A stretch of 64,000 nucleotides of DNA from Diphasiastrum complanatum (lineage: Eukaryota > Streptophyta > Lycopodiopsida > Lycopodiales > Lycopodiaceae), in assembly GCA_029204225.1 (NCBI GenBank), contig CM055114.1, positions 10,849,634 through 10,913,633 of the forward strand, in the 5' to 3' direction. Below the pieces are notes generated by a model, which saw only the letters and a list, made by a program, of their open reading frames with translations, was not told the origin of the DNA and ran no database searches. Of this stretch, positions 1-64,000 are shown piece by piece; position 1 is the stretch's first letter; the number at the start of each line of letters is the position of its first letter. The position numbers and the translations under genes were made by a program.

Positions 1-930
1 ATCGAGAAAATCAAGAACAAATCATACTCAAACTGATAATTCTGGTGCATGATATTGCCAATTATAGAAAAGCCTTCATGAGACTTCATGCCCAGGCAAA
101 GCAAATTCCGATTTTGTATGAAATAGTTCGCTGGAGGGGGGTTAAAGTCGCTATCTATAAAATGGAAGGTGAGAGTGGGAAGGGTATACCAACTCCCCCC
201 TTCTATATGATAACAAAGGTAAAATCCGGTACCGGATGGCGCGTTTGCTTGTGGGAGTGTTATTACAGCCTTGAATGCGTCCCGAATGATAGAATACGCG
301 GAACCTTCTAAAGAGGTATAAGTGCTGCCTGAATCGATGATTGTGCCACCTGCCAGAGATTGACTTCCAGTCGTTTTCCACCAACGCTGAGTGAATTAAG
401 ACCTAAGTAATAGAGGGGCGATCCGCGGCGCTGGGAAATTGGGTAGATTGAACTCCAGGAATATTGATTGTCGCAACAGATCCAAACAACAAATCGCTTG
501 CAAGGTGAGATGATTCATCAAAGGACACCAAACAATATGCAAACTTCTGTTCAATCACCGATTCCAACTGATTAATCAGAGAAACTGGACTCTGACCAAG
601 CCCTACAATGCCCGCTTCATTTAGAGTGCCATAATTTTCAGTTGACATGAAATTATCATGGCCACATCCAAAGGCGAAGTTAATCTCTTCCTGGGCTCCG
701 CTTGTTGTTGTCATGGTGATGGTCTCAGTAGAAAAGTCCCCTTTCAAATAACTGCCGTCCCCGTATCCATAAAGATATTGGCAGTTACCTCCATCACATT
801 CTCTTGATCGCAAGTTCAAACATTGAGGGCTGCTGCACGAGAGTTCTTTGTAGGACGAAGAATCTTGAGGATCATGTATAGTCCCGTATTGCTCGGAGCA
901 CCTATGGCAACACAACGTGCGATTAAATAT
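1..930 (-). pseudogene. A1 aspartic protease (nepenthesin/CDR1-like), broken and truncated
   Basis: Plant pepsin-like (family A1) proteases are usually secreted or vacuolar endopeptidases. Read on the minus strand from about 915, the protein has a Cys-rich nepenthesin-type insert (SSSYKELSCSSPQC), then FAFGCGHDN, then GIVGLGQSPVSLINQL. The second catalytic motif GGTIIDSGS lies near 320-345, and a C-terminal IGNIMHQNYQFEYD runs into the window edge. The first catalytic DTGS and the signal/pro region are missing: upstream of 915 the frame is not recognisable. Two frame changes break it, one near 425 (after AADRP, before LYYLGLNSLSVGG) and one near 350 (between KRLE and the IIDSG motif). The fold is certain; a working enzyme is not. 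The gene is cut off by the window edge, so a 3' exon may lie outside. Confidence 0.85.
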
Positions 931-1764
931 AGCAAAAACAACATAGACTCACTAAATTCATACTAAGAAGACTAGTAGTGTGCTGCTGCGTCGACATCTT
1001 ATCGCCGCCAACTATAGTCGCTAATGCTGCCATTCAATCCCCTGAAGTAGATCATTGCATGCAAATTCTTAATCGTATGTAATTTCTTCAGCTTATATGT
1101 GTTTCCTTGAATTTTATTTGGCGCTAAAACTGTGTTTGAAACTATAACGGAGGATGAAATTGCTAGCGCCAATAATAAATGCGAGGTGGGCCTCGGTAGC
1201 CACGCCTTATGTATCAATGAGGATATGCTGATTCCCGAAAATCTCTTTGTTCATTGGTGCCATAGTATTCATTTTTGGGCATTGACTACCATGAGTGGAG
1301 TTTAGTAGGAAGTCAACATTAAATGCTTGTTGGTACACAATGTTGGGTGGACCAATGTGTTTGCACCAAGTAACAATTCCAGCCAAATGATCTAAGACAG
1401 AAGGGTTTGGGAGACACTTTCATGTTGGCATGAAAGTAGTGACATCTAGGTAGGGTTACTCCGTTTTGGATCTTGGAGTGTGACACACGCGGATATATGT
1501 ACATAACCAGTGAATGAAAGAATATGCTTTTTGTGTGATCTTGAGATTGTCATTGTGTTTCTGATTGCAGATTGATCATTGTTTAGTGCTTACGTTCAAA
1601 TTGCTCTGATTGCGACTATGTGATAGATAGATCATGGTTTGCTTTGTTAAGATTAATTTATCAATGGTCATGGACCCACTCACGTAAAAGGATGAAAGGG
1701 ATTTGCACTCTGGACATAAAGATTTAACTCTTTTGTAGAAAATAAACATGATTTGGCTTGCGAT
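931..1764. other. Spacer without a recognisable gene
   Basis: About 830 bases between the protease remnant and the copia remnant. Short open frames exist on both strands but show no family motif, and I see no repeat or RNA signature. It may be old transposon DNA. Confidence 0.4.
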
Positions 1765-2986
1765 GTTAAATGTGGCCCTCAGGTTGCTCCATAAACACCT
1801 CCTCCTCAACCATTCAAGAATACATTTGTGATATCCAATTGCCATAGATCACATTCAAAAAGTGTAGCAAGTAAAATAATGACCCGGATGCTCACCATAT
1901 TTGCCATGGGTGCAAATGTCTCATCATACTCAATTCCATACTCTTGTGCATATCCTTTTCCCACCAACCTTGCATTGTACTTGTTGATTGATCCATCTTG
2001 GTTTGTCTTCACCTTGAAGATCCACTTGCATCAAATAGCTTTCTTGTCCTTTGGAAGCTCCACTGATCTCCATGTGTCATTTATTATAAGAGCTTGATAC
2101 TCAAGATCCATAGCTTGGATCCACAGCTCCTTTTGTCTTGCTTCATTTGCACATGTAGGTTCATCAAAAGACTTTAGGAAAGCAAGGTTTGTACCACCGA
2201 CAACTTGCTTGCCTTTTTTTTCATCATAAGTGAGTCTCAAAGGTGGTTGCCTCTTTGGATCTTGCACATAAGATTCTATTCTTCCTCTCATCCACTCCAT
2301 TTTGTTGTGGTGTCCTTGGGCTCGTGTACTCCCTCTTGATCTCATTTGCATTACAAAATGCCTTGAACTTGGTAGAAATGTACTCACCACAATTGTTACT
2401 CCTCAAGCACTTGATCTTGGTAGAAAATTCAACTCCCTTGCAATCTTGAACTTGAAAAAGACATCAAACACCTCATCTTTGTTTTTTAGTAGATAGACCC
2501 AAAACAATCTACGAAAATCATCAATAAATGTCACATACATTTTAGCACCTCTATTTATAATTGTAGTAACACCACGAATATCCAAATGTAGAAGTTGAAA
2601 AGGCTTACTGAAGTGACCTTGATGTGAACCTCTTGTAACATAACCTATGTGAGTTTGATAAAGCACGTTGCTCACAAACAGGATTCAAGCTTGTTAAATA
2701 GTTGGGAAGACCAAACACAACTTTTCTCTTTGTCATCACCTCAAATGACTTGTAGTTGTGATGCCCAAATCTCTTGTGCCATACCTCTTGCATTGACAAT
2801 TTCTCATTTGCCACACATCCAACTTGGTTAGCAACAACACAAGCATCAAGTTTTAACACCTTACCTTGACTCTTTCCTTTCGCAATTAATTCATCCTTCT
2901 TCTTGATCAGACAAGCATTACCATCAAGCTCCACTTGAATTCCTTGTCATTTGACTCACACTAAGAAGGTTCTTAGTGCTAGATGG
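1765..2986 (-). pseudogene. Ty1/copia element A: pol from gag-pre-integrase to RT, decayed
   Basis: On the minus strand from 2986 down I read KNLLSVSQM (protease/gag-pre-integrase linker), a gag-pre-integrase block with WHKRFGHHNYKS, and the integrase core: LLHLDI with the first Asp, FIDDFRRLFWVYLL, and RSNNCGEY, where the second catalytic Asp has become Asn. Then come YTSPRTPQQNGVDERKNR and the start of reverse transcriptase (WIQAMDLEYQALI, ARLVGKGYAQ, DITNVFLNG, EEEVFMEQPEGHI). Several frameshifts and stops are present and RT stops near 1765. Compared with copia B (10483-11427), about 450 bases are missing at 2239-2252. Its upstream part lies at 10311-10480, on the far side of the CACTA insertion. 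Confidence 0.9.
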
Positions 2987-2989
2987 AAT
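2987..2989. repeat. Target-site duplication (AAT), left of CACTA-1
   Basis: The AAT immediately left of the element is repeated at 10311-10313 on the other side. Three-base duplications are typical of CACTA elements. The minus-strand reading across the removed element restores one continuous copia frame, with the ATT codon of the DILFI/IPSSTK junction counted once. Confidence 0.85.
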
Positions 2990-3312
2990 CACAACTAGAA
3001 AACTCTATGTTTATCCACGCATAGTATCCACGCGAGACCCGACACTTAGTCGATTTTCCGAAATTTTGTTTGCGTGGAACATCCACGCGTGGATTATCCA
3101 CACCAAAAAAATTTTGAACACGCCTTCAGCCAGTCTACCGATGTTTTTTTGACACGACGCCAAAAAATTTATGCGCGTGGATAATCCACGCAAAATTGAA
3201 TTTTGAAAACTCCGGCAACTGTTTGGGAGGGAAGGTTGGCGTCGTCGGAAAGCAGTTTTGGCGTGGATAATCCACGCATAGATTATCCATGCAAATTTCA
3301 GTTTGTTCATGA
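2990..3312. repeat. CACTA-1 3' subterminal palindrome array
   Basis: About ten full or partial copies of CCACGCGTGGAT and GTGGATAATCCACGC lie in 320 bases, in both orientations. The perfect form has 8-bp arms around a single A or T. The same motif fills the opposite end of the element (9785-10310) and I did not notice it elsewhere in the window, which ties it to this transposon. Confidence 0.85.
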
Positions 3313-3866
3313 TTAGGCTATATTTTTTTTTTTCTAAAGTGAATTATATTATGATGAGGCTTTTTTTTTTTTTTTGCATGTTCATAATGAAATGGAATTA
3401 GTTAAATGAATATTTTTCTAAAGTGAATTATATCACGGTGTTCCTAGATGATTGGGATTTTTTATGAGGGCTGCCACCTACTTTTATAAGACAGTTGACT
3501 CGAGCTACCAAGAGGGTAATTTTGCATGATCTAATGCTTTGAGAGCCAGGGATTTAGGATCTACGCTAATGGCACTCTACCTAATCTCATATCCGAGATC
3601 ATTTGATATGGATTGAGAGCTCATTTTGTACATACTTCAAGAGATTATCAAGAGATGGTGATTTTGGCAAGTTTGCTCTTTAATGAGAAATTGATGAATG
3701 ATGAATGTGATATTTTTTGTGTCTAATGAATAGATCTGAATCTGAACAAAGTATCATGCTTTTCGCGTGCGTGACAGGATGTGAAGATCAATTATTTCTA
3801 GTTTTATTGTGGTGTTCAAAAGTTCTTGCCAATTAGATGCAAAATAGGTTGAATTGTGTGCTAGTA
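3313..3866. other. CACTA-1 internal non-coding DNA
   Basis: T-rich tracts at 3320-3375 and otherwise unremarkable sequence. No open frame with family motifs was seen. It probably includes the LTR region of the copia fragment whose primer site lies at 3961, but no clear LTR start could be placed. Confidence 0.4.
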
Positions 3867-3901
3867 GGTTTCACTTATATCTAATAGATATAAGTGAAAC
3901 C
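3867..3901. repeat. Perfect 16-bp hairpin palindrome with 3-nt loop
   Basis: Arms GGTTTCACTTATATCT and AGATATAAGTGAAACC surround the loop AAT. It lies about 60 bases upstream of the copia primer site at 3961, so it may be in the LTR of that fragment. It could form a hairpin in RNA; I know of no function. Confidence 0.8.
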
Positions 3902-3960
3902 GTTGATGCTTTTTCAAGGTTTTAGTATCCAAATGAGGTTCATAACCTTTGATTTTAACA

Positions 3961-4330
3961 TGGTATCAGAGCCCAAATGGAACCATCAAGGCTCAAATAC
4001 AAGGAAGAGATAAGCAATTACAAGTTGACGATTGTTTAATTTTTATTGCCCTTATTACTACCTTAAGTTTGATGATGTTCCTTCAAGTGTGAATGAAACT
4101 ATAGCAATAAAAGAGTGATTTGATGTAATGAAAAGTGAGGTGAGTACATAATGCATTGTTTGAGATACTTGTAAAATTATAGATCCTCCATCAAAGATAC
4201 AAAATATTACTATTTGCAAATGGGTTTTTAAGATCAAGCTTAATCAAGATGGTAGTGTGAACAATTATAAAACAAGACTAGTTGCCAAGGGATATGCTCA
4301 ATTCAAGGGGATTGACTATGATGAAAAACT
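3961..4330 (+). mobile_element. Copia fragment inside CACTA-1: primer site plus RT start
   Basis: TGGTATCAGAGC at 3961-3972 is the standard plant tRNA-iMet primer-binding site. The preceding ...TTTTAACA ends in CA, as an LTR should. Near 4200-4330 the plus strand reads KWVFKIKLNQDGSVNN then TRLVAKGYAQFKGIDYDE, the N-terminal part of copia reverse transcriptase. Gag, protease and integrase are deleted between. It runs opposite to the CACTA genes, so it is either a later insertion or captured DNA. Confidence 0.8.
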
Positions 4331-4858
4331 TGATTTTGTCATAGTTTGTGGTGGTGATTTCATTAACTCACATGCGTTTAGTGATTTACTGCTTTTAGTT
4401 ATAAACAAGAATGTTCTAACAATAAAGTATCTAAAGAATAATACCTTCCATTCGCATCCTCTTGCAAAGTCCCATTCTGCATTTGATATTTTTTGTCCCT
4501 CTTTTGTTGCTTTTTGCAGTGTGTCATGCATCCACTCTATAGTGCATTTCTTGGGCAATGGCTCGAGATCATATGAACTTGAGGCCATGTGTCTACCTCT
4601 ATTCTGTCGTTGGCACTTTCTAGACAAGGCCCTCTCTTTTTTTTCTTCTTCATATAGGTCTAACCATTTATCCATAACTCCACAATTATAAAGCTCATAT
4701 GTAGAAATTTTTTCTCGTTGGAAGGGTGCCAACCTATGGACCTTTCCCATCCCTTGAGGTTTTTCACTAGTTATCTTCGGCTTCCTCAGCACGCCACAAT
4801 AGTGGAGCAGATGGATGTAGTCGAGGCAAAATTTCAGTAACATAAAAGAGAGATTCAT
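4316..4858 (-). CDS. Unknown 180-residue ORF within CACTA-1
   Basis: An open minus-strand frame downstream of TNP2 and in the same orientation. Its N-terminal third is hydrophobic; the middle is charged (KPQGMGKVHRLAPFQREK, LYEEEKKERALSRKCQRQ), and WMHDTLQKATKEGQKIS follows. The last 30 or so residues overlap the antisense copia fragment, so the true end is probably earlier. The position fits a second CACTA protein (TNPA-like) or the C-terminal region of the transposase, but I recognise no domain. Confidence 0.35.
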   Translation of the reverse strand: MNLSFMLLKFCLDYIHLLHYCGVLRKPKITSEKPQGMGKVHRLAPFQREKISTYELYNCGVMDKWLDLYEEEKKERALSRKCQRQNRGRHMASSSYDLEPLPKKCTIEWMHDTLQKATKEGQKISNAEWDFARGCEWKVLFFRYFIVRTFLFITKSSKSLNACELMKSPPQTMTKSSFSS

Positions 4859-5018
4859 GTACTAACCATCCCTCTGACATGCTACCTTCAGGCCTTGCCT
4901 TTTGACGCACAAAATCTTATAAGACTTTCATGTACCTTTCCATAAAGAACACCCAACTAAAAAGTCACAAATGGTTAAAAATAAGTGTTTTATTTAATGA
5001 GTTCATGTATCAATTGAT

Positions 5019-7440
5019 TTAGTTTAAATACACATGCAAAAGATAATTTATGCAGTTATACCTAGTGTGCACTAGACCAGCAATAGAAACTTCTTCAACC
5101 AAGTGCACCAATAAATGCACTAGTGAGTCCATGATGGAAGTCATAAAATATCTCTCAAACATGCACACAATCTCCACCATATCCTTGTGTCTCTTGCGAA
5201 GATCCAGCTCACGGATTTCTTTTGAACACATCCATTTGCAACATATTCAATCCATTTTATGTCTATTTGAATTCCCAATCAATAAATACTAAATAAAAAA
5301 ATGCACCAAGTACATGTAAATACCTGACAGTGATTGATAGTTTGTATATGGTCTCAAAAATATCTTTTGACAAGCACCCATGAATTGACAATGGATAGAT
5401 GAATTGAATCATCTTTAGCCAATCATGAGATTTGAGACCTTGCAACTTTCCATCCACTGTGAATGATGACCGTAGAGAATCGGCAAAACCAGTTGGTGTT
5501 CTAATGTCATGAATAATGGAGTGCACATGGTTAAGCTCCTCCTTAGTGAATGTCCAAGGTACTTTTGGAGCATGATCTTCACCATCCTTTATCCAATATT
5601 CTTTTTTGGTGTTTGATTCTTTTAGATCGTGCCTTGCAACAATGGTATCTTTTTCACCAATCAAGTGTTTCCAAATAGATTCACCCACATTTTTAAATAT
5701 GTGCATGGGATCAAGTAGGTGATTAATCAAAAGGTTATTCCAATATTCCAAACGATCAAATATAGATAATTTTTTCATACCATCGATTGGCTTTGCTTTA
5801 GATTCCTCCCATAGTATTCGCCAATCTTTCACGGACATCCTCTTTGGAGGCATCTCTCTCTCAACTCTTCCTCCAAAACCTCTTCTATGAGTGTCCTTGA
5901 ATGGATGGCCTTCATGCAAGTATTTACGATGATTTGCATAAACCACTTTTTGAGACTAAAAGAGTATCTTCCCACAAGATTTGGCCCGAACAAAAAACAA
6001 GCATTTTTTCCAACCGTTTGAAAGTCTGCCCAACAAATGGATACTATCAATCACTATTAAAAAAAGTATATGTCAAAGAATAATTATAACCATTGTAGTA
6101 TAGCATGTAAATGTCAAGAATTACTAGTTGTATGTAACTGTAAACAAACTCCTATGTACACAAGATAGACATTGTTTAAATGATTACCTGAGCATTCACC
6201 TAATCCTGGACAGTCATGCATTGTCCACATTACAATGGCATGTAGTGTAATCTCTCTCTCATGTAAGGGGCGCGAAATGTCATATGCTTTTATCTCCTTC
6301 CACAAATCTTCCAACTTGTCAATAAGCGGCTCAAGATACACATCCATGTTATTAACCTTGTGTTGGCCAGAAATTAAAAGTGCCAACATAATGTGTCTCT
6401 TTTTTGTACTCAACAAAGGAGGAATATTATTATTTACCAAGCAAACAGGCCAAATGGACCACGTAGTTGCTCGTACACCAAAGGGGTTTACACCATCTGT
6501 TGCAAGACCAAACCTCACATTTCTTGACTCATTGGCAAAGCTTGGATACTCTTTGTTGATGTGTTTCCATGCAGGTGAATCTGAAGGTACCCTCATCATC
6601 CCATCTGTAGAGGTATGGTGTGCATGCAAGTCCATAAGTTGTGCAAGAGATTTACAACGAAATAAACGTTGCAATCGTGAAATTACTGAAAAATGTCGTA
6701 AAACTTTGTACGAAATGGTTGCCCCTTGCAAATCATCTCTATATCGAGGAGTATCACAAATGGGACATTTCTTGAGTGATTCGTACCTTCCTCGATATAA
6801 AATACAATCTTTTGGACATGCATGATATTGCTTATAGTCCATCCCGATGTTAGACAACATCTTTCGTGCCTCATCTCTTGTCTCAGACATGACATTTTTT
6901 TGTTTTTCAATAGTCTGTACATGACAAAAGAAGTCATTGTAAAAAAAATATCACTTGATGTCCAAATTGTAAATTTTGTTTCAAAGCAAAAATGACAAGT
7001 AGATGAAAAAAATTTTACTCAAATAATGATGTGAGGCTTTGGTCACTCCATCTATATTTGGCTTGAAGATTTAATAGAAGTAGAGAAGTCGCCAAACGAG
7101 ATGTCTTTGCTCCAGGATACAATGCGGTCTTTGATTCTTCTCGCAATTTTCTTTCTTCTTTAGACAAAAGTGCCTCCTCATCTTGTTCATTGTGTCTAGT
7201 TGCAATATTGTTCTCGTACATATCATCCAACATGTCTCCCATGACGTCAAATTCATCATTCATTGGAAGCTCATTTTCATCGTTGGAACTTGTTTGCGAA
7301 GAAGTAGATCTAGATGAGCTAGATTCAGATGCATTAGTCTCTTGATTAATGCACTCATCAATTTCCATCATCTCTTTTAAGCCTTGACGTAGATGACGAG
7401 GTAATTGCTCTATATGTGGACCGTTGTATTGCATTCGTCG
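5019..7440 (-). pseudogene. CACTA TNP2-type transposase (Transposase_21)
   Basis: The DDE transposase that cuts and moves CACTA elements. In order on the minus strand: an acidic Ser-rich N-terminal segment and ALYPGAKTSRLATSLL (7434-7015); a Cys-containing block HACPKDCILY...CPICDTPRY, then the core VLRHFSVISRLQRLF, DSPAWKHINKEYPSFA, RNVRFGLATDGVNPFG (first catalytic Asp), PLIDKLEDLWKEIKAYD (6890-6114); ANHRKYLHEGHPF, then HLLDPMHIFKNVGESIWKHL (second Asp region) (5946-5263); and a C-terminal IVCMFERYFMTS, LVHLVEEVSIAGLV (5231-5019). One frameshift near 5940 separates SFSLKK from VVYANHRK, and introns are likely near 6940-7014, 6060-6180 and 5240-5320. The catalytic motifs are well kept, so loss was recent. 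Confidence 0.88.
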
Positions 7441-7819
7441 TCTACGTCGACATTATGAGGATTGTTGTCTCCAACACTAGATGAGGATGAAGAATCCTAT
7501 ATATCAAAATAACAAGAAGTAGGTCGAAACAATGCTTGATAAACATTTCCTCCCAATACTTGATTGATCTAAATGTTGCATATGAATATAAATTACCTCT
7601 TAGTTTAAAAAGTATGAACATACCAATGTAGCTATTAGACAGATTTGTCTTTTCAACTTGTTAGCATTCAATGAACTCAAAGACGAATAATGCTCCTAAC
7701 ATTTAATCTAGACAAATGACGAATAATGCTGCTAACATTTGACATATTTAATGACACAAACCAAATACAAACAAGATGCATGGATTTTACATCTCTACAT
7801 ATCAACAAAATTTAAATCT

Positions 7820-8851
7820 TCACATTTGAATTATTGTCTTTTGCAAACATTTGGGTAGAGGACGGTTGAAACTATACTTGATGAACAATTCCTCCCCAAA
7901 CCTGATAGATCTAGTGGCACAGACCATTACATAAGTGCCCTTTACATTCCTAGTCGAATATTCTTCTTTTCCATTGGTGCGTTTTTCAAAATCACAATTC
8001 GTTAATACAGGGTGGCCAATGGAACTATTTATATATGCAGCAATATTTCCATGCACATCTGGACGTCCATCAATGTATGTACGATTTGCCCTAGAGTTGT
8101 TGCCTCCGTGCATGCGTTGCTCCTCTAAAAAACAAGCATTAGAATTCAAGCCGTATACTTGCATTCTCCATTGGGGATGACACAAAGCATGCCAATCACC
8201 CCAATGGTATTGAGGTCCTGCATATGGCATCAATGTCACAACACTATTTAAAGGGACCTCAATACTACTCAATGCAAAAAGGCCCAAACCAGCCTCAGGA
8301 AAGTGTTCACTAGGCATGATCATGTACATTCAACCCCAATATGTAAATGGTGTCCCATTTCATGGTAATGGTGATTGGAGTGGCCAACACAAATATCTAC
8401 TTCTAATAAAAGTTTTTACTAATGGTTGCAAGCTAGGTAGAAGAGGAAGGTCAGACAAAGAACCTATAATGTCTTTTGACACATCAACAATGCGTATTAA
8501 TTTGCAATTATCTTTCAAACTAGTCAGTATACGTCCAAGACGTGTTCTCTTTTTTAAAGGGGTGGTCAAGTTTGCGGAATCCACGTGGAGTATCATGGAG
8601 GACTCATGTGCAACATCTAGGATAGGTGTGGTTGGGTGGTAAGAACGTTCTAGAGATTTGGAGACATGGAACGAATCACAAGGCATTGATGAACTAATTA
8701 TATCATGCAAGGGGTCGTCATCAACAAGAGCATTATCTAGGGCCAATGATGATCCAAAATCAATATTCATGTGATTTATCATATCAATAATATTTTCGAT
8801 CTCTCTTACAATTCTTTTTCTTGAAACCAACTTATGGTCCTTCTTCTGCAA
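7820..8851 (-). CDS. SET-domain (lysine methyltransferase-like) protein carried by CACTA-1
   Basis: SET domains methylate lysines, usually on histones. The 7820-8329 frame shows the SET signature in order: EAGLGLFALSSI (start of fold), MPYAG, the pseudo-knot strand NIAAYINSSIGHPVLTNCDF (NSS where NHS is usual) and RSIRFGEELFIKYSF (GEELxxxY). Upstream, 8360-8851 continues in the same reading frame with a basic and Ser-rich region (KKRTRLGRILTSLKDN) of unknown type. Two TGA stops, near 8358 and 8330, separate the halves; they may mark an unrecognised intron or decay. It lies upstream of TNP2 in the same orientation and well inside both transposon ends, so it is cargo of the transposon. The Cys-rich pre- and post-SET modules are not visible. 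Confidence 0.75.
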
Positions 8852-8877
8852 AAATTGAAAATGCTAGATGTATCAGT

Positions 8878-8878
<1 letters not shown>

Positions 8879-8909
<31 letters not shown>
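8879..8909. repeat. (CT)n microsatellite
   Basis: About 15 CT units directly upstream of the SET ORF start in the minus-strand sense. Confidence 0.9.
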
Positions 8910-8911
<2 letters not shown>

Positions 8912-8912
<1 letters not shown>

Positions 8913-9784
8913 GGAGTTTGAAGATGTGGACACCAGCGTACACCTACAAGATGAAGGAGGCGAGGAGGGAGGATGATGAGTAGAGGTTTTTAAATTAAAT
9001 GTAAGGCCTTGTAGAAGGCAATGTAGGAAGAGAGAAATTATTCTCTCATCAATGTACTTGTTTTTTAATCAATCAATATAATGTTTTTGCATCACATCAT
9101 TCTTGCAAAAAATTTGAATGCATATATTTTTAATCCATGAATGCAAATGTATAGTCCATTGAATGCACATCTATTGATTGCAAATGTATCTATTGATGTA
9201 TTCAATGCAATGTATAGTCTATTTAATGCACATTTATGCAATGCAAATGTATTCGTTGATGAGTTCAATGCAATGTATCTATTATAGCACATGATTTGCA
9301 TGCTAGAATGCCCAATAAAAAGTAATGGAAAGCACAATAGAAAGTAATGGAAATCACAATATAATACATCAATAGATAACACACTAAGTTATCAACTAAA
9401 TATCAAATGAATCAAAATAAATGTGAATTTACCTTTACTATTGTATCTCCATTGTTTTGCAATATTTGCTTTTCCTTTTGCATGCACTTGATCTTTGAAT
9501 CATTTCCAATGAAAGCTCATTTTTCATTTTTCATATCCAAACCTACATCACAAACAAAACAGATTTTAAAACTTATGATCACAAAACACATACTATTAAC
9601 ATCCATCAATGAACTAAAAGTCCTAAACACTATCAATCTTCTCACTCACATTCATCCTCATCTCATTCTCACTCCCATCTATACTCTCTTTTTCCCTCTC
9701 TCACACAACACAAAAATAGAAAGTCACCTCTAGTTTCGGAGCAAACCACATTTTGGTTCGCGCCAAATGTTTTTTTTTTGAACA
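8912..9784. other. CACTA-1 internal spacer with an imperfect 60-bp tandem repeat
   Basis: 9115-9290 holds about 2.5 copies of a roughly 60-base unit built on ATTGAATGCA and AAATGTATCTATTGATG. The remainder shows no gene motif. The minus-strand promoter of the SET/TNP2 unit would be expected here, but I cannot place it. Confidence 0.5.
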
Positions 9785-10310
9785 AAATTTTTTGAGTGGA
9801 TTATCCACGCGTGGATAATCCACACAAATTCCAAAAACCTATTCGCGTGGATACCGTGTGGATATAAAAAAAATTTTATCCACGCGGTATCCACGGCCTC
9901 AACTCTATGGATTTTGCATGGATAAAGCGAATTTCGCGTGGATAATTATCCACGCGATATCCACGCAATATCCATGCGAAAGCCGAGACTTTTTTATTTA
10001 ATTTTTACTATGGCGTGGACAATCCACGCGTGGATTATCCACACGAATTTAGAATTCTTATTCCCGGCTCCGGGTGTCGAAGGTTTGCTAGGCTGCCGGT
10101 AGTCGAACTTGGCGTGAATAATCCACGCATTTTGAATTTCACGACATCCGGCCGATCTGCTGCCGAAAATGACATTTGTGTGGAACATCCACGCGTGGAT
10201 AATCCACGCGTATATCCACGCCAATCTATGGCTATATCCACGCGGATTTTTTTTTGCCCGAGTATCCTCCTTTGTATTGTGCGTGGATATTTTCTATATG
10301 TGTTCTTGTG
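9785..10310. repeat. CACTA-1 5' subterminal palindrome array
   Basis: A 500-base array with around twenty full or partial copies of TGGATAATCCACGC in both orientations, with CACGCGTGG where copies abut. It matches the 3' array at 2990-3312. A GC-rich stretch at 10065-10160 interrupts it. Long open frames here are by-products of the repeat. Confidence 0.85.
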
Positions 10311-10313
10311 AAT
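10311..10313. repeat. Target-site duplication (AAT), right of CACTA-1
   Basis: Partner of 2987-2989. Confidence 0.85.
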
Positions 10314-10480
10314 GAACAAAATATCTTTCAAATTCATATTCCTATTAGTAGACAGGAAAATAGGAATTGTATCAGTCCCTTATTGTAACTCACCATCATT
10401 GGCCATGTAAATCACCTTCTCGTTAGCTTCAAATGCCATCAATGATGAATAATACTCCTCATGATATGTTTCATTTTTTA
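10314..10480 (-). pseudogene. Copia element A, protease-region piece right of CACTA-1
   Basis: The minus strand reads SSLMAFEANEKVIYMANDG, one in-frame TAA and a short out-of-frame step, then TIPIFLSTNRNMNLKDILF. It aligns with the gag-protease element at 48137-51424 (VVHMPNGGECMIKGIGSI, ICLSTNGNASLDGVLY). The reading continues across the CACTA insertion into IPSSTKNLLSVSQM at 2986 and below. Confidence 0.85.
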
Positions 10481-10482
10481 CA

Positions 10483-11427
10483 AGAGCTTGATACTCAAGA
10501 TCCATAGCTTGGATCCACAGCTCCGTTTGTCTTGCTTCAGTGCACATGTAGGTTCATCAAAAGATGATAGGAAAGCAAAGTTTGTACCACCAACAACTTG
10601 CTTGCCTTTTTTTTCATCATACGTGAGTCTCAAAGGTTGTTGTCTTTTTCTTGATGTCCTCCTTGTCTTTTGATTTGAAGTAGGTTGTTCAACATCAACA
10701 TCCAAAGTATCATCAACAATGTCATCATCAAGAATGTTAGATCCAACATCCACACCATCACTTGAAGACACTTTTGGAAAGTTTCTCTCATCAAAAATGA
10801 CATATTTTCCAATGACCACTTTCTTAGTTGAAGGAATAAAAACATTGTAAGCCTTGCTCACCTCACCATAACCAACAAAAATACATTTTCTTGGAGATGG
10901 GTCCTCCGTTGTCTTATCATGAAGAGTGATGTTGATCTAGCAAATGCATCCAAAAGATTTGAAAAACTTGACACCCAGCCTTATCCCAGAAAACATCTCA
11001 AAGGGGATTTACCACACTTAATTTTCTATTGCACAGAAAATTAGCAAACAGCAAAGGTTGATCACAAAAGGATTTAGTAATATTTGCACCTAACCTCTTT
11101 GGATCTTTCACATAAGGTTCTATTCTTCCTCTCGTCCACTCCATTTTGTTGTGGTGTCCTTGGGCTCGTGTACTCCCTCTTGATCTCATTTGCATTACAA
11201 AATGCCTTAAACTTGGTAGAAATGTACTCACCACAATTGTTACTCCTCAAGCACTTGATCTTGGTAGAAAATTCAACTCCCTTGCAATCTTGAACTTGAA
11301 AAAGACATCAAACACCTCATCTTTGTCTTTTAGTAGATAGACCCAAAACAATCTACGAAAATCATCAATAAATGCCACATACATTTTAGCACCTCCATTG
11401 ATAATTGTAGTAACACCACGAATATCC
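10483..11427 (-). pseudogene. Ty1/copia element B: integrase C-terminus to RT start
   Basis: A second copy of the same family as copia A. The minus strand reads integrase residues (KNKDEVFDVFFKFKI, then an RSNN-type site), VKFFKSFGCIC, TTEDPSPRKCIFVGYGEVS and VFIPSTKKVVIGKYVIFDE. An acidic linker follows, then LRLTYDEKKGKQVVGGTN and RT LEYQALV. It keeps about 450 bases that copia A lost. At about 10475 its RT joins directly to the protease region of copia A, apparently through the short shared sequence AATGAAACA/AATGACACA. Confidence 0.88.
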
Positions 11428-11839
11428 GCTAGGATGACAGTGAATTATCTATGTGAGCCTACATGGTGTATCCTAGAGAAGGAATGACCATGTAGGAGCT
11501 AGTAATATTTTCTAGACAATGTAAATAAGTGCAGACCCCCTTAAATAATCTAGAGTGAGCCACCTTTCGATGGTGACTTCTAGTGGAAGGGCCAATTTCA
11601 CTTGTATTTTTCAAATTAGTGGAATTGCCACTTGGGCTCCACATGGGAAGCCTTCTTGCTTATTCAAGCCCTCCCCTCTCTTGTGAGGGAGCTTGAATGT
11701 ATTGTCAAAGAAGATATTCCATGAGTTTTTGTTGATTGTATTTGATTTCCTTTTGCATTTGTGGATTAATTAGATTTCTCGCTTTCTTCTTGACTGTGGA
11801 ATTTAGATGTGGATTAGCCTTCTTGTTTCTTGATTTTAT
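11428..11839. other. Spacer between copia B and methyltransferase-type fragment
   Basis: No gene motif or repeat recognised. Confidence 0.4.
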
Positions 11840-12335
11840 AGTTGAGGCTTTATCCTTTGAGCAGCCGAAATGCACCTTTCATTCCATTTTTGATTTTGTT
11901 TAGAGACATGGCATTTATTTCACTCATGCTTAGCATAGGTGCTTACTAATTGTTTCTTTTTTATATTTTATGTCGCCTATGCTAAGCATAGTTTTTTCTT
12001 TATTTAATTATTTCTTTTTGATACTTTAAGTATCCTATTCAATTTTATATTTTATATCTCCCATGCTAAGCATAGCTTTTTCTTCAGTCTCCCAAAGATA
12101 AGAAAAACAAAGTCCTTCCAGAGCAATTCAAGAGACACATTCTGAAGGCAAAAGCAAGAAAAAGAAACAAGGAGAGATTAGCATGGGGTGAGACCATTGT
12201 GGAGGAGGATCCATTAGAGACCTACCTTCCCAAAAGTGTCGATGATGAATCATGCTTCTGATCAGTTGAGGAGGCCGATTGCAGAGAAATTTTAAAATTC
12301 TAAAAAAAAGGCCTTATACACTCTGCAGTGTGTGA
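11840..12335 (+). pseudogene. Fragment of the methyltransferase-type element (two exons and palindrome intron)
   Basis: A close match to 36580-37060. The exon ending in FLILFRDM is followed by an intron carrying three copies of the palindrome around CTATGCTAAGCATAG. The next exon begins after TTCAG at 12091 and reads DKKNKVLPEQFKRHILKAKA, then ETIVEEDPLETYLPKSVDDE, with a stop where the other copy has Tyr. The methyltransferase core itself is absent. Confidence 0.75.
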
Positions 12336-12443
12336 CTGTGTGAATTGTCTTTTGATGTTGTGTTCCTTGCAAAAGTCCTCAAAATCATCAGACTTTTAAT
12401 CGCCCCCTCTATCAGATCTTAGCACTTTGATGCGTGCATCCAG

Positions 12444-13263
12444 TTAGTTCTCTACCAAAGTCTTGAACTCCTTGAAGTGAGCAAAAGCGTCGGATTTTTT
12501 CTTCAAGAAATAAATCCATGTCCTCCTAGAGTAATCATCTATGAAAGTCATAAAATAATATGCTTTTTCCAACGACATGGTCTTCATTGGGCCGCACAGG
12601 TCGCTGCGAATGAGTTCCAGCGGTTTCTTAGCTCTTGCAGCTCCACCTTTGTTGAATGTCTCCGTGTGATGCTTTCCCATGACGCATCCTTCACATATTG
12701 CATGATGATCATCCTGCAATGCCGATAACCCTATTACCATCTTCTCCCCGCGAAGCAATGCCGCTCACAAACATCTGTAGCCCTTCCGAGACACCACTCA
12801 TTGTGGTATGTACCAATTCAACGTCCCTAATTGGTTCTCCAATTGCCACAAGTTAATCTCTCAGCTCCTTTATCCTTGTGAAGAAAGATCCCATTGATTC
12901 ACTTTCTTCCATCCTTACTGCGTTCAATCTCGACTTCAAGAACATGGCCCAAGCTGGATTGCAAGTTTGAAATTGCATTTTAAGAGCTTCCCAAGCTCCC
13001 CTAGCCATCGTGGCATCACTTATATGAGTGATTACATGGTCTTTCACTGAAAGATTGATTAAGGACAATGCTCTATGTGCCTTTTTATCAAAGGCCTTCA
13101 TATCACCTGGAGTGGTATTTGGTCGGATTTCAATACCTACCACAATCTCCCATGACTCTTTTTCCATCAAAATGCTCTTTATTTTGAATTTTCAGATGTT
13201 GTAGTTACAAGCCCCATCAAGTTTGCTTGCATCGTCCAAAATTGCCTCATTGATGTTTGCCAT
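12444..13263 (-). pseudogene. Copia element C: gag joined to gag-pre-integrase/integrase
   Basis: The gag start at 13263 reads MANINEAILDDASKLDGA; an in-frame TGA replaces the Trp of YNIWKFKIKSIL. A UBN2-type capsid region follows (FDKKAHRALSLINLSV, ARGAWEALKMQFQT, LKSRLNAVRMEESESMG, AIGEPIRDVELV). An internal deletion brings it to a zinc-like HAICEGCVMGKHH and integrase LIRSDLCGPM, FIDDYSRRTWIYFLKKK. Protease and zinc-knuckle coding is missing, and RT is absent. Confidence 0.85.
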
Positions 13264-14525
13264 CTCCAAACTGCTTGAAACTCCACCTGTAGGCTATAAA
13301 GTGTATGCCGAAGCCAACCGTGATGTCAGAAATAAAAAAAAATGACCTGCAATTTTTGGCTTACCAGGCCACCCGTCGCTCTTTTGCCAAATTGAAAGCC
13401 AAACTGGCGTCGCCTTCCGAAATGCTTCTCGTCACCAACTCCCAGCTACCTGCCCAGTGGAATGGTGAAATCACTTCTGGCGCACTCCAAACACTTTCTC
13501 CCTGGCAATCATTCTATTTTAGTGTACCGTACTTGCAGGTACAGTCATGGTGCCCTTCGTTTGGAGGCTATAGCCTTTCGTTTGGCCAAAATAGGCTAAA
13601 GGAGGTGAAAATAAGGGCAATTTGGATTTTTGAACTGTTTCTTTAGTGTGAAGAAACTTCACCTTTCACAAAACTTGGGACCCAACAATTTTTTCAGTTT
13701 GAAAATTTTTAATGAAAAGAAGGCCTATTTTGCCTTTCAATTCTTCAAGACCCTTTCAAAGCCCATCTAAGGGTGATCCTCAATCCTGCGGCTCCCAGTC
13801 GCTCTCCCTCTTGCAATCTCTACCGTGGATGTAAACTCCACGAGATCTGATGATACAACTGATTCTGTGCAATGATCCCCACACTTGTATCCGCGGGCCC
13901 CTTCCAAATGCTATGGGCCTCTCCTCCTCACCGCACATGACGGTCCTCTCTCTCCCTTCTCTACCAGCGATGGCAGCCCCACGCCCTCACACACAAGCTA
14001 TGGAAAGTTTATTTGCTGCACTCCAGCTCGCTGGCTGATTCACGGCCGCCCACGGCCTCTCCACACATCCGCAACAGTAGCAGGGTGACCACTCCTAGCT
14101 CTTCACAGTTTCAAAAATGGATTTGTGTTGAGAGAGAACTGCTTTTTCCCTTCTTGAAACCCTAGCTATCAAAGAAGAAGATGTTTTTGGGCTTTATCTG
14201 ATCTTCTTGAGAGTCTATCTGAGCATCTACCAATCCCTCTGAGGTCGTCCTACAGCAAGCAATATTCTGCTCCAAACCGCTCTTCAAACGGTGTTCGATT
14301 GGATTCAAACCAATCACAAACGCCAAGCAACCCTTCAGAAGGATTTCCAGCTTCAATCTTTGCTTGCCCTCTTATTCAGCCGACAATCTCCTGCCTCTGA
14401 ATCTTCCTACAGTTTTGAGCTAATCCACGAATCTCCACAGACTCAGTTTTGTGCTTCCTAGCCAACAAACCGTCGTGAATTCGCAACTCTCTGTTCTTGT
14501 CTGGTGATTCTTGCCACCAAGGGGC
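13264..14525 (-). other. Copia C leader region
   Basis: About 1.26 kb between the gag start and the primer site of the minus-strand copia. No gene motif was recognised on either strand. The open frames (13305-13646, 13850-14088) look like chance frames in CT-rich sequence. Confidence 0.5.
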
Positions 14526-14537
14526 TCTGATACCAAG
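14526..14537 (-). promoter_or_regulatory. tRNA-iMet primer-binding site of copia C
   Basis: The plus strand shows GCTCTGATACCA, the reverse complement of TGGTATCAGAGC. The adjacent 14538-14830 is then expected to be the 5' LTR of this minus-strand element, although its far end could not be placed. Confidence 0.8.
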
Positions 14538-14839
14538 TTAAGAAACACAGTTTAAACACCCGACCGGATCAATCACCACAGCACAACATCAAGTGCAACA
14601 AGACAAGATAACAGAATAGCTCACCTCAAACTGTATATTCAACTTCTTAGCAAGTACAAAGATAAAGTTACTTAAAAGCACTCAAAGGCCTCGTACAAGA
14701 AAGATGGCCTGATAATTCTAGAACTAAGCACACGTGGTGCCATTGAAATAAGAAAGCACTGTATAAGTTGATCATTGCTATTTTAACTAAAATAACAAGT
14801 ACATTCCCCATGAGACACAACGTGAACAGTCTGAGAGCT

Positions 14840-15390
14840 TAGGCACACCCATGATTATCGTTACTAATGCACCAACAAAAATCCCAAATTTGAGTAGTAA
14901 TGATAGAGACATAGGTGTTGGGACAAAAGAGGCTGTGCATTATGAGCAAGTCCAAGAGGAAGAAATGGATAATGCTGAAACAATTCAGGAGTGTGTATCG
15001 AATTGAGAAGGTCTGATAGACTTCATAGGATGCCCAACAAATTTCAAGACATGGTACTAGTGACAGAAGATAGAGCAATTGAACCAGTTTCTTACAGAGA
15101 TGCACAATGTAGTCGTGATTGGGACATGTGGAAGAAGGCCATGACAGATGAGATGAGTTCAATGGCTGCAAATAATGCATGGGATCTTGTGAGCCTGCCA
15201 GTGGACAGGATGGCAATTGGCTATAGATGGATCTACAAAATCGAGTACAATGCAGCAGGAGAGGTGGAAAGACATAAAGCACACTTGGTGGCCAATGGCT
15301 TTTCGCAGATAGAGGGGGTAGATTTTGAAGATACATTTGCTATATAGAGGGGGTCTATTAGAATATTGTTGGCTTGGGCAACCAGGTACA
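14840..15390 (+). pseudogene. Copia RT N-terminal half (plus strand)
   Basis: Linker then RT: RRSDRLHRMPNKFQDMVLV, WDMWKKAMTDEMSSM, AWDLVSLPVDRMAIGYRWIY, HLVANGFSQIEGVDFEDTFA and, after a stop, GSIRILLAWATRYK. It ends exactly where the next expected residues (LDVKTAF) would start; those are found inverted at 16640. Confidence 0.85.
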
Positions 15391-15394
15391 AATC

Positions 15395-16640
15395 TGTCTC
15401 CTACTCAATTCAAACTGTAATGATATCTATAGAGGTAACACCTAACATGTTCCTAGGATATACAAATCTGTCTCTACTTAATTCTTTGGTCAAAAGGTAT
15501 GCAACCATTATTGTACAGCAGTCATGAAGTTTCACAGATCCACTTTGAACAAGATCTCTGACATAGTGGTACTGCAGACTTATGTGTTTACTTCACTTGT
15601 GGAAACCTCCGTTTTTGCACAAGAAGATACAACCTTGATTGTCGTTGAATGGCATGATTCCCTCAGTTTGTATTCCCACTTCCTCACACAAGGTTGCAAT
15701 CCATGTATTCTTTTGTGCCTTGACATATGCCCACATATTCAGCTTCCGTTGAAGACAATGCCACCGATTTCTGCTTACTACTTGCCCAAGTCACAGCACC
15801 TCCACACATATGAAAACATACCCTGATGTGGATTTTCTATCATCCAAGTCTCCTTCCCAGTCCCAATCTGCATAGCCTTTTACCAACTAATCATGTCCTC
15901 TATAGCAAATACCATAGTTGACTGTTCCTTTCAAGTATCTCATTACGCGTTTTGCTCCTACCCAATGCTCCACACCTGGATTCGTTAGATATTGGCTCAA
16001 TTTTCCCACAGCAGTCGCTATGTCCGGTCTTGTACACAACATTGCATGCATTAATGATCCAATAAGGCTGCGAAAAGGGTACTTGGCCATTTCCTTCATC
16101 TCTTCTGGATTCTGTGTGCACATGGCTTTACTCAACCTCACTCCCACCTCTAATGGGGTGTAGACCTGGTTACAATCTTCCATGTGAAACTTTTGTTGGA
16201 TATGTCTTTCCTGTGACAACCACATTGTCCTGTTCGCCCTGCCTCTCCTGATTTGAATGTCCAAACAATAAAGGAGATCTCCCATGTCCTTCATTTCAAA
16301 TTCAGCCTTCAATTCTTTCTTGAAATTGTCTAGCATCTTGCGATGATTACCTATGAATATTATGTCATCAACGGATATGGCTATAGTAAATTACAGAGTC
16401 CCATCTCTCTTGTAAAATATGCTAGAGTCTGACTTGCATTTACTAAAGCCCTTGGCAGTTAGGAAGGATTCTATTCTCTCATACCAAACATGTGACGCTT
16501 GCCTCAACCCATATAAGGCCTTTCTCAATTTGCATACAAGATTTTCTCCTCGATTAAATCCTTTCTATTGCTGCATGTATATATCCTCATGTAGTTCGCC
16601 ATTTAGAATGCAGTTTTGACATCCAATTACATTGCTTCAT
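15395..16640 (-). pseudogene. Copia RT C-terminal half, RNase H and polypurine tract, inverted
   Basis: The minus strand from 16640 reads DVKTAF, LNGELHEDIYM, ENLVCKLRKALYGLRQASHVW, SVDDIIFIGNH (active site SVDD instead of YVDD), FEMKDMGDLLYCLDIQI and MLCTRPDIATAVGKLSQYL. RNase H follows (YADWDWEGDLDDRKSTSGYV, SVALSSTEAEYVGICQGTKE, SKHISLQYHYVRD). Near 15445-15395 comes GAATTGAGTAGGAGA, matching the polypurine region before the LTR at 16712, but the LTR is missing here. The segment continues the plus-strand RT half at 14840-15390 in opposite orientation. Confidence 0.85.
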
Positions 16641-16711
16641 TGGAACAAGTCGGGTGTTACCTCTGTAGATACCTCTGTGGATATCAATACAGTTTGAATT
16701 TAGTAGGAGAT

Positions 16712-17013
16712 TGTTGGTTGTGACCAATTCAGACTGGTTAGTCAAGCGGAATGTGACTGTTAGACTGGTCACTAGTTAACACTGAACAGTGGTCACATGC
16801 TCATGGTCATATGTGACCTGGTACGTTCTTTACATTCTTGGCATGCTCTTGAAGAGCTCAGTATGTACTGAGCTTTGACAATGAATGCGCCACGTTTTTG
16901 TCTTGCATCTATTGTGTTTGGATTCCTCTGCTCTCCGATTGCTTTCTTGCGACTTGTGTGTGGATCTTTATTTGTGTATTGCATTTTGGCTAACTATCAG
17001 GATCACTCCAACA
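16712..17013 (+). repeat. Copia 3' LTR (302 bp) with polypurine tract
   Basis: Starts TGTTGG and ends CCAACA, preceded by a purine-rich TTAGTAGGAGAT. A homologous 308-bp copy in minus orientation lies at 30595-30902. No matching 5-bp duplication was seen at its ends, so this is a 3' LTR rather than a clean solo LTR. Confidence 0.8.
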
Positions 17014-17290
17014 TTATCACGCTTGTTACATGAGGAAATTCCAGGGCGAAACAGTTTCAAAGAAAATTCAACGTCAACCCAGTACGGAAGAGAGATTTGT
17101 GCAACCAATGATCCATCTTTACTCTTATCACACCTGTTTTATGAGGAAAGTCCTGCCTGCAACAGTTTCAAGGAAGATTCAGGTTCAACCCAGTACGCAT
17201 CTTTATTCTTATCACGCCTGTTACATGAGGAAAGTCCTTCCTGCAACAGAACCCTCTTTAATCTTATCACGCCTGTTGATTAATGCTGAA
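17014..17290 (+). repeat. Degenerate tandem repeat, 3-4 units of about 55-110 bp
   Basis: Units begin TTATCACGCCTGTTACATGA and run to AACCCAGTACG..., starting near 17014, 17125, 17209 and 17264. The first two are near full length, the later ones are shortened. The repeat is translatable in at least two frames, which explains overlapping open frames. Confidence 0.75.
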
Positions 17291-17566
17291 ACTTCTGGCT
17301 GCAGCAGCCCTGAGAAAGGCAGCAAATCTGAATTATATTCACATTTCAAAAATTTATCTGTGAATAACTGCTCCAGAACCCAGCTTGGACCTTCGAGTAC
17401 CCAGGTAGCATCTTCCTGCTACTCGTGTTTCGATCAATACACTTGTTTTGACAAGCAGCAAAAGCGAATTAATGATGACGTAGACGGTTCAGCTAAAATA
17501 TATGCTTTTTACTTCCAGTCTCAGCCTGCAGTCTTCAGAAGAACTGATCTTATTGAGAATCTCTGA
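17030..17566 (+). CDS. Unknown 178-residue ORF over and beyond the tandem repeat
   Basis: The N-terminal 85 residues come from the tandem repeat (MRKVLPATVSRKIQVQPST repeated). The remaining 90 residues are non-repetitive and Cys/Ser-rich (NNCSRTQLGPSSTQVASSCY, CFDQYTCFDKQQKR). I recognise no family. A further short frame follows at 17653-17853 (GEGEELVVIEDFFVIVGKD). Base composition is more gene-like than the surroundings, so a decayed host exon is possible. Confidence 0.3.
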   Translation: MRKFQGETVSKKIQRQPSTEERFVQPMIHLYSYHTCFMRKVLPATVSRKIQVQPSTHLYSYHACYMRKVLPATEPSLILSRLLINAETSGCSSPEKGSKSELYSHFKNLSVNNCSRTQLGPSSTQVASSCYSCFDQYTCFDKQQKRINDDVDGSAKIYAFYFQSQPAVFRRTDLIENL

Positions 17567-17870
17567 ATGGAATGCTTGATAAATTGTAGTGCGAATCCAC
17601 AGTCTCTGAGCGGCGGAACGCAAAATTAACGAAGGTTACTAAAGAGAGCACAATGAAATGCAGTGAGGCAAAATCAAGCTGTGTTAATCCGTCGGAGCAG
17701 GCAAGTGGACTAGAACTGCGAAACGTAGACTGTGCGCCCACATATTTGCTGCCTGGTGAAGGAGAGGAGCTGGTAGTCATTGAAGACTTTTTTGTTATCG
17801 TCGGCAAAGATTATACCATGCATTGTCTATGTCTCAAAGTACATGTGCAATAATTAGACTCTTAGAAAGA

Positions 17871-18499
17871 AGTGAGGTTAAATCTCTTTAACTGTAAATA
17901 ACGGCTGAGCTGAACCCAACTGTTGTAGCATTGGATCCTCCTCTATAGCAACATGATGCATGATCAAAACTAAAATAAGGAATATATCTCATTCTCTCTC
18001 TCTTTCTCATTCTCTCTTTCTCTCTCTTTGTCTCTCTCTCTCTCTCCCTCTCTTTATGTAGATAGCTACGACCGTACCAAGTTTCAAAAGAAAGAGATGG
18101 AGAGAGAGAAAGAAGAAATGAGAAAGCGAACTAACCTAGGATAAACTTTTCATCATTTTCATCTATATCTATACAGTCTTTCGAAGTTCTTCCATTTCTT
18201 CACTTTGTCTCTCTATCTCCTTCCTCGTTTCATGTACTTGGGAAGAATATTGCATCTCTTTTCTATAGACATTTAGGCCTCTTACTCTCTTTCGTCCCCG
18301 ACTATTCTCTTATAAAATCTTCATTACTTTGTCATCAGGGTTTGTTCTTGACATATAATTGATTAAAATCTTCATTCTACACAAAAAAAAAGACATAGCT
18401 AATCAAATTGACATGCAAAATCATATATATGTTCATCATTACATTTTATAGAATTAAATGTATTTAAACCATAATTTCAAAAAATATATGTTATTATAT
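17871..18499. repeat. CT/GA-rich low-complexity region and AT-rich spacer
   Basis: 17990-18057 is an interrupted CTCT tract and 18093-18115 its GAGA counterpart, so the two could pair. The rest to 18499 shows no gene. Confidence 0.6.
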
Positions 18500-19206
18500 C
18501 TCATGTTGGGTGTTACCTTCAAAGTCTCAGCCACAGGTCAGGATCCAACTCGCCTGCTTTTAGTTTGCCAAAACCTTTACTAGTATGAGTATCCACCTAG
18601 ATCTCGGCAACAATTGGAGCCCTATTCTTTTCTTGTGCCTAAAATTTGGCACTCAACAATAGACAAAAATAAATGACATCATGAAAAAAGAAGTTTCGCA
18701 TATTTGAGTATACAAATGCAAGTTTTGTTGTATACACACATACCAGTCTCATATTGATGCCCGCATATCCAGCTCGACCAACATTCGGCATCTTTTGTTG
18801 TTTTGATCTGCTGATTTTATTTTGTTGACTCAATCTCTAAGCAAATTATTATACACACATCAAGCAAATGAATAATAAGTCAGTAGTAAGATAAATAAAT
18901 CATGCACTAACTAGAGATGACCAAGCATTCAAGTCAAATTTTGGTTTCAAAATACATAGATAAAACAAAAAAGTGGAATACAATTAGGAAAGTTTTGCTT
19001 TTTAAGTATTGACGTAGAAGCTACCATCTCTCCTTTTCCATCCACTCAGGACATTTTGGTGTTAAATTTTCTGCCTCTACTTTATCAATGTCGTTCTTGA
19101 GTCTTTGTCTCAATGAACGAAAACTGGACGACAATTTGTCCTTGAAGTACTGTGATGAAAACTAGCAATCATATTCTGCCTGTGATATGAAATAAAACTC
19201 ATCAAA

Positions 19207-19281
<75 letters not shown>

Positions 19282-20083
19282 CCTCTCTTTCACTTGAAAC
19301 TCACACACACACACACACACATGATCTATATAAGATTCAAATAAAAGTAGAGTAGCACTAGCAATGCTTGATGAATTGCCTCGATTTGCACCTTTGGTAC
19401 ATCTCTAATTGTTGGATAATGTAGATTCAACTTGGCCTTCATCAACATGAGCATGCACATCTTATCTATCATTACTTTATCGTTGAAGGTGTGCTCAAGG
19501 GGAATCGTCTCTTTAAATCATCTATGATCTGGCGCTTCTCAGTGATAGGGACAGCCCTCCAGTCTCTAAACATATTCCTATCAAACGCCCCATGACAGAG
19601 CTCTCTCATATAAGCTAGGACCTCCTCCCCCTTAACATCCTCAACTAGCCTCTGATGTATCAATGTCATAGTATAACATCGGATCGGCTCTAGCAGGTGG
19701 GGCGTTGTAACCAAGTGGTGGTGCATCACGCACGGGTGAGTCATCTCTATATCTAGGCTCCTCGAAATCATCGTCACCTCTACAAGAAAAAAACAACCAC
19801 CTAAATGACTCTTATGTGGTGCTAACCTAGAAACGCGAGGTGTGGAGGTATGAGGAGTGGACCTATGTGGTGAGGGCCTCTATGATGGTACATGTGAATG
19901 TGCACTAGTGGGGAGCCTCTGAGGACTACCCTACTGTGAGGTTGCTGGAGAGTTTAACATGGACCTATACTACTGGAGAATAGCATCCATTTGTTCTCTC
20001 TGCCTAGCAGATGCACTACTTAACCAGTTCATACACTCTTCATGAGACAGACACCCAAGAGATGGAGGGTCAGACATCTGCAT
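18500..20083 (-). pseudogene. Transposase_24 (Ptta/En-Spm plant transposase-like) gene, decayed
   Basis: Proteins of this family accompany CACTA transposons. The minus strand from 20083 reads MQMSDPPSLGCLSHEECMNW, then a proline/serine-rich part with stops. After a splice-like TTTTTTCTTGTAG near 19785 come GDDDFEEPRYRDD and DWRAVPITEKRQIIDDLKRR followed by FPLEHTFNDKVMIDK (19560-19440). After microsatellites, YFKDKLSSSFRSLRQRLKND and PKCPEWMEKERW continue (19155-19020), then a terminal stretch near 18600-18500 (DTHTSKGFGKLKAGELDPD). Frames change and stops occur. It may belong to the same element as the CACTA end at 21400-22259, which has the same orientation. Confidence 0.7.
19206..19320. 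repeat. (CT)n and (CA)n microsatellites
   Basis: CT units at about 19206-19256, directly followed by CA units, then a second CA run at 19301-19320. They lie in an intron or gap of the Transposase_24 remnant. Confidence 0.9.
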
Positions 20084-21395
20084 ATTAAAAATGAACTACG
20101 ATTAAGATAACAATGATGAACATAAAACATAAAATTAACTATAACCACAAACCTAAACATAAACTTTATCCTCTTTTTATTCAATTTCTCTCTGATAATC
20201 CTTACCTTTGATCCACTGTTTCTAGATCTTTAATTTAAATCTTTTACCCTAAATCTCTTATATCATGTCCTCATGTATACCCTTTCTATAAATCCTTTAA
20301 TCTAAACTCTAAACACTAAAGCCCTTTTCAACTATCTCACCTGTTTCCATGATTTTAAAACGTTTATCTTTATCAAGCTGTAGCATATGATCTTTACGTT
20401 ATTTTAGAAAGTTTCAATTGAAAGAAAATACCCACAAACAAAGCAACAAGATTTTAACAAAACAAAACAACAATATTTCAACAAAACAAAGAAACAAGAT
20501 TCACAATAAACAATGCTCACCTTGTCTCCAAAAACTTTGTTTCAAAAGCTTTACCCCAAGAAACTACTCCAAACTGAGGATACTGTGATAAAAGTGAGAA
20601 AAAAGAGTGTCAATGAGAGAGAGACAGAGACAGAGACAAAGAGAGAGAGGGAGAACAAGCTTTACTCCAAGCTTTACTCAAACTACTTTAACTCTAATGA
20701 AAGGGAAACAAAAGAGTGTCAATGAGAGAGATAAAAGGATAGAGAGTCATCAAGATTTTCAAAAACTTACTTTACTCCAAGCCCTACTCCAAGCTTTACA
20801 CCCTTTAAAATAGTTTTACTCCTTTTGAGAAGCTTTCTTATGCTCTCTTTGAAAAGATTTACAAGCTTTTAAATAGCTTTACCTCAAGCTTTTGAAAAGC
20901 TTCAACTCTGATGGATAAAAAACAAAAGAGTGTCAATGAGAGAGAAAATAACATAAACAACAATAAATACAAATGTAACAAAACAAAACAAGTAAACTTT
21001 TGAGTATTGACTTTGGTGCTTACCTTTTTGTCCAATGCTCAACATTTTGCTCAAGCATTGGCTATGGTGAGAAGGTTAAGAGCTTTGGCTATGACAAAAG
21101 AACATAAACAACAATAAACACAAATTTATCAAAGAAAAACAAGTAAACTTTTGAATGTTGGCTATGGTGCTCACCGTTTTGTCCAAAGCTCCACTTTTTC
21201 TCCAAGCCCTGGCTAAGGTAAAAAGGTAGAGAGCTTGGATGTGACAAAAAAGCATAAGAAGGATCAAGCATCATTAGAAGAGCCATAGAGAGCAGCACCC
21301 CCGCTAGGTGCAAAAATATCCTCCTCTTCGCGCTCAAAAATCAAAAATCGAAATGAAAAGAAACTGTGACGCACCAACAATTCAGCTTCCGGTAA
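20084..21395. repeat. Non-coding region with short direct repeats
   Basis: AAGAGTGTCAATGAGAGAGA recurs near 20603, 20710 and 20927, each time near CAAGCTTTACTCC-like text. Two diverged copies of a roughly 110-base unit (AACAAGTAAACTTTTGAxT then TTTTGTCCAA) lie at 20950-21055 and 21105-21190. No protein motif was seen. Confidence 0.6.
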
Positions 21396-21399
21396 TTGA

Positions 21400-22259
21400 C
21401 GCTATGGTCGATGCCAGACAAAATATTGCAGAAATTTTTTTTCTGCAATTCTTACCGTGATGGCAAAAATTGTGGAAAGTTTCCGCTTTTTTTCCCACAA
21501 TTTTGTCCGCAATTTTCTTCACAATTTTTCACAATTTTGTCTGCAATTTTGTCCACAAATTTCCGCAATTTTCTCCGCAATTTGCAACAATTTCTGGCAT
21601 GTCTAAAAATTGCAGTATTTTTTTCTGCAGTTTTGTCTACGATTCCTACCATCACGGGAGAAATTGCGGAAAACTTTTTGCAATTTTCTCTGCAATTTCA
21701 GCCGCGGAAAGTTTTTCGCAATTTCTGCTATGGCCTAAAAATTGCAAAAAAAAAAAATTTCGCAACTTTGTCTACAATTTCTACCACGATGGAAAAAATT
21801 GCGGAAAACTTTCTACAGTTTGTTTTGCAATTCCTGCCACAAAAACATTTTTCGCAATTTCTGCCATGGCCCAAAAATTGCAAAAATATGTTTCCACAAT
21901 TTTGTTTGTAATGTTTTCCACGACGGGAGAAATTGCGAAAAAATTTATTCAATGTAATCTGCAATTTCTGCCACGAAAACATTTTTTGCAATTTTGGCCA
22001 CGGCCAAAAAATTGCAAAAAATCTTTTTCGCATTTTTTTCCGCAAATTCTGTGATGACGACAAAAATTGCAAAAATTTTTTGCAATTTTTTTCACAATTT
22101 TTGCCATGACGGTAAAAATTGCGGACGATTTTCTACAATTTTTGCCATAACGATATAAATTGCGTATTTTTTTTGCAATTTTTTGGCTTTCCGCAATTTC
22201 AACCAAAAAAAATTGCAGAAATTTTTTTTCCACAATTTTTACCAGCTTTTCTTGTAGTG
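21400..22259 (-). mobile_element. CACTA-2 terminus: TIR plus 850-bp inverted-repeat array
   Basis: Positions 22247-22259 read TTTTCTTGTAGTG, the reverse complement of the canonical plant CACTA terminus CACTACAAGAAAA. Inward of it lies a dense array of GCAATTTT and AAAATTGC half-sites, often paired into hairpins such as 21854-21881 (GCAATTTCTGCCATGGCC then CAAAAATTGC), alternating with TACCACGACGG-like spacers. This fits a subterminal region. No matching opposite terminus was found in the window, so the element is truncated or its other end has decayed. Confidence 0.82.
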
Positions 22260-22647
22260 TCGTCTCCTCATCTTCCGATCTCTCGACCTACTTTTGTCCG
22301 TCGTTACACATCTGTAGACTTCGCTGACCTTCAGGAAGCGTCTTTGTTTTCATTGTAAGAGTCCTGACCATTTCGCCCGTGATTGCTGTCAGCCTCTTGC
22401 TACTACTACTGTTGTTTTTTACCATGAGGGCACTACTCCAGCTGATTTTGATATCTGCATTTATATTTCTGATGAGCCTGACCTTTCCCCTGACCCTTCC
22501 ACTGATTTAGTTCTTGCTACTTGCCATGCGCAACCTGCCTATGCTACTTGGATAGGGCATCCTGGTCCTCGCTCCATTCGGTTACGTATATGCATTACAG
22601 GTCGTGAGTATATTGCTTTAGAAGAGAGCAAACAATTACGCGTTTGA
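22260..22647 (+). pseudogene. Gag-type CCHC zinc knuckle fragment (LTR retrotransposon)
   Basis: The plus strand from about 22321 reads RLCFHCKSPDHFARDCCQP, a CX2CX4HX4C zinc knuckle, followed by about 80 residues (ATTTVVFYHEGTTPADFDIC...) to a TGA at 22645. Retrotransposon nucleocapsid domains have this form. CACTA-2 abuts it, so CACTA-2 may have inserted into this gag. The superfamily is uncertain. Confidence 0.6.
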
Positions 22648-23739
22648 GACAACCATGTTTTCTTTGAGATTAGACATTCCAAATTGAGTGAGTGTCAATT
22701 GAGAAAGAAAATTATCAGAAAGCATTCGTAGTGCAATACACATAAGAAAATAGAGAATCTGAATTAAGTTGTTGTGAATACAATGATCAGATCGCAATCC
22801 TGTGCCCAAGGATGATTCATAGTAGTGGCACACTATGTGCAGTGATCTTACTTAGCTAGCTACAGATTAAATAACTATCTCTATTTCTTGAATGGCTTTC
22901 ACTCTCTCGTATATCTCTGATGTTGTGGTATCAGATAGTTGAGATACAATGGAGTTCGCGCAAGAACTATGATTTACTCTTCTCCACTTGCATGTGCATT
23001 CATTGTGGTTATTGTCTCGTGAGTTGTCGTTATGTATATATACATGAAACAACTACAGTAATTGTGTGGGCAATGGGCATGAAACGATGCAGTTACCAAA
23101 AGGTACTAAATTGAACTGTGACGTGATTTGCGACGGACGGAGCAATGTGGACGGTGTGGACCTCGAACTCGGAGGTCTTGAATTTGAACGAGGTCAAAGA
23201 AGAAGATGAAGAACTCATAAACCTCAATTCGAAGAGTTCATCATCGACCATACTTCTACTCTAGTTGATTGATTGCATAGACATTCACCTTCAGAGAGTA
23301 AAATTGCAATGTTGTCATAGAGAGAGAGAGAGAGAGAGAGTTCATATTTACATAGTATGCTGGTCAAGGCTCTCTTCATCAATGAATTGTACTCAACATG
23401 CATGGCAGAATGCTAGTTGTCTATACTTAAACTTGACAATGCTTCTTTTACTGAAGTTGATTCATCATTGCTGATGAATGCCTGAGGGATGAAATGATCA
23501 GGTTCTTGTCGATGTCGAGCAGATCTTGGAACAGTCGTTGGAACGAACTCTTGCATTTGCTACTTTTGCTTAAAGTCGAAGAATTTGTCTTCGAGGAAGA
23601 TAACATCTCGACTAACTAAGATTCGACTCGACATCAAAAGTTCTATATGCCTTGTGTGAAGTCAAGTATCCAATAAAGATACTCCTACAGCTAATAGAGT
23701 CAAGCTTCTTTCTCAGATCAAAGGAAATGTGTACATAGC
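22648..23739. other. Spacer without recognised gene
   Basis: About 1.1 kb. A short (GA)n run lies at 23320-23341. Small open frames on both strands carry no motif. Confidence 0.4.
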
Positions 23740-24253
23740 AAAGACACCCAAACACTCAGAGGTGTCGTAGACTCGGTTTGTAAAAATTCGATTATAGTTC
23801 GCATGACCCATAAAAACATAAATTCCATGGATTGTTGTTGGTGGTGATAATTCCACAATAGCTTTGATTTTGAAATAATTTGTGGCAATACCATGTCTTG
23901 ATACCACATGTACAAGAACAACTCCGTGAGAAACCCATATCTGACACTTTTTTGGATTCAAGGAAATTTGGTACTTGCCACAACGTTCAAATACTTTTTT
24001 CAACCGATCCAGGTGGTCTGTATTTGTGTTATGGAGTCCTAATTTCAAGGAATTTTTGTAGATAATCCTTAAAAGCAAACTGCATTACTCTTTGAAATGA
24101 ACTAGGTGCATTACAAAGTCCAAACGACATTACTTTATAAGCATAAGTCCCCCATTTTGTTGCAAAAGTTGTTTTGTGACGATCTGCAGGTGCAATCTTG
24201 ACCTGGTTGTAACCTCTAAATCCATCCAAAAAACTATAATTCCTATGATACAA
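23740..24253 (-). pseudogene. Ty3/gypsy reverse transcriptase fragment
   Basis: The minus strand from 24253 reads RNYSFLDGFRGYNQVKIAP, then KWGTYAYKVMSFGLCNAPSS and FQRVMQFAFKDYL. After a frame change come DRLKKVFERCGKYQISLNPK, HGVVLVHVVSRHGIAT and KAIVELSPPTTIHGIYVFMG. The catalytic YVDD/FVDD segment is lost at the frame break. Upstream it joins a copia fragment at about 24253 without any gypsy protease. Confidence 0.88.
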
Positions 24254-25100
24254 CTTTGGCAGACAAGAGGATCGACAATTGAATAGTCAAAGTTGAGGAC
24301 TAAATAATGGTTAGAAATATCTACAATTGACATATGATTAAGGTGACCAAGTCTATAATGCCATATCAACTCTTCATTGATAAATATTGAACTGCTTAAA
24401 GAATGATCAGTCACAAAGTTACAATGAGCAAGTTGATAGAGGTATCATTTTCTCTTTTTGAGTGCAAGGACTCTTTATCATTTATCAATAATCCTACATA
24501 TATCTATTTCAAACTCTACCTTATGTCCTAGATTTGTCATTAGATTCAGGACATACGTTACATTTGTTATGAGCTTTCACAATCCATTATAAACACTTAC
24601 ACTAACAGTATTTTCACCTTCAATTATATTTGAGATGTTGTCTCTGAGGTGAACAAATTTCTTAGTACAATAGGTTGCATAGTCAATAAACCAATCTTGA
24701 TGGATTTTCATGTGTTGTATCACTCCAGAATTGAGAAACCATTTTACATTTCGATCAACATGGTAATGGTTCACTATGAAGGCATTATGTTTGTCTTCAT
24801 CTTTGATATTATGCTTTGAATTGATAACTGCATTGCTTGTTGATATAGTTACTTCTTCGTCTTGTTATGAACTTGAGTATTTGACAGTCCTAGATCTCAT
24901 GATTCGTTCTTTTGTAGTACTTGCAGAATATTCATTTCTTGTTTTGAACAAGCTGCTTGGATCTTGAATTTCGATAGATGGTAATTTGTGCCATCGAGCT
25001 TGTCTACCATTAGACAAGACTTCAATTGTGAATACGTTAGGAAGTTTAAGACGGATGTATGCAACTAGTAGATTGTTCTGACTTAAAAATAATTTATCTA
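24254..25100 (-). pseudogene. Copia protease and gag-pre-integrase fragment fused to gypsy RT
   Basis: The minus strand reads KWFLNSGVIQHMKIHQDWF (protease, DSG changed to NSG), VHLRDNISNIIEGENTVSV, then ELIWHYRLGHLNHMSIVDI and DPLVCQSCIIG of the pre-integrase zinc region. It breaks exactly where gypsy RT begins. The upstream 24880-25100 shows a basic, Ser-rich stretch consistent with gag C-terminus but without a clear zinc knuckle. Confidence 0.82.
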
Positions 25101-25338
25101 GTGTCTACACTATATCAACGTAAGAATGTTCTGATACTATATGCTCTACGGATTGACAACTTAGATATTGGAGCAATATATGCATGAATCTATGCCTATC
25201 ATATTCAGGCCAGCCTCAATAAATTGAAACTTCAAAGGCGCTGTTATTAAAACAATTGTTTGAAGAGACAAGAGTTGAAGTGTCTGAAAAGGCAATCTAC
25301 GGTCTCAAATTTCTTACCGGGTCGATTGGACTGGAGAT

Positions 25339-25622
25339 TGTTAACAAATTTCAGGTATCATCCTTTCATATATGTTGTCTAAGTTCCATGATGTGCTAGA
25401 GGGAATTGTCGTGTCATTTTTCTTGAAAGCTATTTTAAGAGTTGGGATAAGAAGTGAGCACTTTGATATGTTGAAGTGGATTAAGAGTCTTTCTTTTTTG
25501 AATGTTATATAAAAGACTCCTTTTCATACTTCCCCCGTTGGACTTACACACGCAGGGTGCCTAATCTCTCTCACTTATTAACTAGGGTTACGGCTGCCTC
25601 GGGATCTGCAAACCCTCCAACA
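25339..25622 (+). repeat. LTR (284 bp) with TATA box
   Basis: Starts TGTTAAC and ends CTCCAACA, preceded by the purine run GGACTGGAGAT. TTATATAAAAG at about 25505-25515 is a good TATA element. The last 80 bases match, in opposite orientation, 53935-54015. No 5-bp duplication was found. The short ORFs that run through it are not genes. Confidence 0.65.
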
Positions 25623-25870
25623 GTATCCCCCACCAAAACTAGTGACGGTCTCACGACACCTGCCTCGAAGCTTGAATGCAAATTTTCAATAATAGCCATA
25701 TTGGTCCGGTGGCCATTCGCGATAACCTTGTTCATTGACAAATGGGTAGCCGACACCATCCAAATAAAGATCCCAACATAATGCTGGTTGATGTTCATCC
25801 TTGTAGATAGGTGCACCTGCTAGCAATGACATTGTTGAAGCTAATGATAAGGTTACATAATTTCTTTTTC

Positions 25871-26450
25871 TTGACAGATTCAAAAATTTGTAACTTCCTC
25901 GATACTAAACGAAATGAGAAAAAATTATATCTCCAGAAAGCCCTTTCAATGCTCTACAATTGTAGCTATTCAAATGGAATTATAGTGAACCTAAGATTGC
26001 TGCAAACAATGAATCAAGCATGCTAGAAGAATATAAAATTTGGAAGTATCTAGTTTTTGACAAGTTTACAGAATTTTGTGGCCAACTTAAAAAATTTGTA
26101 ACTTGCCCAATACTGAATAGAATTCAAAAAACATTATATGGCTAAAAAGCTCTTCCAATGCTCTACAATCCTACATATCCAGATTGAACTAGAAAGAGCA
26201 AAAATCTGGACGGAAATTGAATAAAAAAGAAGCGAAAAATTAAAAAAAAAAAACAGGTTTTCTGGATTTTGACAAGTGTACAAAATTTTGTTGCCAACTT
26301 AAAAAATTTGTAACTTGCCCAATACTAAACGAAATTAAAAAAATATATATATATAGCTAGAAAGCTTTTTCAATGCTCTATAATCCTATTTATTCAGATT
26401 GAATTACAAAGCAAAAAAAGCTAGGCAAAAATTGAATTAAAAAAAGCAAA
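25871..26450. repeat. Three diverged copies of a roughly 200-bp tandem repeat
   Basis: Copies begin near 25871, 26083 and 26299 with AAAAAATTTGTAACTTGCCC and share AAGCTxTTTCAATGCTCTA and CAATCCTATxTATxCAGATTGAA. The first copy is the most diverged. Confidence 0.7.
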
Positions 26451-27294
26451 AATAAAAATAAAAACAGAAAATACAGTCACCACTCATTTTCTGTACGTTT
26501 TGGACATAACTCTTGCAAATCACATCGATAATACAAAGCTGACCCTAGCATGCCAAGACCAAGATTCCTAAATGCAAGCTAACCATTAACACTACAATCC
26601 ACTAACACTACTTCAGTGAAGGAAAAACTTACTTTTCTCTTTCTCTCCCTCTTCTCTCTCACAAAAAGTATAATAAAGATAATCTCTGTACACTGAGCAC
26701 CTTCTCACGCTGGACGATAAGCTATGAGCTTTGTTTGGAGTCAACAGTGCGCACTGGGACGCCGCTATTTAAGAGCTGGTGCTGTTTGTGGAGGGCTTCT
26801 CTAAAGCAAAACTTCTATTCATCGTCCTCTATCCGAACCATGAAGGGATGAGTTCTTGTCAGTTGTTAGAACTTGATCAGTAAACCATTTCTATCACTGT
26901 TGAGTGCCATTTGACTTGCAACGTACGATGGAGTCTACAATTGAAATCCTGAATGAAAGATTAGTTGAGAGAATCTTGTACCTGCAAGTAGTCAATATGT
27001 GTCTCTAGTTCTCCTTCATCGCACACCATGGAGCTCTTAGTTGGTATAAGTATGAGGAATGACTTCTCTGTTGCAAGTTGAAGGCATTGTTGTTTAAGTG
27101 TTGTCGTGAGAGGATGCTGATATCAACCATCAATGACAAGTGTGTGAGCTGAACGTGATCATCTGTGGTTGGTCTCTGATTTCCTGTGGGCTGGAGCTGG
27201 AGGTGGTCTGAGAAGAGAATCTCTAATGTAAGTTTCTACATTTCGCTTTCTCATTTCACTACTTGTGTATTGAATTTGTGAGAAATGGTATAAC
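26451..27294. other. Spacer without recognised gene
   Basis: No motif-bearing frame. It contains CTCTTTCTCTCCC runs near 26636-26660. Confidence 0.4.
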
Positions 27295-27957
27295 TGTAAA
27301 TAATGTGGGCTTCAGGGCCACACACACACACGCACTCACGCGAGCCATGTATTGGGATCGCAACCCGAGTTGCCTAGTCACCCGCTATCCGTCTAACCCA
27401 ACCCCCAAAAAGGCTGGTACCAGGGGATAGAGGATATAGATAAGTCCCAACTTATATATGGGAGAGTTCAAGGCAAGCAGTTACTTATGGGACATTGAGG
27501 ATACTCAAGGCCTTCACTAGGCGCTCAAGCCCACGACACTTTCCTTTGCGTGGCTTGCAACAAACATTCCTCAGCACCCCCACTCAAGCAAGCATGGACA
27601 AAGGAACCCCCCACTAGCTCTGATACCATGTAAAGAATGTGGGCCTTAGGGCCACGCACACACACGTACCCACACGAGCCACGTACTGGGATCCCAACCC
27701 CAGTCGCCTAGCCACCCGCTATACGTTTAACCCCAAAAAGGGCTGGTACCAGGGGACAGAGGATGTAGAGAAGCCCCAACTTATATATGGGAGAGTTCAA
27801 GGCAAGTAGTTACTTGTGGGACATTGAGAATACTCAAGGCCTTCGCTGGGCGCTCAAGCCCATGACACTTTCCTATGCATGGCTTGCAACAAACATTCCG
27901 CAACACCCCCACTCAAGCAAGCATAGGCAAAGGAACCCCCCACTAGCTCTGATACCA
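27295..27957 (-). mobile_element. TRIM-A: tandem miniature LTR retrotransposon (LTR-int-LTR-int)
   Basis: Two LTR copies, 27295-27576 (282 bp) and 27629-27905 (277 bp), start TGxTG and end CTTTACA or TTTACA on the minus strand. Each is followed inward by a 52-bp internal segment (27577-27628 and 27906-27957). Each internal segment consists of the primer site TGGTATCAGAGC, about 28 bases and the polypurine tract TTGAGTGGGGG, with no coding sequence. This is the TRIM/SMART design: the element depends on enzymes of other retrotransposons. The upstream third LTR that the second internal segment implies is missing, so the array is truncated at 27957. Confidence 0.82.
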
Positions 27958-27994
27958 TATAGCGTAAAAAAGAGAGAGAAGCAATAACTTGTAT

Positions 27995-28230
27995 TGCTAT
28001 GTCAAAGAATCCAAGATTTCATGCACGAACAAAACATATTGAGATCCAATATCATTTTGTTCGACAACAAGTTGATGAAGGCAAAGTGGAGCTACATATT
28101 GTGCTACAGAAGATATGGTTGCTGATATATTTACCAAACCATCACCAAGGATAAATTTGAATTTTGTAGAAAACAATTACGAATAGTAAATGACGATATG
28201 TCATAGATATTTAGACTAAGTGGGAGTATT
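27995..28230 (+). pseudogene. Copia RNase H C-terminus and polypurine tract
   Basis: The plus strand reads ARTKHIEIQYHFVRQQVDEG then KVELHIV and, after a frame change, the typical ADIFTKPSPR-like end. AAGTGGGAG at about 28220 is the polypurine tract; the LTR would begin just after it (28231 onward), but its end was not found. Confidence 0.8.
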
Positions 28231-28555
28231 ACAAATATGCATGCATAAGTATAGTCTAAACATTTAACCAGTTGTTATATTCCACGTAGACCAAGTTGCC
28301 CCCAACCGTCACGTGTCCCTACGAAAATCCTCGTACTGAGCGTCATCTCTCTCCCTCTCTCTCTCTCTCAGTTATAACTCTTTTGTAAGAGCAGTTGCTC
28401 ATCATTAATGATCAATACAAGCTAGAGAAAAAGGAACTAAGGACCAGTAACTGCTTAAGTACTCCTCATTCCAATCACTTGGAATACTTATGGGATCTGC
28501 TTTGACGTCTCACTAATATTAGTTCCCCCCATCGAGTTTCAGGAAAAAAATTATA
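28231..28555. other. Probable LTR/spacer
   Basis: Follows the copia polypurine tract. It includes CTCTCTCTC runs at 28349-28370 and no coding motif. Confidence 0.4.
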
Positions 28556-29879
28556 TGATTTTATAAATTTAAAAGTTGAATCAATTTTGAATGACAATTC
28601 TTTGAGTGGCTTATTTGTATTACTTCCTTCACCACTTGCAATTGCCTTTGTAAATACTCCTAAATATGTTCAATATGACCAATTGTTAAACACATCTTAA
28701 AGCTTTAGGTCCTCTATACAGTTTTAGGATGCCCAAGACAAATATTGGTCTTCCCCTTTCTAAATTAGATTCAGGTGAATTAGAAAGTAGGGATAAAATG
28801 CTAGGCAACAATGTAGGAGGGGGGATAATATAGGAGGGAATTCAGTATTGGATGGAGTTTTTCCAGACACTATTGTTTATAGATGTAGCATTGTTTCCAC
28901 TTCAATTCATGGCTGGTTTTTTTATATGAATTTTGATTTCACATTCATTCACATAAATTTATTGCTTTCTGATTGCAGTGATCATTGGAGCTTACATGTG
29001 TTGTCCTTGTATGTCAATGATGAGGGTGTGTGTAATCCAGTTTGTTTAAAGATGAACTCACTTACACACACACACAAAATTGCCAAGAGCGCTATTCAGA
29101 GAATACTAGAATTCTTTCCAGTACCAAATGCAATAGCATATACGAAGCTGGAAATGGTTGATGCAGAAGTAAAAACTTATCAATATCGGTCTGGCGCGCC
29201 CTTGTAGTTATTTCTTAGTTTCCCTTCATATCGTGCACGCTGATCGGATATTCAAACAATATTTTTGGATATCGATTCAACGTGCGCTTGATGATGTGCG
29301 CTTGTTTTCATTTTAGATTTTATTAAAACCTCCTGCACATGGTCCGATATTACATACTGTTAAATTTTTTTTACTAACTTTCGTTTATATTTGAATACTA
29401 TAGTCCTCCCAATAGGTTGATTCTGTTAGCTGTGGTTGGTATACGGTATGCAATGCCAATTTCTTTTTTAATTGGCTTGCACTACAAGGTAAACTTCCTA
29501 ATTAGGAAGAGGTAATCTATTCTTGAAAATCACTAATAGCTAATCTTTGATTAATAACATTTAATTGTGTTTTTGTTTTTTTTGTTCATAATCACATTCA
29601 TAATAACATTTCTAATAACTAATCTTTGATTAATAACATTTAACATTGTTTTTGTCTTTTCCAGTATAAATGCCCAAAGGTATCCCCAATGGAGATAATG
29701 CACTTCAAGCAGGAGACCATCAAACTTGTGATCGAAAATTCATATTCAGTTGCAGTGGCAGAGTGTTCTCCACACAAGCTACTTCCAACTGGAGAAATGG
29801 ATTTAGAGATCATAAATTGTCTTCTCCCATCCTTCATGCTAACCGACTTCATCCTAGTGATAAGTGCCATCTCATCTTG
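28556..29879 (+). pseudogene. Ulp1-like element protein, copy I (no histone domain)
   Basis: The same protein as the C-terminal half of 57688-59745. The plus strand reads FINLKVESILNDNSLSGLFV, YVQYDQLLNT, SFRMPKTNIGLPLS, RDKMLG and ALFPLQFMA with frame shifts. After the intron end GATTGCAG at about 28979 it reads DHWSLHVLSLYVNDEGVCNP and LKMNSL. A second intron (about 29176-29403) carries the GCGCGCTGATC-type motifs. Exon NRLILLAVVGIRYAMPISFL ends at a proper GT donor, and the last exon CPKVSPMEIMHFKQETIKLV follows TTTTCCAG at 29663. DHWSL resembles the His site of Ulp1 (C48) peptidases, but a catalytic Cys motif is not evident. Confidence 0.7.
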
Positions 29880-30490
29880 ATTCCGAATGATTTCACGCCT
29901 TGCTTCTTCCTACATCAGCCTGCGAGTCAGGTATTCAATGTCCAGCTTCTCCTCTAATCCTTCCAGGGTCATTACCAGTGGATCATAGCTGCTTGGAAGA
30001 CTTGTCAGAATTGTGTAGACCAGCTGTCGTTTGTCTACCACAGCTCCCGCTGCTTCCAGTTGACATGCCATTGCCTTCATGCCCTCTACATGTGTGCTCA
30101 TAGATTCCCCTTCTACCATTCTGGTGCCATCCAGTTTCCTTTGTAGCATCAGGATGCTCGATAGACCACTTACCTTCGTGAATTGACCTTAGCTTGTCCC
30201 AAACAGCCTTTGTTGTTTCCGTTCCCTGGACCTGAGACACGGCCACTTCGCCAAGTGACATGCAAATGATTAAGTACGCTTTACTCTCCTTTTGTGCAAG
30301 AACCTCAAAACGTGCTTGGTCGACTGGCACATTCCGCTTTCTCCGTGCCCTCAACGATCCCCCAAAGATTTATCTCCTGCAGCAGGATCCGAATTTTTCA
30401 ACTACACGCTGCATAGTTGGACGATTCCAGCCTTTCAATCATTCTTGGATCAATGATACCTTCTCCGGCCATCTCCAGTTTCGTCACTTA
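29880..30490 (-). pseudogene. Copia element D gag (UBN2)
   Basis: The minus strand from 30470 reads SNYAA, IRILLQEINLWGIVEGTEK, FEVLAQKESKAYLIICMSLG, TETTKAVWDKLRSIHEGK. After a frame change it continues MLQRKLDGTRMVEGESMSTH, LPSSYDPLVMTLEGLEEKLD and IEYLTRRLM. This is a copia capsid protein; the zinc knuckle and pol are missing. It ends at the copy I Ulp1-like element. Confidence 0.85.
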
Positions 30491-30594
30491 GCCACTGATC
30501 AAAAAACAGATATTCTTTGAATGCTCTCTCTTCTTCGTCACGCAGGTCCCCCTCAAAAACAGATAGTGTTCTACGTTCGTGGGCCCATAACCAT

Positions 30595-30902
30595 TGTTGG
30601 AGTGATCCTGCAAGGATGGTAGCCAAAATGCAATACACGAGTAATGATCCACACAAAGGTCGCAAGAAAGCAATCGGAGAGCAAAGGAATCCAAACACAA
30701 TAGATGCAAGAGATGCAAGACAAAAACGTGGTGCATTCATTGTCAGGGATCAGTACATACTGCGCTCTTCAAGAGCATGCCAAGAATGTAAAGAATGTAC
30801 CAGGTCACATATGACCATGAGCATGTGACCACTGTTAACTAGTGACCAGTCTAACAGTCACATTCCGCTTGACAAACCAATCTGAATTGGTCACAACCAA
30901 CA
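30595..30902 (-). repeat. LTR of copia D (308 bp)
   Basis: On the minus strand it starts TGTTGG and ends CCAACA and is homologous to the LTR at 16712-17013. The bases after it (30594-30580, ATGGTTATGGGCCC) are not the usual TGGTATCAGAGC, so the primer site is altered or different. Gag follows at about 30470. Confidence 0.78.
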
Positions 30903-31000
30903 GATAATAGTAAAGAGGGATCATTGCTTGGACAAATCTCTTTCGCGTACAACTCTCCTCGAGCAGCTTGGCTTGGCTAGTGACAAAACGGTGTAAGTTT

Positions 31001-31459
31001 CTAATAACTTCTAACAACTTGAATTGCCTTCATGACAGCTCTAGGGTTCTGAACTTTCAACCTTCGGATAGCAACTTTCAGCCATCTCATGCCAAAATGT
31101 ACATAGGGCTTCAGTGTCCTCCCCACATCGTGACCATTTGCATAAAATTCAACGTTTACCAATACCGGCTCACAATTGTAAAACACATCCCGGTCAAAAG
31201 CTTGATTAGCTAACCAGTTTGCTTCACTGTTATACTGTCGTTGTACATGAGACACTATTACAAAAGTGAATAGGTCCATCAACCTATGTATTTCCTTAAC
31301 ATAAAATGTCAGGCTAGGATTCCTAACAATCCATACACGGGTAGACAAATTACAAATCAGAGCAGAATCACCGAATACTAGGATAATTTTTTTCAACTTG
31401 CTTTCCGTAGTGGCTAGGTGATTTTTGTTTTTATGCTTGACTTGGAATGCTTTGTTCAA
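31001..31459 (-). pseudogene. RVT_3-type RNase H fragment
   Basis: An open 152-residue frame with KKIILVFGDSALICNL, an acidic active-site segment, then LMDLFTFVIVSHVQRQYNSE and ANWLANQAFD. The HVxRxxNxxAxxLAxxA ending is typical of plant RNase H domains in LINEs and retrotransposon relics. In most members the residue after the asparagine pair is AD; here it is AN. No RT is next to it. Confidence 0.7.
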
Positions 31460-31479
31460 AATTTATGTTATTAGATTCG

Positions 31480-32075
31480 AATTTTGAAATTTATTTTAAT
31501 ATTCCTCAACTTGCTTTTAAATAATTAAAGTCTCTTTTGATTTTAGGTATGGGTTGGCCCTTGTCGATAAAATTTTTGCAAGTGGGAGAATTTTCAAATA
31601 AATAGGGTGCCTTGAAGGGAAAAAAGAAAGTTGATGTCTCTCAAACTCTGAAGCCAATCCCTACATAAATGGGAATATCAGAGTGGAAGAACTTGCAAGG
31701 AATTAGCTCATTAGAGCTAATAATAAGTGTTCTTTATAGAGTTGCAAATGGTCAACTCTCCCTTGCAAAAATGGGAAAGGGATTTCAGAGATGATATTCA
31801 TGATTAAATATTTATTTTTAAGTCACTTTTTATTATGGAACGATTCTCAATATTTAGAAGGATTTCTAACGATTACATTTTTTTAAATGCAGACATAAAT
31901 TGCTTATGAAAGTTTAAGAAGCCCTTGTGACAAGGTTAAATTGTTTGGATTTCGAAGAGTGCCAAAGGCTCTATCCTTTGAGCAGCTGAAACGAGGCTTT
32001 AAGTCCATTTTTTATTTTGTTTAGAGACATGGTATTTACTTCACCCATGCTAAGCATAGCTTCTTCTTTATCTCT
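31480..32075 (+). pseudogene. 5' fragment of the methyltransferase-type gene
   Basis: A direct repeat of 35990-36690. Exons read QTLKPIPT (stop) MGISEWKNLQGISS then VANGQLSLAKMGKGFQR, and, after an intron, DFEECQRLYPLSS...NEALSPFFILFRDM. It is cut in the palindrome-bearing intron at about 32070, where the DUF7869 transposase region begins. Confidence 0.65.
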
Positions 32076-32099
32076 TTATGTTTTAAACACAATGACATT

Positions 32100-35000
32100 T
32101 GTTTTTGAGACTTTGACCTGAAAAAGAGTAATTTTTTTTGGTGTCTTTTAATGGTCATAGTTTTAGGCCAAAATCATGGATTTTTTTAATAAATCTCTAA
32201 ATTTTGTTTTTAAAAAAAAGCCAAAAAATACATATTTTAAATAAAGAACTACAAGTTTTTTGTTGCAAACTTTATAAGATCATCATAATTACAAATGATT
32301 TTTGAAACTTGAAATCCCATTGAAATACAAAACAACTTAAATTATATTGCACATTCTTTTTTTTGAAGTACATTTTCTAAGGAATTTTCACTGATGCCTC
32401 TCAATTCAAAACTTGACATATTCTCAACACTCGTTTTCAGCTGATAAAGTGGAAGACCCATCTTTTTCATCAGAGTCAACTGGCATATCTTCCTCAGAAT
32501 CTGCGTCTAATGTTGACAAAAACCCTTGTAAATCAGCTTTTCTCTGTTGATGACGAGTGGAGGATGATGGTTTTTCTAGTAATTCAAGTCGTTCTTGCAA
32601 TATAGATATAGTGGACTTTCGTAGATGATTGGTCATTGTTAATTCAAAATTAAATGTCAAAACATCTACATCCTGTAGATTCAAATCGTCGACTCTTGGT
32701 TGATTTTTTGGCAATCTCTTTCTCTTGTCCTTTGGATCTACTTGCAACATTTTGAGTTCGTATCTTCCCAAAAAAGCATTCGTTGAAGTGGTGCGCAACC
32801 AATGGACACGTAGTACTTTTGTTTGATTGCTATTTTGAATAAAACCAAGTACTTTGGCAATCCAAAATGGGTGTCCTTCATTGTTTTCTGAAGCTAGAAG
32901 TGCAACAAGGCTTCCAATTTGGATTTCATTCAAATCACCGTGCCATTTCATTTTTGCAGCTTTTACACTTTGCCTATTCTTCCTTGAGCCGACAGTTGTA
33001 GTTGATGTTCCTAATTTATGAGGCCAATGAAATTCTTCAGTTGTTGATGTATGTTCGAGATTGAGCACACTGATTTTTTGTTCCTTGAAAAAGTCCATCC
33101 ACCAATGCTGATCAAACTCATTAAAAAAATGATAAGCTATCTGAATACTTGATTCCAAAAAATTTAATGAGGCAAATGGATCAATCTCACGATGTTCTCT
33201 TTCCACCTTTTGTTCATCTAGCAAGGACTTCAAGGGAGACAACACAACAAGCTTGATTTGAGTCGATGGAATGTTAAGCAAAATCGAACTCCTTCAAGAG
33301 GTAGCTATGAATCTAAATTTGAAAATAATATAATGTCTGATTCGTTACATTTGATTTTAAACTGGTGCTGGAAGCTAATATCATTAATATTAGCTACGCA
33401 TCGTTCTGTTGCCTTAACATAATCACGAAAATCATATGTGTGCCTGATTAATGACACGTTTGGCTTTGGCACATACGATTCCTCAACAATGCTTTGAAGC
33501 ACTGGTAAAGAAAATGCTTTCTTACGTCTCAACCTCTTAGAAAAGCAACTAAACATTTGATCAATTTGATCGTGGGTATGTTCTACCAACAAAAATCCTA
33601 TTTTGCTTTTTTTTTTTAAAAATTTCTCCACTAGCATGGACAAGTATGCCAAAACAGTTTGGTTTTTATTTTTCCTAGCAATGTTGTCAAGCTGCAAATA
33701 AAGTATTTCTTTAAGACTTTCACCAAATTCACAAATTATCTTATGTACAATGGTGATCATCAAATTTGGATCATTTTGAACATTGGGATAATTAAGAAAG
33801 ACCTTGGACTCCAAAGTGCCATTAAACACGTGCTCCAACGAGATGAACTTGAATAAAATCTATCTCGTTCAAATTTCTGGGCACTCTGACAAAATGAGAC
33901 AACATTGTTTTCTTCTGATCCATGCCATCAATAACAAGACCCGGATATTTTTGTGGACATTCCAAATATTTCTTTCGATGTTGGCCAACTTTTGTCTTTC
34001 AACTATTTGTTGATCTCTGTGCAGTTGAAGAGCTTTTGCAGGATCCACTGAAAATACAATGATTCACTTATTATAGAATAAAGATCATACCACAATGGTA
34101 TTCAAAAAGACTGCAACATAAATTTTTTCAGAACAAAAAGTATTAAAATGAATGACAAATTTGATTAATATTTACCTTTCTCGTCATTGGTCTTTGCAAG
34201 TTGTTTTGCAGACTTTAACAACTCGCAAGTGGAGCATACTGTCATTTGTGATTTTTTGGGAATCTTTACCAGTCCAACATCTCTTTTCCAAATTCTAAGA
34301 AAACATGAGTAACTTAAATAGGGAACATTTTTGTTTTGGCAAACTCTTTGTACATCAAAAATATTTCTAATTTTGTAAAATTATCCGGCAAGTGAAAATA
34401 TAAGGAATTAGGCAATTTCTCTCCGTGGACATCTATGAAATGCTTTAGCCAAGTAGTTACATTTAAAACATCTGGAGAAACAATTCGACCTTGTAAGGAT
34501 CCCCGTGATGTTGGGTCTTTTTGAAGTCTTGCATGCATTCGTTAAAGCCGTGAGTTTTCGATTGCGTGAACTACTTTGTAAGCTTTGCGACAAATCTCAA
34601 AAGCATTTAAAAAATACGAAAATGAGTTTTTGTCCGGCCTCACTGTTGCACACAAAATAATAATTTCTCACATCCTTACTTTGTAAAAAGAAGTTTGATC
34701 TTAATTCTTCAATTTATCTGATACTCAACTTTTGCAAACAACAGGATGAGCAACAAATAATATTCCGTACCTTTTGAATCTCAGATTTTTTAATCAACTA
34801 TTTTTTGATGATTCGTTAAATCATGTGAGAATCCCAAGTCTCTCTTGTATTTTTTTTTATGTTTGGAGTCTGATCTATAAATTGAACCTGTGACACTAGT
34901 AGGTGCTTGAATTGGTTGAGAAGGTGTTGGAATTTCATGACTCGGAATTTTGGCTCCAACGTCAGGATGATCTGGACCCTCAGAAGGCTCTAAATTTTCA

Positions 35001-35469
35001 ATGAATATTGCCCTTTTAGATTTAACACGACAAACATCACTTTGAGAAGGTCTCCTACGAACATGAGAAAAGCTTGAACGTCGTGGATCAATAGACTTAC
35101 GCAGATCTGTTGATTTACTATAATCAGTAACTGAGTGAATTGAAGCTTTTGACTCATCATGATTCACTTGTTCAAAAAAACAATGTTCTAATTGTGCATA
35201 GCTTGAATCTGAAAAGGAGGACGAGTCGAAAGATTTGACACAAGCTGAGTTACAAACATCATTTCTTGAAAAGTACTTGCTTGAGGAATTTCAGAAGATG
35301 AACGGGTAAATGATGATGATGCCACATCATTTACGAAAACATGTTCAAATTCAAGAGTGGCTTTATAGAAAAAGCTTTCATTGGGAATATCAGATGAAGA
35401 TGATGCACTTGTTGCAACGTATTCAGTTACAACTACTGGAATAGAAGAGGTAGAACTACTTGACATCAT
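32100..35469 (-). pseudogene. DUF7869-type DDE-like transposase gene with introns
   Basis: In minus-strand order: Ser-rich N-terminal frames (35469-34790); a middle exon with NVTTWLKHFIDVHGEKLPNS and SLYFHLPDNF (34538-34314); KKSQMTVCSTCELLKSAKQL with a CxxC pair (to 34175); VERQKLANIERNIW; the first acidic motif LVIDGMDQKKTMLSHF (about 33960-33910); VFNGTLESKVFLNYP; the second motif ILYLQLDNIARKNKNQTV (about 33700); EHTHDQIDQMFSCFSKRLRR; and a C-terminal frame (33281-32424) with IGSLVALLASE...GHPFWIAKVL, a PWWP/BAH-like strand, and an acidic tail. Frameshifts near 33920 and 33835 and a break at 33290 make this copy inactive. The DG-Dx and LDN blocks resemble RNase-H-fold transposases of KDZ/CACTA-like type. 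That link is inference. Confidence 0.72.
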
Positions 35470-35989
35470 AAGTTTAAAGAAAATTTTAACTATGTACTTA
35501 TGCTAAGCATAAAACCGTTAAAATAGTTAACACAAAACTAAATGTGCTCCACAAATTTAACTACAACCTATGCTGGTCATAGAACAAATAAAAATCTATG
35601 TGAACCTCAATAGACATATACAAGAAAAACAACTCAATGCAAATGAGCAACAAGACTAGAAGATAACTGGTTGTTAAGAATTCCAGCGGCTACCATGCCT
35701 TAAATACTGTTTGGCAACATCCTTAGGGTTAGGGTTAACCCAAGAGTAGGCTTAGGGTTAGCTTTAGATTTGGATGGTCTCGGCTCAGGCTCGAGGTTGG
35801 CGTGAGGTGAGGTGAGGTGAGTCGCGGCAACTCGGTACCGACGCAAGCTGTGAGGAAAAATACATGAGAGTCTCCAAGGCAGGAGATGTAAATCAACTAG
35901 AACTGCAAGCACTCTATGCTCAAGAGACAAACTTGTCTTTTGATTCGAAAAATTCTACGCAGAGTCTTACAAAATATGATATATTTTTT
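35470..35989. promoter_or_regulatory. Intergenic region between divergent DUF7869 and methyltransferase-type genes
   Basis: About 500 bases between the first frame of the minus gene and the first recognisable exon of the plus gene. It holds one TTATGCTAAGCATAA palindrome near 35500 and a GGTGAGGTGAGGTGAGT run at 35805. A bidirectional promoter is plausible, but no TATA box was identified. Confidence 0.4.
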
Positions 35990-38067
35990 TAGCTTGCTTT
36001 TCGCATTGGTCAGGTAATTTTTTTTTATATGCTCGTCATGGAATGCTCTGGTCATAATATATGTTGTAATCCTTTTAAATTGTTTTTATCAGACTAAAAT
36101 TTTGAACTCAATTTTAATACTCCCTAAATTCCTTATCAAATAATATTTTTTTTAATTCTAGGTGTGGGCCCTTGTTGATAAATTTTTTGATAAATGATAA
36201 ACTTTTCAAATAAAAGGCCAACCTACTCAGGGTGCCTCAAAGTCAAAGAAAAAAGTTGTCAGCACTCAAACTATGAAGCCAATCCCTACATAAATGAGAA
36301 TATCAGAGTGGAAGAATATGCAAAGGATTAGCTCTTCAGAGCTAATAATAAGAGCCCTTTCTAGAGTTGCCGATGGTCAGCTTTCCTTGGCAGAAATGAG
36401 AAAATAATTTCAAAGGTAATAGTCATAATCTAAATATTTATTTTCAGGTTACCTTTTGTAATAAAGTGACTTTCATGATTTTGTTGGATTTTTAACAATT
36501 GTACTTTTTAAATGCAGACATAAATTATTTATGAAAGTTCAGAAGCTCTTGTGACAGGGCTAAATTATCAAGATTTCGAAGAGTGCCAGAAGCTGTATCC
36601 TCCAAGCAGCCGAAATGAAGCTTTGAGTCCATTTTTTATTTTGTTTAGAGACATGGTATTTATTTCACCCATCCTTAGCATAGGTGCTTATTAATTGTTT
36701 TTTTTTTTATGTTTTATATCTCCTATGCTAAGCATAACTTTTTCTTTATTTAATTATTTCTTTTTTATACTTTAAGTCTTCCATTCTATTTATATCTTTT
36801 GTCTCCCATGCTAAGCATAGCTTTTTCTTTTTCAGTCTTCCGAAGATAAGAAAAACAAAGTCCTTCCAGAGCAATTCAAGAGGCATATTCTGAAGGCAAA
36901 AGCAGAAAAAGGGACATGGAGAGATTGGCACGGGGTGAGACCATTGCGGAGGAGGATCCATTAGAGACCTACTTTTCCAAAAGTGTCGATGATCAACCAT
37001 GCTTCTACTCGGTTGAGGAGGGCAATTGCAGAGAAATTTCAAAATTTAAAAAAAAAGGCCTTATACAGTCTGCATTGCCGATATACCATATGGATTTCAG
37101 ATGAAGGAATCATTAAATGATGATAATCATTAAATGATGATTCCTCCTTCAAATTCACTGAAATTCATAGTTTTATGCAGGATTTTCTTGAAGTCACAAC
37201 TTCTCCAATTTGGAGAGTTGTTATTTTTTATTCTTTTTGGCAGTAAACTTCAATACAGAAAGCTCTACTGACTTTCTGTAATGCGGGAATAGAAAATGTT
37301 GTGTGGTAAGTTTTTAAGTTTCTGAATTATTAATTCGTATTTTAATTCATAATTTTATTTTAAATTTTTTATTTTAAAGTTAAAAATTTAAATTAATTCT
37401 ACTTGTAATATTTCATGTTAGGTACAAGCCCAATGTCAAGAACTCGGAAGGAGCACGACTTTGCAATGAAATAGAATACATAACCACCGGTTATTATTTT
37501 TTGGATCGCAAACACTCGATGCTTCATTATAATATGTTTCGGATTGACAAGTTTTGAAAACTTGTTCCAGTATCCAACCGTGATGAAAAAATCAAAAAAT
37601 CCAATGGCGGGTTCCGTGGCTTGTCCCTCTCAAAAGCCACAACAATTAATCAATCATTTAGTTGACATTTTTTCACACCCAACTGATTGGGTTTTGGATT
37701 TATTTAGGGTAGTGGCACTACGAGCGCATGTGCTGTTCAGAAAGGCAGACATGTTGTTGTAGTAGATTTAGAAACTAATTTAGCTGATTTTGTAAAAATG
37801 AGAATGAAATCTCTTTCAGTTTTGCAAGATGAACTATCTGAGGTGAAAAAGAGTTTAGATAACGAGGATATAGTAATTCCCTTGTCCAACTTCAACCTTC
37901 TGCTAGCAAAAAAGTAGACGGCACAGGAGAATTTGCTGATGTCTTGGTTCAAGATTACAATGTGGTTACGGTAGTCGAGTAAACTGTAAGAGGTGCCACT
38001 TGAAAGTACAATGGCTACTCAAGAAAAAGAAAAAGATGTAAATAACCTCGATGATTTTTGGAAATAA
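35990..38067 (+). pseudogene. Multi-exon gene ending in an N4/N6 DNA-methyltransferase core, copy 1
   Basis: Exon pieces: TMKPIPT (stop) MRISEWKNMQRISS, VADGQLSLAEMRK (to about 36411, then GTAAT); ALVTGLNYQDFEECQKLYPP, FILFRDM (36521-36657, then GTATT); DKKNKVLPEQFKRHILKAK, ETIAEEDPLETYFSKSVDDQ (from 36838 after TTTTCAG); SIQKALLTFCNAGIENVVW (to 37310); YKPNVKNSEGARLCNEIEYI (from 37422). After a frame change it reads CPSQKPQQLINHLVDIFSHP then TDWVLDLF (motif X and the start of motif I), and after a second change GSGTTSACAVQKGRHVVVVD, ending in DVNNLDDFW at 38067. KPxxLI...VLDLFxGSGTT is the beta-class order of N4-cytosine/N6-adenine methyltransferases. The catalytic PPY/PPW-like motif was not located. 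Confidence 0.72.
36660..36832. repeat. Palindrome-bearing intron of the methyltransferase-type gene
   Basis: Between the exon ending FILFRDM and the TTTTTCAG acceptor lie three copies around CTATGCTAAGCATAG, each followed by TTTTTCTTTAT-type pyrimidine runs. The same intron occurs at 11930-12090 and 38880-39056. Confidence 0.75.
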
Positions 38068-38879
38068 AAAATTCTCTTTTGTTTTAAAGAATAATTGCGT
38101 TTAAATTTTTTGATGTATTGTGTTATAAAAACTTTTTGATTGATTTAATGTTTCTTAATTTGTTTTCTAATAACTTAAAATTAAGAATTTGAAATATTTT
38201 TAAAATTATAACATTGATAATTATTACCAAAAACTAAAATTGTAACGATTTGTCCAGTTTATAATATTTTAATTTTGGATGTGTTTTTATAATATTTTTT
38301 GTAAAAAAAAATATTGTTAGAAATTTTAAGAAATGAAAAGATTTTTTTCAGGGTGATTTATATATTTTCACAAATCAATTAATCTCGATTTTTGTAAAGC
38401 AATTTCATTTGCGTTTATTTAATGTTTAAATATTCAATGAGCTTACGTAGGTATAAGAAAAGATTTTAAAAAATTTAAAACTTTAAAGAATATTGATTAA
38501 AATTTTTATCATAATTTAAAAAATATTTTTTTCGATACAAGAAATGTAGTTTAAATAACTTTTAGAATTCCAAAAAAAAAAACTATAACTTTTATTTTTA
38601 AATAAACAAAAAATATTTTTTAGTTATTTTAGTGGTTGTGTATCTAATGATTTTATTTTGAATAGTATTATTATTTAATATAATCTAATTTCAAGTTATC
38701 TATGAAAATCTATTGACCAAATTTTTGTAGCTTGAATTATTTTCTTGTAAAATACAACATTTTTTTAACATTACAATATATTTATTTGAAGCATTTCAAA
38801 TTTGGATACTTTTTAAAAAAAATCAAAAAATTTAAAAAAATGGGTCTCCAAATCATTTCTCTGTTTTTTGGTCATATTG
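38068..38879. other. AT-rich 3' flank of methyltransferase-type copy 1
   Basis: Very AT-rich and non-coding. It aligns with 44847-45430, for example at GTATTATTATTTAATATAA (38666 and 45419), so it belongs to the element. Confidence 0.6.
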
Positions 38880-39175
38880 TTTTGATCTCCTATGCTAAGC
38901 ATAGCTTCTTCTTTATCTCCGTCTGTTTTGTCTCCTATGCTTAGCATAGCTTCTTCTTGATCTTTCTATGTTTCATCTCCTATGCTAAGCATAGATTCTT
39001 CTTTGTCTTTTTATATTTTATCTCCTATGCTACGCAAAGCTTTTTATTTTTCAGTCCCCCAAAGATTAAAAAAACAAAGTTCTTCTAGAGCAATTTAAAA
39101 GACACATTTTGAAAGCGAAGAATACGAAACCTTATGAAATGAGAAATGGCGAAGGACCCATTTTTTTTAAGCCTT
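38880..39175 (+). repeat. Expanded palindrome array plus partial exon
   Basis: Four units of about 50 bases, each TCTCCTATGCTAAGCATAGC followed by TTCTTCTTTAT. They end in the acceptor TTTTTCAG, and an exon fragment at about 39058-39120 reads KVLLEQFKRHILKAK after a stop. It is a third copy of the palindrome intron and next exon. Confidence 0.7.
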
Positions 39176-39834
39176 TATAATTTTTTGGAAATTCATGTAG
39201 ATTTTGAATCTTAAATTTAATATTTGTAAGATGCTGCATTTTGCAAATATTTTAAATTTGGACTGAGCGACCCAAAATATTTAATAAAATTTACATTCAG
39301 ATCGCCAAAAAATAAAACATTAATTGTGTCCAACTTGTTAAATGATAATTGTTAAATTAGGTGAATTTAAAATTTTAAAAAACTTTAGTTTTTTTTTAAA
39401 TTTTAAAAGTGCAATTGGAAAGATTTTGATATAATTTTAAAAGCTTACACACAATTTAATATTAATATTTGAACATTTAAAAGAATGTTACAAAAAAATT
39501 ATTCTTTCTTGAACCCAATCTACAAAAAATTTATTTGTAACACACACTATATTATTTGTGAATTATCAAATTGCTTTTATATTTAAAATTTTAGTCTAAA
39601 ATTTAATTTTCTAACTTTTGTATTTTTTAAATTTATTTTGTTAGTTTTAACATTTTTAGTTTAAAATTTATTATTTTATTATTCTAAATTATTTTAAATT
39701 TCTGTATTTAAATTTTTGTATGTAAATTTTTTTATTGTTTTATTTTAAAGCTTACACACAATTTTATAAAGAATCAAGAAATCTAAAAAAAAAATCAAAA
39801 ATTGAAAAAATCGTAAAATTAAAAAAATAAAAAA
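39176..39834. other. AT-rich spacer
   Basis: Over 80 percent A+T by eye, with no open frame of interest. Confidence 0.5.
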
Positions 39835-40225
39835 GCTAAGCATAGTCGATGAGGACCTATGCGCTCAGCATAGGTCGAGGGACGACCTATGCTAAGCATA
39901 GGTTAGAGAGAGGAGGACCTATGCTCAACATAGGTCGAGGGAGGAAGACCTATGCTTAGCATAGGTCAAGGAGGACCTATGCTCACAGCATAGGTCGAGA
40001 GGGGACCTATGCTCAGTACTTGCCCTATTCGAAAGAAGCCTTTGCAAGGTGGTGACTTGAGTTTGTTAAAAAAAATCGCTATGCCAACCAGCATAGCAGA
40101 ATAAAATTTGCTATGTTGGGCATAGGAGAATCTTTTAGTTTGTAAAAAAATCTTTTTGCTGTGTAAATTAAAGATTCTATGTAAATAAAATGATTCACCT
40201 CTGCTGAGCATAGGTGAAAACATTT
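39835..40225. repeat. Palindrome cluster around ACCTATGCTNAGCATAGGT
   Basis: Nine or more copies, including GACCTATGCTAAGCATAGG, ACCTATGCTCAACATAGGTC and ACCTATGCTTAGCATAGGTC, spaced by GAGGGAGGA-like purines. Density and layout resemble a transposon subterminal region. The core is the same palindrome as in the introns at 36660 and 38880. Confidence 0.8.
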
Positions 40226-41749
40226 GCTGTGCTTCTCTCACGAGCTCGCTGCTTGTTTTCGTGTGTTTTCTGCAACGATGGAGGCAAATCTTCTCTGCTC
40301 GCCGATGCCTGAGCGCTATTTCAGCCTGCCTGTTTGCTGCTAGCTTTCCGACCTACACGTAACTTGATTTCTTGCCGACCTGCGCGTAGCCTGCCTACGG
40401 CCTGTTTTGGCCTGTCCATCGTGACCTATAGTCTAAGTTCACTCTGTTCTGCAAATATAGTCGAGACTGCCTGCAATTGAGTCAATTCTGAGCCAGATTC
40501 AGTCGCCTTACTACAGCCCGTCTCTTCACTGATTTCAGAGTTGGTTTACAGTCCGATTTACATGTTGTTACAGCAATTCGTGGACTCTTATGACAAAATT
40601 CTCCTTCCACTAAAAAATCAGAATTCCATGGACTGTCCATCACATTTTGTTAGTAGATTTCATACCTTTTTGACAGCAGATTGAACACGATTTTGAGGCA
40701 GATCCAATCGCACCTCTATAACCGTTTATTCACTGATTTTCCGAAGTTATTTTGCTGCATGCGGTGACAGCAATTCGATCTTAGAAGATCTAGGACCCTA
40801 AAACACTTCTATCTTGAACCTGGCTGGTTTCCAAGCATAGAAAGGAAGATTGAAACACATGCAATACTTTGCACACACTAAGAATGGATTACAAACTCAA
40901 ACCAACCTGAACACAGTCTTGCTTAAGCTCTCAAACTTTCCAGCAAGTGACCAAATCAAGCTATACATACTAAGATATTGATTCAACCTATAAAACCACA
41001 TGTAAACCACATTTCTTAAAGTTTATAAACTCCAGCAAGTGATAAATACAAGCTCTAGAGGTGAATGATAGAGCACACTTAGTGAATCACAAGGCTAGCT
41101 TCACTAGCTTGTCAAATCTTGGTGTTTAGATGCAGATCTAAGATCACTTCGCATGAGAATGTTCCTCAACCTGTTAAGCACTTGAAAACACATTCGCATA
41201 GTGGTCAAAACCTTCCAACAAATGCTCCAATCAAATTACATAAGGAGAGCTACTTTCATGCTAAAAAAAGTACACCAAAATTTATGCAAAAGATTGTTGA
41301 CAATTTGATCACCCAAAAGGGGATCTTTCATCCAAGTGGGAGCTTTGCTCAACCTTTTGGAGAAATACAAAATCACTCAAAGATTATTTGTCATCCACTT
41401 AAGGAGAAGGTTCATCCACTTAAGGAGAGTGTTCATCCACAAAGGAGAGTGTTCATCCACAGAAGTGGAGATTGTCAACAATAGATTGAACAGAACATTG
41501 TTAGTATTGAATATGCACAAGTCTCACAATCAACAAATGATTAGGTGTTATGATCTGATCTGAAATACCTTATTCTCAGCCTTTGATCTTTAATAGACCT
41601 AAAATATGCTTCTGATCCACAAGTTCAACTCAACAAACAAAGGTTAGTAAGATTTGATCAACAATGCAATGCATATTCATGCTAGAACTTGATCAAACAT
41701 CCAAATATCACCATAAATGGAAACCTTACTAAAAATAATAGCCAGCCAG
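40226..41749 (-). other. Leader region of a minus-strand LTR element; no genes
   Basis: About 1.5 kb with no coding motif, downstream (minus strand) of the primer site at 41750. At 41385-41470 a 20-21-bp unit (TTCATCCACTTAAGGAGA) repeats four times. Confidence 0.45.
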
Positions 41750-42050
41750 CTCTAATACCATGTGAAAAAAGTGGATCTTAAATGGATCCAAACTCCCAAA
41801 ATACTTGGCTAAGATCTTTGCACAACAAGCTACAAAAGCTATAAATGGCAAAGCATCCTAATGCTACCTTTGATACACATGAACTTAACAAAGCATTCAA
41901 GAGACAAAAGAAACTAATAAAAGGTACTGATGGTAGCCAAAATAGCAGCAAATAGGGCTTCCAACAGTAGGCTACCACTTTTGGAAACCTCTTAAGATCA
42001 TACACAAAAGCTTGAAGACAATACATAAAGCAATGCTCTCAATGGAGGAA
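41750..42050 (-). repeat. Primer site (one mismatch) and probable LTR of a minus-strand copia
   Basis: The plus strand shows GCTCTAATACCA at 41750-41761, one base off the tRNA-iMet primer complement. The adjoining sequence, read on the minus strand, ends in TTTTTTCACA, a proper CA end. The LTR should extend to about 42050, where the DUF7869 3' copy starts. Confidence 0.6.
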
Positions 42051-42054
42051 GATG

Positions 42055-42430
42055 TTTTTTTATGGTCCTAGATTTAGGCCAAAATCATGGATTTTTTTAA
42101 TAAATCTTTTTAAAAAAAAATCAAAAAAGCCAAAAAATGCATATTTTGAATAAAGAACTATGAGTTTTTTGTTGCAAACTTCATAAATCCATCATAATTA
42201 CAAATGAAATAATAATTCAAGAGAACAAATGATTATTGAAACTCAAAATCCCATTGAAATACAAAACGACTTAAATTATATTTGCACATTCTCTTTTTTA
42301 AAGTACATTTTCAATAGATTTTTCACTAATGCCTCTCAATTCAAAACTTGACATATTCTCAACACTCTCATTTTCAGCTGATGAAGTGGAAGATCCGTCT
42401 TCTTCATCAGAGTCAACTGGCATATCTTAA
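42055..42430 (-). pseudogene. DUF7869 transposase gene, 3' end, second copy
   Basis: Homologous to 32140-32500: the 3' untranslated AT-rich part and the final acidic codons (minus strand DMPVDSDEEDGSS, then SAENESVENMS). Only the last 30 or so residues remain. It abuts the methyltransferase-type remnant at 42431. Confidence 0.75.
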
Positions 42431-43935
42431 CGATGATAATGATTACAGTGCAAGGATGTCTTTTATTTAAAAACTTCGGTTTTTTCACCATGAATATGTT
42501 GACTATATGAAAACACACGAGAACGCTACTAGTGCCCTTAGGTGCCAATGTTTACTAGAGGTTGGTGTTGTTGTGGATGAGACGGAGAATTACCATCGCC
42601 TGCACAAGTATGATTCTTGGTTTCAATTAGCTTTTCATCAAGGTTAGGTCTGGGATATCTAGGATATTGTTTTTGGCATGTGAAAAAATAAGGAGTTTGA
42701 AGGGCCAAAAAGTTTCCAAGGAAAAAGTTGTTCTCACGACCTTTTCAAAGGAGGCTACTAAAAAACTTGATCTTCAAATGGAAGAGCTCCCTGATGATAT
42801 GAGAGGGCATTGGTGGAGGTCTCTACAAGGCATCAAGAATGAAACCACGATTATGTAGGTGTTGTTCCATGTAGTTGCAAAAGAGCTCAGCATGGATGAA
42901 ATGCATCTTGAATTCAAAAAAAAAAGTTGTTTTTTATTTTCAAAATTTTCTAGGCTCCCCTGTCTGTTAGCTGTTCTTTTTTAATTTGTGATAATATTTT
43001 GCAGGCATAAAGTTTTCATGGTTATTGATTTTGCTGCCTTGACGGAGATTTGTGACTTTTCATAGCGTGGCACAATCTTTTTCAGTGATTGCATCCTTGA
43101 AAACTTGTTGTCATGCTATTGAGCACCTTGTCTGGTAGGTCATTTTAATTATATTGTGATATTTATTTTCATGTAGTTGATGGTGAAGAATGTATATCTG
43201 GATGCTTTAATGGTATAATATATGTAGAAACAAAAAAAATCTTGAGCGTGCACTGGGTTGTCGGCTAATTAGTTCTTTTGAAATGCTGATGGTGGGCTAC
43301 TAAGATGCGCATGAAAAACAGGGATTACAAATTTGCTGCAATGAACAATGCAACAATGTTATTTCTTGTTCAGTTGTGACTCTTAAATTGAGGCATTTCG
43401 AGGGTGATAGGTCTTTGGTAAACCCTTACCAAAAGCCTCAGAGGTTAATTGACATGTTCTCGAATGAAGATGATTGGGTTCTGGATCTATTTGCGAAAAC
43501 AAGTATTAAGATGTGTTTCCTTTGCTAACAATTAGTTTTCATTATTAAGTATTAAATTTAGAAGCTAATTTTGTTTTAGATGAATAACTTATGAGTTTAC
43601 ATTCAAATGTAGGTACTACCACATGTTGTGCAGTCACAAAAAATAGGAATTGTGTAGTTGTTGAAATGGATGAAGTCCAAGCGACCTACACTGAGATGAG
43701 AGTGGCTGCTATTCGAGTACTTCCAGATGAAGATTAGGAAGTTGGGGCGCGAGCAGTCGACAATTGTGAGAGGTTCCAAAGTGCCTCATCGCAACATGTT
43801 CCCCCACTTCTATATGAAGAAGGGGAGTTAGTTGGTTTGAGAGATTATATTCTTGATCCCCCTCAAGATTACACTGAGAGGGCTAGTGATGTCCTTGAAG
43901 AGGGACAATATTGCCTCACAGTCAGCCGAGAAGTC
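42431..43935 (+). pseudogene. Methyltransferase-type gene, older diverged copy
   Basis: Pieces include MEELPDDMRGHWWRSLQGIK (42790-42840), VFMVIDFAALTEICDF, then CCHAIEHLVW before a GTAGG donor at about 43136 (compare FCNAGIENVVW of copy 1). NPYQKPQRLIDMFSNEDDWV then LDLFA follows (43420-43495). An intron ending AATGTAG at 43610 precedes GTTTCCAVTKNRNCVVVEMD then EVQATYTEMRV (to about 43740). After one stop, EGELVGLRDYILDPPQDYTE comes to about 43920. The motif X-motif I order is the same as in the other copies, but the sequence is clearly different, so it represents a separate lineage of the gene. Confidence 0.65.
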
Positions 43936-44218
43936 ATTACCATATATGTTGCTAGATATTGCTTGATACTTTTACAGTTATATTGATTGTTTGGCAGACA
44001 TATATGTCATTGGCAGGAACCCAAAATTTGGTTCATATGCATACTTATATTTTATTGGCAAGTGCCATTTTAAAAATCAAGATTTTATTTGTGTGAGATT
44101 TACAAAGATGTACTTAAAGTTATAAATATTTCAGTTTTATGCACTATCATTGTGAGTTTAGATAAATTGATTTGTTATGTAGACTTTTATTTGAATACAT
44201 TGAATTTACTAATATTAA

Positions 44219-44846
44219 TAGTTGGAGTGCGACTTTGAAATGAAATAGAATATATAATGATTGGCTATAATTCTCTGGACGACAAGCGCTCCATGCTTCA
44301 CTACAACACCTTCGGGTTGACAAGTTTTAGAAACCTGTTCTAGTATCCAGTTGTGACAAAAAAAAACTCAAAAATCCAATGACGGGTTATGTGGCTTGGC
44401 CCTACTGAAAGCCACAACAATTAATCAATCATTTAATTGATATTTTTTCTCACCCAGTTGATTGGGTTTTAGATTTATTTAGCAGTAGTGGCACTACCAA
44501 CACATGTGTTGTTCAGAAAGGTAGACATGTTGCTGCAATAGACTTAGATTCTAATTTAGTTAAAATTGTAAAAATGAGAATAAATTCTCTTTCAGTTTTG
44601 CCAGATGAATTGGTTGAGGTAGAAAAGAATTTAGATAATGAGAACTCAATAATTTCCTTGTCCAAGGAACCACAGCCTCCTACTAGTGAAAAAGTGGGTG
44701 ATAAAGAGGAGTTTGCTGATGTTCTAGTTCAAGACTACAATGTGATAATTGTCGATAAAGTTTTGGAAGAGGTGTCACTTGACTCTACAGTGGCTCCTCC
44801 AAAAAAAGTGAAGGATGTAAATAACATTCATGATTTTTGGATGTAA
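44219..44846 (+). pseudogene. Methyltransferase-type gene, 3' part, copy 2
   Basis: Close to copy 1. The first part (NEIEYI...GYNSLDDKRSMLHYN) is broken by frame changes. From about 44405 the frame is open to the stop at 44846: PQQLINHLIDIFSHPVDWVL, then DLFSSSGTTNTCVVQKGRHV, AAIDLDSNLVKIVKMRI, an acidic linker, and the conserved end DVNNIHDFW. Motif I has SSS where copy 1 has GSG. It supplies the in-frame version of the core that is frameshifted in copy 1. Confidence 0.75.
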
Positions 44847-45430
44847 TGAATTCTCTTTTATTTTAAAAAACAATTGTATTTATATTTCTTGAAACATTGT
44901 GTCATCAAAACTTTTTGATTAATTAAATGTTCTTAAACTGTTTGTACTAAAAAAATCCTAATAGTTATTGCAATTTTAATTTTGATCATGGTTATTAATG
45001 TTAAAATAAAATCATGGATTTTTTAATTTTTTAGAATATTTAAAATTGTTAATTTCATATCATTAATAAATTTTTTGGAGCCAATATTGTTAAAGATTTA
45101 GAGAGAGAGAAAGATTCTTTTCAAGGTGATTTAAATTTTTTACAAATCATGTAATCTTGATTACTATAAAATAATTTAATTTGCAATCATTTAATCTTTA
45201 AACATTCAATGACCATAAGTTAAATATTAAAAAATAAGTTAAATATTAAAAAATATAAGTTAAATTTAAAAAATATTAAATTTTAAAAAATACTGAATAA
45301 AATTTTTGGCATAATTTTAAAAATCGCAAAAAAAAAATAGAACTTTTGGTTTAAATAAACATACATAAATTTTATAGTTATTCTAATGGTTGTGTGTCTA
45401 ATGATTTTATTTTAAATAGTATTATTATTT
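44847..45430. other. AT-rich 3' flank of methyltransferase-type copy 2
   Basis: Homologous to 38068-38720 by several shared blocks. No coding motif. Confidence 0.6.
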
Positions 45431-45504
45431 AATATAAGCTAATTTGTAGCCGATCTGCACACCTATCATCGGATCTAGATCGTCGGTTGTGATGTCAGAT
45501 ATAG

Positions 45505-46110
45505 TATCAGATATAGCTTATCTTCATGTATGGATAGAATTGTGCAGCTAACTCAAACAGTGCTTTAGTTAAAGAAATTTTCACATATGTCTCTAATGAT
45601 GACATACGTATTAAATCTCATGAAAGAATAAAATCTCCTAACGACTTGCACAAATATATCATCTTCTCATCCAAGTACATTTTAAGAATTGTGCACAGCT
45701 CGAGGAGTGTTTGAGTTAGACACATTCTTTTACCTTTCTATGAAAATGAGATACGTGCTAAATCAACTCTCATTTCCATATGCAGTTATATCTAATACAC
45801 ATGAGCTTAGGCTTTGGACACATAATATGTTGGCACATAATAATCTTCAAAAATGTTGCAATCCTCATCCATGGACATATATGTGCATCTAACTCATGCA
45901 GTGCTCTAGTTAGAGCATATTCTTACTTGGCTTTCACGACAAGAATTGTCCCAAATCTCATCAAAGACTAGCATATTTTAATGGGTTACCCACATATATC
46001 AACAAAATTAAATAACATCTTCTCATCCAAATACATTTGAAGAATTGTGCACAACTCGAGCAATGTTCGAGTTAGACACATTTTTTTACCTTTCTTTCAG
46101 GATGAGATAC
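45505..46110. repeat. Diverged tandem repeat, about 150-bp units
   Basis: Four units share TCTTCTCATCCAAGTACATT, AGAATTGTGCACAGCTCGAG and TTGAGTTAGACACATTCTT, beginning near 45510, 45660, 45845 and 46017. No protein is implied. Confidence 0.7.
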
Positions 46111-48136
46111 ATGCCATTAGGGAAGTTTTGAGTTCCAAAAGCACCTTATAAGAATTCGTGCAAAGATCTCTTTTGTATTATTAGAATATGATAACACTAT
46201 TTTCAACGAGTACCTTCGACTTGCCATAACTTTTTAATCATAGCTTAGAAGTATATCATGTAACATATTATTGGAAGGCGCTTTCCAATGCACCAAACTC
46301 CGTTAGAAATAGGACTTCCCACTAAAACGTTATGCTTCGAAGGACAAAATGTTGTTTCCAACTCCAGTACATCAGCAGATATGACTTATTAAAACTGTAT
46401 GATGATGTGCTAATGTCTGTATAAAAATAGCTTACACAATTTTGGTGGTCCCGCACTATTTTATGTAGCCACTATTGTATTTCTTGACTTCTCTCTCTTT
46501 GTAAATATATACATATTAATGGCTACGAAAAATCAAAAGTATTTCTCGACCTTTTTAGCTTTTAGTCTCTCTCTCTCTCTAATCACTAATTTTGTCGCTT
46601 TTGTTGGACCTTGTTGTACCAGCCTGATCTCTAGCAGAATTTTGAAATTAATCGCAAGTCTCTCTAATTGCTATTCTCAAATCTCTCCTAGTCACAAAGT
46701 GGAGGGAAAATTATTCAACTAGATCGCTAATCTCTAGTCTAATCTATGCTCAATACACAATATTTCAAGAAATATAAATGCAATTATTTTTTAAAATAAA
46801 AGAAAATTTATTACTCCCAGAAATCAAGGTCATTTACATCTTTCTCTAACATTTATACAAAAAATATCCATTTTGACCAAAAAAATCAATACACCATGTC
46901 CAAAAAAATAAATATTTTTAATAGAACTCAAAAAATTAAAAATATTCATGTTTGACAATAAACTATTCTAAATTCCATTTGAAATCAATGGACTTTGTGC
47001 AAGAACTGACTTGCAAAATTGGATCACCAACCCAACATCTAGACATCATACAACCAAATTCTCTATACCAATACAATTTGTAGTGACATACAGTGGTAGA
47101 ATATCTCTAAGAGGACCAGAATACCCAATCAAAAAAATGTAAGGTGTTAGTTGATGTTGCAACTTTGAAAATTCTCTATATGTGAGTTAATACACAACTG
47201 AACTAGCAATAGCTATTGTCTGCACATCACAATATACGACTACAGGCTCAAAACGTGCAGGATTTGAAAGCTAGTGGCTATAAATTTGATGGTGGAAGGT
47301 GCAAATTTTAGTTTGGAAGGCTGAGAAAAGAAACCCTAGAAATTCGTGGATCGTGAAAGGCTGAGAAAGAAAATCCTAGATGCGGATCGTGGCAAAGGTT
47401 AACAGGATTCCGCAATCCACTGCAATAAGACATTTTGAATCTTTTTGGCACCAATCGCAGCTGCCAACAGGCAATACGCTGGCCTCATCCAAATCCTGGA
47501 GTTGGAAACAACATTTTGTCCCTCGAAGTAAAATTTTGGGTGGCTTTTGGTTTACGCGACATGCCAATGGCCCTTGGGGTCTGTAACCCATAAATGACAA
47601 CATGTTTGAGAGTCAAGGGCTCGTCTTCTGAATGAACCAGAAGACATTAATAGATACAACAGTTTTTGAAAGGGTACATAGTTCTATCTCACTGTCTAGT
47701 TTGAACATTGAATGCCTTTCAACCTCAGGATATCCCACATCATCGATATGCTACGCAATAACATCAGAAATCTATGTGAAATCGGCTATAAAAAATCTAC
47801 GTATTGTTAATTTTCAAAAGCGTTGTAGTGCAAGAAAGGAGCGTGCCTAAGTATGCAGATGCAAGGAGGATTTTGTTTCATCTGGTAGCCTAACCGGGCA
47901 CACACTTCTCTCTGTCCTTGCATCAAGGATTTTTGATTGTTGATCCATGGAGCTTTAACAGCTCAGACATAAGATCAAATGGGAGTGTTTACTAAGCGCT
48001 TACGAAAATTCATCACCGATGTTGCCGAATTCACTACATTCTCAGATGTGCTCAAAACATTGAAGCTTCTGTTGCGAGGAAAGTGAGTGCTAGGTGCATT
48101 AGGACAGAGCCTAAAAGTTGAAAAATCATTATATTC
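46111..48136. other. Spacer without clear gene
   Basis: About 2 kb. A 67-codon frame at 46519-46722 begins with a hydrophobic leader-like stretch but has no family motif. 47280-47400 contains two diverged copies of AAAGGCTGAGAAAGAAAxCC. 48060-48136 is the untranslated leader of the following copia gag. No LTR or tRNA-iMet primer site could be placed before gag. Confidence 0.4.
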
Positions 48137-51100
48137 ATGGCTTCCAATGGTGGGATCATGTTAGAAACTAATGATAGGTTGAGTTCATCAAACTACTCTA
48201 CTTGGAAAGTGAGGATGGAGTCCTTACTTGAGTTGAATGAACACATGGACATAGTTGCAGGAACTGAAGAGAGACCACCCACAACTCAAGAGCAACAAAG
48301 GTTTGATAAGAAGGCTAAAAGGGCTCTTCATATCATTAAAATGAATGTTGCCAATGAACTTCTCAAGGAAGTTGGTAAAAGTCAAAGTGCAAGTGAGGCA
48401 TGGAATGCCTTGAAGAAGCTCTTTGAATCAAAGTCCACGTCTAGGGTATTGACCCTAAGGAGGCAAATATTTTCTAGTAGACAAAGAGAGGGCAAAAGTG
48501 CTCATGCATTTGTCTTGAGGGTTAAGTCCTTAAGTGATGATCTAGCATGCATTGATGAAAGCATAAAGAAGGTGAAATAGTCCAGGTTATGTTGAATGGT
48601 TTGCTAGATGAACATGCTAACCTTGTGCAAAGTTTTGGCCATTCAAAGAGTCTTGCCAAGTGTGGTTGACTTGCAAGAAATCTTATTGGCTGAAGAACAT
48701 AGGTTGCAATTAAAGCTTGATGGTGTATCCTTGCAAGGTGGAGGTGAAGAGGCTTTCTTCACAAAAGACAAAGTCAAAGGCAAAGGGAAATGGTCCAAAG
48801 GTGGTAATTTGGATCATGATGATCACTCTTCCTCCTCCTCTTCTAATTCTTTTAGAAAGAAAGATAAGTCAAAGTTCAAGTGCTTTTATTGTGGGATAAA
48901 AGGTCATTTTGCAAATGAATGTCATAAGAAGCAAAGTAATGAAGGTAGCAAGCGCAAAAACTTTTGTTCTTCTAATGAGGATCTAGATTCTTGTGATTTT
49001 CTCATGATGTGTTCTTCAAGTCCAATGTCAAGTAAAAGTGACAAGGATTCATGGTGGATAGATAGTAGATCTAGTTCACACATGACTAGTCACATGGAGT
49101 TCTTTACTTCTTTGATCTTTTATGTTGGGACCAAGAAAGTGGTTCACATGCCAAATGGTGGTGAGTGTATGATCAAAGGTATTGGCTCAATTCCTATTTG
49201 CCTTTCTACTAATGGGAATGCAAGTCTTGATGGTGTTCTTTACATTCCTTCACTTTCAAGGAAGTTGCTAAGTGTTGGTCAAATGTTAAAGAAAGGGTAC
49301 AAGGCAAAGTTTGTTGGGGATGTTTGCTTCATTACTAAGGGAGATGTCTTGATTGCTAGGGGCAATAGACAAGGTAGACTTTACAAGCTTGATGCATTTG
49401 TTATGTCTAACAAGAGGAATGAAATGGATGTTGGTGGTTCTCTCAACTTTCAAAAGTCAATTCCTAGCATCAATGATTGGTAGATCTTATGCAAAGTCTA
49501 AAGAGCTTCCTTATGCTAGATCTAGGTTGAGATCTAATGAGCTTCTTGGAGATAGTTATTGTTGTGCTAACTTGGCAACTTTTGGTGAACCTATGATCAA
49601 TGTTTTGGATCCATTGGATCTTGAAGATGGACTAGGGCTACCTACTAGTCAAATGGAGTCATGTGGTGCTAAATTAGTATCATGTTTGAACTCTTCTACT
49701 CATAGATCTCCAAGTCTTGGTGGTTGTTCAATGGAACTACATAGAAAGTGCAAAAATGGAAAAGGTAAGAAGAGAGCTAACTTCATCAATGGAGATGATG
49801 AAAACTCTTCTTTGGAAATGCTTGTTGCTGATGACTTATTTACTCATTTGGAAAAAGATGGTGCTTTGAGCATGTTCGAAGAAAAAGGTTCTTTTTAATC
49901 TTCATGTGATGAGTCCAAGAAAGTCATTTGTGCAACAAGTGGTGTCACATGTATTCATAAAGAAAGTAGATCAGAAGGTTCTATCATGAGACTCGGTGAG
50001 GAAGATCTCAAGTCAAAAGGGAGAGATGAATGTGAAGTGTTCAAAGTAGGATGTACTTTGAATGATGCTTTTGTGAATGATAGTGACGGTTCATTATCAT
50101 CTATATCAGTCCAGGTTTGACAGAAAAAAGTACTTCAATTATTCTTATGTTGAAGGTACTATGTATTCTTTTCATGGCTTCTAATGTTCAAGATTCTTCC
50201 ATTTCTTATGATGCAACTATCAAGAGAGAGATTGATAACTTTTGTGGTGTGATCATTAAGAGGGAGTCTTGTGAAGGAAAGGGCAAAGGAAGAGTGACTC
50301 TTGGGAAGATCCAAGGAATGGATCTTACATCTATTCATCAACTCAAGGATGCTATGATTGTGGTGGAGTGTTCATGCATGATCAAGATGGCAAAAGGTTG
50401 GATGAAGAAGATTACATGGAGCAACTCAAGTGGCAAATTATTCAAGGCAAGAAAGATCTCATTGGTGAGCCCATTGAGGTTTGGTTTGAACTCAAATGGG
50501 CTGGTTTGATTAGGTTTGATACTCAACTTCATCTACTCTACTTCATGTTGGATAGAATTGTAGAAATCTATCTTTGGTTTATGATGGTGACATTGTTTTC
50601 ACTAACTATAGTGAAAGGTTAGAATCAAGCAATGATGAGATCTTGTGGGAGTATCTTCAGAGGTTCAGATCTGAAGATGTTTATAAATGCAAAGTCCTTG
50701 GGGGAAGATCAAGATGTTGATCTTGAATTGCTTCATCAACACCAAGAGGCAAGTAGCAATTGGAAGCTAGTCAAAAGCATCGAAGGGGAGCCACATGGGC
50801 AAAGCATGTTGGATCTATTTTTACATGTTCTTGAAGGTTCAAGTAAGGTTTTTGGAGCAGCAAGGAAGTTTCCTTTTACTCTACCTTACTTGTTTAATCT
50901 CATGTATGAACATTGTCATGTCAATGTGTTGGAATTGTCAAAATTCAATGAAACTAGTTCCATAGTTTTACATCCTTTGGATATTGGAGATGGAATAGTT
51001 ATCATTGCTGGTTTTTATGATCAAGTACATGCATTCATTCAAATCTTGAAAGATATTGAAGTGGTCAAAATGTTTACTTTTGAGCAAAGTTCAAGATCTA

Positions 51101-51424
51101 GCATACTAGTGTTGGCAAATTGGCAAATTGTTGACAATGTAGGATCAAGGGTTGTATGCAAATCTTGTGGAGATACTTCAAGTATTTCAAGTTCAGGTTT
51201 TGCTCATTCAAATGGAGCAGAGAACACATCATTTTGGCATTCATTCACTCAAGGTCTTTCATGGATTGGAGATTTACAAAGGCAAGGTGGTGATGGAGTT
51301 GTGGGGTCTGAAGGGGAGTAGTCTGACCTAATGGAGAAGCATTACCTAACAAAGTATACGAAGAATAGGTGTACTATGGGGCATTCAGTCCCAAGGAAGA
51401 AATGTGAGGAGTGAAAGTGGGAGT
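48137..51424 (+). mobile_element. Copia element G: gag-protease with non-pol cargo (non-autonomous)
   Basis: Gag starts at 48137 (SNYSTWKVRMESLLELNEHM, AKRALHIIKMNVANELLKEV, a UBN2 capsid). One frameshift near 48570 leads to ANLVQSFGHSKSL. The zinc knuckle CFYCGIKGHFANEC lies near 48880, and a protease-like WWIDSRSSSHMTSHMEFFTS has the catalytic DSG changed to DSR. DGVLYIPSLSRKLLSVGQML follows. Then, instead of integrase and RT, there are 1.9 kb of unrecognised frames, with stops at 49483, 49898 and 50509. The last is a 229-residue ORF (50632-51321, HVNVLELSKFNETSSIVLHP). A polypurine tract GTGAAAGTGGGAG ends at 51424, directly before TGTTGGGAAT. Confidence 0.8.
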
Positions 51425-51693
51425 GTTGGGAATATTGGGTGGAAGAGATACAGGACTCGTAGTATCATGTGCCCTACGTACTGCCTCCTAGGTCAAAGTC
51501 TCTCGAAGTAAGGGTGCCCGATGAGAAGATGTGTTGTGCGAACATGGGACTCATGACCCATCAAGCAGATCATCATCATCGTCACAACCTCCACATCAAG
51601 ATACACCGAGGTGGCTCCTCCTCATGTCCCGAGAGTGTCAGGAAGGAGCACTGGCAGTAGTGGCATGGGTATGGGAGGGAACCTCCCCGTAGG
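51425..51693 (+). repeat. Start of copia G 3' LTR, interrupted by TRIM-B
   Basis: TGTTGGGAAT follows the polypurine tract. The LTR would continue beyond TRIM-B from 52360, but its end is not clear. Confidence 0.5.
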
Positions 51694-52354
51694 TGTTAGG
51701 AGGTTTGGGAGCCTTAAGATGCAACATATATGGAATGGCTTACACACCCTCAACACTATATGGTTTTGAGATTAGTGGTTTTGAAGTATGTGTTGTATCC
51801 CAAAGGTCTCACGTTCCAATCCCACCCCTAACACCTTTGGTTCCGTTTCCTTTTTACCTACGTTGCTTGGCCTACACAACTCCGTTTAAGCCGAAATCAG
51901 TTTCAACTTGTAGACCTTGCCATCCTAGACTACATGGACATTGTACAGACGGTATGGAATGTCGTATCGATGAATTGTACGGACTGTACGGACGATTGTA
52001 TGGACTCAAAAAAAAAAAAACTCACCCAAAAAGGTTGTTGATCCCATTCAAGAACATTCGAAACTGGGAAGCCCTCTATAGATATCCCCCTTGGGAAGCC
52101 ACTAAAAAGAGTTGAGCCAGCCCCATGAGAGAATGAAATCCAGAGAAGTGCGATAGAACCGATGAAAGATGGTCGCTTGGTAGAACTCGCTTCTTCACGG
52201 AAGGGGAATAGTAGTGTTAGGGGGTTTGGGAGCCTTAAGATCCAACATATATGGAATGGCTTACACACTCTCATCACCATATGGTTTTGAGCTTAGTGGT
52301 TATGAAGTATGTGTTGTATCCCAAAGGTCTCAAGTTCCAATCCCATCCCTAACA
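51694..52354 (+). mobile_element. TRIM-B: complete 661-bp miniature LTR retrotransposon
   Basis: Two 140-bp LTRs (51694-51833 and 52215-52354) each start TGTTAGG and end CCTAACA; I count about ten differences between them. A perfect 5-bp duplication GTAGG lies at 51689-51693 and 52355-52359. The 381-bp interior ends in a purine-rich GGAAGGGGAATAGTAG before the second LTR. The bases after the first LTR (CCTTTGGTTCCG) are not the usual iMet primer site. The interior includes no retrotransposon protein; a 116-codon minus frame inside may be captured foreign sequence. Confidence 0.88.
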
Positions 52355-52359
52355 GTAGG

Positions 52360-52691
52360 CATCCTTACTGGGAAGAGGAAACATGTCGGTTGTAGGGGTG
52401 AGGAGTTGACTGAATCTCGCCGAAGGACAATTGGTAGTCAACTAGTCTACTGGAGCTATGAGCCTCTCGTCAAATCCTCCACCACTCCAACAGTCTATCC
52501 CGCTGCGAGGAAGGCAACTGCTCAAGTAGATGGCTAAGGATTCCTCGGTCATGGAGGAAAAGTGGGATGACCTGCGACTATGGCTTGATTTATGGCTAGG
52601 GGATGTATTGCGAGACATAATGGGCAGAATAGGAAGAGAGAAAGATACTGCATCAACCAATGAGCATCTAGGAAATAGTCAAAAAGAATAA

Positions 52692-52694
<3 letters not shown>
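52360..52694. other. Presumed continuation of copia G LTR or flank
   Basis: No coding motif. It resumes the sequence interrupted by TRIM-B. Confidence 0.35.

Positions 52695-52778
<84 letters not shown>
52695..52778. repeat. (CT)n microsatellite, about 42 units
   Basis: The longest perfect simple repeat in the window. Confidence 0.95.
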
Positions 52779-52782
<4 letters not shown>

Positions 52783-53315
52783 CATGACATGCACTAGAAA
52801 CTAACCTATTAAAAAGAAAGTGTCAAGACTTGTGTGATAATGAGAATGATTTATGATTACAGATGATTAAATTCACTTGCATTGATTTTTTAACATTACA
52901 TTCATAGCAATACTTCTCCGTATATTCACTCGTAGCTACTACGATGTCAATACCAATACATAGATTGTTTGTTCACTAACAATTCAACTTCAAACATTAA
53001 TGGGGTTTGCAACTTCCATAAAAGCGTATGAAGAATGAAAGGTGCATTTATAAATGGTTGGAATATTAATGATGTCCAAATTAAATCCCTTTGAGGACTA
53101 CACTTTAATAGGGGTTCATTGGCCCTACAAGTGACTTGTATGCAACGACTGAGTATTTATTCTGTGATGTCACCAAAGAGGACCACGGTAAGGTCAACAA
53201 AATGGTGTCTAAGCCATTAGCAGTCCTTGAATCCAATGGTTCAAAAAATCGAAGAGAAAATGATCCTGCTACTTCGACCTCAATAAATCTAAGTGGTTGT
53301 TTGTAGCTCATCTAC

Positions 53316-53385
53316 ATTCAAACAAGTGTCAAAGTTTGATAGAGGAAGTTGTCATTGTTTGTCAAACATTGACACTTGTTTGAAT
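53316..53385. repeat. Inverted repeat, 24-bp arms with one mismatch
   Basis: ATTCAAACAAGTGTCAAAGT and its extension pair with the complementary sequence at 53362-53385 across a 22-nt loop. It could be a MITE remnant or a hairpin RNA source. Confidence 0.75.
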
Positions 53386-54675
53386 CTATACGAGCAACAT
53401 GTTGCAATCATTTAGATTTAGTAAGTTCAAAGTACCAACAGCTTTTCGCCCTTAGAAGTTAACGTTGTGAACCATCAAGTTCAAGGATGCCAATGACCTA
53501 CACACCATCAGTCTCTTTGGTGGTCTCTTAGGTGGCATCATATCTAGAAGAAACACCCAATCGACAAAGACAACTTGATTCCAGTGCCAGTGTGCCCCCT
53601 TTTGCATTCTCAATGGATTTGGTTCATCATTAATATTCCAAAAATTCATTGCATGGTTTAGGGTTTCCTCATGGTATAGTTTTTTATTTTCTTTTCTATG
53701 GGTTTATCAAAGTTTAGGGCTCCTTATTGTTGTTTAAAGTTTAGGGTTTATTGATATTCATAGATGAAAATGTATCTATATACTGGTATTGTCCTTGTAG
53801 CTATGACTCAGTATCTCTCTCTCTCTCACAAACAAGCATGCACACACACACACACACAAAAAAAAAAAGAGAGAATATTATCGAGTGCTAATCAAAACTC
53901 CCCACCCATACGATTATATATCCTATCCCTATTGGAGGGTTTGCGGATCCCAAGACAACCTTAACCCTAGTTAATAAGTGAGAGGGATTCGGCACCCTGC
54001 ATGTGTAAGTCCAACCTGATGATCACATGGTTATTTGATTGATTAGTTAAAAGTTAATAAAGGACTTTAGGCCTTTTTGCGGGACTTTTAATGTCGCAGG
54101 GCCTAAATGTCAAGTTAGTGAATAAAGTTGGGTTTCCCTCCAATTTTGATGGTTCCCACATTTTTTTTAAATTTGAATAAAAGGAGAGGCAAGACTGGAC
54201 CAATAGGATTCAGAGGCCAGGGTCCTCCTCTCTACTATAAAAAGAGACCAACTTGAGTTGCTCCTGATGTTCATTTTCTCATTTCAATAAAGCAGATTGG
54301 TTCTCTTTAGACATGGATTGATGAATGTCCTTGCTCTTCCTCTCTTTTCCTCCATTTCTCATGCTTTCTTTGGTATTTGCTAATTGTTGGATTTGATTAT
54401 TATTGGGATTGCTATTTCTTATGCTTTGGTGAGAGAGAAGAGTAAGTTTCTATCATTGTTGTGGATTTAGGGTTAATGGAAGTAGGGTTAATGGATGTAG
54501 TGTTAATGCTTAGTGTTAATGGATGTCGTGTTAAATCCTCCATTGATGTTGAAATTTGAACTATACTATCGCTCTCATGGGAACAAACCTACTCGTGACA
54601 ACTAACTCCGTCTCTTTGATGCTAGATTGACTAGATCTTGGATTCAGGTTAGGCAAGGAAAGAAACCCACTACAA
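53386..54675. other. Decayed LTR-type DNA, no gene
   Basis: 53829-53935 (CA repeat, poly-A, then GTGCTAATCAAAACTCCC) matches 55352-55440. 53935-54015 matches the end of the LTR at 25339-25622 in reverse. CTATAAAAAGAG near 54236 is TATA-like. 54455-54540 repeats GGTTAATGGATGTAGTGTTA. Confidence 0.5.
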
Positions 54676-55640
54676 TCCCAGAATGTCACCACATGCTCCA
54701 TCCCTAGACATTTGGTTTTTCTTGTGGAACTTCCAACAAGAAACATTTGAACCACGCCTTTAACGCAAGAAAACAAGGGCTACACACCTTCCTAGAATTG
54801 GAAGTGTTGATTACCTTTAACTCTTTCATGATCTCTCTCTCATTTCTTTTCATTTCTCATTCTCTATGATCTCTAGATATATACTCTACAAAACAATATA
54901 TAAAAGCACTCAAAATTGCAAGTTCAACGAAAAAAACAACTCAAAATTAAAACTAAAAAAGCAACTCAAAATTGCAAGTTCAAAAAAAAAAATTTCAAAA
55001 ATGATACTGCAGATTCTCCGAAAAGACGCTGGTACATTGTTTGGAACAAATCCGCCTATTTCAAGGTCAATTTTGACCCCTAGATTGTTCACTCTTGGAG
55101 AAAATTTTTACACTCACTCTTTTTACACTAACTCTCTCTCTCTCTCTCTCTCTCTTCTTATAAGCAACATCAAATCTTGTAAGTCTGAAATCTGACTAAA
55201 GCATACCTAACAACATGAAGCACAAAGTAGTAAGCATAAAACATAAAATAATGGCATCATACTTAACTAATTACCATAAAACTTTGATCTTTGAGGACAA
55301 GAGCATGAAACATAAACTAATATATTACACAAAGCGTAGACTAGTAGCATGAAACACACACACACACACACACAAAAAAAAAAGAGAACATTATAGAATG
55401 CTAATCAAAACTCCCAGACCATACGATTATATCATATTCCATAATGTCACCACATGATCCCTCCCTGCGGCGTTTGGTTTTTTTGTGGAACTTTCAACAA
55501 GAAACAACTGAACCCCACCTTTATAATGCAAGATACACACCTTTTTGGAATTGGGAGTGTTGATTACCTTTAACTCTTTCATGATCTCTCTCTCTCTCTC
55601 TCTCTCATTTCCTTTCTTCTCATTCTCTATCTCTAGATAT
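54676..55640. repeat. Pair of roughly 200-bp direct repeats
   Basis: 54680-54850 and 55440-55600 share AATGTCACCACATG, GGTTTTTCTTGTGGAACTT and TGTTGATTACCTTTAACTCT, followed in each case by CATGATCTCTCTC. CT microsatellites lie at 55131-55154 and 55587-55608. Confidence 0.7.
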
Positions 55641-55699
55641 ATATTCTACAAGACACTATATACAAGCACTCAAAATTGCAAGTTCAACATGAAGAGCAA

Positions 55700-56386
55700 C
55701 TAATACTACAGAAACGCATACATTCTGAGATGAACCTAAACGTAATAAAAGATAGTATTGATTTAGTATGAAAGCGAAACAGAAGTAAATGAGTACAATA
55801 AGTTGCGGATCGAAGCCGCATACTCTAAGCTATCTATGAGAGGCTAAAATGAAAGTCTGAATTAAGCGCAATGTTGATAAGCAGTAAGCTTAATAGCAAT
55901 CTCTAAACAACTCTAAGAAGTGAGCTAGAATTCTCAGGAGTTTTCAAGCTCGCAGGCTTGAGAAAGAGAGAGCCAACTATTCAATACTTGTTGATCTATT
56001 GACCAAAGTTTACTTAAAACTATAGGAATATGGGTAGCTTTATATACTAAGAAAAATGCGGCAACATCCAATAGTAGGACAACTAATTAGGTCGTCAATC
56101 ACAATGGATAGTGAGCTAGCACTCATCCAAAGTGAGCCGGCATCCGTCCAGTTGAATCTTCCCGAAAATTTTGTGTCTTCAATTAATGCGAATTTGGAAT
56201 TGTCTTTGCCTTGATAAAATATTTGTTGAACTATGCTCGAACATTTATAAGTCGAATCCACCTATGAGTGGTTCTCGAGCAGTTATGTAGACTGTGTAGA
56301 AACACAATAAAAACAGTAGTTCTGGATAATGAGTTGGACGAAGATGAAAATGTCGACTAGTCGATTAGTAGGAGAATAATCTGACA
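55700..56386 (-). repeat. Copia 3' LTR (minus strand), far end uncertain
   Basis: On the minus strand the LTR starts TGTCAGATTATTCTCC at 56386, directly after the polypurine tract TTAAGGGGGAG. A TATA-like TAGTATATAAAGC lies at about 56050-56036. The end near 55700 is only estimated. Confidence 0.6.
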
Positions 56387-56740
56387 CTCCCCCTTAATCT
56401 GAATCCATGAATGCCTTGACTTTTAAACTTAGTTCTGCACAAAACTTTCTATGTGCATCCAAGCTTAATGCTTTAGTAAAAATATTTGCCGTCATATCTT
56501 GCGTTCGATAGTACTCTTTTGTCGAGAACTTTGCTTCTGACATAGTGATACTTGAGTTCAATGTGCTTACTTTTAGAATGAAATCTAGGGTTGGCTGATA
56601 AGGCAATAGCATTTTGATTATCACAAAATATAATGGATTAAATGCAAAAATGTTTGGAAGCCACTTGATTAAGATTTTGGTATAAACCCTCAAGAGCAAC
56701 TTCAGATAACAGTGAAAAGAAATGACAACATTCTTGCAAT
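56387..56740 (-). pseudogene. Copia RNase H C-terminus
   Basis: The minus strand reads [20 protein letters not shown] then [20 protein letters not shown] and, after a frame change, [20 protein letters not shown] before the stop and polypurine tract. This is the standard copia RNase H ending. Confidence 0.85.
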
Positions 56741-57104
56741 GGTTGAGGTCGAGGAAGATTGGGGTCTCAATCACATTCGATCAGAACTAGACATGTTGCA
56801 ATTCGATCTACCTCAGTACTATCAATTTCGATTGAATGGTGTAAAAGTACGTTATGCCATATAAAAATATTCCTTTTTTTCTATTTCTAAGTGAATCAGT
56901 TTCATAAAATATATAACTAAAACAATTTCTCTTGTGCAGGTAAGAGTAAGGTAGGAAGAGCATATAAAATGCAAAGACATTGGAACATCCATCGAAATTG
57001 AAGATCCATAGATTATGAACTATGGAATTTTGTAATATGTAATACAATTTTTTGTATACATCATTTTTGAAAATATATGAACCACTTTTTCTATGAGGCT
57101 CTTT

Positions 57105-57250
57105 CATTTCTATGAACTCCATTTCCATGGTGCAAAACACAATGTAATTGCAACTGGATAATATGAGTTTTCTATAGCAAGATTCATTGTCTCCTGCAGG
57201 AAATGCACTATCTCCATTGGGGAGAGCTTCAGCGACTTGAACTCCAGTGA
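57105..57250 (-). pseudogene. Ulp1-like element, last-exon fragment (copy III)
   Basis: The minus strand reads LSPMEIVHFLQETMNLAIEN then SYYPVAI, matching the last exon of the copies at 28556 and 57688. It ends in CFAPWKWSS and a stop. Confidence 0.7.
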
Positions 57251-57307
57251 TCACTACAATCGATGCTTGCCCTTGTTGAAATCTCGCATATATCGGTTGT
57301 ACTTTTG

Positions 57308-57516
57308 GTCTTCATTGCCTTGGTCTATGTTGTCCTTGTCTTGGCATATTTGGATATGTTCAGATGATGATCTGATCAAAGCTTTGCTGCAACAAATCTA
57401 AGTGAACTAATGTCGCATGTTTGGATTGGTTGTGGCAGAGGTTCAATCAGATCATCATTCTGAACTTATCCAAAAAAGACCATGGTAAAGGCAAGGCAGA
57501 CTAAGGCAATGAAAAA
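57308..57516. repeat. Long imperfect inverted repeat (about 70-bp arms)
   Basis: 57308-57376 (TCTTCATTGCCTTGGTCTAT to CAGATGATGATCTGAT) pairs with 57447-57516 across a roughly 70-base loop. It looks like a miniature inverted-repeat element. Confidence 0.65.
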
Positions 57517-57687
57517 CAAACATGTCAAAAAATAGTATAAATTGAAGACGAATGAATCATAACCTTAATTGATAAGAGGAAAAATAACAAGTAAGAACAA
57601 CCATAGAAAAACTGTAAGTATATTTCCATTAAAATTTTCTGTACATGTGTCTCATTCACATCAAGTGAGACGAATATTTAAACAGAA

Positions 57688-59745
57688 TCAACTATCTATG
57701 ATCTCTAAATCCATTTCTCCAGTTGGAAGTAGCTTGGGTGGAGAACACTCGGCCACTGCAACTGGATATGAATTTTCGATCACAAGCTTTATGGTCTCCT
57801 GCCTGAAGTGCATTATCTCCATTGGGGAGACCTTCGGACATTTAAACTGAAAAAAAAAACACAAACACAATTAAATGTAATTAATCAAAGATCAGTTAAT
57901 AGGAGTTTGTATATGAAAAAAAACAAAAACACAATTAAGAGTAATTAATCAAATATTGCCTCTTCTAGATTTGGAAGTCTATCTTGTAATGCAAGCCAAT
58001 TAAAAAAGTGTTTGGCATTGCATTCGGTATACTAACCACAGCTGACAGAATCAATCTGCTGGGAGGACTGCAGAATCCAAATTTGAACATTATGAGATAT
58101 CGGATCAACGCGCAGGATGTAAGAATAAAATCTACAACGGAAACAAGCGCGCATCGAACCGATATCAAAAAAATTTGATTGAATATTGGATCAGCGCGCA
58201 CGTTGGAAAAATAAACCAATCAATAACTACAAGGGTGTATCGAAGCGATACTGAAAAGTTTATACCTCTGCATCAACCATTTTCAGCTTCGAGTATGCTT
58301 TTGCATTTGGTACTGGAAAGAGTTCCAGTATTTTTTGTATATGGATCCTGGCAATAGTGTGTGTGTGTGTAATAGAGTTCATCTTCAAACAAACTGGATT
58401 ACACACACCCTCATCATTGACGTACAAGGACAACACATATAAGCTCCAATGATCACTGAAATTAGAAAACAAGAAATTTATGAGAATCAATGTGAAATCA
58501 AAATTTATATGAAAAATTCAATAAAATAAAACCTAAAAAATAGACACTTTGTTATGTATGGCAGCACGAGAATTGGAGTCCCCAGTCTGCCGTATTGGAG
58601 CATATCATTGTGCAAACTTTTGATTTTAGGGAGATCAAATGCTGCCATGAATTGAAGGGGGAACAATGCAACATCTATAAACAATGGGGTCTGGAAGAAC
58701 TCCATCAAGTACTGAATTGCCCCACTTCCTATATTGTCCCCTAGCATTTTATCCCTACTTTTTAAATCACCAGTATCTAAACTAGAAAGGGGGAGACCAG
58801 TATTGGTCTTCGACATCCTAAAACTGTATCGAGGACCTAAACCTTTAAGATACGTATTTAACAATTGGTCATACTGTACATATTGAGAACTATTTACAAA
58901 GGCAAGTGCAGGGGGTGACAAAAGTAACACTAATAAACCACATAAAGAATTGTCATTCAAGATTGATTCTACCTTTACACTAACTAAATCATCTAAATCG
59001 CTTCCAACAACAGGAGGAGAGAAACTAATATTTACGGGTTTAGGAGGAGGAGGAGATTTAGGAGGTGGAGATTGGTTAGGAGAGGAAGATTTATCATGAG
59101 AAGTTAAAGATGGAGTGGAAGGAGAAGAAGGAGACTTAGGAGGAGAATTCCTAGAAGAAAGAATAATATTCAGAGGAGATGGCTTGGAAAAATCCCTCGC
59201 TTTAGATGGAGGGTCGGGAGACCTCCTCTTCTTTGAAACACTCATGCTCTGTATACGAATAATAAGCCGGGTTGGTTGAGATTGCTTTTGTTTTTTCCTC
59301 TCTGAATCTTGTTTTGGAGGAGAGGAGGGAGCAGGTCTAAAGTATTCAGCAAACTTGTCATATGTGTCCCGAAGCTTGAACACAATGTTGAAATCCTTGG
59401 GCATGATGGTCACCCTCTTGGCATGGATAGCTGCAACAATAGTATCAGAAAAGAATTTCACCTGGAAATCCTCATATGCTATGTGCAGCGCCTCAAATGT
59501 CGTTACTGTCCATCTCACATCTACAGATAGACTTCTTATCACCTGCCTGATGGACCTCTATATGTGCGATTTCAGAATCAGAAGATTATTTGTCTTCTGA
59601 AGCTTCCGAATATCCTTGAGCCAGGTTGGGTCTCTTCTTCTGCCCCTTGGCCTAGGAGGAAGTGGTGGTTGTGGATTTCTCTAACCCGCACCTGAAATTG
59701 GTATTCCACTGAATGCCCTCGTGCTGTCTGCTTGGTCCGCACCAT
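57688..59745 (-). pseudogene. Histone H3/CENH3-like domain joined to proline-rich linker and Ulp1-like domain
   Basis: ATG at 59745: MVRTKQTARGHS matches the H3 tail. After a frame shift (about 59690-59640), LKDIRKLQKTNNLLI starts at 59621, roughly 41 codons in. An amber TAG (59560) sits where H3 has Gln in PFQRLVR. Then come RSIRQVIRSLSVDVRW, TTFEALHIAYEDFQVKFFSD and AIHAKRVTIMPKDF, colinear with H3 through alpha-N to alpha-3. RW and FSD are CENH3-like. A Ser/Pro-rich linker leads to LGDNIGSGAIQYLMEFF and ILVLPYITK. Exon 2 (58455-58266) has DHWSLYVLSL and LKMNSI (Ulp1-like His site). Exon 3 (58067-57983) and exon 4 (57846-57688) follow. The exon 3 donor is AT, where copy I has GT. It is decayed but recognisable throughout. 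Confidence 0.8.
57984..58265. repeat. Dispersed GCGCGC/ATCCGATATC motifs in introns of the H3-Ulp1-like gene
   Basis: The intron after exon 2 carries GTGCGCGCTGATCCAATATT, GATATCGGTTCGATGCGCGC and GCGCGTTGATCCGATATC, in both orientations. Related copies occur in the matching intron of copy I (29230-29370) and at 59750-59950, 60480-60560 and 61040-61240. Confidence 0.65.
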
Positions 59746-60935
59746 TATTGTGTAGTAGCGGATTAGCGCGCGATAATGTTGATTTCAGGATCAGACCTCA
59801 GGTTGGGCGCGTCGAAGCGATGCCTGCGCTAAACAATTTCATTAGCTGGTAGTGGATGGGCACGAGAAAGTAGGAACAGATTGAAGGAAGTTGTTTTCGA
59901 GCGCATTGAATCGATATCGCATGGATACAAATAACTATAAGCAAAATAATTTCAGCGTCGTCGATCAGTATATATAGAGAAAATAAGAAATAATTGCCAA
60001 CGTGGTAGTTTGCAAACGTGGTGGCTCGTATTACGATGATGATTACTCAGAGGCTTGTCAATCAAATCAATCTAAATATCTATCAGTCATCAAAATGATT
60101 AGTCCATATCGAATTAACCAAAACTAATTTCAAATAAAGTATGGTCACATCTACAATTAATCACACTTCTATCATTTAATGCTGAAATTGACAACGTTGA
60201 GCTTTAAATATAAGACCTTTTTTATATCCAATAATTATAATTTTGGAAAATTCCAAAGACCAAATTTTCACCCGATAGCTAATCAATGCGATATAAAGCA
60301 TTTGACAACCATAGTATGTATTCTCGCGTGCTCATCTGATATTGGATGCAATATGAATGATCAGAGCTTGATTCGATAGATTCTGCATAACTTTGGCCAG
60401 TATGAAGAGTCTTCCGAATCAAGCTTTGATCATGCGTATAGGGTCCAATAGTTTAAAAAATTTTGACAATATTTTGGTCCCGGAATAGCGATTCGACGTG
60501 CACATTCCAAATGCAGCAAATACATCGTCTGCCAGACGCACTGATCCGATATCCCATACGCAGAAAAATCATACTGGAATGTATAATGAAAGACTTATGA
60601 AAATATTCTGAATGAACATTATCTCAAAAGGAAAATGTTCGTCTTTACGGTGCTTAAATAGGACGAGAGATTGTAATAATTCTCCTCGTTCACATTTTTC
60701 AATGATATCCATTAATCAACTGTTTATAATTTTTTTAATGATTATTCTAGGAGGCCAGTGATTGTCTATTTAATGTACTCCAACGCAGGGCTAATGATGA
60801 TTCGTTGAATCGAGTACTACACTAGTTAATGTATTTCGGTGTAGGTACAAATTAGTCTCATTTTGATTGGTGGATAAATATAGATTGTAAATCACAAATC
60901 GTTATTTGACAAATGTATGGCTGTGATCAATAGGA
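59746..60935. other. Non-coding region between divergent genes, with GCGCGC/GATATC motifs
   Basis: 59750-59950 and 60480-60560 contain the same motif family as the H3-Ulp1-like intron (for example GGATTAGCGCGCG and GACGCACTGATCCGATATCC). TATATATAG near 59969-59977 could act as a TATA box for the minus-strand gene. No coding motif was seen. Confidence 0.5.
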
Positions 60936-60955
60936 ATTGGCTATAAATATGTGCA
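60936..60955 (+). promoter_or_regulatory. TATA box candidate for the gene at 61228
   Basis: GGCTATAAATATG, about 280 bases upstream of the ATG. More copies of the GATATCGGATT motif lie between it and the ATG (61040-61225). Confidence 0.5.
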
Positions 60956-61227
60956 CCACTTTTCATATTTCGATTCTGTAATCTTTTATTCTGAGCTCTC
61001 TAGCCTTCTTGTTTTTCTTCATTCTCCCAATATCGAATTGACGCACGTCATCCCTTGTTGTGCATGCTCATATTCATTCAGGTGCACCGAATCAATATCA
61101 GCCACTTCCGACCAGTGCTTTTCGAAAAATTTCATTCTCGGCCTTACCATATCGGATTAGTGTGCGCACTTTGCTTTATTCCTCTAACGATATTTATCTG
61201 ACACGTTGAACTGATATCGGATTCAAT

Positions 61228-62787
61228 GTGGCTAATTCTTCCATGGCCTCAGATGACAAACTTATGGATTTTTTTAATACCAGTGACATTCCATCTGACA
61301 AATTAGAGTATTTTGCTAGTATTTTTTTTGCTCCCTTCGATATCGATAAGCTAGTTTACGAGAATCGTTATAATTTAATTTCTTATCTTGATAATTTTTC
61401 TCAGATTATTAGTACTCCTGTCATGGATATAGATAATTTTTGCTTCGTTCATTTTCAAGACCTTGTACATTCCCAACCATCCTCTAAACATAAATACAAT
61501 AGAAAGTACTCTAACCTACATGACAATTTCAAAAGAAATATATACTGTGATATCCACAAAAGAATATGTCGCCTTCTAATCAAAGGAATGGCTTTTGTGT
61601 TAAACATATCTGTTGAAATTCCAGATGATGAGTCTGTTGAATCTTCAACTATTCCATTGATCGAAGCATCTGCACCTATTCCAGTTGATGTAAATGATGT
61701 AGATACTGATATAGGGGTTGAAGCTGAAGCTTCTGTGGCTTCAGATTATCAAAAAACTCTTCTTCGTTCTATAATTCTCTTTGATTCTCTTCCATCTGCA
61801 TCTTCTGTTAATCAATTAACTCTACTCGATGTTCCTTTATATTTTATAAATAATTAATGCTATATTTCATTTAATGATATAGAAGATGTATTGAATCTGA
61901 GAGAGGATGAAATCCTCTCAATTTTTGTTCAAAATTTATTAAAATTTTCTGACATTGTTAATTACTCATATGATGACCTTGAAAGTGAGATAGATTATGA
62001 TAAAGATGGCAATTGGAAATCTAGCAATGAGGCCTTGGAGGCCATGATTGTAAAATCTAAAGCCTATGAAAAGACTTTGCCTACAGAGGAGAAATTTTGG
62101 ATTTAAAAAAAGACATCCCCCTAGGGCTAGATATATCCCCTCCGGAAATGTAGAGGCCATTGGAGGACATGATATCAGCAGAGCAAACGTCATTGATTAC
62201 GATGATTATGATCTAGTAAGTAGATATTATATTGGTATTGATATTGTTCAGTTTTCTTATTTCTTATTGGTATTAATACTGTTCAGTTTTCTTATTGAAT
62301 TTGTAGTGTTATGTCTCATTCTAAATTTATTTTCTTTTCTCATTTGCAGGATGCTATTGAAATAGATGCCTTTGGTATGAGACATGGAGGCGTCCGAGGT
62401 GTATCAGCCGGGAGAAAAGATGTTTTTCTATCTCATTATTTGAAAAACTTTCAGAATAATGAGATTTGTATATATCATTCATCTTATAATCCATATGCAA
62501 CCACTGTCATTATGGCCATCAAATCATTATCAGTTTGTTTAGGAGGCCATAAGTATGCAAGAGGAACATATAAAATAACTTTTGTGAAGAGAGATTTGGC
62601 TATTAAGATAGTGGGTTATACTCCCAATGAAACTACCAAAAGATCACCTGCAATGGCCCTTTATTCGGGTTACATTGATATGAGCAAGAGGAAAAATTTA
62701 GAATTTTTTGATCCATATGAAAGGAGATTATTCCTTCATGACAATACCATCCGTCTGAATCTCGAAGAGGATGATGATGATAATTAA
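61228..62787 (+). pseudogene. Unknown acidic protein gene, two exons
   Basis: Exon 1 starts with MANSSMASDDKLMDFFNTSD and has a long hydrophilic body. One in-frame TAA at 61855 is followed by continued coding (FNDIEDVLNLREDEILSIF). A frame change in poly-A near 62100 leads to RHPPRARYIPSGNVEAIGGH then DISRANVIDYDDYDL. The intron 62217-62349 has GTAAGT and TTTGCAG. Exon 2 reads DAIEIDAFGMRHGGVRGVSA, HSSYNPYATTVIMAIKSL, RDLAIKIVGYTPNETTKRSP and an acidic tail EEDDDDN. I recognise no family. It sits between the H3-Ulp1-like gene and a transposase and shares their motif-rich flank, so it is probably a third gene of one element. Confidence 0.55.
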
Positions 62788-62921
62788 ATAATTTTTTGTA
62801 ATAGATTTTTGATATATTACAAGGATATCTCTTTTGTAATGAATTTGAATGCCTTTAGAAATATTGTAATACTTGGCGAGCTTTTAGCTTGATATCTAAA
62901 TTGTGCTCTTCTGTAAAACCA

Positions 62922-63951
62922 CTAAAAAAGTTGAACTAAATATTTATTTCTTGAATTGTGTCCTCCATGATTTGTTGCTCTATGAAATGCTCCCCTTGCT
63001 TGCCAATGAGATTTTTCCATGCCTTGTGATGACCAGATACTTAAGCTCCCATATTCCTTTGCAAAATAAGTTGCATGATGAAGAAGGATGTGCTGCAAAC
63101 AAAAGTTTTGATTAGTTACATCAGTAGAAAAAAATATAAGCCAGAATGAGAAAAGTACCAAATAATGATATAGATTAGCACCATGTAATGAGTAACGTTG
63201 TCTTTTCTCCAACAATTATGTACAAATTTTACAAATGTGGTGCAATGATTTTGCAAAGTCCTCATATCTTTTGATGATAGGTTTTCTTTCCTGATAACAC
63301 CTATGAGTTTGTCTAAGTTGGTCCACACTTGTCCCTTTTCCACTCGATTACTTCCTTCCAATGTTCGTGTGGCTTGAACAATTTCTCTCCAAATTTTGTA
63401 TCTGGCATTTAATTCTTTGCATGTGTGATTGGATAAAAATCTTCTTGCTTTAGAACCTCCAATTGATGGCTTATTATAAACGTTTCCTTTTTTCCCTAAG
63501 AGTCTGTCACTTTTTCCCATTGTGACATTCCCTTTATGTAGTCTTGCAATTGACAGAACTATTTTCAACCTCCTAATTGCTGCTTTAGCCACTGACTTTG
63601 GTTTATGATTCCATGCTAGTAGAATATGCAGGTAAATTAGTTTTTCAATAATACAAATCTCAACATGCAATGTGCATATGTAAAAATATTTTAATGGAAT
63701 TGGCAGAACACTTTTCATATTTGGATCTTCAGCTTCTCGTGTTGGAACATTATACATACATTTTAATGTTTCAAATCCCCTGCAAGGTGCCATTGAATTT
63801 GAAATCTTCCATGGTTTTTTACTGTAAATTTCTCACCCTCCAAATGTCTCTTTATAATCTCGCCATAGTTTGTTCTTGAAAATATCCATGATAGTATTTT
63901 ATGGTCCTCTTTCAAGACTTGTAGAGAAACAAGTAATGCATCACATGTCAA
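62922..63951 (-). pseudogene. DDE-type transposase, C-terminal part
   Basis: The minus strand reads NHGRFQIQWHLAGDLK and, after a 1-nt shift, TLKCMYN: a WHLAxDLKxLKCM block as in large DDE transposases. PIPLKYFYICTLHVEICIIE, KPSIGGSKARRFLSNHTCKE and LSSKDMRTLQNHCTTFVKFV then NCWRKDNVTHYM follow. After an intron (about 63190-63090) come HILLHHATYFAKEYGSLSIW, SSQGMEKSHWQARGAFHRAT and NHGGHNSRNKYLVQLF. The GLEKxHxxAR...T.hGG ending is typical of these enzymes; I cannot name the superfamily. The N-terminal part lies beyond the window. Confidence 0.65.
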
Positions 63952-64000
63952 TAAAAACTGGCAAGGTATGAATTGTTAATATAGATATTCTAATTGAAAA

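Follow-up and report, generated by a model that had tools for sequence, protein, structure and literature searches.

The window, which is the whole stretch of 64 kb that was analysed, lies on contig C23 of a 1.74-Gb genome, and all genome searches were made in this same genome. On the minus strand, positions 57688 to 59745 hold a decayed gene of four exons, running from ATG to stop, which fuses a histone H3-like part to a Ulp-like part, as read from the sequence, its ORFs and an alignment of copies. Exon 1 (58548-59745, minus) encodes an H3 N-terminus, a Pro-rich stretch, the H3 fold, a Ser/Pro linker and the N-terminal half of the Ulp-like domain. An H3 tail had been claimed in a preliminary description of this DNA and is present, as the window ORF 59578-59784 (minus) reads MVRTKQTARGHS, with its ATG at 59745. 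The H3 fold, from alpha-N to alpha-3 and including AIHAKRVTIMPKDF, occupies 59369-59626 (minus), as placed by Pfam PF00125 and by tblastn with host H3, and the alpha-N of the window copy lies upstream in a different frame from the ORF 58508-59557 (minus). Exon 2 (58266-58455, minus) contains DHWSL, with the catalytic His position, and LKMNSI, with Asn at the Asp position. Exon 3 (57960-58067, minus) contains QQ.DSVSCG, with the catalytic Cys position, and in the window copy it is interrupted by an amber stop, while exon 4 (57688-57846, minus) carries the C-terminal part of the Ulp-like domain and its own stop. The Ser/Pro-rich linker is in the H3 exon, as had been described, but DHWSL and LKMNSI, which had been assigned to that same exon, sit in exon 2 past an intron, and two more introns follow.

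The exon structure was derived from an alignment of 22 gene regions. Splice signals were counted in 19 copies, with two near-duplicates and the 28.5-kb fragment omitted. Donor 1 is GT in 17 of the 18 scorable copies and acceptor 1 is AG in 15/19; the second intron has GT in 13/15 and AG in 16/17, and the third has GT in 13/16 (one further copy shows G plus a gap) and AG in 17/17. The frames join across the three introns, except in exon 2, where the length of a dinucleotide repeat varies between copies. The window copy is disrupted by frame shifts and stops, including the amber of exon 3, and each of the 22 spliced copies is broken somewhere in its four exons. Intact copies, proposed earlier as a check, were found in part: exon 1 is open in copy L029, where the frame runs for 404 amino acids from the ATG, so that the H3 fold, the linker and the Ulp N-terminal half share one open frame in an existing copy. 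Another copy, L022 on contig C141, is 99.2% identical to the window copy over ~8.4 kb, including the flank outside the element; because the identity runs into this flank, L022 is a duplicated or alternative-haplotype segment and not a fresh insertion.

Two further Ulp copies had been reported in the window. One of them is a separate and more diverged family fragment at 28515-29814 (plus), which was found by blastn as three pieces with 82-85% identity to the Ulp part and has no H3; the other, at 57129-57243 (minus), repeats only part of the last exon downstream of the gene (direct repeats D4, 80%, and D10, 75%). The gene itself belongs to a 3'-truncated copy of a larger element, covering 56633-64000 (minus) by blastn with L027 and the 5' part of L032, whose 5' end lies past the window edge. 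This copy also holds two ORFs on the opposite strand, 61210-61857 (plus), whose L038 counterpart has no Pfam family above the cut-off, and 62299-62787 (plus), whose L038 counterpart has no Pfam match. Upstream, 63116-63832 (minus) is part of a second element gene, a putative transposase, for whose counterparts L026 and L035 Pfam returned no family above the cut-off. Elsewhere in the window, an ORF with a SET domain (7823-8329, minus; Pfam E 6e-07) lies near a Transposase_21 (tnp2) ORF (6117-6950; E 6.9e-47), another chromatin-type domain adjoining a transposon. Additionally, the C-terminal part of an N6_N4 DNA methylase is encoded at 44409-44843 (plus; Pfam E 1.2e-09) and a DUF7869 ORF at 33308-33859 (minus; E 3e-43), and 54675-55701 contains an imperfect tandem duplication with a spacing of ~760 bp.

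The fusion is widespread in the genome. A tblastn search with the 350-aa window ORF gave 119 match rows, representing at least 116 loci with the window's own included (loci were counted by hand, three of them give two rows each, and some are near-identical duplicates on small contigs); since these 116 were scored out of 9,498 first-look candidates, the number is a lower bound. At 100 of the 116 scored loci the H3 and Ulp parts are colinear (from query residue 10 or less to 290 or more), three of the 100 in two frames, and at the remaining 16 the match begins at residues 20 to 52. Matches were found on all 24 largest contigs. Genome-wide counts with 32-mer probes, allowing up to three mismatches, were 584 for H3 and 642 for Ulp exon 2, with 0 for controls. 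A plain CENH3 pseudogene was considered and rejected, as the fused layout recurs at these 100 of 116 scored loci in a delimited element.

The fusion gene sits inside a delimited mobile DNA element of ~10.2 kb with imperfect 32-bp terminal inverted repeats, and the repeated, mobile nature of the unit that had been suggested is thereby supported. A common 3' end was recognized in 6 of 20 copies read at 10 kb, and L032 carries the matching inverted 5' end. One complete example, C1:21824706-21834945, measures 10,240 bp and holds both ends together with the H3 probe (21831140) and the Ulp exon-2 probe (21832119). Searched with up to three mismatches, the 32-bp ends occur 1,304 times (5') and 1,064 times (3') in the genome, and the reversed-pattern controls 0 times; these counts exceed those of the probes, and therefore many ends belong to copies without H3/Ulp probes, that is, shortened or diverged elements. 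Inspection by eye showed no target-site duplication at any of three end pairs (L048-L051 and the L032 ends). VANDAL MULEs make target duplications of ~9 bp and have non-TIR ends; the element has 32-bp TIRs and a duplication at 0 of 3 end pairs, and so differs from the VANDAL type in both respects. Among nine ORFs of element copies on both strands, one of them the fusion, no transposase was matched, the ORFs other than the fusion having no Pfam family above the cut-off, and a profile search of the transposase-candidate ORF against the PDB gave nothing better than E 1.2; its AlphaFold model has a pLDDT of 34.2, too low for use. The upstream gene may be the transposase, judging by its likeness to unnamed animal proteins. 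One peptide-pattern scan of IMG/VR returned no relatives.

The histone identity of the H3 part is firm. The ORF 58508-59557 (minus) matches the Pfam Histone family (PF00125) at E 8.9e-11 over residues 2-63, and the open exon 1 of L029 matches at E 3.1e-20 over 97 of 122 model positions, which bears out the fold from alpha-N to alpha-3 that had been proposed, with the alpha-N of the window copy in another frame. Against the PDB, the same ORF matches H3 chains at ~3e-9, and the best 60 matches listed are all H3 or H3 variants, while tblastn of host H3 on the window marks 59620-59369 at E 1.5e-16. Of the two findings named earlier as refuting the fusion, neither was made: profiles do match the histone fold, and the H3 part of this family does not form a gene by itself that ends in a stop of its own. 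The fold of copy L025 aligns with H3 with zero indels and shares 40-42% identity with two host H3 genes and, likewise, with two CENH3 folds, from Arabidopsis and rice. The CENH3 likeness that had been noted holds in part. In its favor are the LLIP and RW residues, which are of CENH3 type, and a tree that groups CENH3 with the fused family and a second, unfused family against H3 at 94% ultrafast bootstrap (fused with unfused, 77%), a grouping in which mutual attraction of long branches is possible. Against it, the loop-1 insertion of CENH3 is absent from the fused fold in the alignment with the Arabidopsis and rice sequences, loop 1 having the H3-type length, and the protein starts with the TKQT of H3. 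Each of T, K, Q and T is kept in 16 of 17 copies; the first residue is A in 11/17 and the second R in 10/16. At position 9 the mature tail carries G in 17/17 copies, and it is Pro-rich thereafter; of the full ARTKQTARKS tail, with its K9, K27 and K36 context, the TKQT start is what remains. The fused protein thus reads as a mixture of H3 and CENH3 features and not as a clean CENH3. Its normal H3 C-terminus is replaced, the fold running into the linker and the Ulp-like domain, and nucleosome assembly is therefore uncertain. The AlphaFold model of exon 1 has a pLDDT of 33.7, too low for use.

The assignment of the C-terminal domain to the Ulp type is probable. The domain shows the Ulp/SENP-type signature His..Asn..Gln..Cys, in which the catalytic His position is kept in 21/21 copies, the Cys position in 19/19 scorable copies, and two Gln positions, for the oxyanion-hole Gln, are Q in 17/19 and 16/19 scorable copies. 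A profile of six copies, searched against all PDB chains, gave four matches; the top two are two versions of SENP8 (E 0.15 and 0.16), whose His and Cys regions line up with those of the profile, and the other two are OTU1 (E 1.1 and 1.4). A two-sequence Ulp profile matched only 34 of 177,635 PDB sequences at E<=0.01, and hhalign with the same two sequences (Ulp1/ESD4) aligned 21 columns around the Cys motif at a probability of 0.3%. Two spliced copies matched zero Pfam families at E<=10, with HMMER filters in place, and hence no Peptidase_C48. The Pfam check that had been suggested thus succeeded for the Histone family and failed for Peptidase_C48, and the Ulp1 likeness originally claimed stands on the motifs and on the weak SENP8 profile match. 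Because there is no Pfam match and the best PDB match is SENP8 at E 0.15, this assignment is weaker than that of the histone. In 20 of 21 copies Asn stands where the catalytic Asp is expected, the remaining copy having Asp, and three copies of a second subfamily, B, likewise have His and Asn. Asn serves in papain-type proteases. The predicted protease function of the Ulp-like domain is unproven, because of this Asn (20/21) and the lack of a Peptidase_C48 match in two copies.

The element's H3 is not the only multiplied H3 in this genome. Among the at least 150 matches listed from a genome search with the Pfam Histone profile, 13 are canonical H3 genes at ~1e-45, three are short pieces (the two that were read, L044 and L045, are split H3 genes) and 134 others score 95-110 bits; the list is filled by H3 and mobile copies, and the host CENH3 gene is absent among these matches. 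Four of the 134 (L041, L042, L043 and L047) were read in part, and they encode an unfused H3 with a Pro-rich stretch before the fold and their own stop after RERN, L043 ending two codons earlier. Their fold regions are 95.7-98.7% identical and the common sequence extends downstream. The family also includes L052, and a 32-mer probe counts 175 copies of it in the genome; because of this copy number, it is probably mobile. An unfused copy on contig C156 has a MARTKQTAR start, a Gln-/Pro-rich tail and an open frame of 417 amino acids. Fused and unfused families share a WLxDIR alpha-N and the TKQT start, and in both tails the sequence after this start is unrelated to H3.

We propose that the window contains a relic of a ~10.2-kb TIR DNA transposon, whose four-exon H3-Ulp/SENP-like fusion gene acts on host chromatin. 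We hold this reading tentatively, with a probability of about 0.4. Most likely, the fusion serves the element as an accessory chromatin protein. The H3 part would pair with H4 or with a histone chaperone, or would otherwise address the protein to chromatin, carrying the Ulp-like part with it. There, the Ulp-like part might remove or bind SUMO/NEDD8-type marks, which could weaken the silencing of the element or aid its movement. Such a role would resemble that of the Ulp1-bearing KIU/VANC genes of VANDAL MULEs, with the histone as the address. A broader alternative, which we regard as doubtful, considers both families together: the fused and unfused genes would form an H3-variant lineage owned by transposons, diverted long ago from H3/CENH3 and kept by selection on the elements, which would build or edit nucleosomes at element copies for anti-silencing or targeting.

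The copies of the gene were also compared for signs of selection. Subfamily A, the main burst, has a mean DNA identity of 91.8% (171 pairs, 19 copies) and a star-like tree. Within this burst selection was not detected: replacement and silent changes stand at 144:67 on internal vs 633:269 on terminal branches (20 copies, P=0.62), and the pairwise dN/dS of the H3 fold (19 copies), 0.67, is not below that of shifted frames (0.34 and 0.57). Five more diverged copies were added, of which L053, L055, L056 and L057 make up subfamily B and L054 falls within A. Differences fixed between A and B were then set against singletons within the groups, using 20 A and 4 B copies in groups defined after the sequences had been seen. 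Near-duplicates L004, L006, L007, L010, L020 and L022 and the 28.5-kb fragment were omitted before counting and, for exons 2-4, L028, L035 and L039 as well. In the H3 fold, the fixed differences are 2 replacement to 10 silent vs 72:42 among singletons (odds 0.12, P=0.0036), a result that recurs, with P between 0.0014 and 0.0101, in 10 of 10 settings that differed in the threshold and in whether transversions alone were counted. The linker gives 23:16 vs 143:48 (P=0.051; below 0.05 in 0/10 settings), the Ulp N-terminal half 8:11 vs 129:74 (P=0.084; below 0.05 in 4/10 settings) and all three pooled 33:37 vs 344:164 (P=0.0012). For Ulp exons 2-4 the counts are 4:9 vs 72:34 (P=0.013), after an identity filter that drops misaligned rows, with 16 A and 3 B copies read (12-16 A and 2-3 B per exon piece). 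The contrast of 2:10 with 72:42 indicates that the H3 fold was kept by purifying selection in the source elements from which A and B arose. The rest of the gene seems to be constrained less tightly, with a similar but weaker signal in Ulp exons 2-4, and the amplified copies appear to decay neutrally.

These comparisons bear directly on a simpler explanation, in which pieces of a histone gene and of a Ulp-like gene were captured as passengers and multiplied without use to the element, like the hAT-borne H3 of Pseudocercospora. Such a capture has this precedent in the available part of PMC6710886, and it would account for the 22 spliced copies being all broken and for the missing selection signal inside the burst. 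It does not predict the strong silent excess among the fixed H3-fold differences between subfamilies, the similar, weaker excess in Ulp exons 2-4 or the in-frame GT-AG introns, and an H3 part that is ~40% identical to host H3, yet free of indels over the fold, is unlike a recent capture. We therefore consider passenger capture unlikely. Selection on the fold could instead reflect insertion steering, the fusion directing the element to, e.g., H3/H4- or CENH3-rich chromatin, in which case the Ulp-like part would bind its target and would not act as a protease. That the H3 fold is the most constrained part, that Asn occupies the catalytic Asp position in 20/21 copies and that the LLIP and RW residues are of CENH3 type would all suit this account; matches on each of the 24 largest contigs speak against the steering, and the conserved His and Cys positions against the loss of protease activity, which leaves it improbable. 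Finally, that the H3-like N-terminus is a decoy for H3K4 readers or writers and the fold serves mainly for stability is very unlikely, since the first two tail residues are variable among fused copies (A1 in 11/17, R2 in 10/16) and the fold is constrained above what a mere carrier would need, even if T, K, Q and T are each kept in 16/17 copies and one unfused copy has the exact MARTKQTAR, with the rest of both tails unrelated to H3.

Proteins such as VANC, which act on DNA methylation, are known to help transposons against silencing, and stray histone genes also occur as transposon cargo; fungal DNA transposons carrying TET/JBP genes have reportedly been studied too (PMC12730594). Should the accessory chromatin protein proposed here be real, an element would be using its own histone, maintained by selection and coupled to a deconjugase-like domain, to act on chromatin. 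The element offers a tractable system: its copies number in the hundreds, its ends are defined, two subfamilies can be compared, and a second family provides unfused H3 genes. For annotation, such genomes will yield many false H3/CENH3 gene models.

Among known systems, the closest on the histone side are fungal. An H3-like gene named H3L, which fits neither H3 nor CenH3 fully, is found in a hAT element of Pyrenophora tritici-repentis (PMC3538342, in its available part), and in Pseudocercospora fijiensis, according to the available part of PMC6710886, a hAT element with 8-bp target duplications has spread H3 to hundreds of copies, which are intronless captures inactivated by RIP. Both share with the present element the plan of a TIR DNA transposon with an H3-like gene in tens to hundreds of copies, but the available texts of PMC3538342 and PMC6710886 describe no H3 joined to a domain of protease type, whereas the element here has its own introns, a Ulp-like fusion and purifying selection between source elements. 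The scanned element ORFs have no Pfam match to the hAT dimerisation domain, and the 8-bp duplication is absent at 3/3 end pairs.

On the Ulp side, the comparison is with plant MULEs. Ulp1 domains occur in KIU/VANC of the Arabidopsis VANDAL non-TIR MULEs and in MULEs of melon, rice and grapevine, and VANC counters silencing (PMC13317346, in its available part). These elements and ours are alike in being multi-gene plant DNA transposons in which an accessory gene contains a Ulp1-type domain, but ours has clear 32-bp imperfect TIRs and a histone part, and the word 'histone' occurs 0 times in the available text of this review on Ulp1-bearing MULEs. No MURA-type transposase was matched by Pfam in the nine scanned ORFs of element copies. 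Compared with plant CENH3 and H3, the fused protein has the H3 fold, the TKQT start and HAKRVTIMPKD, and LLIP and RW as in CENH3, but its identity is 40-42%, with no loop-1 insertion and no H3 tail past residue 8. With SENP8/DEN1 and Ulp1 (C48), it has the order His...Gln...Cys in common, in register with SENP8, and differs in the Asn at the Asp position and in lying under Pfam detection. No histone-Ulp fusion was found in the literature searched, a body mostly without subscription papers and bioRxiv preprints. Thus, H3 and Ulp1 are each already known as transposon cargo; what the present element adds is the fusion of the two, its maintenance by selection and its co-occurrence with a second high-copy H3 family.
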